Shown here in pieces: positions 1-44,619 of a DNA stretch of 44,619 nucleotides. This stretch comes from Bacteroidota bacterium (GTDB lineage Bacteria; Bacteroidota; Bacteroidia; 2-12-FULL-35-15): NCBI GenBank assembly GCA_025363555.1, contig JANYDQ010000251.1:1-44619 (forward strand), in the 5' to 3' direction. Position 1 is the first letter of the stretch, and each line of letters begins with the position of its first letter. The translations under genes and the position numbers were made by a program. The notes beneath the pieces were generated by a model. The model was not told where the DNA came from. It did not search any database and worked only from the letters and a program-made list of their open reading frames with translations.

Positions 1-35
1 AAAAAGTATGATTTCAAAAAGGGAAAACCGTATTC

Positions 36-277
36 TGACAAGAAAATGGAATTTTTCCGATTGGAAATGGAGTTTTTCCAATCGGAAATAACATTTTCGC
101 GATAGCAAAAAAGCCATTCCCGATTGGAAAAGAGATTTTTGCGATAGCAAAAAAAGCATTCCCGATAGGAAATACAATTTCCGCGATAGCGAAAATGATT
201 TTCGCTATCGCAAAAAACGTTTTTGCTATCGCCAAAAACATTTTTCCGATTGGAAATGGAGCATTGCCGACAGTTGG
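36..277. repeat. Tandem array of degenerate 21-bp units with dyad cores (CCGATTGG/CCAATCGG and GCGATAGC/GCTATCGC)
   Basis: Octamer cores start at 57,78,99,120,141,162,183,204,225,246 (exact 21-bp steps), degenerate at 36 and 267. Cores are flanked by T-tracts on the left and A-tracts on the right. Confidence 0.95.
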
Positions 278-451
278 AACAATTAAGTAGTGAGTATAAG
301 AATTTGATATATAAATAAAAGTAAAATAGTAATGAAACAATACCTGGTCCAGGTACGATGCGTTTCGATAGTCAAATCGATTCACTTACAAAACGCTCGA
401 AACAGAAGTAAAATGAAAGCTAATCGTATAACAACTTAAGTCGAAAATAAG

Positions 452-1069
452 ATGAAAGTCAAAATAAAAACTGGTTTTTCCAAGACGAAGGATAATGACC
501 TGCTTGTGAAAGCACAGACAATACATGATGATATGGGCAACGATTCGGTAGATTACCCGACACCGACACCCACACTTTCTTCTATCCAGACCAAAATCAA
601 TACGTTCAGCAACAAGTTGGCAGACCGGGGCAGTAAGGCGAAAACCGCTGCTAAAAACTCTGTCCGCAAGTCGCTAATTGATGCTCTCAATTTACTGGCA
701 TTGTATGCCCAGACAAATTGTGGCAACGATGCGGAAACGGCATTGAAAAGTGGTTTCGATATCTTTAAGACTGGTACTCCGGTGGGAGATTTGCCTAGAC
801 CAAGAGGTTTTACCTTGGCTTCGGGCAATAACTCGGGAGAGATTTATGCCAGTATGGAATCGTTTGGATATATTGCGAAATCCTATATTTTTAGGTACAC
901 GCAAGTGGAAGGCAGTGACCCATCGACCTGGAAAACAAAAGTTTCAACCGACCGCAAAGTCTTGATAGACATGCTGGAAAGTGGGAAAAAAGTTTTCGTT
1001 CAGGGCGCAGGTGTAGGCGCAAGCAAGCACCTGGTATGGGGCAACGTGATATCCATGTATGTCATCTAG
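452..1069 (+). CDS. Hypothetical protein, about 205 aa, resembling small repeat-associated Bacteroidota proteins of unknown function
   Basis: Clean ATG ORF; MKVKIKTGFSKTKDNDLLVKAQTIHDDMGND...PTPTPTL; followed by a terminator-like hairpin. Confidence 0.75.
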   Translation: MKVKIKTGFSKTKDNDLLVKAQTIHDDMGNDSVDYPTPTPTLSSIQTKINTFSNKLADRGSKAKTAAKNSVRKSLIDALNLLALYAQTNCGNDAETALKSGFDIFKTGTPVGDLPRPRGFTLASGNNSGEIYASMESFGYIAKSYIFRYTQVEGSDPSTWKTKVSTDRKVLIDMLESGKKVFVQGAGVGASKHLVWGNVISMYVI

Positions 1070-1091
1070 TAATAGAGAGCTGAAAAACCAT

Positions 1092-1166
1092 AAAGCACCG
1101 GGAACATCGAATTGTAGCTGTAATTGCAATTGCAGTTTTTATAGATGTTTCCGTTGCTTTTTTTTA
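1092..1166 (+). terminator. Long-stem terminator-like inverted repeat
   Basis: AAAGCACCGGGAACATC (1092-1108) pairs with GATGTTTCCGTTGCTTT (1144-1160) with 2 mismatches, followed by a T-run. Confidence 0.65.
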
Positions 1167-1221
1167 TTTTTATTTTAACAGGATTTGCCATCGGCAATTA
1201 TTTATCCCTTACTTTCGCAGC

Positions 1222-2007
1222 ATGAAAAAACTCTTCCTGGTTTATTCTTATTTCAAATACCGCCTGAAATCCGTCAATGCACATGGGGTGCATTCTCCTT
1301 TTGTGTTCAGTTTGTTGAATGATGTAATTTATAACACCAGGAAATATTATATATATGAAGAAATAGAACTGTTGCGCAAAACGCTGGTGTATGATGATAC
1401 CCTTGTTATTTGTACCGACTTGGGTGCGGGTTCATTAAACACAAAAAAACAAGAAAGGACCATCAGGCATCATGCACTTCACTCTGCCAAATCGCCCAAA
1501 TACGCCCAGTTAATTTTTCGCCTTGTCAATTATTTTCAGCCATCCCATATTTTAGAATTGGGCACTTCATTGGGCATAACCACTTGTTATATGGCAAAGG
1601 CAAATTCAAAATCGCAGATTACAACCATTGAAGGATGTGGAGAAATAGCAGCAATAGCTACACATAATTTTGAACTGATGGAAATAAATAATATAAAACA
1701 ACTAACAGGAAACTTTGATACAGTTTTGCCTTTGGTAATAACGGAAACAGAAAGACTGGACTTTGTTTTTTTTGATGGCAACCATAGGAAAGAAGCGACT
1801 TTGAATTATTTTAATCAATGCCTCAAAATAGCAGATGCAAACAGCATCTTTGTTTTTGATGATGTTTATTGGTCAGCAGAAATGAAGGAAGCCTGGGATG
1901 AAATAAAAAACAATAAGCAGGTAACGGTTACTATCGATTTATTTTATTTGGGAATTGTGTTTTTCAGGAAAGAACAGGTAAAACAAAATTTTGTGATACG
2001 GTTTTAA
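1222..2007 (+). CDS. Class I SAM-dependent methyltransferase (O-methyltransferase-like)
   Basis: ILELGTSLGITTCYMA motif I, DFVFFDGNHRKEATLNYF; N-terminal NAHGVHSPFVFSLL typical of Bacteroidota members. Confidence 0.85.
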   Translation: MKKLFLVYSYFKYRLKSVNAHGVHSPFVFSLLNDVIYNTRKYYIYEEIELLRKTLVYDDTLVICTDLGAGSLNTKKQERTIRHHALHSAKSPKYAQLIFRLVNYFQPSHILELGTSLGITTCYMAKANSKSQITTIEGCGEIAAIATHNFELMEINNIKQLTGNFDTVLPLVITETERLDFVFFDGNHRKEATLNYFNQCLKIADANSIFVFDDVYWSAEMKEAWDEIKNNKQVTVTIDLFYLGIVFFRKEQVKQNFVIRF

Positions 2008-2019
2008 TTATTATTTATC

Positions 2020-4281
2020 TTATAGCCTCACCCCCATCACCAGTATATCATCTATCTGCTCCACATCTTTCCTGTATCCGGTAATAAATGTATCTAAAGC
2101 TATGCCTTGTTCGTGCATTGTTTTATCACGGATAGAGAGAATTAAATCCTTAAACCTTTTTTTTGTTAATTTCTTTTCTCCTGTCTCGCCACCAAACTGG
2201 TCTGAAAAACCATCTGTAAAAAGATAAATTGTTTCGCCTGCATGTACTGTAAATGTATGGTTGGTAAACGGTTTGCTGTTTTCATTCATCCCTATTGGCT
2301 GCTTGTCAGCCTTGGTTTCTTTAAGTTCTCCGTTTTGCAACAATAATAAAGGGTTGTTTGCACCTGCCCATTGCAGGGCATAAGTGGCAGGCTGATTGCT
2401 GCCTTTTACTGAAGGAAGAAGGGTTAATGAACAAAGCGAAATATCCATTCCGTCTTTTATATCCTCTTCGCTTTTGCTAAAATTATCTATTATTATTTCT
2501 GCGGTTTTATCAAGTATTGCAGCCGGTTGTGTTAGTCCGAATTCTCTTACCGCCCTGTTCAATGCATTATGGCAAAGTACCGAAACCATTGCTCCTGGCA
2601 CCCCATGACCCGTGCAATCGCAGGCAGCAAATAAAATGATTTGATTTGCTGCCTGCAATTGCCCTTCATCGGTATTTAGTTTCATCGTTTCATCAGCTAA
2701 TTGAACTGTTTCCATCCAATAAAAATCTCCTGCTACTATGTCCTTTGGTTTATACAGTATAAATGAATTTTTTAAATGTTGTTTTACAAAGCGCCCCGAA
2801 GGCAGAATAGCAGATTGAATTCTAAGCGCATATTCAATGGATTGGGTAATCTCTTTATTTTTTTGCTCTACCAGTTGCTTTTGTTTTTCAACGGTTTCCT
2901 TTTGTTGTTCCACCGTTTCTTTTTGTTTGGTGATAATTAAATTATCTTTTCTTTTTCTGCGAAAGTTGCGGTAGCTAACCCCTGCAAGCACCATCATTAA
3001 AGCAAAACCTGCAACAAAAGCGTTTCGCTGAAATGCCTGCTGTTCGATCTGCGTTTTTGTTACTTCATCTTTTTTCTTTTGTTCTTCTTTTGCTACAGCG
3101 TCTTTTTTATCATAGTCCGCCTGCATTTTTAATTGAGTAATTTTATTTGCATTTTCAAAATTAAAAAGGGTATCATTTGTTTTTTTAAATAATACGTGGT
3201 TTTCGTAAGCCGATTTATAATCTTTATGATTAGCACTAATAACGGCAAGGTTTTTATATGCTTCTTTCATCAAATCATAAGCACCGAGTTCTTTAGCTAA
3301 CAGAAGTCCTTTTGTTTCGTAACTTATTGCATTTTTATAATCATTCATTCCATCATACACGCTGCCTATTGCGACATTTGAATTTGCCATGCCAAGCTTA
3401 TCTGAAATTTCTTCTTTTATTTTTAAAGAATTAAGCAGATTTTTTATTGCTAACGGATAATCGTGTTCCTGCTCATTTATTTTAGCAATATTACCATATA
3501 CAATGGCAATACTTTGTTTGTCATTTATTTTTTCACTGATAGATAATGCTTCATAATAATTTTTTAATGCGTCAATAATATTACCTTTTAAATTATATAC
3601 ATTTCCTATATTAATATAAGATTCACTAATATCGGAACTTCTCCCTAGTTTCTCTCGTTTTTGGAGCGAAAGATTCAAATTTTTTAACGCCTCTTCATAA
3701 TTTTTAAGTCGTATATAAAGACCTCCAATATTGTTGTATTGTGTCGCAATATTTTTTTCATCCTTTATTTCTTCATATATTTTTAATGCGGCAAAATATT
3801 GTGTTATAGCTTCAGCAGTATTGCACTGATAATTATAAATGTTGCCTATATTACAACAGGCATTAGCAATTCCTGTTTTATAATTAATTTCCTGCGCAAT
3901 TTTTAAAGATTTTTGATAAAACTCCAATGCTTCCTTATAATTTCCTTTTATTTCTGTAACTACCCCTTTGCTAGTATATCCATTTAGCACCCCCTTTTTA
4001 TACCCTATTTTTTCTGACAAAGTCAAACATTGTTCTGCACATGTCAGTGCTTTATCAGGGCTGCTGTCCCAATATAATTTACTAATTTGATAAAACAGGT
4101 TTGCTTTTGTAGAATCTTTCGGAGTTAAAGTTGAATGTTTCTTTATCGCATCCAACTTTTTTATTTCATTTTGCAAACTATCTATAGTATGCTGGTCTTG
4201 CGCCAAAGAAGAGTTTTGCAACAACTGAATAAATAAGAGTATGAAAATTATTTTCGGCATATTTTGTTTTGAATAAGGCAA
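2020..4281 (-). CDS. TPR-repeat sensor with C-terminal SpoIIE/PP2C-type serine phosphatase domain
   Basis: Multiple TPRs, one TM segment (AFVAGFALMMVLAGVSY), coiled coil, then KDIVAGDFYWME...CDCTGHGVPGAMVSVLCHNALN...LFTDGFSDQFGG. Confidence 0.9.
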   Translation of the reverse strand: MPYSKQNMPKIIFILLFIQLLQNSSLAQDQHTIDSLQNEIKKLDAIKKHSTLTPKDSTKANLFYQISKLYWDSSPDKALTCAEQCLTLSEKIGYKKGVLNGYTSKGVVTEIKGNYKEALEFYQKSLKIAQEINYKTGIANACCNIGNIYNYQCNTAEAITQYFAALKIYEEIKDEKNIATQYNNIGGLYIRLKNYEEALKNLNLSLQKREKLGRSSDISESYINIGNVYNLKGNIIDALKNYYEALSISEKINDKQSIAIVYGNIAKINEQEHDYPLAIKNLLNSLKIKEEISDKLGMANSNVAIGSVYDGMNDYKNAISYETKGLLLAKELGAYDLMKEAYKNLAVISANHKDYKSAYENHVLFKKTNDTLFNFENANKITQLKMQADYDKKDAVAKEEQKKKDEVTKTQIEQQAFQRNAFVAGFALMMVLAGVSYRNFRRKRKDNLIITKQKETVEQQKETVEKQKQLVEQKNKEITQSIEYALRIQSAILPSGRFVKQHLKNSFILYKPKDIVAGDFYWMETVQLADETMKLNTDEGQLQAANQIILFAACDCTGHGVPGAMVSVLCHNALNRAVREFGLTQPAAILDKTAEIIIDNFSKSEEDIKDGMDISLCSLTLLPSVKGSNQPATYALQWAGANNPLLLLQNGELKETKADKQPIGMNENSKPFTNHTFTVHAGETIYLFTDGFSDQFGGETGEKKLTKKRFKDLILSIRDKTMHEQGIALDTFITGYRKDVEQIDDILVMGVRL

Positions 4282-4380
4282 AGGTAAAAAATAATGTTAA
4301 CGGTTAATTGACTTCTCAATCTCATAGATTTAAAAACCAGCCAGATTTGAGTATCAGATGCTTCTCTTGCTTATAAGACA

Positions 4381-4416
4381 AAAAAATCCCGCCCTTTTCC
4401 AAAAGCGGGATTTTTA
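4381..4416 (-). terminator. Rho-independent terminator
   Basis: AAAAATCCCGC-ccttttccaaaa-GCGGGATTTTT, just downstream of the minus-strand gene ending at 4456. Confidence 0.8.
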
Positions 4417-4455
4417 CAATTTAGAATTTTTTCTTTTTGACTATTACAAGTACTA

Positions 4456-7400
4456 TTATTGAATCATTATTTTTATTTTGTAACTTTTATTATATTGATC
4501 GATTATTTCCACAAAATAAATCCCATTACTCAAATCACCTTTTTCGATGATAACCTGGTTGCCGGAAAATGTTTTCCGTCTTAATTCTTTGCCAGGCACA
4601 TCCCTAATATACATAGTACTGTTATTTTGTTCTTTATCAAAACTAATAGTAGTAGTAGAAGTAAATGGATTTGGATAAATGGTAAAACCGTCATGGTTGC
4701 TGTTCTGATTTATTCCTAAAACAAAATAATTATAACAGGTGGATGTATCAATACAACCATTTTGGGTAATGTATAAAGCATAATTACCATTGCCCGAAGG
4801 ATGAAATACAACGCTGTCCGCACCCTGTATCACAGAATAGCCCGAACTGCAATTGAGCCATTGATAAGTAACATTTAAAGGTGGATTATTCACCGTTAAA
4901 TAATTTGAGTTTTGAACCACGGTTTGATGATGTTGTGAAATACTACAGCCCGGCATGTAAATATCGGACGAATCCACAATATAATCAAGAAATTGAAAAT
5001 TATTTTGTGCAGCAGTTAAATTAACCGTGTATATCGAATCGCGCTGCAAGCCCGGAATATCAACCAATACAGTATAAGTACCTAAAGAGATGTTATTAAA
5101 CTGGTAATGTCCGCTTGTATCCGAAGTGGTGGTATTTACAATTAGTCCAGCGTGTCCCACTTTTATTTCTACACCGGAAACAGGTTGCGTAGGGTTATGA
5201 TAATAATGCTGCCCTTCGGTGATACGCCCTGCCAGTGTCCCCAGGATACCTGTTGTTGTGGTATCTACTGCAAACAATGCAACATTTATAGAATCGCTGT
5301 TCGACAGGCACCCGTGTGTTATAGGTGTTGCATTGTCCCAAATAGCAGTGGAGGCAACAGAATCGAAATAAGTGGTAATTAAAGGTTGTGCAGTATAAAA
5401 AATATTATCAGGAAATATTTTTACGATATATTTACCATGAAGAATAGTATCGAACTGGTAGTATCCTAAACCATTAAGCGAAAAATGTTGCGGTACTGAA
5501 TCGAAATGAGTGTAAATAGGTTGCCAGTTATACAATTCAGCATAGCCATGAGTAACAGGAGCCCCCAAATAAGTTGCATAACCGCTTATTTGAGTAGTTG
5601 GATGCACAATAAGATTAACAATATAGCTGGTGGTGCAACTCATAGAATCGGTAACGGTTAAGGAATAACTGGCGGTGGACGAAGGAGAAATTTTTAATGT
5701 GTCAGAAAAAGTGACAGGTAGCGTATTCCAGTAATACGAAAGATGACCTATGCCTCCGCCTCCAACTCCGATTAATAAAGCAGTATCATGAAGACAAATA
5801 GAAGTTGGTCCGCTTACAGTAAGAGTTATAATAGGATTAAAAGTAAGGTGGGTAGTAACAATACTGTCGCATCCGCCAATAGCAGTAAGAGTATCAAGAT
5901 AGGTACCCGCCAAGGTATAAGTATGAATGCCTACTGCCAGAGATTTGCCTCCACATTTGAAAACGTTTTGAGTAGTATGCAATGTATCACCTACTGTAAG
6001 ATTGGTGGTAAGAATACTGTCGCAGGTGGAATATCCGGCAATGGTATCAATATAAATTCCGGTAGTAGTGTAAGTATTCACACCTACTGTAACGGAGCCA
6101 CCTGCACAGAAATTATAAGCAGTAGTAGTGTAAGAGGGGCTATGCTGATTAGGATTATTATCGTTACAATCTGTACCTGATATTCCTGAATAAATATAAC
6201 CGGCACCGGGACTTGCACAGGAATACACAGGAGCACCAACAGTATAACCATCGCCATCCTGGTCCATATACCAGGCAAAGTCATCTGTTTCATAATTGGA
6301 AGTGTTACCGGCAAGTACAAAATTGGTAAGTACCCCATCGTAACCCGCATTAAAGTTATAAGCTATGTTAAAGCCGGAATTAGCACTTCCCGGAGCAGCA
6401 CCGGTATTATCAAAGTTATAAAATACAATATCTCCATTGCTTCCAAGGGAATCACTTTTCATTGCATCAATAATATTTTGCGGAGATATTGCATAATCCC
6501 AAATACTTACATTATCCATTCCCCCTGGAAATGTATTGGGCATACTGTCTGTACCCCCGCCTATAGTAATATTATAAAAATTTGGATTAAAGCTGGTGGA
6601 AGTACTAGTAGCAACCAGCAATCCGTTTAAATATAGATTTAGTGTATTAAATCCATCATAAGTAGCGGTGGCATAATACCATTGCCCCTGATAAATGGTA
6701 CCCCCCAGAATATGATGCTCCACATGTGATGTATCGTACATTGAAAAATCTAATACCCCGTTTGCGTATATCCCATTGCCTTCCCTTAACACAAATCCTG
6801 AACCTCCGTTATAGTTGCCATGTTTATCAAGCAAGTAAGAATTCCATACGGATTTTATACTGTCCTCTTTAAACCAACATCCAATAGAGAATGCGGAATT
6901 AGCGGAACCAAAAAGAAGATTGGATTGATAAGCCGTAATTACATTATTAGAGTTTTCGTCAAATCGAATATATACACCGGTGTTATCATCAATTAATCCA
7001 TCACAGTTGTCATCAATACCATTGCCACAAATTTCAGCGCCCGGGTGAATATTCGGGTTACCATCATTACAGTCAAAGGAGTTGTCAACATACCCTGAAG
7101 GAATAATGCAGGAGGCCACAATGGTATCTATTAAAGGATTTCCATAGCCATCTCCATCAGCGTCCCTGTAATAAGTACAACCAAGTCCGTGATTATTTAA
7201 GCTCGATGCAGTATCAATAATACCAAAAGGAGAGAAAGAAGTTATTCCGCTTCGCGAGAAGGTATAAGGGTCGGTACCGCTTGCAGCAGCATTTGTTCCG
7301 GTATTCCAAGCACCACCCGTATAATGTCCCAGTTCGGTATAAGTCCTGTTAAAGTTAGTCCATTCATCCACAGTATTCCATTGTAAGGTAAGAGTGGCGT

Positions 7401-9657
7401 TGCTACCTCCGGCGGTTGCCTCGTGTATAAGCCAAGTGCCCCCTACCACGTGGTTAGTTACTGCTGCTGATGTAGGGTTGTTATTCGCATCGTACGATGA
7501 ATAAATATTATCAAGCATACCAACACTAAACTGGTCTGCAGTACTTCCACTTGCTAAATTAACTGTTGCAGGCATATAACATATAGGAATGCCAACCGGG
7601 AAAAGAACATCAGTAGCAACAGGTACATTTCTTTTTACTTTTCCTGTATCATTTGTAACTAAATAAGAAGCAGGACTTGGAGTGCCACCAATGGCAATGG
7701 AACCTAAATTCAAATCGTAATAATTCAAATATATTTTTCCTGAAATAAAGTTGAGCGAAGAAGTAATAGTAGGGCTGCCATTAAGCCACAAATAACCATT
7801 AGTAGAATCATTCATCGTTAAGTTAACAATACTTCCTGTTCCATTCAAATATTGTTGTGAACCACCACTAAACGTAAAGTTTGGAAGCGTAATACTTCCA
7901 TTGTTAGTAATACTTGTACCTGTGAACAGAATGTTTGCAGTACCTGTCAGTACAGCACCTGCGGCAATGGAATAAGTTCCACTTTGAGTGCCGCTGCCAT
8001 ATCCTAAGTATATATTTCCAGTATTAATATTTACGTTACCGGTATTATTGAACGTAAAGGCAGTTTGGTTACCAATTAAGCTTGTACCTGTACCACCCGT
8101 TTTGGTAATGGTTCCGGTATTGGTTAAAGTGTGAGCACCAACACCCGAAGAAGTAAACCCGCCATCGGCAGTAAGGCTAATTGCTCCGCTATTATTAAAC
8201 TGTGCGCTATTCCCAATCTGTATATCTGTAGCTTGAGAATAGTTGGTGCTTGCGTTATTGAAAATCCTTGACCCAAAAAGAAAAAGAGTAGCTCCGGGTG
8301 AAATAGTTGCAGTAGCACCACTTTGTAAAGTAGTAGTTCCTAAACCCTGCATCGTACCTCCGCTCCAGGTAAAGGCAGTTGGTATTGTTATTGTGCCGCT
8401 GCCTTGCATAGTGCCTCCACTTAGCAAGAAACTATTAATTGTCGGAGAGTTGTTCCAGTTTACTGTTCCACCGCTTTGGCTGGTTACTACCGTAGCGTCA
8501 TAGGTGCCGGAAGCAATAGTAACCGTTGCTCCGTTAAAGGTTACATTTCCTGTTCCTGTTACCGAAGAACCTGCAGAGAGTGTGTACGTTCCGGTAGTAA
8601 ATTGGATAGTTTTTCCAGTGGAAGTGTTGAACACTCCTGTATGAGTTCCAGTTCCTGCCTGTAAAGATATTGTTCCGCTATTGCAAGTAACAGTTCCTGT
8701 ATTATTGAACGTAAAGGCAGTTTGGTTACCAATTAAACTGGTGCCGGTGCCACCTGTTTTGGTAATGGTTCCGGTATTGGTTAAAGTGTGAGCACCAACA
8801 CCCGAAGAAGTAAATCCGCCATCGGCAGTAAGGCTAATCGCTCCGCTATTATTAAACTGTGCGCTATTCCCAATCTGTATATCTGAAGATTGAGAATAGT
8901 TGGTGCTTGCGTTATTAAAAATCCGTGTATCAAAAAGAAAGAGAGTAACTGCCGGTGAAATAGTTGCAGTAGCACCACTTGCAATGGTTGTTGTTCCTGC
9001 ACCGCTCATGTTTCCTCCTGTCCAGTTAAAAGTAGCTCCGGCATTAATTGATACCGAACCACCACCTGTTAATGCAGCAGAAGAAGATGTTAAATTTAGT
9101 GTACCATTTACTTGCAAATCAGTTCCGGCACCATCATTAAGTGTAAGTGTTCCGATACTGACAATGGCTAATGTTCCACCTGTGTTTACAACAATTTGAT
9201 CAGCGGTTACAGCAGTTGTAACAGTTACAGTAGTTCCGCTTTGAATAGTAATGGTACTATCAGTATATGAAGGTATTGAAGTTGCAGTTCCCCAAACACA
9301 ACCATCATACATTTGCCAAGTTGAGAGACTGCTCCAGTTGCCATTGCCGACACTTCTAAATTCGCGGGTACTAACACATTGAACCGTAAAAGTTCTGCCT
9401 TCGGGTAAGCTCCATAAGCCGTTTACATCCTGAAACCTGGTATATAAGGTGTGGCTACCAGCTGCCAAACCTGTTGCAGAAATTGGTAAAATGTTCAAAT
9501 ACACACTATCATTTGCTGAAAAAGTAAGCAACGTTCCGTTACCAACACCCGGGTCGGTATCAAAATAATATTCTGCTTTGCTTATGTTTTGAGCATTGGT
9601 AATGTTTGTAGCCAACAAAAGAAGGATGGCAAATAAATGGATGTATGTTTTTTTCAT
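4456..9657 (-). CDS. Large secreted surface protein with repeats, MopE-like metal-binding motifs, LamG-like domain and T9SS type A C-terminal sorting domain
   Basis: Signal peptide [33 protein letters not shown]...[31 protein letters not shown]-terminus [16 protein letters not shown]...[22 protein letters not shown]. Confidence 0.92.
8041..8322. repeat. Intragenic direct repeat copy A (partner at 8698-8979, offset 657 bp)
   Basis: Near-identical DNA (attattgaacgtaaaggcagtttggttaccaatta...) in phase at 657 bp = 219 codons. Confidence 0.85.
8698..8979. repeat. Intragenic direct repeat copy B
   Basis: Copy of 8041-8322 with few substitutions; also visible as the repeated peptide [79 protein letters not shown]. 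Confidence 0.85.
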
Positions 9658-9705
9658 AATTGTATTAAATAAGTCGCTTTATATTTTTGTTATAATCTGT
9701 TGCTA

Positions 9706-10749
9706 TTAGTGAGTTACTCCACTCGGAGAAATATAATCTTTTTTAGTTCCCGAAACATTGAGGTTTATTGTTCCATTATAATTGACAATTGTATTTATGC
9801 TCATTGTTTTTACCTGCGGAATTGCTGGCTCTAACCCAATTGGTGAAACACCCTGCAAATAATTGGAACCACCATACGGACCAATATCACTGCCATCTGT
9901 ACCTGTTCCATATCCGGGTGAGGAGGATGAAAGCATATAATTATTTGTTGGGCTAAACTGGTAATTTAAAGTTTGAATGTATTTAAACATTGGGTCATGA
10001 GCTATAAAATTTCCGCTACCACTATTGTTTCCGTAAGCTACTGTATCTTGAGACGTATTAAAAGTAAGGTTATTATAAAACACACATAAAGAGCAACCTA
10101 AAGGAGCTGCGCCATAAAAAATATTATTCGTAATAGTGTCGTTATACACTTGACTGAAAGCATTATTAGAAGAATTATAAAAGAACAAATTATTTGTAAT
10201 TTTTACTGTCGGTTGATTAGAAGCATAAACCATATCTTCTATAATATTACCGGCGATGGTGATATTACTGTTATTATTTATTTGAATGGATGCGCAGATA
10301 TTGTTTGCAAATACCCAATTGGAAGAGCCCATGCCAACGCTACAACTATTAAATTCATTTCTTAAAATAGTTATATTTTGCGGATGAGCGTTATTGCAAT
10401 AAATGGTTCCTGTAATATTTAATCCTTCAACAACACTACCCGAAGCGTTAGAAACAAAAACTAACGAATCGAAAATTACATTATAAACACTTGATACAAG
10501 CGGGTTTTGTTTTTGAGGATTAGCACCTGTACCTATTATAGTTACGCGCTTTTTTAGGGTAACTGTTCCGTAATTAGTGTTGGAACCACTTACATAAATT
10601 GTATCTCCTGCATTTATTGCATCAATAGCGGTTTGTAAGTTGCTATATTGCCCACCTCCATTATTGTTTACACTAATAACAGTTGCTTTTGCGAGCATTG
10701 TAAAGCATACTATTGCAATTACTATAATTGTTGAGAATGTTTTTTTCAT
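9706..10749 (-). CDS. Secreted right-handed beta-helix (parallel beta-helix) protein
   Basis: Signal peptide; ISVNNNGGGQYSNLQTAIDAINAGDTIYVSG...; repeated NITILRNEF/NITIAGNIIEDM/VKITNNLFFYN rungs. Confidence 0.85.
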   Translation of the reverse strand: MKKTFSTIIVIAIVCFTMLAKATVISVNNNGGGQYSNLQTAIDAINAGDTIYVSGSNTNYGTVTLKKRVTIIGTGANPQKQNPLVSSVYNVIFDSLVFVSNASGSVVEGLNITGTIYCNNAHPQNITILRNEFNSCSVGMGSSNWVFANNICASIQINNNSNITIAGNIIEDMVYASNQPTVKITNNLFFYNSSNNAFSQVYNDTITNNIFYGAAPLGCSLCVFYNNLTFNTSQDTVAYGNNSGSGNFIAHDPMFKYIQTLNYQFSPTNNYMLSSSSPGYGTGTDGSDIGPYGGSNYLQGVSPIGLEPAIPQVKTMSINTIVNYNGTINLNVSGTKKDYISPSGVTH

Positions 10750-10855
10750 TTGCTTTTGGTTTTATTATTTTAATTAAGCCGCTAAGCTAAAATAAATAAT
10801 TGAATTGAAGAAATAATTTTTTATGCGCTTCTTGTTAAAATCAGATATTAGAATT

Positions 10856-10863
10856 TATATTTG
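10856..10863 (+). promoter_or_regulatory. Bacteroidota-type -7 box (TATATTTG)
   Basis: TAnnTTTG match upstream of the ATG at 10879, with a TTG about 20 nt further upstream. Confidence 0.5.
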
Positions 10864-10878
10864 TACATTCGCACCACG

Positions 10879-11598
10879 ATGCAATCAATTATACATTTAA
10901 AAAATATAGCTAAGGCTTATAAAATAGGAACAGAGGTGATTCATGCCCTGCGTGATGTTTCGTTAGAAATTTCTAAAAACGAATATGTAGCCCTGATGGG
11001 TCCTTCGGGCAGCGGAAAGTCAACCCTGATGAATGTGCTCGGTTGCCTGGATAGCCCCACCAGCGGAGAATATATACTGAATGGAATTTCAGTTGCTCAA
11101 ATGCTGGACAATAAATTAGCAGAAGTGCGAAACAAAGAAATTGGTTTTGTGTTTCAGTCTTTTAATTTATTGCCCCGTTCCACAGCTTTGGATAATGTAA
11201 TGCTTCCTTTGATTTATGCAGGTTATAACAAAGCAGACAGGTTAAAAAGAGGAAAAGAAGTACTGGAGCAGGTAGGTTTGGGAGATAGAATAATGCACAA
11301 ACCAAATGAACTTTCGGGAGGGCAACGACAGCGGGTGGCTATTGCAAGAGCATTGGTAAATCATCCTGCCATTATATTAGCCGATGAGCCAACAGGAAAC
11401 CTGGATTCAAAAACTTCTATAGAAATTATGGCATTGCTGGAAGAAATTCATAAACAGGGAAACACCATTGTGCTGGTAACCCACGAAGAAGACATTGCCC
11501 AACATGCTCACAGGATAGTAAGATTAAAAGACGGGATAGTGGAAAGGGATTATAAAAACGAAACGATTATTTCTGTGAGCAGCAGGCTAGTTCATTAG
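10879..11598 (+). CDS. ABC transporter ATP-binding protein, LolD/MacB type
   Basis: Walker [25 protein letters not shown] signature, Walker [14 protein letters not shown]; first plausible ATG at 10879. Confidence 0.9.
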
Positions 11599-11649
11599 TT
11601 TACCATTGATTCATTAGTAATGTACGAAACATGCAATTTGAAATTTAAT

Positions 11650-12204
11650 ATGACTTTGAAAATATATACCAAAACAGGCGATAAAGGTGAAACCTCTTTA
11701 ATAGGAGGCACCCGGGTTTCTAAGCACCATATCCGCATTGAAGCCTACGGCACTGTTGATGAGCTGAATTCCCACATTGGTTTAATCCGCGACCAGGATA
11801 TTGACAACCATTCAAAAAAAACATTGATTGAAATCCAGGACAGGTTATTCACCATTGGCGCATCTTTAGCATCAGACCCTGACACATCGAAAATGAAAAT
11901 ACCTGATTTGAAAGAAGAAGATGTTATTTATTTGGAAAACGAAATTGACAAAATGAATGAGGAATTGCCGGAAATGAAATCGTTTGTGTTGCCCGGGGGG
12001 CACACTACTGTTTCTTATTGCCACATTGCCCGCTGTGTTTGCAGGCGGGCAGAACGGTTAACCATTCATCTTTTCGAAATTAGTTTTGTAGCCGATTTGG
12101 TTATTAAATACCTGAATCGATTGAGTGATTATTTATTTGTTCTGTCCCGAAAATTAACCAAAGATTTAAACGCTGAAGAAATTCCGTGGAAACCCCGAAT
12201 GTAA
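11650..12204 (+). CDS. Cob(I)yrinic acid a,c-diamide adenosyltransferase (PduO type)
   Basis: KIYTKTGDKGETSLIGGTRVSK...RIEAYGTVDELNSHIG...FVLPGGH...CHIARCVCRRAER; start chosen at 11650. Confidence 0.92.
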   Translation: MTLKIYTKTGDKGETSLIGGTRVSKHHIRIEAYGTVDELNSHIGLIRDQDIDNHSKKTLIEIQDRLFTIGASLASDPDTSKMKIPDLKEEDVIYLENEIDKMNEELPEMKSFVLPGGHTTVSYCHIARCVCRRAERLTIHLFEISFVADLVIKYLNRLSDYLFVLSRKLTKDLNAEEIPWKPRM

Positions 12205-12348
12205 TTTTTGTTAAAAAATCCACTTCTCACACCCCCTATTTACAATCGAAAAACAAAATATTCCATTTTGCGCTTTGATAAGCGAAATTAATTTTTACTT
12301 TTGCAGAAAATTTGAAAAGAATTAAAAATAATCTATAATTATATCACC

Positions 12349-12570
12349 ATGTATTGGACACTTGAATTAGCAAAAAACCTTGAAGACGCGCCCTGGCCAG
12401 CAACCAAAGAAGAATTAATTGACTTTGCGGTACGCTCGGGAGCACCTATGGAAGTTATTGAAAACCTTTCGGAAATTGAAGATGAAGGCGAAGTGTATGA
12501 AACTATTGAAGAGATTTGGCCTGATTACCCCACCAAAGAGGACTTCTTCTTTAATGAAGATGAATATTAA
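12349..12570 (+). CDS. DUF2795 family small protein
   Basis: MYWTLELAKNLEDAPWPATKEELIDFAVRSGAPMEVIENLSEIEDEGEVYETIEEIWPDYPTKEDFFFNEDEY; upstream TACTTTTG -7-like box at 12297. Confidence 0.85.
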   Translation: MYWTLELAKNLEDAPWPATKEELIDFAVRSGAPMEVIENLSEIEDEGEVYETIEEIWPDYPTKEDFFFNEDEY

Positions 12571-12740
12571 TTGTACCCTATTTAATTAATTATAAACAAA
12601 AACTATTGAAGCAACAACAAACACTTTAAACTTTTTCGAAATAAAAGTAGTAGGCTATATGGAACTATTTATAGATTTGGAAGAAAACAAAATGGCACTA
12701 CTTGCACAGAAATAATTATTTCATTACAAACGTTAAAACA

Positions 12741-12769
12741 AAAACCCCGGTTTAATCTCCGGGTTTTTT
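12741..12769. terminator. Terminator-like hairpin
   Basis: AAAACCCCGG-tttaatct-CCGGGTTTTTT between convergent genes. Confidence 0.7.
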
Positions 12770-12795
12770 GTTTTTAGGAAATGCAGGGAATAAAA

Positions 12796-14061
12796 CTATT
12801 CTTCGTTAACGTCTTCAATCACAAACCCAAGATGTTTTAAATCACTCCAGAAGTTACGATACGATTTTTTTACTACGTCCGGTTGCTCAATGGAAATGGA
12901 ATCGAGCACCATTGCCAAAGGGGCAAAAGCCATAGCCATTCGATGGTCATCATAGGTATTAATTAATTTTGGCTGATGCAGTTTTGAAGGCGGAGTAAGT
13001 TTCATACTCGTATCATTTTCAATTTCCACTACCACCCCTAATTTTGTCAGTTCATTCTGTAAAGCAGTTAGCCGGTCTGTTTCTTTAATCCTCAAGTTAT
13101 GCACACCATTAAAAAACCCGGAAATATTCAATGCACATATTACTACTGCACACGTCTGAACCAAATCAGGACAATCGGAGAAATCAAAACCAAAATGTTC
13201 TTCTTTTAAATTTATTTTTGTAAGCCGAATGCCCTCTTCCAGGAATTCCGATTTAATTCCGAAAAATGTAAACATATCTGCCACCATTCCATCTCCCTGC
13301 AAACTCGGGCGTTTCAACCCTTTTATCATAAAATCGGTTTCTTTTGATAACGCTGCAAGAGCATACCAATACGATGCAGAACTCCAGTCTGCTTCTACTT
13401 TGTACTCATAGTTAGCATCACTTTTTTTATAATAATTTTGCTTGCTTACGGAAATAATATTATCCTGCCACATTCCATACACTCTGAATTCCTGCATCAT
13501 TTTCAAGGTCATGTTAATGTAAGGACGCGATGTTACTTCTCCTTTAAATTTAATAACCAGTCCGTTTTGAAACTCCGGAGAAATTAACAGTAATGCAGAA
13601 ATGAACTGGCTGCTTACATTTCCATCCATTTCCACTTCACCTCCTGTTAAATGTTTACCGTTTATTTGAAGCGGGGGAAATCCTTCCTGCTCAAGGTATT
13701 CAATATCTGCACCCAATGCGCGCAATGCTTCCACAAGAATTCCAACAGGGCGTTGCTTCATCCTGTGGTTTCCAGTTAAAATATAGGTTCCGGGTTTGGT
13801 TGCAAAATAGGCGGTTAAAAAACGCATGGTTGTACCTGCTCCACCTACATCATAGGTTATTTCATTTATCGCAGAAGCATTGGCAGCATTCAGTATTTTT
13901 TGGAGTATAACAGTATCCTCTGCGTTAGAAAGATTGGTAATTTCAAACCTGTCTTTGCATAATGCCTGGATAATCAACACGCGATTACTTTCGCTTTTGG
14001 AAGAAGAAAGTGCTACACTTCCTTTCAACGTCTTTGCAGGATGAGAAATACGATACATCAT
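12796..14061 (-). CDS. aroA: 3-phosphoshikimate 1-carboxyvinyltransferase (EPSP synthase)
   Basis: LSSSKSESNRVLIIQAL, GGAGTTMRFLTAYFA, GNHRMKQRPVG, YDDHRMAMAFAPLA. Confidence 0.95.
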   Translation of the reverse strand: MMYRISHPAKTLKGSVALSSSKSESNRVLIIQALCKDRFEITNLSNAEDTVILQKILNAANASAINEITYDVGGAGTTMRFLTAYFATKPGTYILTGNHRMKQRPVGILVEALRALGADIEYLEQEGFPPLQINGKHLTGGEVEMDGNVSSQFISALLLISPEFQNGLVIKFKGEVTSRPYINMTLKMMQEFRVYGMWQDNIISVSKQNYYKKSDANYEYKVEADWSSASYWYALAALSKETDFMIKGLKRPSLQGDGMVADMFTFFGIKSEFLEEGIRLTKINLKEEHFGFDFSDCPDLVQTCAVVICALNISGFFNGVHNLRIKETDRLTALQNELTKLGVVVEIENDTSMKLTPPSKLHQPKLINTYDDHRMAMAFAPLAMVLDSISIEQPDVVKKSYRNFWSDLKHLGFVIEDVNEE

Positions 14062-15152
14062 TTTTTGAAAAGAATAACCTGGTCTGAATAATATTTTAAT
14101 GAATCACTAATTAAATCTGCTGTTGCCGTTTTGTTTATTTCGCATTTCCCGATGCCTGATAACAAAGAAAAGTTAATAGCCCCGTTGGCGTTTTTTTTAT
14201 CGTGCGTCATCAATTCGATTAATCTGTGATGATAAATGGGTTCAATAGTTAAGGGTTTAAAAGTACTCAAAATAAAATTTGTAATCTCCTTTAATTCGGT
14301 ATCTTTTAATTTGCAAACTTTAGTGGAAAGGTACGATTCGCAAACCATCCCGATTGCCACTGCTTCTCCATGAAGTAGTGGTTTCATACTGCTTTCTTCC
14401 AGAAAAAAAGTTTCCAGTGCATGCCCTACTGTATGTCCGAAATTCAATATCTTTCTCCATCCCTTTTCTTTTGGGTCCTGAATTACCACTTCATTTTTTA
14501 TTTTTATCGAATCAACGATACATTTTTTCAACATATCCAAATCACCTGCTTTGCACTTCTTTATTTTTTTCCAGTATTTTACATCAGCAATTAATCCGTG
14601 CTTTATTATCTCCGCCATTCCAGCTGTAACCTGTCGTGAATCAAGAGTTGATAAAAAATCAGTACTTACAAAAACAGCCAGGGGATTACTATATACCCCT
14701 ATTTCATTTTTCAGATTATTCGCATTTATCCCTGTTTTTCCTCCAACAGAAGCATCTACCTGGGAGAGTAAAGTAGTAGGGATATTTATAAAAGGGATTC
14801 CCCTTTTAAATGTTGATGCCACAAAACCGCCCAAATCACTAATCACACCACCGCCAAAATTTACAAATAGTGAGTTTTTATCAGCCCCGTAATCACTTAA
14901 TGTACCCCAGATTTGTGCACATATTTCAATCGTTTTGTTTTTTTCACCACTCTCTATTTCTATTATTTCGGCATCTTTAAATGGAAGAACCTTTGTTACC
15001 AAATTCGGATAACAATACTTAAACGAATTTTCATCCACTAAAATAAATAACTTGGAGTATCCCTTGCTGTTGGTTTTCAGAAATCGAATAATATCCTTAA
15101 AACTATTTTTCGAAACAAAAACGGAGTAATTTGTTGATTTAATTTCAGTCAT
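14058..15152 (-). CDS. aroB: 3-dehydroquinate synthase
   Basis: SLFVNFGGGVISDLGGFVASTFKRGIPFINIPTTLLSQVDASVGGKTGIN, ILNFGHTVGHALE; overlaps aroA by 4 bp. Confidence 0.96.
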   Translation of the reverse strand: MTEIKSTNYSVFVSKNSFKDIIRFLKTNSKGYSKLFILVDENSFKYCYPNLVTKVLPFKDAEIIEIESGEKNKTIEICAQIWGTLSDYGADKNSLFVNFGGGVISDLGGFVASTFKRGIPFINIPTTLLSQVDASVGGKTGINANNLKNEIGVYSNPLAVFVSTDFLSTLDSRQVTAGMAEIIKHGLIADVKYWKKIKKCKAGDLDMLKKCIVDSIKIKNEVVIQDPKEKGWRKILNFGHTVGHALETFFLEESSMKPLLHGEAVAIGMVCESYLSTKVCKLKDTELKEITNFILSTFKPLTIEPIYHHRLIELMTHDKKNANGAINFSLLSGIGKCEINKTATADLISDSLKYYSDQVILFKK

Positions 15153-15258
15153 AATTTTTATTCTGATGAAGCAAATGTAACAAAAATACTATTGGAATTA
15201 TATTCTTATGCAGGAATTGCTTTTTGCTATATTTGCAACTATTTAAAAAAGAATAAAA

Positions 15259-16428
15259 ATGCTATCCTTTAACAATACAAAAATATCCTTTTCAGGAAAA
15301 ACAAATAAAGATTTAAAACGGTCGTACTGGCTTTTTAAACTGATAGGTTACAATTGGTTTGTAAGTCTCGGAAAAGTACTTACCACCATAACTCTCCAAT
15401 TACATCTGCCCATAAAGGGAATAATAAAAGCAACTGTGTTCAAACAGTTTTGCGGTGGCGAAAATATTAAGGAATGTGATGCAACCATTCGTGATTTAGG
15501 CAATTTTAATATCGGAACCATTCTGGATTATTCGGTAGAGGGAAAAGAATCGGAAAACGATTTGGATGCCTGTGAAACCGAAACGATTGCGACTATTACA
15601 AGGGCAAAGGCAGACACACATATTCCATTTTGTGTATTTAAAATTACCGGACTGGCGAGAATGGAAATATTAGAAAAAGTTTCTGCAAGAAAAGAACTCA
15701 CCAGGCAAGAGCAAAAAGAATATGCCAGGGTCTCTCACCGGGTAGGAAACATCTGCAAAGCAGCGCATGATGCCGGAATTCCCGTATTTATAGATGCGGA
15801 ACACAGTTGGGTTCAAGATGCAATTGACGAATTGGCGAATCAAATGATGCAGCTTTTTAACCTTGTGAAACCAATTGTGTATAATACATTTCAGCTTTAC
15901 CGCAAAGACAGACTGGCTTATTTAAAACATTCTTTTGAGTTGTCGGTAAAGGGAAATTATTACCTGGGAGCAAAATTAGTTCGCGGGGCATATATGGAAA
16001 AGGAAAGGGCAAGGGCGATAGAAAAGGGTTATCCATCTCCTATACATGACACCAAAGAAGATACCGATGTGGATTACAACAAAGCGCTGTCTTTTTGTGC
16101 GGAACATATTGAGCGAATAGCAATTTGTGCCGGAACGCATAACGAAGACTCTTCCATGATGTTAGTAGAATTGATGCGCAAAAATAAAATTGATTCTGCA
16201 AACAAACATATTTATTTTTCGCAATTACTTGGAATGAGTGATCATATCAGTTTCAATTTAGCAGAAGCAGGCTACAATGTTGCCAAGTATGTTCCTTATG
16301 GTCCTGTGAGGGAAGTGGTGCCCTATCTTATACGCAGAGCACAGGAAAACACTTCTGTGAAAGGGCAAACCGGGAGAGAGTTGAGTTTGATTATGAAAGA
16401 AACAGAAAGGAGAAAGAGCTCCGAATAA
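15259..16428 (+). CDS. Proline dehydrogenase family protein
   Basis: ILDYSVEGKESE, HIPFCVFKITGLAR, VFIDAEHSWVQDAID, LVRGAYMEKER, AGTHNEDS, YVPYGPVREVVPYLIRRAQENTSV. Confidence 0.93.
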   Translation: MLSFNNTKISFSGKTNKDLKRSYWLFKLIGYNWFVSLGKVLTTITLQLHLPIKGIIKATVFKQFCGGENIKECDATIRDLGNFNIGTILDYSVEGKESENDLDACETETIATITRAKADTHIPFCVFKITGLARMEILEKVSARKELTRQEQKEYARVSHRVGNICKAAHDAGIPVFIDAEHSWVQDAIDELANQMMQLFNLVKPIVYNTFQLYRKDRLAYLKHSFELSVKGNYYLGAKLVRGAYMEKERARAIEKGYPSPIHDTKEDTDVDYNKALSFCAEHIERIAICAGTHNEDSSMMLVELMRKNKIDSANKHIYFSQLLGMSDHISFNLAEAGYNVAKYVPYGPVREVVPYLIRRAQENTSVKGQTGRELSLIMKETERRKSSE

Positions 16429-16481
16429 CACCATTTAATCACAAAATTCCCTAAAAAAACTTCCTGTATCAGTATATATTT

Positions 16482-16489
16482 TACTTTTG
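16482..16489 (+). promoter_or_regulatory. -7 box TACTTTTG of the tetR-efflux operon
   Basis: TAnnTTTG match directly upstream of a perfect palindrome and the tetR-like CDS. Confidence 0.6.
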
Positions 16490-16490
16490 C

Positions 16491-16510
16491 GTTTAACCAA
16501 ATGGTTAAAC
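16491..16510. promoter_or_regulatory. Candidate TetR-family operator, perfect palindrome GTTTAACCAAATGGTTAAAC
   Basis: 9-bp perfect inverted arms around AA, between the -7 box and the tetR start codon at 16522. Confidence 0.75.
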
Positions 16511-16521
16511 CATTGAATTAA

Positions 16522-17133
16522 ATGAAACAGTTAAAAGACATTTCCACCGAAGAAAAGATTCTGGATGCGGCCAAAACGGAATTTATGAAACACGGGCTAT
16601 ATGGTGCCCGAATGCAGGACATTGCGGACTCCGCCAAAATAAACAAAGCATTACTGCATTACTATTTCAGGAGCAAAGAAAAATTATTTGATAAGATTTT
16701 TGAAGGGGCACTTTCGAAATTTTTTGAGGTAATGGATGTTTTTGCTAATAATACCCTCCCGATAAAAAAAAGATTGTTTCTATACACAGAAAATACAATA
16801 GATTTTTATTCCGAATATCCTCAAATGTCTATGTTTATTATTAAGGAGATTGGGAACAATCCTGAAATGTTGCGTGAAAAAATTCAGGCAGCCAAAAAAA
16901 ATAAAACCATGAGAATGATTCAGGTATTGGAAGAAGGAATGAAAAGCGGAGAAATAAAAAAAACAGATGCAGTACTATTTCTGATAAATCTGCAGTCGCT
17001 TTGCTCTTATCCTTTTCTAGCTGCTCCAATGTTTAAACATTCTTTAAAAGCACACGGAAAGGACTGGGATAAAGATTTCAATAACGATAAATTAAAAAAA
17101 TCAATAAAAACATTTATTGAAAATACGTTATAA
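16522..17133 (+). CDS. TetR/AcrR family transcriptional regulator
   Basis: EEKILDAAKTEFMKHGLYGARMQDIADSAKINKALLHYYFRSKEKLFDKIF. Confidence 0.93.
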   Translation: MKQLKDISTEEKILDAAKTEFMKHGLYGARMQDIADSAKINKALLHYYFRSKEKLFDKIFEGALSKFFEVMDVFANNTLPIKKRLFLYTENTIDFYSEYPQMSMFIIKEIGNNPEMLREKIQAAKKNKTMRMIQVLEEGMKSGEIKKTDAVLFLINLQSLCSYPFLAAPMFKHSLKAHGKDWDKDFNNDKLKKSIKTFIENTL

Positions 17134-17210
17134 ATAAAATGAATTCGTTTTCCACTTATCGCTTTTACCACTGTAACTTGAAAAAATCCAAACCAAACGA
17201 ATATTATAAA

Positions 17211-18458
17211 ATGAAACGAATAACATTATTATTATTACTCTTAACAAGTATTTGCGCTGCGCAGAAAGAAACACTATCACTCGACTCCTGCATACAAATG
17301 ACAAAACGAAATTACCCGCTGATCAAACAGAATAATTTGATTTCAGAAAACGAAAAGAACTCCATAAGCGCGGATAATAAAAACTGGTTGCCAAAACTAT
17401 CCTTTATATCAAAAGCCACTTATCAATCTGAAGTAATTTCATTCCAGGGAATAACATTCCCTAATGATAGTTATCTGACGGCTTTAGATTTGGAACAAAC
17501 ACTTTTTGATACGGGGCAAACCAAACAACAAAAAGAGGCAGACAGGTTAATCAACGAAAATGAACTTCAAAAAAATCAAGTAGAATTATACAAATTGATT
17601 GACCGCGTAAATCAGTTATACAGTTCCATTTTACTGACAAGGGAAAATATTAAAACCCTTTCTTTATACCATGATGATATCGGCAACAAGAAAACCAATC
17701 TTGCTTCGTCTGTAAAAAACGGGCTGACTTTACAAAGTAACCTGGATGAACTGGAAGCGGAAGAATTAAAAACAGAACAATCGATAGCAGAGTCTAAAGA
17801 TAATATAGTGGCTTTGTACCAGTCGCTGGGTATGTATATTAATAAAACGATTACCGATAGTACTTCCCTTTTTACCGAACCTATTTTAAGAACATCGGCA
17901 GGAGATGAAATCAATCGGCCGGAATTGAAATTATTTGAAACACAAAAATTAATGCTCGATACTAAGCATAAATTGAATAACAGAATTGCTTTGCCCAGGT
18001 TGTCTGTAAGTGCCGAGGGTGCTTATGGCAGGCCCGGTCCGAATTTCTTAAACCAGGACTTGAGATTTTTCGGACAAGCCTCTGTTAATTTAAAATGGAA
18101 CATTGGTAATTTATACACGTTGAAAAATGAAAAACAAAATATTACTATCAGCAAAAAAATGGTGGATGTGCAAAAAGAAGTTTTTGAGTTCAATACAAAA
18201 AATACAATGGCAACTCAATCGGCACAAATTAATTCTCTGAAAGACATAATTGAAAAAGACAAACAAATAATTGAAAAACGACATAGTATTACAAAAGTAT
18301 CTTCTAGTCAATTAGAAAACGGCACAATAACCACCACAGATTATTTAACGCAACTGAATGCTGAAATGCAGGCGGTACTAAATCAAAAAGTGCACGAAAT
18401 TAAACTGATGAATGCGATTACTAATTATAACACAACCAAAGGAATCATTAATTTTTAA
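17211..18458 (+). CDS. TolC family outer-membrane efflux protein
   Basis: Signal peptide MKRITLLLLLLTSICAAQ; SLDSCIQMTKRNYPLIKQNN; start moved from 17139 to 17211. Confidence 0.87.
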   Translation: MKRITLLLLLLTSICAAQKETLSLDSCIQMTKRNYPLIKQNNLISENEKNSISADNKNWLPKLSFISKATYQSEVISFQGITFPNDSYLTALDLEQTLFDTGQTKQQKEADRLINENELQKNQVELYKLIDRVNQLYSSILLTRENIKTLSLYHDDIGNKKTNLASSVKNGLTLQSNLDELEAEELKTEQSIAESKDNIVALYQSLGMYINKTITDSTSLFTEPILRTSAGDEINRPELKLFETQKLMLDTKHKLNNRIALPRLSVSAEGAYGRPGPNFLNQDLRFFGQASVNLKWNIGNLYTLKNEKQNITISKKMVDVQKEVFEFNTKNTMATQSAQINSLKDIIEKDKQIIEKRHSITKVSSSQLENGTITTTDYLTQLNAEMQAVLNQKVHEIKLMNAITNYNTTKGIINF

Positions 18459-18472
18459 ACATAAATTTTATA

Positions 18473-19570
18473 ATGGAAAACAAAGAATCAAACGAAACAC
18501 CTGAAAAGAAAAGTAAAAAGAAATTAATCATTATCTCCACTGTTTTGAGTGTGATATTAATTATCGGTATCATCTATTTTATAATTAGTGCAAATTACGA
18601 AAGCACAGACAATGCACAACTGGATGCTGACATAGTATCTGTAAAATCAAGTGTACAGGGATATATAAAATCAATACGGTTTAAAGATAATCAGCAGGTA
18701 AAAAAGGGAGATACCTTAATTATCATTGACGATACTGATTTAAAAACAAGAGTAGCACAGGCGGAAGCCGCTCTGGAAAATGCAAAAGCAAATTTACTTT
18801 CTGTAAAAAGTAATGCAAACGCATCATCTGAAAATGCAAATGCTTCCTCTTTATCTTCTTCATCAGTTCAGCAAACCATTACTTCTGCCAATGCACGATT
18901 AACCAAATCCAAAGCCGATTTTAAACGAATGGAAAATATGCTGGCTGCCAAAGCCGCTACCCAGGCGCAATACGATGCTGCCAAAGCTGACCTTGATGTG
19001 GCACAGGCACAATACGATGGTGCCGTAAGTCAGTATAAATCGGCTTCGGCACAATCGCAAGGAGTGCATTCGCAGGCAGAAGCACAGGGAGGACAGATAG
19101 CATTAGCCGCGGCTATGGTTAAGCAAAGAGAAGCTGAACTGATATTGGCAAATATACAATTGGTGCATGCTAACATTCTTGCACCATGCGATGGAATAGT
19201 TACCAGGCGTGCTGTGGAGGTAGGGCAGTATATTACCATTGCGCAACCTTTATGTTCAACAATTGACAATTCCCATTTGTGGGTTACCGCTAATTTTAAA
19301 GAAACGCAGGTAAAGAAAATAAAAATCGGGCAAACGGTGGATGTAAAAATTGATGCATTTCCGGATATTAAAATCACAGGCAAAGTAGATTCTTACATAG
19401 GAGCAACCGGTGCAAAGTTTTCTTTATTACCTCCGGACAATTCAACCGGAAATTTTGTCAAAATTATTCAACGCATCCCTATACGTATTGAATTAACTGA
19501 TATTCCAAAGGAAAGTATCAATTCCTTGTATCCCGGATTAAGTGTATTTGTTGAAGTGAAAGTAAAATAA
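18473..19570 (+). CDS. HlyD/EmrA family periplasmic adaptor subunit
   Basis: N-terminal TM, ESTDNAQLDADIVSVKSSVQGYI, coiled coil, ANILAPCDGIVTRRAVEVGQYI. Confidence 0.92.
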   Translation: MENKESNETPEKKSKKKLIIISTVLSVILIIGIIYFIISANYESTDNAQLDADIVSVKSSVQGYIKSIRFKDNQQVKKGDTLIIIDDTDLKTRVAQAEAALENAKANLLSVKSNANASSENANASSLSSSSVQQTITSANARLTKSKADFKRMENMLAAKAATQAQYDAAKADLDVAQAQYDGAVSQYKSASAQSQGVHSQAEAQGGQIALAAAMVKQREAELILANIQLVHANILAPCDGIVTRRAVEVGQYITIAQPLCSTIDNSHLWVTANFKETQVKKIKIGQTVDVKIDAFPDIKITGKVDSYIGATGAKFSLLPPDNSTGNFVKIIQRIPIRIELTDIPKESINSLYPGLSVFVEVKVK

Positions 19571-19572
19571 AA

Positions 19573-21147
19573 TTGGAAGCATTACAGCATAAAATAGTTT
19601 ATCCTACGGGAGCAACAAAATGGATTTTAATCCTTACCGCTATCTCCTGCGCCATACTGGAATTAATAGACACCACGGTTGTTAACGTTTCGCTTCGCGA
19701 AATAAGCGGAAGCATTGGAGCCACTACCACCGAAATTGCATGGGTAGTTACTGCCTATGCAATTTCAAACGTAATCATTATTCCGCTTACAAGTATGCTG
19801 TCCGATTTGTTTGGAAGAAAAACCTATTTCACCGGTTCGGTTGTTCTTTTCACTTTCGCTTCTCTCATGTGCGGTTTGTCCACTAATTTATGGATGCTTG
19901 TTTTCTGGCGGTTTGTGCAAGGTATTGGTGGGGGTGGTTTGTTATCTACTGCTCAATCCATTATTGTGGGGGCATTTCCTCCCGAAAAAATAACTACTGC
20001 CAATGCAATATTCGGAATGGGAATTATTATGGGACCCACTTTTGGTCCTACCATGGGCGGATATATTACCGACCATTTATCATGGCACTGGATATTTTTT
20101 GTAAACATTCCTATTGGTGTAATTGCAACTATTCTTGCGTGGACGTATGTTACCGATAGGGAAGGGGCAGTAAAACCCCGAAAAATAGATTGGTGGGGAA
20201 TTCTCTTTCTCATTGCGGCTGTTGGCTCCCTGCAATATGTGCTCGAAGAAGGCTCTTCAAAAGACTGGTTCCAGAGTTCCGAAATAATTTTCTTTTCCAT
20301 TCTTGCCATCTTCGGTTTAGTGGCTTTTATCATCCGCGAATTAAAAATAGATTACCCGGCAGTAAACATCAGGTTGTATAAAAATTACAACCTCGCCATG
20401 GGCAGCCTAATGAATTTTATGTTAGGCTTTCTTCTGTTTGGAACCGTATTTATTTTTCCCTTATTTGCTCAAATATCATTAGGCTGGACACCTACTCAAA
20501 CAGGAGTATTTATGATTCCGAGTGCACTATGCACTGCTGTATCCATGCCCATAGTGGGTAAAATATTAGGAAAAGGTAAAAACCCCAAAACAATCATCAT
20601 CATCGGGGTGGTGATGACTTTTATTTTCCTAATGATGATGTCCTTTGCCTCTCCCGAATCGAGCCAGTACAATTTTTATTTCCCTTTTGTATTGCGCGGA
20701 GTAGGTTTGGCGTTCATGATGTCGCCCATATTATCCTTAGCCGTGGCGGGACTTAGAGGAAAAGACATGGCACAGGCAATAGGGCTTGCAAACATGATTC
20801 GGCAACTGGGCGGTGCCGTGGGCATTGCCCTCATCAATGTTTTCCTGGTAAATAAAAATGCCGAAGTAAGAGGCAGCATGCTCGGTTACGTTACCGATTA
20901 CAGCAATGCCAGCACCGAACGTATTTCTGCATTAACACAAAACTTTGTCGCCAAAGGATATTCGCCCACGGATGCTCAAACTGCCGCCTATCAAACCATG
21001 GAAGGAATTATTTATAAACAGCAAGCATTGGTCAGTTACGACCAGGGATTTTTTATGGTCGGTATTTTAATTCTTGTCTGCATCCCCATCGTGTTTTTAA
21101 TTCGTTATAAAAAAACCGCCAAACCAAAAGTAATAGCCGACCATTAA
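19573..21147 (+). CDS. DHA2 (EmrB/QacA) family MFS drug transporter
   Basis: ELIDTTVVNVSLREISGSIGATTTEIAWVVTAYAISNVIIIPLTSMLSDLFGRK; about 14 TM segments. Confidence 0.93.
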   Translation: MEALQHKIVYPTGATKWILILTAISCAILELIDTTVVNVSLREISGSIGATTTEIAWVVTAYAISNVIIIPLTSMLSDLFGRKTYFTGSVVLFTFASLMCGLSTNLWMLVFWRFVQGIGGGGLLSTAQSIIVGAFPPEKITTANAIFGMGIIMGPTFGPTMGGYITDHLSWHWIFFVNIPIGVIATILAWTYVTDREGAVKPRKIDWWGILFLIAAVGSLQYVLEEGSSKDWFQSSEIIFFSILAIFGLVAFIIRELKIDYPAVNIRLYKNYNLAMGSLMNFMLGFLLFGTVFIFPLFAQISLGWTPTQTGVFMIPSALCTAVSMPIVGKILGKGKNPKTIIIIGVVMTFIFLMMMSFASPESSQYNFYFPFVLRGVGLAFMMSPILSLAVAGLRGKDMAQAIGLANMIRQLGGAVGIALINVFLVNKNAEVRGSMLGYVTDYSNASTERISALTQNFVAKGYSPTDAQTAAYQTMEGIIYKQQALVSYDQGFFMVGILILVCIPIVFLIRYKKTAKPKVIADH

Positions 21148-21150
21148 ATT

Positions 21151-21169
21151 TTCTTTTCATAGAAAAGAA
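21151..21169 (+). terminator. Small hairpin downstream of the efflux operon
   Basis: TTCTTTTC-ata-GAAAAGAA directly after the emrB-like stop codon; terminator role weakly supported. Confidence 0.4.
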
Positions 21170-21497
21170 TATTCAATCGTGAAGCAGTTTGGGAACGAAC
21201 ATACGGCACTTTCATCCATCACCCACATAAAGAATCCGGGACGGTACCGGAGACACATGCAGGGCTTAACATGCGGGTAATCCTAAAGTGAAGCGTTTAA
21301 ATAATTATTAAAAGTTAAACCTGTAAGGTTTGTGGTAACGGTCTGTAGAAAACAAGAAATATGTAGGAACTAAGAGACCTTCAACGCATCTCCAGACCTT
21401 TTTCTATTTATATAAAACATGTAAAGGAGCATAAAACTGCACTTAAAATGTTGGAATAACTATTTAAAAGGTTTGGTATACCTTCGCCTAAAAACAA

Positions 21498-21534
21498 CAA
21501 ATCCCTCTTTGACATTATCAAAGAAGGATTTGAA
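21498..21534. terminator. Terminator-like inverted repeat
   Basis: AAATCCctCTTTGacattatCAAAGaaGGATTT next to the end of the minus-strand DUF1573 gene. Confidence 0.6.
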
Positions 21535-21554
21535 GAGATACTACTAAAAATTAA

Positions 21555-22022
21555 TTACTTTTTAGGCTCAACTGGTGTTGGAGTTGTAGCTGGTGCTGTA
21601 GCCGGATCCGGTGTTGGGTCAGGTTTAACAGTTCCGGTAATTTTTAACACTTTAGAAGGGGTATCAGCATTGGAAGTTAAAGTAACTGTTTTATCAAAAT
21701 GACCTACTCTGTCTGTAGCGTAGTGAACTTTGATAACTGCTGATTCGCCCGGCTTAATTGGCTCTTTAGGAGCTGTTGGTACTGTACACCCGCAAGAACC
21801 CGCTGCATTGGTAATAATTAAAGGCTCTTTACCTACGTTTGTAAATTTGAATTCTCTGTTACCATCTGCATTGTGTTCAATTGTGCCATAGTCAATTTCT
21901 TCAGTTACGAATTTAAACTTAGGAGCATTTGGATTTACTGGATTTGGTGTTGTTGTTTCCTGCGCACTTGCACCTGCTGCTATGCACATCATTAACCCGA
22001 TTGTAAAAATTGTTTTTTTCAT
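21555..22022 (-). CDS. DUF1573 domain-containing secreted protein
   Basis: Signal peptide; KFVTEEIDYGTIEHNADGNREFKFTNVGKEPLIITNAAGSCGCTVPTAPKEPIKPGESAVIKVHYATDRVGHF. Confidence 0.92.
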   Translation of the reverse strand: MKKTIFTIGLMMCIAAGASAQETTTPNPVNPNAPKFKFVTEEIDYGTIEHNADGNREFKFTNVGKEPLIITNAAGSCGCTVPTAPKEPIKPGESAVIKVHYATDRVGHFDKTVTLTSNADTPSKVLKITGTVKPDPTPDPATAPATTPTPVEPKK

Positions 22023-22075
22023 TGTTTTTAATTGTTTTTAGTTAATTATTATTTATTATTTATTGTTGTGTTTGC

Positions 22076-22561
22076 TTAATGTTTTTCAAATGGGGTTGCA
22101 CCATCCTCTTTTTTTCCGTTAGTTGGAAATGTTTCTTCAATTGGGGCTGCCTGAACTACTCCTTTAATAGTAATCACTTTTTCAGGAGTTTTTGAATTTG
22201 AGTTAATAGTAACTGTTTTGGTAAAATTTCCGGCACGTTTAGTATCATACGTTACTTTTATTACGTTTGACTCGCCTGGCTTAATAGGAACATCTTTTGG
22301 ATAAGTAGGTACGGTACAACCGCAAGAACCTTTTGCATTAGAAATAATCAGAGGTTCTTTACCTGTGTTTTTAAACTTGAATTCATACGTTCCGTTACCT
22401 GCATAGTCAATGGTTCCAAAATCATGAACATCGGTTTCAAAAGTCATTTCTGCTAAACTTGTTGATGCAGGAGTTGCAACCTGTGCTTTACCGGACTCCT
22501 GTGCTTTAGACAAAGTTGCAGATAAGAGTATTGTACTGAATATAAGAATTACTTTTTTCAT
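22076..22561 (-). CDS. DUF1573 domain-containing secreted protein (tandem paralogue)
   Basis: FETDVHDFGTIDYAGNGTYEFKFKNTGKEPLIISNAKGSCGCTVPTYPKDVPIKPGESNVIKVTYDTKRAGNF. Confidence 0.92.
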   Translation of the reverse strand: MKKVILIFSTILLSATLSKAQESGKAQVATPASTSLAEMTFETDVHDFGTIDYAGNGTYEFKFKNTGKEPLIISNAKGSCGCTVPTYPKDVPIKPGESNVIKVTYDTKRAGNFTKTVTINSNSKTPEKVITIKGVVQAAPIEETFPTNGKKEDGATPFEKH

Positions 22562-22706
22562 AATGTATAATCTAATCGTATTTTAGTGGTTAAATTTTAC
22601 TGTTAAAGCTGTTTGCCAAAACCGTGCCAAAACCAAAAAAGGATTGAAAATATATTTTTCGTAGTTTTGCCCTCCCAATTTCGGAATGCAAAGAAACTAA
22701 ATATAT

Positions 22707-25373
22707 ATGGAAATACCAAAAACTTACGACCCAAAACTTACAGAAGACAAATGGTATGCTCACTGGATGAAGCATAAATTTTTCAAATCTACGCCAGATG
22801 AACGAGAACCATATACTATTGTAATACCTCCGCCTAACGTAACGGGAGTGCTTCACATGGGCCACATGCTGAATAATACTATACAGGATGTGTTGATTAG
22901 AAGAGCACGAATGCTGGGAAAAAATGCCTGCTGGGTACCCGGTACCGACCATGCCTCTATTGCTACGGAAGCAAAAGTGGTTGCTTTATTGAAGGAGAAA
23001 GGAATCAACAAAACGGATTTGTCGAGAGAAGATTTTTTGAAACATGCGTGGGAATGGAAAAATAAATACGGTGGAATTATTCTTAAGCAGTTAGAAAAAT
23101 TAGGTGCTTCCTGCGATTGGGACCGTACCCGATTTACAATGGAAGACGATTTAAGTGATGCGGTTATTGATGTGTTTATTGACTTATATAATAAAGGACA
23201 GATTTATCGCGGAGTTAGAATGGTGAATTGGGACCCCCAGGGCTTAACCGCTGTATCTGATGAAGAGGTAATTCATAAAGAAGTAAATTCGAAATTATAT
23301 TATGTGAAATATAAAATTGAAGGACACACCCCCAACCCCTCTCAAGAGGGGAATGTGGAAGATGAATGGATAACCATTGCCACTACACGACCGGAAACAA
23401 TTTTGGGAGATACTGCTGTGTGTGTGCATCCGGATGATGAGCGTTACAAACACTTAAAAGGCAAACGGGTCATTATCCCAATGGTAAACCGTTCGGTACC
23501 TGTTATATTTGATACCTATATTGATTTAACTTTCGGAACAGGTGCTTTAAAAGTTACTCCTGCTCATGATATTAATGATTATAATCTTGGAGTAAAACAT
23601 AATCTTGAAGTGATTGATACAATTGCTGCAAATGGTAAAATGAGTGAAGCGGCAGGATTTTACATAGGGGAAGATAGATTCGCTGTTCGTAAAAAAATTG
23701 CGAAGGATTTGGAAGAGATGGGGCAATTGGTAAAAGTGGAAGACATCAAAAATAAAGTTGGTTATAGTGAGCGTACCGATGCTGTTATAGAACCCAAACT
23801 TTCCATGCAATGGTTTTTGAAAATGGATAACATTTCGAAGCCTGCTTTGGAGAATGTATTGAACGGGGAAATAAAATTAATTCCTGAAAAGTTTGTAAAC
23901 ACTTATAAGCATTGGATGGAAAATGTTCACGATTGGTGTATTTCCCGGCAGCTATGGTGGGGACAACAAATTCCTGCGTGGTATGATGATAAAGGAAATA
24001 CGGTTGTTGCAAAAACCCATAGCGAAGCATTAGAGAAATACAAAATCAAATATCCAACATCCAATGTCCAACAGCTAAAACAAGATGAAGATGTATTAGA
24101 CACCTGGTTCTCTTCCTGGCTATGGCCCATAAGCGTGTTCGATGGTTTTAAAAATCCGGATGGTGCAGACATTAATTATTATTATCCGACCAACGATTTA
24201 GTTACCGCTCCTGAAATTTTATTTTTCTGGGTAGCACGAATGATTATTTCCGGGTATGAATATCGTGGCAAGAAACCATTTAGCAACGTATATTTAACAG
24301 GTATAGTGCGCGATAAACAAGGGCGCAAAATGAGTAAGTCGCTGGGCAACTCTCCTGACCCCATCGAATTAATTGAGAAATACGGAGCCGATGGTGTTCG
24401 TGTGGGCATGTTGCTTTGTTCCCCTGCCGGAAATGATTTACCCTTTGATGAAAGCTTATGTGAACAGGGAAGAAATTTTTCTAATAAAATATGGAATGCG
24501 TTCCGGTTGATTAATGGTTGGGAAGTTGACAACAATGCAAAACAAGGAGATGCGAATAAAATTGCAATTGAATGGTTCGATGCAAAATTTAATGAGCAAT
24601 TAGAAATCATTAACGATTTGTATTCTAAATACAGGATGAGTGAAGTGTTGATGACCACCTATAAATTAGTATGGGATGATTTCTGTGCCTGGTATTTGGA
24701 AATGATTAAGCCTGAATTTGTGGATGGCAAATCTTTACCAATTGATAAAGAAACATACGATGCGACTATTAATTTCTTTGAGAAATTATTGAAAGTATTA
24801 CATCCATGGATGCCTTTTATTACAGAAGAAATATGGCATCTTATCGGCAAGCGCAATGAAAAGGAATGTATTATTGTGGAAGAATGGCCTAAAACCAGGA
24901 ATGTAAATACCGAAATTGTAAAACATTTTGAAACAGTAATGGAAGTAATTACAAATATTAGAAATAGTCGTAAACAAAAAAATATTTCTCCTAAAGAAAA
25001 GCTACAATTATTTGAGAAAGTAAATCAGGGTGAAATAATAAAAACATATGATGCTATAATTAGTAAACTTTGTAATTTAAGTAGTTTTGAATATGTTAAT
25101 CAAAAAGTGGAAGGTGCATTTTCTTTTGTGTTAAAACATGCTGAATATTTTATCCCTCTTTCTCAAAATATTGATAAGGATGCTGAAAAGGAACGACTAA
25201 CAAAAGACCTTGATTACAATAAAGGTTTTTTAAATTCTGTTCAAATAAAATTATCGAACGAAAAATTTATGGCAAATGCTAAACCTGAAATGATAGCCAA
25301 CGAAAAGAAAAAACAAGCAGATGCCGAAGCAAAAATTAAGGCAATAGAAGAGCAACTGACAAGTTTGAATTAA
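22707..25373 (+). CDS. valS: Valine--tRNA ligase
   Basis: PPPNVTGVLHMGHMLNNTIQDVLIRRARM, ITIATTRPETILGDTAV, DEDVLDTWFSSWLWP, GRKMSKSLGNSPDP, C-terminal coiled coil. Confidence 0.97.
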   Translation: MEIPKTYDPKLTEDKWYAHWMKHKFFKSTPDEREPYTIVIPPPNVTGVLHMGHMLNNTIQDVLIRRARMLGKNACWVPGTDHASIATEAKVVALLKEKGINKTDLSREDFLKHAWEWKNKYGGIILKQLEKLGASCDWDRTRFTMEDDLSDAVIDVFIDLYNKGQIYRGVRMVNWDPQGLTAVSDEEVIHKEVNSKLYYVKYKIEGHTPNPSQEGNVEDEWITIATTRPETILGDTAVCVHPDDERYKHLKGKRVIIPMVNRSVPVIFDTYIDLTFGTGALKVTPAHDINDYNLGVKHNLEVIDTIAANGKMSEAAGFYIGEDRFAVRKKIAKDLEEMGQLVKVEDIKNKVGYSERTDAVIEPKLSMQWFLKMDNISKPALENVLNGEIKLIPEKFVNTYKHWMENVHDWCISRQLWWGQQIPAWYDDKGNTVVAKTHSEALEKYKIKYPTSNVQQLKQDEDVLDTWFSSWLWPISVFDGFKNPDGADINYYYPTNDLVTAPEILFFWVARMIISGYEYRGKKPFSNVYLTGIVRDKQGRKMSKSLGNSPDPIELIEKYGADGVRVGMLLCSPAGNDLPFDESLCEQGRNFSNKIWNAFRLINGWEVDNNAKQGDANKIAIEWFDAKFNEQLEIINDLYSKYRMSEVLMTTYKLVWDDFCAWYLEMIKPEFVDGKSLPIDKETYDATINFFEKLLKVLHPWMPFITEEIWHLIGKRNEKECIIVEEWPKTRNVNTEIVKHFETVMEVITNIRNSRKQKNISPKEKLQLFEKVNQGEIIKTYDAIISKLCNLSSFEYVNQKVEGAFSFVLKHAEYFIPLSQNIDKDAEKERLTKDLDYNKGFLNSVQIKLSNEKFMANAKPEMIANEKKKQADAEAKIKAIEEQLTSLN
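23323..23355. repeat. REP-like palindromic insert in frame within valS
   Basis: CACACCCCCAACCCCTCTCAAGAGGGGAATGTG with stem CCCCTC-TCAA-GAGGGG (23336-23351), encoding HTPNPSQEGN just before the editing-domain segment. Confidence 0.6.
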
Positions 25374-25378
25374 ATAAA

Positions 25379-25403
25379 AACGTCCCGCAAAATGCGGGAC
25401 GTT
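25379..25403. terminator. Strong terminator-like hairpin between convergent genes
   Basis: AACGTCCCGC-aaaat-GCGGGACGTT, 10-bp perfect stem. Confidence 0.85.
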
Positions 25404-25427
25404 GTGGTTTTAAAAGAACATTATTTT

Positions 25428-25934
25428 TTAAGGAAACGCACAAATAATTCCACCCATTAAAGCAAGGTTGATAATCCAGAAGCCAGTATTGATTGCAATA
25501 TACTTAAAGCCTTTGCGCTCAAACAATGCATTCGTTCCCATAATGGGAAGAGCAATAAACAATCCGGCAAGAGTTCCATGCAATGCTCCATGTTTAAAGG
25601 TACGGAATTCATTTCCATATTTATCCATCATTTCTTTTAAGTAATTCACCACATCCACACTGTAGTTTGGATTTGCCGGATCAATGTAGTGGTTCAACAT
25701 TGAATAAACATGAAATTGATGAATTACCGACCATTGTAATTCAAAAGCTAACAGAAAGCTGAAAATAAAAGCCATAATAAAAATTACAGCCATGTTAGCT
25801 CCTTTCATTTTTTCCTGGGTTACTTCGGCAGCCTTCATCCAGGCAGTGCCTAATACTTTTGGGTTGTACCAGATAAACCCCATTAACATTGGCACTAATG
25901 CCGCTACTAATACAATTAGAAAATTTATGTGCAT
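25428..25934 (-). CDS. DUF1761 domain-containing integral membrane protein
   Basis: MHINFLIVLVAALVPMLMGFIWYNPKVLGTAWMKAAEVTQEKMKGANMAVIFIMAFIFSFLLAF; internal ATG at 25934 preferred. Confidence 0.82.
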   Translation of the reverse strand: MHINFLIVLVAALVPMLMGFIWYNPKVLGTAWMKAAEVTQEKMKGANMAVIFIMAFIFSFLLAFELQWSVIHQFHVYSMLNHYIDPANPNYSVDVVNYLKEMMDKYGNEFRTFKHGALHGTLAGLFIALPIMGTNALFERKGFKYIAINTGFWIINLALMGGIICAFP

Positions 25935-26070
25935 AGTTTTATAAGTTTTAGTTCGTCCAAAGATAAATATTTTCTCATCATTCAATAATTGTATTGTATT
26001 AAATTTATTAATAAGAAATTGTTGATAAAGCTAAAGTTCCGTATAATTGCAGTTCTTTTATTTGGTCATT

Positions 26071-26640
26071 ATGAAAAAAGTTTTTTTATTACTCATTGTG
26101 TTTATTATTTCGCACATCTTTTATGCACAAAAGTTAATTGAAAATGGCATTGACCCTGTTTCAGGAATTCTTGTAAAACATACTTCGTGGGAAAAGTTTA
26201 CACAAGGGGGAGATTTTAATTCTTATTTCAGAATATCCCAGGTCGATTCTTCTTATTTTTTTGATATCCGCATTATCCTTGCCGAACGAAAAGCATTTGA
26301 AATAAAAGCTGGGCAAACGCTTATACTCACTTTATCGAACGGGGAAATGGTTACTCTCACAAATTTTAAAACTACGGAAAGTTGCCAGGGGTGCGGTGCG
26401 GTGGCTTTGGCAGGTAGCCAGGTGCCGGGTGTACAGGTGTCGTATAGTTTAAATAAACAACAACTGGCAAAACTAAGATATAATATACTGCTTACTAAGG
26501 AGGAATATGACAGGCACAAGAAAAAAATAATTGAACATATTAAATTAGACATCAGTTCAGCCACTATAGAACATAATTTATCTGAATTTAGTTTTCTCCA
26601 AATAAGAAGGGCAATTCGATTAGTAATAAACAGGCAATAG
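26071..26640 (+). CDS. Hypothetical secreted protein
   Basis: MKKVFLLLIVFIISHIFYAQ signal peptide, then a coherent globular sequence; start moved to 26071. Confidence 0.7.
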   Translation: MKKVFLLLIVFIISHIFYAQKLIENGIDPVSGILVKHTSWEKFTQGGDFNSYFRISQVDSSYFFDIRIILAERKAFEIKAGQTLILTLSNGEMVTLTNFKTTESCQGCGAVALAGSQVPGVQVSYSLNKQQLAKLRYNILLTKEEYDRHKKKIIEHIKLDISSATIEHNLSEFSFLQIRRAIRLVINRQ

Positions 26641-26793
26641 CTAAACAGTTACCCTCACACCGAACGCGACTGATAAAAGTATTCTTGTTTTTTTTTGAGA
26701 ACTCTTTTTTATTTTATCCGAATACTTCGTTAACAACAAAAAAATTTCTTATAAATTTCCGAAAATTGTTTAAAAATAACCGCAAACCTGATA

Positions 26794-26940
26794 TTTGAAC
26801 ATTTAGAGTTAAAGTTTGAGTCTTTAGAGTTCAAGTTTGAAACATTAAACTTAAAGTTTGGAACTTGAGAGTTCAAGTTTGAAACATTAAACTTAAAGTT
26901 TGAAACTTGAAAGTTAAAGTATGAAATAACAGAATTTTAG
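26794..26940. repeat. Tandem array of degenerate 21-bp units (consensus about TTTGAAACATTAAACTTAAAG)
   Basis: Unit starts at 26794,26815,26836,26857,26878,26899,26920; every step 21 bp. Confidence 0.95.
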
Positions 26941-27090
26941 GCTGATTGATTGAAAAACAGAGAAAAATTAAAACACATAAATCAAAAAAACTATAATAAC
27001 TACGATAATTACAGTAAAACAAGGAAGAAGTTTGTATAACCACCAACTCCAAATAAATTCTAAAAAAACATCCATTTTAAAGTTTATGGG

Positions 27091-27112
27091 TTGTTGGTGA
27101 AAACACCAACAA
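27091..27112. other. Perfect hairpin TTGTTGGTG-AAAA-CACCAACAA
   Basis: 9-bp perfect stem with tetraloop, immediately upstream of the third-type array; no T-run. Confidence 0.6.
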
Positions 27113-27128
27113 AGGCGGAAAAATGTCT

Positions 27129-27388
27129 TTCCGGTCATTTTTGACCATTTTTGATGTTTTTTGCTTCATTTTTGAATATGGTGTTGTTGTGTTCGAATAC
27201 GAAGCAACCGTATTTAAAAACAATGTTATCTTAACACAGAAATGATGTAACCGTATTCGAAAGTGATGCAACCGTATTCGAACATGATGTAACCTTATTC
27301 GAACGCGAAGCAATCCGAACACAAGAATGATGTAAACCGTATCCGGTAGCGAAGCAACCTGTTCGAACACGGTGTAACTGTGTTCAGA
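27129..27388. repeat. Tandem array of 21-bp (occasionally 22-bp) units with TTCGAA-like cores
   Basis: Cores at 27129(TTCCGG),27150,27171,27192(TTCGAA),27213,27256,27277,27298,27341,27362,27383; spacer motif about GATGtAACCGTA. Confidence 0.88.
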
Positions 27389-27487
27389 AATTATGTGAAA
27401 ACGCTGCCTTTTGGTCAAATTGCCTGTAATTCAAAGAACTTTTTTTCTGATGCCATAGGTATTGGAAGTAATAATACCCGGAATTTG

Positions 27488-27529
27488 TTTTTGGATAACT
27501 GCGTACACTTTTTGGATAACTGCGTACAG
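27488..27529. repeat. Two-unit 21-bp tandem repeat TTTTTGGATAACTGCGTACA[C/G]
   Basis: 27488-27508 and 27509-27529 differ only at the last base. Confidence 0.9.
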
Positions 27530-27552
27530 GGTATAATTAAAAGCAGGGCACA

Positions 27553-27702
27553 CTATTTAAACCATTTTTTAAAATCAGGAGTTTTGCTGAACGAAATATC
27601 CAGCCTTGTACCTTCACTCAATATCAGTGTTCCTCCTCTGCGATAATAAATGGATTTAACTATATAATTTAAGTTGCTAGTTGTAAGAACTTTCAAACCC
27701 CT
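27553..27702 (-). pseudogene. C-terminal remnant of a minus-strand gene (possibly a LytTR-type DNA-binding domain)
   Basis: Minus-strand reading ...GLKVLTTSNLNYIVKSIYYRRGGTLILSEGTRLDISFSKTPDFKKWFK*; no start, open only up to the inverted-repeat element. Confidence 0.4.
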
Positions 27703-27703
27703 T

Positions 27704-27869
27704 GTCCCGTAGGGACTTTATATCGGTAGAAATAAAATTTTAAAAACGCTTATTAGTCCCATAGGGACGAGATATGCTAATAAATACAATGGTTTCCATT
27801 ATTTCGTCCCTACGGGATTTATTTTCTATTCAATTATCAATTTCTACCGATATCGTGTCCCTACGGGAC
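27704..27869. mobile_element. MITE-like/palindromic repeat element bounded by GTCCCGTAGGGAC inverted repeats
   Basis: Left gtcccgtagggactttatatcggtagaaat; right reverse complement gtcccgtagggacacgatatcggtagaaat; internal copies GTCCCATAGGGAC and CGTCCCTACGGGA. No transposase ORF inside. Confidence 0.75.
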
Positions 27870-27891
27870 TTGCTACTTAAACTTGACCTGA

Positions 27892-28410
27892 ACCCTGGCA
27901 TATGCTCCCAGTGTACATGTCAAGTTGATTGAACGGCTAAATGACCATACAATTTATGTTGCAGGTGTGAGCTCAAATAATTATAAATATACTGTTTTAA
28001 AGGAGGGTGACACGGACGCAAACGGACATTTTGATTTAGGAACTTTTTCTGCAAGAAAAGATAAAAAATATGATTACTACGTAAATGAAGATGTTTACTC
28101 TTTGACAAAAGGCAAGGATAATGAAATTACAATACAGATATATGGAAGGGCATATTTATTTACCAATTTCCAGCCCCCTCCTCCTTATAATGTCGGTGAT
28201 TCTTTAACTGTAACATATACGCATTCAGTTTATACGAATCACAAATTTAAAATAACTGATATTGGCTATTCATCGCAAAACTATTATGAAATAATTAGTG
28301 GTAAGTATTCTATAAATATTGATAAATATAAATTCGGAATTTATTCTAATCTTAAAGATACTGTATTTTATCCTAATGAAACAACCAATACTTACAATGT
28401 AAATTGGTAA
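27892..28410 (+). pseudogene. Probable 5'-truncated secreted/lipoprotein gene
   Basis: Open reading TLAYAPSVHVKLIERLNDHTIYVAGVSSNNYKYTVLKEGDTDANGHFDLGTFSARKDKK... has no credible ATG or signal peptide and begins next to the 27704-27869 element. Confidence 0.5.
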
Positions 28411-28543
28411 AAAATTCCCCGTACGAGCAAAACTGAAGCGTTGAAAAGTAAAGTAGGGCTTAGGTTGTAAATAATTCAGTAAGTTTTACTTACATTTACA
28501 ACAAAATAAAACAATGAAATTATTTTTAGATAAGTACAACTTA

Positions 28544-28624
28544 TCAGTTAATCTGCAACCTTAACCCCACCGCACAAGCCAGCCAGTAAGTATAGTTCGT
28601 AAAGGGATTTAATGTAAATGGAGA
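28544..28624 (-). pseudogene. C-terminal remnant of an outer-membrane or surface protein
   Basis: Minus-strand reading SPFTLNPFTNYTYWLACAVGLRLQIN* with in-frame stop immediately upstream. Confidence 0.4.
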
Positions 28625-28647
28625 TTACAACGATGAACTGCCCCCCT

Positions 28648-28695
28648 CGAACTCGTTTGTAACGAGTTCGGTTGAGAATTGCGATTGTATCGCAA
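28648..28695. repeat. Double-hairpin REP-like element
   Basis: CGAACTCGTT-tgt-AACGAGTTCG (28648-28670) followed by TTGCGAT-tgt-ATCGCAA (28679-28695). Confidence 0.75.
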
Positions 28696-28699
28696 CTAT

Positions 28700-28740
28700 A
28701 AAAAAACTCCCTTCAAAAAAATGTAGGGTTTTTTTATTTG
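28700..28740 (-). terminator. Terminator-like inverted repeat downstream of the ftsE-like gene
   Basis: AAAAAACTCCCT...AGGGTTTTTTT flanked by A/T runs, next to the CDS end at 28764. Confidence 0.6.
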
Positions 28741-28763
28741 AGTATGAATTTTATAGTTGTCAA

Positions 28764-29438
28764 TTAATTTGCTTCCGTCAGTTTTCCATTCTCACATTTA
28801 ATAGTTCTCGAAGGAAATTTTTCAAACATCATAATATCATGCGTGGCGATAAGTACCGCCCTGCCGCTTCGGCTTATTTCCAATAAAATATTAATAATCC
28901 CTTCCGATGTTTCCGGGTCCAGGTTTCCGGTTGGCTCATCTGCCAGTATTAATTCAGGGTCGTTTAATAATGCCCGTGCAATAGCTATTCGCTGTTGCTC
29001 TCCACCCGAAAGTTCATGTGGCATTTTAAAACTTTTGGTTGTTAAGTGTACCTTGTCCAGCACATCATTAATCCGCTTTTGCATTTCCTGCTTACCTTTC
29101 CAGCCTGTTGCCTTTAATACAAACAGTAAATTATCATTCACTGTTCTGTCGGTCAGCAATTGAAAATCCTGGAAAACGATGCCCAGTTTTCTTCTCAAAA
29201 AAGGAATTTCTTTTCGTTTAATTGTTTTTAAATCAAAACCAGCCACACTTGCCGAACCGTCCTTTACATCCAAATCGGCATATAGTGTTTTGAGTAAACT
29301 GCTTTTTCCGCTTCCTGTTTTTCCCAGTAAATAAACAAATTCTCCTTTATCAATGGTCAGCATAACATTGGTAAGAACCAGGTTATGCTTTTGAAAAATG
29401 GAAACATTATCTAAACTTATTATTGTGTCGAGTGCCAT
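28764..29438 (-). CDS. FtsE-like ABC transporter ATP-binding protein
   Basis: [73 protein letters not shown]. Confidence 0.9.
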   Translation of the reverse strand: MALDTIISLDNVSIFQKHNLVLTNVMLTIDKGEFVYLLGKTGSGKSSLLKTLYADLDVKDGSASVAGFDLKTIKRKEIPFLRRKLGIVFQDFQLLTDRTVNDNLLFVLKATGWKGKQEMQKRINDVLDKVHLTTKSFKMPHELSGGEQQRIAIARALLNDPELILADEPTGNLDPETSEGIINILLEISRSGRAVLIATHDIMMFEKFPSRTIKCENGKLTEAN

Positions 29439-29600
29439 AGTGTGTTGTTTAAAACATCCGAAAATTACTTCATTTCCCTGTAATAATTTTTTTTCACGAA
29501 CAATATTTTAAACATCCCTGCGTTAATAACTTAATTGAACTTTAAAATTTAGGGCTTTTATCCTTGCTAATTTTACACCATTAAAACTTTAAAACACCGA

Positions 29601-32600
29601 ATGAACAATCGCAAATTAATTACTTTAATAACAGGAGTGTTTATTTCCTCATTTGTTTTTGGGCAAAAAACCAATATCTACACGCAGGAGGATGCAGAGT
29701 TTAAAACCGCTATAGAGCTTTTTCAGAAAGAGAAGTATGGTGCTGCTCAAAAAAGTTTTACAAACATAATTGCTTCTCATAAAGACCTTCATTCGCTTAT
29801 ACGCGTAGATGCCGAATATTACAATGCCATTTGTGCATCCGAATTATTTAACAAAGATGGGGAGTTGTTTTTAAAACAATTTGTGATTGACCATCCCGAA
29901 AGTCCGAAAGTTAAAACAGCTTATTTTTATCTGGGACAATATAATTACAGGAAAAAGAAATACAAAGACGCACTCAACTGGTTTGAGAAAGTGGACATTT
30001 ATGATTTAACGACAGATGAATTGGCAGAGTTCTATTTTAAGCGCGGGTATAGTTTTTTTATTGAAAACAAATTTGCGGATGCTAAAAAAGATTTCATTGA
30101 AATAAAAGATGTGGATAATAAATATGCTTCTGCCGCAAAATATTATGCCGCCCACATTGCTTACAACGAAAAGAATTATGAAATAGCATTAAACGATTTT
30201 ATACATCTTCAGAAAAACGAAACATTCGGTTCGGTTGTTCCTTATTACATAGCTCAAATATACTATTTGCAGGGGCAATACGAAAAAGTAATAAGCTTTG
30301 CCCCTCATTTATTAGATTCTTCAAACACGAAGCGCGCTCCCGAAATAGCCCGTATTGTTGGCGAATCGTATTACAGAACCAATCAATATAAAGATGCTAT
30401 TCCTTATTTAAAAAGATATGAAAAAGCTGCCAATGGGTTGCAGCGACAGGATAATTATCAATTGGGCTACGCTTTATACAAAACCAATGATTATGCAAAT
30501 GCGGTAAATTATTTTATTAAAGTAACAGATGCAGATGATTCATTGTCGCAAAATGCATCTTACCACATGGGCGATTGTTATTTAAAAACAGATAAAAAAC
30601 AAAATGCAATTGCAGCATTCGGAAAGGCTTCCAAAGCAGAATTTGATAAAGCGATACAGGAGGATGCATTATATAATTATGCAAAGTTGTGTTATGAATT
30701 AGCTTACAATCCCTATAATGAAGCTATAAAAGCATTTCAGAGATATATTAAAGATTTTCCTAATTCGGGTAAAGTAGATGAGGCATATACTTTTTTGGTA
30801 AATGTTTTTATTACCTCCAAAAGTTACAAAGAAGCATTGGAAGCAATTGAAAAAATTAAAACGCTGACTCCCGAACTAAAACAAGCTTATCAAAAGGTTG
30901 CTTATTACAGAGGGGTCGACTTGTTTAATAATATGGAGTATGAAGAAGCGATTAAATCATTTAATAAATCGCAGGCGTATACTTTTGATAAGGAAATTAC
31001 TGCAAATGCTATTTACTGGAAAGCAGAATCTTTTTATCGTTTAAAGAAATATAAGGAAGCGATAGAAAGCTACACAGACTATATAGATGAGCCGGGCGCT
31101 ATTGGCAAATCGGAAATAAGCGAAACAAATTACAATATCGGTTATTCTTATTATAAACTGAACGATTGGGAAAATAGCATTTTATGGTTTAGGAAGTTTG
31201 TAACTTTTAAACCTGCGGCACATGCAAAGAAAATAAACGATGCGCTAAATCGTATTGGTGACGGGTATTTTATGAGTCGCGAGTTTTCTAATGCCGCTGA
31301 TTATTATGAACAATCGTTTAAAATGAAATTAATTAACCCTGATTATGCATTATTTCAAAAGGCAATTGCAGATGGGGTTCAGAAAAAGTACGCAGATAAA
31401 ATTGCGGATTTGAAATTATTTATTCAAACCTATTCATCCTCTTCGTCCACTTATAATCAAAAAGCAAAATTTGAGCTGGCACAGGCATATTATACAGACA
31501 GCCAGATGGACCTTGCGTTAGCCGCTTTCAAAAAATTTATTGACGATTATCCAAACAGTCTTTATGAAAATACCTGCCTCAGTAAAATTGGCTTAATCTA
31601 TTATTATAAAACGGACGATGATAATGCACTTATTTATTTTGATAAACTGATTAAACGCGACAGAACCTCTTCTGATGCGGGTGTTGCAATTGATATTGTG
31701 AAGAAAATATACACCACCAAAGGAAATATTGAAGGATTGGATATGTATCTGAAATCTATTGGTGCAGCCATACCGGAAGCTTCCCTTGATTCTCTTTCTT
31801 TTAATATTGGCAAAACAAATTACCTGGAACACGAATATGGCAAAGTAATTACAGATTTTCAAAAGTACATTTCAAAATATCCTAACGGCATTTTTATTCT
31901 GCAGGCAAATTTCTTTAAAGCCGAATGCGAATATTCAGCGGGTAAAACAGAGGATGCCTTAGTAAGTTATAAATTTGTAATTAGTAAACCGAAAAGCGAA
32001 TTTACAGAGCAATCATTAAGTCGGGCGGCAGATATTGTTTTCAAAAAGCAGGATTACAAAGAGGCTTTGGATTATTACAAACAACTGGAACAGGTGGCTG
32101 AAGACCCGAAAAACAATGCTGCTGCCAAAATTGGTTTAATGCGTTGCAATTTTCAATTGAAAAATTATGCTGACGCTAAAACAAGTGCTAAATATGTTTT
32201 GGGAATTGACAAGTCGGGCAAGGAAATGGTAAATGAAGCGCATTATGTTACCGCATCCTGTGCTTACGAAATGGCAGCGAGCATTCACAACACGGACACA
32301 ACAAAAGCGGAAGACCCCGAAAAATATGATGAAGCATTACAGGAATTTCAGTTTGTGGCAGAAAACGCAAAAAGCGAAGTGGGTGCTGAAGCTAAATATA
32401 ATGTAGCCAACATCCAGTTCCTGAAAAAAGAAAATAAAAAATCGCAGAAATCAATTTTTGAATTGGTGAACGGTGAAGGCGATTTTCCTTACTGGACGGA
32501 CAAAGCAATGATTCTTTTGTCGGATAATTATTTGGCGATGAAAGATAATTTCCAGGCAAAAGAAACCTTGAAAGGAGTTATAAAAGAATCCGATAATGCC

Positions 32601-32789
32601 GAACTGATTAAATTAGCAAAGGCTAAGCTGGATAAAATAATTGCTGATGAAGAAGCTGCAAAAAAAGCAAAAGAAATAAAAGAACAACCTCTCAATATTC
32701 AGTTTGAAGGCAGTTCGCCCGGGCAAAATAAATTATACGTGGAGCCGACTATAAAAAACGACAGCACAGAATTTAAAAAAGAAGAGTAA
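29601..32789 (+). CDS. Large tetratricopeptide-repeat protein
   Basis: Signal peptide; more than 15 TPR-like units (e.g. YAAAHIAYNEKNYEIALNDFIHL, KFELAQAYYTDSQMDLALAAFKKFIDDYPNS). Confidence 0.9.
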   Translation: MNNRKLITLITGVFISSFVFGQKTNIYTQEDAEFKTAIELFQKEKYGAAQKSFTNIIASHKDLHSLIRVDAEYYNAICASELFNKDGELFLKQFVIDHPESPKVKTAYFYLGQYNYRKKKYKDALNWFEKVDIYDLTTDELAEFYFKRGYSFFIENKFADAKKDFIEIKDVDNKYASAAKYYAAHIAYNEKNYEIALNDFIHLQKNETFGSVVPYYIAQIYYLQGQYEKVISFAPHLLDSSNTKRAPEIARIVGESYYRTNQYKDAIPYLKRYEKAANGLQRQDNYQLGYALYKTNDYANAVNYFIKVTDADDSLSQNASYHMGDCYLKTDKKQNAIAAFGKASKAEFDKAIQEDALYNYAKLCYELAYNPYNEAIKAFQRYIKDFPNSGKVDEAYTFLVNVFITSKSYKEALEAIEKIKTLTPELKQAYQKVAYYRGVDLFNNMEYEEAIKSFNKSQAYTFDKEITANAIYWKAESFYRLKKYKEAIESYTDYIDEPGAIGKSEISETNYNIGYSYYKLNDWENSILWFRKFVTFKPAAHAKKINDALNRIGDGYFMSREFSNAADYYEQSFKMKLINPDYALFQKAIADGVQKKYADKIADLKLFIQTYSSSSSTYNQKAKFELAQAYYTDSQMDLALAAFKKFIDDYPNSLYENTCLSKIGLIYYYKTDDDNALIYFDKLIKRDRTSSDAGVAIDIVKKIYTTKGNIEGLDMYLKSIGAAIPEASLDSLSFNIGKTNYLEHEYGKVITDFQKYISKYPNGIFILQANFFKAECEYSAGKTEDALVSYKFVISKPKSEFTEQSLSRAADIVFKKQDYKEALDYYKQLEQVAEDPKNNAAAKIGLMRCNFQLKNYADAKTSAKYVLGIDKSGKEMVNEAHYVTASCAYEMAASIHNTDTTKAEDPEKYDEALQEFQFVAENAKSEVGAEAKYNVANIQFLKKENKKSQKSIFELVNGEGDFPYWTDKAMILLSDNYLAMKDNFQAKETLKGVIKESDNAELIKLAKAKLDKIIADEEAAKKAKEIKEQPLNIQFEGSSPGQNKLYVEPTIKNDSTEFKKEE

Positions 32790-32814
32790 CACATAATTAT
32801 TTATTCTAATAAAA

Positions 32815-34479
32815 ATGAATACACATTTTTTTAAACTTTTTATCCTTATCGCTTTTGTTTCTTTTCAAACAACTTGTATGTTTGCGCAGGATACTCTTGG
32901 TTCGTGGACAATCATTGGAACCGGGGTGTTTCATCCTTCCATTGCCGAAGCAAATAAAATAAACGAGAACCCGGTGGTGAACGATTCCACACAAAAGATA
33001 CCCGTTAAAGGATATTCTATTAATTCAAAAAAAATAAATACAGGTTTTAATGTTGCTCCCATCACTCCTGCGCAAATGTTGGGAGAGCCATTGATAACGC
33101 TTTACAACGCTTTGGTGAAAATAGGCTTTGGAAATTATAGCACTCCTTATGGTGAAGTGTGGTACAATAGTTTACGTTCAAAAGATAATGCCTATGGAAT
33201 TCGATTGAAACATTTATCATCTTCTTACACTGCCCAGGATTATGGCTTTGCAGGACTTAGCGACAATGAAATAAGTTTAACAGGTAAAAAATTTCTGAAA
33301 GAACATACCCTCTCCGGCAATTTCGATTATGCACGAAATGTAGTTCATTTTTACGGATACGATGCCAATCTTCATTCGCTTGATAAAGCAGCTACCGCTC
33401 AACGATTTAATTATTTTTCTGCTAATGCTGAATTGATGAGCCATTACACCAAAGCCGAAAAATACAATCACGATATAAAATTAAGTTATTACAACCTCGC
33501 GGATTTATATAAAGCTTCTGAAAACAACATTAAAGCAACCGTGTTTGTGCAAACTACCATTCATAAAGAAGCATATAAAGTAAATGCGGCAATAGATTAT
33601 TACAACAACAAAACTTCTAAAGACACAGTAAACAATACCATCATCACCCTCAATCCCAACGTGTATGCAACAGGTGAAAAGTATAAAGCAGCGGTTGGTG
33701 TTACTGCCGTGATGGATAATCTGCATGAAACCAAGTTTTATTTTTATCCTAAAATAGATTTAAGTTATAATGTGTTCGACAATATCATTATTCCTTATAT
33801 AGGGGCATCCGGAGGGCTGCACAAAAACAGTCTGAAAGCAATTACCGATGAAAACCCTTTTGTGTTGTCTCATCTCACCATGAAAAATACTAACAACCGC
33901 TACGAATTATTCGGAGGTATTAAAGGAGCTATTTCTTCCACTGTTAATTATAATGCCCGGGTATCCTACACCAGCATTGAAAACCTGATGATGTATGTAA
34001 ACGACTCCAAAGATTTATTGGCAAACCGGTTTGATGTAATTTATGATAATGCTGAATTATTAAATGTGCGCGGAGAAGTAGCGTATCAACTGCGCGAAAA
34101 AATTCGTTTTAATTTAAGCGGAGATTATTATAATTACAAAATGACAAAAGAATTACGCGCCTGGTATTTGCCTCAGGTAAAAATTACATTGACAGGAAAT
34201 TATAATATTTCTGATAAAATAATTATTAAACTTGATTTGTTTTATCTCGATAATCAATATGCAAGAACAGTTGAAAACGAAGACACGCCAAATGAAAAAT
34301 TTGTTGCCACGCAGTTAAAAGGTATGTTCGATGCCAATATTGGAGGGGAATACCGCTACACTAAAAAACTTGGATTCTTTATCAACCTTAATAATGTTGC
34401 AAATGTTCGTTACTATCGCTACAGCAATTATCCTACGCAACGATTTAACGGGATGCTGGGGTTGAGTTATTCGTTTTAA
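32815..34479 (+). CDS. Outer-membrane beta-barrel protein (TonB-receptor-like)
   Basis: Signal peptide; alternating aromatic beta-strands; C-terminus GFFINLNNVANVRYYRYSNYPTQRFNGMLGLSYSF. Confidence 0.8.
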   Translation: MNTHFFKLFILIAFVSFQTTCMFAQDTLGSWTIIGTGVFHPSIAEANKINENPVVNDSTQKIPVKGYSINSKKINTGFNVAPITPAQMLGEPLITLYNALVKIGFGNYSTPYGEVWYNSLRSKDNAYGIRLKHLSSSYTAQDYGFAGLSDNEISLTGKKFLKEHTLSGNFDYARNVVHFYGYDANLHSLDKAATAQRFNYFSANAELMSHYTKAEKYNHDIKLSYYNLADLYKASENNIKATVFVQTTIHKEAYKVNAAIDYYNNKTSKDTVNNTIITLNPNVYATGEKYKAAVGVTAVMDNLHETKFYFYPKIDLSYNVFDNIIIPYIGASGGLHKNSLKAITDENPFVLSHLTMKNTNNRYELFGGIKGAISSTVNYNARVSYTSIENLMMYVNDSKDLLANRFDVIYDNAELLNVRGEVAYQLREKIRFNLSGDYYNYKMTKELRAWYLPQVKITLTGNYNISDKIIIKLDLFYLDNQYARTVENEDTPNEKFVATQLKGMFDANIGGEYRYTKKLGFFINLNNVANVRYYRYSNYPTQRFNGMLGLSYSF

Positions 34480-34696
34480 ACACCCTCCCAATTTTTCCTG
34501 TCCCAAACATTGAAACAATAGTCAACACAGCTGGCATTAAAAATAAAGCGATGGTTTACAAAGAAAAAATTATTAACAAACGAGATGACAGTATAAATTA
34601 TAGGCTTTGTCGAACACGATAGTACTAAATTCAGGAAGTTGCAGGTGTGTTATAATACAAGGCTTCAAAAAATGTTTGTAAACAAATGTAATTTAA

Positions 34697-34727
34697 ATGC
34701 CCATTCCTAAAAGAGTGGGCGTTTTTT
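34697..34727 (+). terminator. Terminator-like hairpin
   Basis: TGCCCA-ttcctaaaagag-TGGGC followed by GTTTTTT. Confidence 0.65.
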
Positions 34728-35616
34728 ATTTAAAAGCTAAGGTAGTTTTCTCCCCGATACTCAACTTTACTTTTCTTCCAAAATATATTGCCATGTTTCT
34801 GTCTATATGCCCCGCAGGGAAATTAAAACAAACAGGATAAGAATATTCATTTACTGCATCCGCAATAATTTCTTCTGCTGTTTTCCCAAAAGGAATCGTA
34901 TTGTCTTTCATCTCTGTCATACTACCAACTACCAATCCCGCTAAATCACTAAGTTTTCCGGAGCGCTTCAGATTCATCATCATTCTGTCAATATGATAAA
35001 GGGATTCATCCAAATCTTCAATAAATAATATTTTCTCTTTTGTATCAAGGTCTGAAACACTACCAGACAAAGCATATAATAAAGAAAGGTTGCCGCCAAT
35101 TAATTCTCCTTCTGCATTTCCGTTCCTGTTTAATAGGTGAGTTTCGGTTTCATAATTAACAGATTCACCAAACAATGCTTTTCGTAAACTGTCGGTTGAC
35201 TCCTTGTTTTTTCCAAAGTTGATGGGCATAGTAGCATGTATGGTTTCAATACCCAAATGATGAAGGTGAGAATGTAACACTGTAATATCACTGTATCCGA
35301 TTATCCATTTAGGATGTGTTTTAAATAGAGTAAAATCCAATCGGTCAATAATACGAATGGTGCCATAGCCACCCCGCGCACTAATCACTGCTTTTATAGA
35401 GGTGTCATCCATCATGTTTTGCAAATCTTCTGCTCGTTCTGAATCTGTCCCGGCATATTGATGACTGGTATTAAATAAATTTTTGCTTAACACCACTTCC
35501 AATCCCCAGCTTCTTAAAATATCAACGGCAGGTTGAAGGTCTTCCTGTGATATTATCCTGGCGCAAGCTACAATTCCAATTTTGTCGCCTTTTTTTAAAT
35601 AAGATGGTGTTGTCAT
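34726..35616 (-). CDS. LD-carboxypeptidase (peptidase S66)
   Basis: YLKKGDKIGIVACAR, ISARGGYGTIRIIDRLDF, WIIGYSDITVLHSHLH, GELIGGNLSLLYALSGS, LFIEDLDESLYHIDRMM, FPAGHIDRN; start at MTTPSYLKKGD. Confidence 0.93.
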   Translation of the reverse strand: MTTPSYLKKGDKIGIVACARIISQEDLQPAVDILRSWGLEVVLSKNLFNTSHQYAGTDSERAEDLQNMMDDTSIKAVISARGGYGTIRIIDRLDFTLFKTHPKWIIGYSDITVLHSHLHHLGIETIHATMPINFGKNKESTDSLRKALFGESVNYETETHLLNRNGNAEGELIGGNLSLLYALSGSVSDLDTKEKILFIEDLDESLYHIDRMMMNLKRSGKLSDLAGLVVGSMTEMKDNTIPFGKTAEEIIADAVNEYSYPVCFNFPAGHIDRNMAIYFGRKVKLSIGEKTTLAFK

Positions 35617-35656
35617 TTCTTTTGTATAAATAAGTATTATTATCTTTGACAAAATT

Positions 35657-36025
35657 ATGAAATATAAAAGACATACCGTTACCGCTGCATTACCTTATGC
35701 AAATGGACCTGTTCATATAGGGCATTTGGCTGGTTGTTATCTGCCGGCAGATATATACGTACGCTATTTGCGTTCCAAAGGAGAAGATGTGAAATTTATT
35801 TGTGGTTCTGACGAACATGGTGTACCTATTACCATTAAAGCAAAGAAAGAAGGCATCACACCTCAAAAGGTGGTGGATAAATACCATAAATTATGGGCGA
35901 TGCGTTCAGAGAGTTTGGAATTTCGTTTGATATTTATTCCCGGACATCTTCCAAAACTCATCATGAAACTGCTTCCGAATTTTTTAAAACCCTCTATGAT
36001 AAAGGAGTTTTTGAGGAAGAAATAA
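35657..36025 (+). pseudogene. metG: Methionine--tRNA ligase, N-terminal fragment (frameshifted)
   Basis: [71 protein letters not shown], then frame lost at about 35893. Confidence 0.88.
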
Positions 36026-37743
36026 CAGAACAATATTTTGATGAAAAGGCAAACCAGTTTTTGGCAGACAGATACATTACAGGCACTTGCCCGAATTGCG
36101 GAAACGAAAATGCTTATGGTGACCAATGCGAAAACTGCGGCAGTACACTTAATGCAACCGATTTAATAAATCCTAAATCTACACTAAGCGGAGAATCACC
36201 TGTTAGACGCAAAACAAAGAATTGGTTTTTGCCTTTAGATAAAATGCAGCCTCAAATTGAAGCATACATCGATTCTCATAAAGAATGGAAGACCAATGTT
36301 TTTGGGCAATGCAAGAGTTGGTTGAATGCCGGACTACAACCCCGCGCTATGACACGAGATTTGGATTGGGGTGTGAAAGTGCCTGTGGATGGAGCAGAAG
36401 GAAAGGTATTGTATGTTTGGTTCGATGCCCCAATTGGATATATTTCTGCAACGAAAGAACTTTTTGCATCTAAAGTACAAAGCACAAAGTCTCAAGACTC
36501 AATACTTAATACTCAAGACTGGCAATTATATTGGAAAGACAAAGAAACAAAACTTGTTCATTTTATCGGGAAAGATAATATTGTTTTTCATTGTATTATT
36601 TTCCCTGCAATGCTAATGGCTGAAGGCTCGTACATCTTACCTGAAAATGTTCCGGCCAACGAATTTCTTAACCTGGAAGGAGATAAAATTTCTACTTCGC
36701 GCAATTGGGCAGTGTGGCTGCACGAATATTTACTGGATTTTAAAGACAAGCAGGATGTATTGCGTTATACTCTTTGTGCCAATGCACCGGAAACAAAGGA
36801 CAATGATTTTACGTGGAAAGATTTCCAGGCAAAAAACAACAATGAACTGGTGGCTATACTTGGTAATTTTGTAAACCGAACATTAGTATTAACTCATAAA
36901 TATTACGAAGGGAATGTGCCAACAGCAGAGGAATACAGCAAGAATGATATTTTGTTACTGGAAGAAATAACAAAGTATCCTGCAAAGATTGCAGCAAGTA
37001 TTGAACAATATCGTTTCCGCGAAGCATTAGCAGAATTAATGAATTTAGCGCGAAGCGGAAATAAATACCTTGCAGATAATGAACCCTGGAAATTAATTAA
37101 CTCGGATGCAAATCGTGTGAAAACGGTTATGAATATTGCTTTGCAGATATGTGCAAATCTTACTATTGTTATGGAACCATTCCTTCCTTTTACAGCAAAT
37201 AAGTTAGGTGCAATGCTTAATTTGAATGAAGGATTAAAATGGAACGATGCCACCCGCACAGATTTATTATTACCAGGACATAAAATAAATACCGCAAGTC
37301 TTTTGTTTGAAAAAGTGGAAGATGAACAAATGACTTATCAAATTCAAAAACTTTCAAATTCGAAAATGGAAAATGAATTAGCAAACAACAAATCCGAAAT
37401 CCCTTCTCAGAAGCCCGAAATAACTTTCGATGATTTTTCTAAAATGGATATTCGGGTTGGAACTATTTTGGAAGCAGAGCGTGTTCCGAAAACAGATAAA
37501 CTGTTGAAATTGAAAATTGATACAGGTATTGATATTCGTACCGTTGTTTCAGGCATTGCCCAATATTATAAACCCGAAGACATCATCGGGCAACAAGTAA
37601 GTATTTTAGTAAACCTTGCTCCTCGGATGCTGAAAAACATTGAAAGCCGTGGAATGATTTTATGTTCTGAAAATGAAAAAGGCGAGTTGAGTTTTGTATC
37701 ACCAACAAAATCGAATGCAACTAATGGTTCAATAATAAAGTAA
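35893..37743 (+). CDS. metG: Methionine--tRNA ligase, main fragment with C-terminal tRNA-binding domain (frameshifted relative to 35657-35892)
   Basis: [31 protein letters not shown]..., zinc knuckle [61 protein letters not shown]. Confidence 0.93.
36471..36520. repeat. Possible repeat-derived in-frame insert in metG
   Basis: AAAGTACAAAGCACAAAGTCTCAAGACTCAATACTTAATACTCAAGAC: low-complexity with CTCAAGACT twice; encodes [16 protein letters not shown] in a surface loop. Confidence 0.4.
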
Positions 37744-39924
37744 ATGAAAAAAACTATTCTCATCATCATATCACTTGCATTATTTCTGCAAGTATCCATT
37801 GCGCAAACAAAATTGCTTACTATGGAAGACGCAATTATCAAACAAAAAACCACGCTTGCTCCTGCCCGGTTAAAACAATTAATGTGGGTAAAAGGAACGG
37901 ATAAATATTCGTTCGTGGACAAAAAAGATAAGGAAGATGTTTTGATTATTGGAAATGCCGCCACTACTAAACAGGAAACGATGGCTACATTGACAAATGT
38001 GAATGATGCTCTAAAAAAAATAAACCTGAAAGCACTTGAAGTATTTCCTTCCATTCTATGGAAAAATGCTAATCAGTTTACTTTCGAAACAGAAAAAAAA
38101 CTACTTGCGTATGATTTAAAAACAAAAGTTATTTCTGTGGAAGCAAGTAGAGATTTTGGTGATGGCGCTGAGCATACTGATGTGGCAGCTACTACAGGCT
38201 ATGTGGCTTATACCATAAAAAATAATTTATTTGTTTATGACGGGAAAGATAAGCTAACAATAACTAATGATAAGGATTCAAACATAGTTAACGGACAGTC
38301 CGTTCACCGCGATGAGTTTGGCATTACAAAGGGAACCTACTGGTCGCCAAAGGGTGATTTACTTGCATTTTATAGGATGGACCAGCGAATGGTTACTGAT
38401 TATCCGATTATCGACTGGAGTGTTCGTCCTGCCAAAGTGAGTGAAATCAAGTATCCTATGGCAGGAGATAAAAGTCATGAAGTAACTGTGGGTGTATATA
38501 ACATGGCAAAACATACTACTGTGTTTTTAAAAACCGGTGAACCAAAAGAACAATATTTAACTAATGTTACCTGGAGTCCGGATGAACAACATATTTTTAT
38601 CCAAGTGTTGAATCGTGACCAGAATGAAATGAATTTGAATATGTACAGTGCAATAACAGGAGAATTTGAAAGACCAATTCATACAGAGAAAAATGAAAAA
38701 TATGTTCATCCTATGCACCCGATTGTTTTTATTCCAAATAAAAATAATGAATTTGTTTTACAGTCAGAAATAAATGGATTCAATCAATTACAATTGTGGG
38801 GTTATATCCCGGGCGGGGTGAGTAAGAAAATATTTGATAACAAAGAAACAGCGGGGGATGGGAAATGGATAGTAACTGACTTTGCAGGATTTGATGAGAA
38901 AGGAGAATATCTGTTTTATAGCTCAACTCAAGAATCAGCAATTACTCGCAATTTTTATAAGATGAGTGTGAAAGATGGAAAAATAACCCGATTAACTCAG
39001 GGTGATGGAACCCACACCGTTATTATGAATGATTCAAAAACTTATTTCTTTGATAACTTCCAATCTACTACTGTTCCCAGAGAAATTTCTATTTATGATG
39101 TGAAAGGAAAAAAAGTACAAACGTTGAAACAATCTGAAAACCCTCTGAAAGACTATAAGCTCGGGCAACTCACCCTTTTTAAATTAAAATCCGATTCGGC
39201 TGACGACTTGTATTGCCGAATGTTTAAACCTGTTGATTTTGATTCCACAAAAAAATATCCTGTAATTGTTTATTTATATAATGGTCCGGGAGTGCAATTA
39301 ATCAACAATACCTGGAATGGGGGAGGGGACATGTGGCTGCAATACATGGCAGAACATGGGTATGTGGTATTTACGATAGATGGAAGAGGAAGTGCCAATC
39401 GCGGACTTGCCTTTGAACAGACTACTTTTAGGCAATTGGGAACTGTGGAAATGAAAGACCAGATGGTGGGAGTGGATTATTTAAAAAGTTTAAAATATGT
39501 AGATTCAAAGCGAATGGGCTTGATGGGTTGGAGTTTTGGAGGATTTATGACCACGAGCATCATGACTCGTTATCCCGATGTTTTCAAGGTTGCCGTTGCA
39601 GGTGGTCCCGTGATTGACTGGAGCTATTACGAAGTAATGTACACCGAGCGATACATGGACACCCCGCAAACCAATCCTGATGGATATAAGGACGCAAACG
39701 TGATGAACCACATTGATAACCTGAAAGGAAAATTATTGGTCATTCACGGTGCGCAGGACAATGTAGTGGTTTGGCAAAACTCTATGATGTTCCTAAAAGC
39801 CTGTGTGGACAAAGGCAAATCGGTTGATTATTTTGTGTATCCCGGACATGAACACAATGTAATGGGTAAAGACAGGGTTCATCTCTTCAATAAAATTACA
39901 GATTACTTCGCGCAGAATTTATAG
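37744..39924 (+). CDS. S9 family peptidase, dipeptidyl peptidase IV type
   Basis: Signal peptide; DPP-IV N-terminal beta-propeller (GTYWSPKGDLLAFYRMDQRMV), GWSFGGFMTTSIM nucleophile motif, HGAQDNVV, PGHEHNV. Confidence 0.94.
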   Translation: MKKTILIIISLALFLQVSIAQTKLLTMEDAIIKQKTTLAPARLKQLMWVKGTDKYSFVDKKDKEDVLIIGNAATTKQETMATLTNVNDALKKINLKALEVFPSILWKNANQFTFETEKKLLAYDLKTKVISVEASRDFGDGAEHTDVAATTGYVAYTIKNNLFVYDGKDKLTITNDKDSNIVNGQSVHRDEFGITKGTYWSPKGDLLAFYRMDQRMVTDYPIIDWSVRPAKVSEIKYPMAGDKSHEVTVGVYNMAKHTTVFLKTGEPKEQYLTNVTWSPDEQHIFIQVLNRDQNEMNLNMYSAITGEFERPIHTEKNEKYVHPMHPIVFIPNKNNEFVLQSEINGFNQLQLWGYIPGGVSKKIFDNKETAGDGKWIVTDFAGFDEKGEYLFYSSTQESAITRNFYKMSVKDGKITRLTQGDGTHTVIMNDSKTYFFDNFQSTTVPREISIYDVKGKKVQTLKQSENPLKDYKLGQLTLFKLKSDSADDLYCRMFKPVDFDSTKKYPVIVYLYNGPGVQLINNTWNGGGDMWLQYMAEHGYVVFTIDGRGSANRGLAFEQTTFRQLGTVEMKDQMVGVDYLKSLKYVDSKRMGLMGWSFGGFMTTSIMTRYPDVFKVAVAGGPVIDWSYYEVMYTERYMDTPQTNPDGYKDANVMNHIDNLKGKLLVIHGAQDNVVVWQNSMMFLKACVDKGKSVDYFVYPGHEHNVMGKDRVHLFNKITDYFAQNL

Positions 39925-40007
39925 GTAACTCTCCTGTTACTTATTTTCTTCGAACACCAAATATTTTCAGCAAAATATAAGTTGATGTTTCGGTGAATGC
40001 ATAGTTT

Positions 40008-40115
40008 TTAGATGGTAATTCTTTTATCAATCAACTGCTGGAGGTCCTCAAAAGAAAGCCCATCTTCAAAAAAAATGTACAACTTTCTGTTTACAGGATC
40101 AGCAAACTGGTTTAG
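40008..40115 (-). pseudogene. Short coding-like remnant
   Basis: Minus-strand LNQFADPVNRKLYIFFEDGLSFEDLQQLIDKRITI* with no start codon. Confidence 0.3.
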
Positions 40116-40292
40116 TTATACCGATGGTTAAGTTTGATTGGAAAAAATCTACAAACGCTGCCAACACCCAATTAGGTCGTTATGTTAGCGGAAAGAAGAT
40201 ATATTTCCAAACCGAATTAAGTGTTGTGTTGCATGACATAAGTCAGACGATTGACATCAGGATTAAATAACCGAAAACAACCCGAAGAGGAC

Positions 40293-40376
40293 GTAATTGT
40301 TACATTTTGGTCTGTAATTGTTACATTATGGTCAGTGATTGTTACATTATGGCCTATTATTTTTTTGATATGGCCG
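40293..40376. repeat. 21-bp tandem array with TGTAATTGTTACA-type dyad core
   Basis: Clear units at 40293,40314,40335 (GTAATTGTTACATTTTGGTCT / GTAATTGTTACATTATGGTCA / GTGATTGTTACATTATGGCCT), degenerate unit at 40356. Confidence 0.9.
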
Positions 40377-40423
40377 GACAGATTGGTACAAAATTTCAAT
40401 TTATCGAGAGCACGCCAAATAAA

Positions 40424-40455
40424 AAAAACTCCTCTGTATTACCAGAGGAGTTTTT
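40424..40455. terminator. Strong rho-independent terminator-like hairpin
   Basis: AAAAACTCCTCTG-tattac-CAGAGGAGTTTTT, 13-bp stem. Confidence 0.85.
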
Positions 40456-40555
40456 GAGGTCCCGTGCGTCCTGTTTTTGAGTACTTTGGGGTGATTCAAA
40501 ATTCGCCATTTACTCAATGTTTACAATCATCTCAGCAGTTATACAATTTTTTGGT

Positions 40556-40610
40556 AAAATCCGAAAATCACCCAGAAATTTTCCGATTTTGCCACACGTT
40601 TTGCCACACT
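40556..40610. promoter_or_regulatory. Candidate integrase binding/att-proximal repeats
   Basis: Inverted repeat AAAATCCGAAAAT (40556-40568)/ATTTTCCGATTTT (40578-40590), then direct repeats TTTTGCCACAC at 40587 and 40599, upstream of the integrase. Confidence 0.45.
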
Positions 40611-40692
40611 TTTTTTGGACAAATCTACCTCTGTTTTTCTTACTTTCTGTCCAGTCGATACAAACGTATAATAAATATCAATACAAAAAACT

Positions 40693-41934
40693 ATGCACGT
40701 AAATTTTTTTTTAAGAGACATCAGCAAAGAAGGAGCTTATTCCAAAAAATCAAAAGAACATTTGGTACATGCTTACTTCACTTATCATGGGCAACGTATA
40801 CGTTTGTCAACTAAGTTAAGAGTAAATAAAAACGATTGGAATGAAAAGAGAGAGGAGTTTCGAGGCTTCGGGGATGATGTAGCAATGAAAAATGCTACAC
40901 TAAAAAAAATTCGGCAAAAAGCGGATGGAGTTTATAATACCCTTATGTCTAAAGGAATTCCATTAACAGCTAACAATGTGAAAAAAGAAATTCTAAAAGA
41001 AATTTTTCCTGAAAAATATGTCAAAGCAGAAAAGGTTTACAATTTATTTAATTTTTTAGAATGGTATATTAAAGAAAATTCGAATAACGTAAAGCTTGGG
41101 ACAATGAAGGCTTATATGCAGTTAATACCATTGCTTAAAGACATTTCAAAAAAAGAAGGAGACTTGTTTTTAGAATTTGAACAAGTAACTAATCCTTGGG
41201 AGTCTGCCTTTAAAACATTTCTTATTAATAAAGGTCATGGAAAGAACACAATCGGAAGGCATATAAAAAACATTAAATCTCTAATGACATTAGCATACAA
41301 GAAAAAATTGCACACTAATACCGAGTACAGAGAATTTAAAAAGACATCGGAAGAAACAAAAGCAATTTATTTAACCGAAGAAGAAATTCTTTCAATTTAT
41401 AACACTGACTTGCCTTCTCACTTAGTAGAGGCAAGAGACGTTTTTGTTTTCTCCTGTTTAACTGGACTCCGATTCAGTGATACTATAGCTTTGCGAAAGT
41501 ATAATTGGAAAGGAGATTTTCTTGAAATCACAACAATAAAAACGGAAGACGCACTAAAAATACCACTTCGAAAAACAGCTAAAATTATTTTAGAAAAGTA
41601 TAAAGGACAAATACCTTATTTTTATAATCAAAAATATAATCGTCAGATAAAAGAAATTTGCTCAAAGGTTGATTCTCTCAAAGTTGATGAAACATATACT
41701 ATTACAAAAGGCTCTAAAAGAAAGGAAATTGTAATTAAGAAATATAAATTGGTACAAAGCCATACAGCCAGGAGAAGCTTCGCAACAAACGAATATAAAA
41801 GAGGAACAAAAACTGCAATTATAATGGCAGTAACTGGTCATAAATCTGAACGTGACTTTTGGACATATATTCGTTTGAAGCAAACAGAAAAGGCAGAAGA
41901 TTTATTCGAAGACTTTCAAAAAAGAGATTTTTAG
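40693..41934 (+). CDS. Site-specific tyrosine recombinase/integrase
   Basis: N-terminal arm-binding-like domain, SAM-like core-binding domain, FSCLTGLRFSD...SHTARRSFATNEYKRG...VTGHKSERDFWTYIR. Confidence 0.92.
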   Translation: MHVNFFLRDISKEGAYSKKSKEHLVHAYFTYHGQRIRLSTKLRVNKNDWNEKREEFRGFGDDVAMKNATLKKIRQKADGVYNTLMSKGIPLTANNVKKEILKEIFPEKYVKAEKVYNLFNFLEWYIKENSNNVKLGTMKAYMQLIPLLKDISKKEGDLFLEFEQVTNPWESAFKTFLINKGHGKNTIGRHIKNIKSLMTLAYKKKLHTNTEYREFKKTSEETKAIYLTEEEILSIYNTDLPSHLVEARDVFVFSCLTGLRFSDTIALRKYNWKGDFLEITTIKTEDALKIPLRKTAKIILEKYKGQIPYFYNQKYNRQIKEICSKVDSLKVDETYTITKGSKRKEIVIKKYKLVQSHTARRSFATNEYKRGTKTAIIMAVTGHKSERDFWTYIRLKQTEKAEDLFEDFQKRDF

Positions 41935-41943
41935 TAACGCAAG

Positions 41944-42273
41944 CTATCTAATAAATTTAGGTTTTTCTGCTTTGTAATTTCTTAATGATTGTACAAACTG
42001 CTCCACATGATAAACTTTATATTTACCTTGTTGGATAGAATGAAAATAGTTTTGTTTTTTACACTTGTGGAATTTATTCCGACTAATTTTATATTCATCC
42101 AATAAATCTTCCATGTGCATGTATTCCTTATTCACGTTCAACTCTGGCATTAATGCAAGTTCACGCCTTATAACATCCTTTACAACTTCTTTTAATTCTT
42201 CCAAAAAGTCATCTTTTATTTCTTTCTTCAATTCGTCTTTTAAAATGTCTAATACGGTTTTCCAAGAATTCAT
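41944..42273 (-). CDS. Small excisionase/HTH-like protein
   Basis: C-terminal MHMEDLLDEYKISRNKFHKCKKQNYFHSIQQGKYKVYHVEQFVQSLRNY resembles MerR/excisionase-like HTH; position next to integrase. Confidence 0.6.
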   Translation of the reverse strand: MNSWKTVLDILKDELKKEIKDDFLEELKEVVKDVIRRELALMPELNVNKEYMHMEDLLDEYKISRNKFHKCKKQNYFHSIQQGKYKVYHVEQFVQSLRNYKAEKPKFIR

Positions 42274-42325
42274 TTGTCTTAATTAATTTAGTTTTTATTT
42301 ATTTACTTCCCTTTACTAACAGTAA

Positions 42326-42574
42326 TTAGTTTAGTTCAAACCAATCAGGGCATGAAAGATTCTCTACTTTAAGGAAGTGGGTTTCGCTCAACTCCAAACA
42401 AATATTTATGAGCTCTTCATCCCCCTTACATGCACAGGCAATTACCTCTTCTTCTTGTATAGTAGGAATACATACAATAAAATAGTCATAGCCAATTCTC
42501 CGTACTTTTTCTTTAAACGATTCAAAATTTAATTCTTCCTCTCCAACTATTATTGTTTTAAAATTCTTTTTCAT
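42326..42574 (-). CDS. Hypothetical protein
   Basis: 82-aa ORF in an ordered minus-strand gene series; no family recognised. Confidence 0.55.
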   Translation of the reverse strand: MKKNFKTIIVGEEELNFESFKEKVRRIGYDYFIVCIPTIQEEEVIACACKGDEELINICLELSETHFLKVENLSCPDWFELN

Positions 42575-42594
42575 ACTTTTTTGAGATTTAATAT

Positions 42595-43356
42595 TTAATT
42601 TTTTATTATTGGCATTGCTCTATAAATTTTACCATTTAACTCACACCCACCCTTAGCATAGCTTGGGTTTCCCTTTACCATTGTAGGGTCTTTAGGATTT
42701 GGATTAAATTGTTTTTTGCCCCATTGTTTAAAAAAGAATTTCACTTTTTGTTTTACACATTGTCTTTGTAGGTCTTCAACCCATTCCTTTTTTAATTGTC
42801 TCGCTCCATGCCCAGATTCTCCACCCGTAATTACCCAGTCAATCCCTTTAAAATTTAAGTTTGAAAGTGGACCCAAAAGAGGCTCCAGCGAAAGGAATTT
42901 TATTTTCGCTCCCGATTTTTTTAAATACTTCAAACGCTCCACAACCCTTTCATCTTCTATAGACACGCCCATCCAAATATTATTTGTCCACGTCAATTCT
43001 GAACTTATTTCCGCCAACTTCTTTGCTCTTTTGGTTAATATCTGGTAGGTGTGTTGGGGAGTGGCGTTCATTGTTAGAAACACCTGCTTGATAAACTCCA
43101 ATGGAACATCTTCATGAAACAAATCGCTCTTCGAATTAACAAAAACCACCTTCGGCATCTTCCATCTAAATGGTCTTAATAACTCTTCTTGATGAATTGA
43201 GAGTTTAAAGCCATTTTTATACTTCTCTTGTCCCATAAATTTACATCTAAGAGACATTACTAAGGCATAACAAAATTTACAGCCAGCTGAATTTTTTGTA
43301 CAACCTGTTGTTGGATTCCAGGTAAAACCTGTCCACTCGATACTTGATTTACTCAT
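42595..43356 (-). CDS. DUF5131 / phage Gp37-Gp68 family protein
   Basis: SIEWTGFTWNPTTGCTKNSAGCKFCYA (CX6CX2C), WMGVSIEDERVVERLKYLKK, FLSLEPLLGPL, WVITGGESGHGARQLKKEWV, FFFKQWG. Confidence 0.92.
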   Translation of the reverse strand: MSKSSIEWTGFTWNPTTGCTKNSAGCKFCYALVMSLRCKFMGQEKYKNGFKLSIHQEELLRPFRWKMPKVVFVNSKSDLFHEDVPLEFIKQVFLTMNATPQHTYQILTKRAKKLAEISSELTWTNNIWMGVSIEDERVVERLKYLKKSGAKIKFLSLEPLLGPLSNLNFKGIDWVITGGESGHGARQLKKEWVEDLQRQCVKQKVKFFFKQWGKKQFNPNPKDPTMVKGNPSYAKGGCELNGKIYRAMPIIKN

Positions 43357-43497
43357 AATTTTATTTTATTTTTATTAATTATTGGACTACTCTTTTTCGT
43401 CCTTTCAATTAGTTATACGTAAGTGGGTGTTGGACATAACCATAAAATAAAAGCATTAGTTTTGTCCAAGGGATTAAAGGGACTATTGCCAAATAAA

Positions 43498-43526
43498 AAA
43501 GGTGAAACCATTACTGTTTCACCTTT
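43498..43526 (-). terminator. Rho-independent terminator
   Basis: AAAGGTGAAAC-cattact-GTTTCACCTTT with T-run on the minus strand. Confidence 0.75.
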
Positions 43527-43548
43527 AACTAAAGAGAGAGGAGAGAGA

Positions 43549-44472
43549 CTATTTAGTTCTTCGATTTATAAGTTGTTTAACTCGGTCAGCGTTTACTTGA
43601 GTTAATTGTGATTTATCAAACCTTGCTCTGTTTTTCATTTCTCGTCTTTCATCTGAAAATATATTTAGCAACATAAAAATATCTCCAATTGTTCCGTGCC
43701 TATTATTAGGGATTTTCATTCCCATCTCAATCAACAGGTCATTCAGACTGTTAGCATATTCACGTAAAATCATACTCTCCTTTACAGAACTCTTTTTATA
43801 AGTTTTTAAGAATATTTCACAATCATTTTTTACATCACTTAAAAATTTTATAGAATTTATATTTGAATTTAAAGGAAAGTGCTTTCCAAAAAAACTTTCA
43901 AATATCAAAAACAGTTCTGTAGAAAACGCGGTTGATTTGGAATTAGTCCCGACTCCAGTTTGAATAATATTTTTTTTTATTTCTAAAAGATTATAATTCG
44001 GTTGCCTAATTTCTTCAATCAAATTAATTGATTTGATTAATTGTTTTGCATACTCTTTTTTATTTTCAAAATCACCTTCTGATTCATACTCTTGCATATA
44101 AAGGTAGCTCTTGTTAAATTTATCAATTCTAAGTACTGCGTGGCATAGATTAGCTAAAGTCTTTTCGTCAAAATTTCCATCCGAGTCAGATATTAGGCCA
44201 GCGATTGAATAATAAAAATCTTTTTTTATTTCTTGCTTAAAATCATTATCGTCATTAATTGAATTCACAGTGTCATAAGATTCTATTTCTTGTGTTTCGC
44301 TTGTAGAATTGCCTTTTGCTAATTTTTCATACATTAGAAACAGGTCATACAATTCAAAATCAAGATATGAGTTATCATAAATACCTATTTCTGGGTAATT
44401 AATGTATTTATCTATCAAACTTCTGTCCGATACAATTTCTATTAATTCGTCTCCCAAATTATATGATGACAT
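43549..44472 (-). CDS. Hypothetical accessory protein of about 307 aa
   Basis: Long ORF with own terminator; mostly helical composition; no family recognised. Confidence 0.7.
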   Translation of the reverse strand: MSSYNLGDELIEIVSDRSLIDKYINYPEIGIYDNSYLDFELYDLFLMYEKLAKGNSTSETQEIESYDTVNSINDDNDFKQEIKKDFYYSIAGLISDSDGNFDEKTLANLCHAVLRIDKFNKSYLYMQEYESEGDFENKKEYAKQLIKSINLIEEIRQPNYNLLEIKKNIIQTGVGTNSKSTAFSTELFLIFESFFGKHFPLNSNINSIKFLSDVKNDCEIFLKTYKKSSVKESMILREYANSLNDLLIEMGMKIPNNRHGTIGDIFMLLNIFSDERREMKNRARFDKSQLTQVNADRVKQLINRRTK

Positions 44473-44511
44473 TGTTTAACAATGAAGTTGTCAAAAGTTG
44501 ATTTTTAATAA

Positions 44512-44561
44512 CTCCCAAGGGTATCTATTAATTGTAAAACAATAATATTTACCATTGGGAG
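44512..44561. terminator. Inverted repeat, possible terminator of the next gene
   Basis: CTCCCAAGGGTA ... TACCATTGGGAG, 12-bp stem with 1 mismatch, then A-run. Confidence 0.4.
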
Positions 44562-44619
44562 AAAAAAGAAACAATGATACGAAAATCGCTTGTACTACTT
44601 GATAATCCTTTACTTTAGC

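Follow-up and report, generated by a model that had tools for sequence, protein, structure and literature searches.

Array 1, a tandem repeat near the start of the 44,619-nucleotide stretch of Bacteroidota DNA analyzed here (the window), belongs to a class of gene-linked arrays in which short dyad sites recur at an interval of two helical turns (about 21 bp). Across the sampled genomes, these arrays keep their period and an excess of strand-symmetric dyads, stand before one family of orphan genes with which they co-occur, have leaders enriched for an rRNA-type -7 box and boxA, and carry no codon signature. The unit sequence differs at most loci and changes faster than the gene, while the period stays near 21. 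The arrays before the family genes point to an undescribed regulatory module. No description of them was found in the open PMC literature, and we know of no regulatory kind that fits a period and dyad kept while the sequence changes by locus, together with one gene family in three phyla. If functional, the arrays would amount to a sequence-agnostic cis code and offer an initial way into a large orphan gene family.

Array 1 and its locus

Array 1 lies at positions 36 to 287 of the plus strand and comprises twelve 21-bp registers by self-match, ten of them clean (57-266) and one at each end degenerate (36-56 and 267-287). The octamer cores of the clean units, to which no strand was assigned, start at 57, 78, 99, 120, 141, 162, 183, 204, 225, and 246, each with a T-tract on its left and an A-tract on its right. 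The register does not slip, as the original prediction had stated. It had also described two alternating core classes. Two classes are indeed present, but they are mixed rather than strictly alternating: the cores read CCGATTGG at 57, 120, and 246, CCAATCGG at 78, GCGATAGC at 99, 141, and 183, and GCTATCGC at 204 and 225, and the core CCGATAGG at 162 is a hybrid that had been overlooked. At lags 21, 42, and 63, self-match within the array reaches 0.602, 0.610, and 0.550, respectively. In 1,000 dinucleotide-preserving shuffles, a comparison of the sort that had been suggested, the lag-21 value averaged 0.269 (standard deviation, 0.031) with a maximum of 0.355, and the highest value at any lag was 0.416. 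Orthologous loci were checked and are periodic as well, so that the claim stands.

Both core orientations occur in array 1, and the units are therefore able to pair both internally and with one another. When positions 36 to 287 were folded as single-stranded DNA, the energy z score was -9.1, and the self-complementarity of the array was the strongest among 91 arrays (z = -10.9 against its own column permutations).

The left edge of the window is a contig end. Its positions 1 to 141 are identical to the final 141 bp of contig C284, which most likely lies directly upstream for this reason. C284 has no further clean units to the left of array 1, and the array is not extended leftward. The end of C284 contains a boxA-like CGTTCTTTG about 80 bp to the left of window base 1. 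No clear TAnnTTTG (-7) box was seen near it, and an intrinsic terminator immediately upstream of this boxA was not supported. Upstream of the boxA, at C284:17692-17842 (the end of locus L009), there is a conserved block, GTAGTGAACCTTACTACT ... CCTGAACCTGTAACAGTATGGTTGGGCAA, which recurs at the C273, C224, G014, and G027 loci and has no Rfam match above the gathering score.

On the other side, a plus-strand spacer at 288-451, the presumed 5' untranslated region (UTR), leads from the array to the start codon, with related sequence at C217, C273, C224, and the G027 ortholog. It is followed on the same strand by an orphan gene at 452-1069, which encodes a 205-residue protein of a multicopy family found in three phyla, and, at the gene end, by a terminator-like long hairpin with a T-run at 1092-1162 (plus strand; -30.3 kcal/mol; z = -6.7). 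Next to relatives, a comparable motif is seen. The ortholog of 452-1069 in each of two related genomes lies about 5 to 7 kb from the 16S rRNA gene (G027:C29 and G035:C218; loci L281 and L280).

The gene family and the arrays before it

The 452-1069 protein has no Pfam match of its own, five of its relatives match fn3, and the family profile matches fibronectin type III (FN3) chains in the PDB. Helices at residues 14-30, 42-56, and 62-90 precede the C-terminal FN3 fold. AlphaFold2 modeled three helices and an FN3 sandwich with a pLDDT of 88.6 and a pTM of 0.52, the latter leaving the domain arrangement uncertain, and the Foldseek matches listed for the model are FN3-domain structures. The N-terminal helices matched no known DNA-binding domain. 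The family is present in 66 of the 297 genomes that sample the bacterial class, with about 15 to 25 paralogs in ten genomes of the genus, seven in one incomplete genome of the genus, and none to two in most others. Relatives occur in Prosthecobacter, a Verrucomicrobia subdivision 3 metagenome-assembled genome (MAG), an Acidobacteria MAG, and Chitinophagales; the genomes compared are drafts, and those of the named relatives are all MAGs. Carriage of the P0002 family by phages, plasmids, or viruses was rejected, as no match was found. A defence or phage family was likewise rejected: there was one weak PADLOC match, and the weak, mostly tail-protein PHROG matches are expected from the FN3 domain.

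Profile HMMs located 136 family genes, 129 with a usable upstream region. At a threshold that no shuffle reached, an array was found within 700 bp upstream of 94 of the 129 and downstream of 11 of 130, counts in which paralogs are not independent of one another. The link of array 1 to its downstream gene is real. The best lags of the upstream arrays were 21 (40 arrays), 42 (37), and 41 (7), and those of the downstream positives were mostly others, such as 14. Fresh loci taken from other families of the class were array positive in about 17 of 21 cases, with periods of 21 or 42 and also 41, 43, 44, and 46, and arrays are present at the Verrucomicrobiota, Acidobacteria, and Chitinophagales loci. 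Upstream regions of relatives contain arrays with the period of array 1 and different units. Array 1 itself has the features by which the class was judged: a period of about two helical turns, an intergenic position upstream of a gene for a three-helix and FN3 protein, a boxA-like GTTCTTT upstream, and unit self-complementarity above that of column permutations. At the Prosthecobacter loci L195 and L197, a short reading frame between array and family gene is conserved (TWxGxDAQGxPLRW ... PGLTWxGFLPQP).

Averaged over the period-21 arrays, self-match reaches 0.64, 0.67, and 0.62 at lags 21, 42, and 63, against about 0.32 one base to either side and about 0.27 elsewhere; the mean autocorrelation rises only at 20 to 22 and their multiples and shows no component at 7, 10 to 11, or 14. 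An origin of the arrays from 7-bp repeats was rejected, as the lag-7/14 term is absent. Tandem repeats of 7 or 14 bp (for example, CAACTAA, AAATAGG, and GCGGTTC) do occur near family genes, sometimes adjoining 21-bp arrays (L042, L114, L102, L161, L213, and L197). Selection on spacing and dyad, proposed for array 1 alone, is supported well beyond it, the period of about 21 bp being kept at loci with unrelated units.

The units themselves turn over quickly. Among pairs with 70 to 90% protein identity, the array was similar in 4 of 13 and the spacer in 9 of 13; at 50 to 70% identity, the figures were 7 of 85 and 13 of 85. Loci L122 and L123 of one genome encode paralogs that are 84% identical and have unrelated arrays, which argues against strict sequence-specific self-recognition. 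Genome G000 has related arrays whose gene is truncated (C224) or absent (C298), and its array at C273 resembles that of G027. In the indel spectrum between related arrays, the repeat alignments over-gap.

Such turnover, the solitary or truncated copies seen in G000 (C224, C273, and C298), the many stand-alone arrays, and a patchy, all-or-none distribution would suit arrays without function, arising where replication or recombination makes 21-bp tandem copies and hitchhiking with a mobile gene family. We consider this rather unlikely in view of the strong upstream bias, which recurs across unrelated genomes and in three phyla, and of the spacing, which is held even where spacers are near random: the 14 units of L198 show no slip with only about 6 bases per unit conserved.

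Within the genus, no intergenic period-21 array was found in 376 kb of sampled family-negative genomes versus 16 in 400 kb of family-positive ones, a co-occurrence that may be a clade effect; the control loci are samples rather than whole genomes. Array density in positive genomes is 40 per Mb, and similar in other DNA; we estimate by extrapolation about 160 to 200 arrays per genome. Many have no adjoining family gene; some of these precede further orphan families, and others stand alone. The co-occurrence across genomes means that a trans factor, if there is one, should be findable by comparative genomics. Reverse transcriptase and extra NusG copies were both rejected as candidates, as neither co-occurs with the arrays.

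The other orphan genes directly behind period-21 arrays encode 220 to 320 residues, almost without Pfam matches. They group as L176:12839-13504 with L182:11757-12425, as L184:335-1246 with L185:13540-14442 and L013:19-933, and as three separate families at L180:1240-1950, L187:2871-3836, and L012:390-1082. Most genomes in which the L184 family occurs are array positive.

Reading frames, dyads, and leaders

Seven codons make 21 bp, and the arrays might therefore encode heptapeptide repeats, such as [AP]-I-[AG]-[KN]-x-x-F on either strand, an alternative that the original prediction itself had named. In array 1, the two orientations of a core differ synonymously in the heptapeptide frame, and a minus-strand frame is open across 14-385; among the arrays, sense ATG frames span 26 of 79 versus 18.2 expected. 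Against coding, the plus frame of array 1 meets an in-frame TGA at 36 and lacks a start codon ahead of the repeats, and column variability over 78 arrays shows no period-3 signal (0.040 versus 0.049 for the null). Most arrays have no spanning open reading frame (ORF), antisense frames are open as often as sense frames, and some arrays have periods of 20, 41, 43, 44, or 46, so that periods indivisible by three exist. That array 1 reads as the heptapeptide on both strands follows from its dyads and a period divisible by three. Open frames are slightly commoner in arrays than in column-permuted arrays on both strands, which we take as a base-composition effect, though single loci may be coding. 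For the class as a whole, the period-3 and ORF tests do not support coding, and we regard it as highly improbable. Arrays of this kind would explain the spurious heptapeptide-repeat ORFs that they produce.

Self-complementarity was compared between arrays and their own column permutations, which preserve period, divergence, and base composition, with only Watson-Crick pairs counted. The arrays exceeded the permuted versions both for short spans (mean z = -1.45; P = 1.5e-11) and with unlimited span (mean z = -1.75; P = 8e-11), again in favor of selection on the dyad, with only about 36 to 45% of arrays individually significant. Folding energies of sense and antisense RNA are equal (P = 0.45), and stem mismatches comprise 61 G.T and 56 A.C; equal folding of the strands and the missing G.T excess favor symmetry at the DNA level over RNA stems. 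RNA stems with G-U drift were accordingly rejected, there being no strand or mismatch asymmetry. Phased A-tract curvature was rejected too: the AAA/TTT autocorrelation has no 10- to 11-bp component, which leaves the DNA bending considered in the original prediction unsupported in this form. Cooperative binding, bending, and a decoy role had been offered there as possible functions, and all three stay conjectural.

Array leaders are enriched for a -7 box and boxA (GTTCTTT), both as in the rRNA operons of these genomes. In an unbiased k-mer count over 93 leaders, top motifs included TACTTTTG (10 leaders versus 1 on the opposite strand) and GTTCTTT (16 versus 5), and CGTTCTTT was found in 8 versus 0; boxA-like motifs are present in only 17 of the 93. 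The rRNA leaders of G035, G027, and G000 have TACTTTTG, then GTTCTTTA/G, and then GTTCTTTG ahead of the 16S gene, and the G035 16S-23S spacer has GTTCTTTGACA. Evidence for boxA is weaker at arrays without a family gene (6 versus 2). The enrichment suggests that some arrays are probably transcribed within untranslated leaders under antitermination.

The arrays could then act as RNA, either as serial small hairpins or as long hairpins of inverted units, and regulate within the transcript or after processing to pieces of about 21 nucleotides. Their position behind rRNA-type promoter boxes and boxA fits this, as do a purine richness in the direction of the gene (P = 0.0004 versus leaders) of the sort seen in transcribed RNA and folding well above that of their own permutations. 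There is also precedent in Legionella, where GTTCTTTAAAA is the boxA ahead of a CRISPR array and boxA increases transcription through such arrays (PMC7862264). Still, the stems have no G-U bias, the sense strand has no folding advantage, and Rfam searches of 14 loci gave five matches, all under the gathering score. Taken together, we find an RNA-level role fairly unlikely.

A candidate mechanism and known repeat systems

The explanation we favor, tentatively, is a nucleoprotein array formed on the DNA of the leader at two-turn spacing. Part of the class probably lies within the transcribed, untranslated 5' leaders of orphan genes, downstream of the rRNA-type promoter box and boxA antitermination signal. 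Protein dimers would most likely occupy the dyads along a single helical face, and the two-turn spacing would make their binding cooperative. The resulting array could set the expression of the downstream gene by block, release, or memory. As spacing and symmetry are conserved and sequence is not, the binder would be either shape-reading or frequently re-matched. A broader version, which seems possible but somewhat unlikely, is a horizontally spread module with a genome-wide trans factor that reads spacing and dyad symmetry instead of sequence; the array of each orphan gene would drift freely and be kept by a process that builds or corrects it in steps of two helical turns.

Iteron and operator arrays, as at plasmid origins and centromere-like partition sites, place tandem sites whole helical turns apart, which suits cooperative binding along a single face. 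Array 1 shares this arrangement. Iterons and operators, however, have one sequence per cognate protein and are located at origins or partition loci, whereas here nearly every locus within one genome has a different unit, and the arrays stand before orphan chromosomal genes.

CRISPR arrays with a boxA leader (PMC7862264) are similar in being repeat arrays in a transcribed, untranslated unit behind boxA, transcription here being probable. They differ in having constant repeats and unique spacers, in place of which we find 21-bp tandem units followed by an ordinary gene. TAACTGA heptamer direct repeats in Beggiatoaceae, Cyanobacteria, and some Bacteroidetes have a fixed 7-bp sequence near the start codon, and the functions of the genes behind them follow no pattern (PMC4679880). 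Like the present arrays, they are intergenic tandem repeats upstream of genes, patchy across phyla and without assigned function, but the present arrays have a 21-bp period with no lag-7/14 excess, vary in sequence, and are tied to one gene family. REP and other palindromic intergenic repeats (PMC3733652) are likewise short intergenic dyads; they form families with shared sequence, in contrast to the locus-specific units in strict tandem register seen here.

Four further 21-bp repeats, with units differing from one another, were observed in the window, none with a directly adjoining family gene. They lie at 26767-26973 (unit TTTGAAACTTTAAAGTTAAAG), 27209-27315 (unit ATGATGTAACCGTATTCGAAC), 27488-27528 (two copies only of unit TTTTTGGATAACTGCGTACAC), and 40269-40399 (unit GTAATTGTTACATTATGGTCA), the last upstream of an ORF that was named integrase-like by eye.
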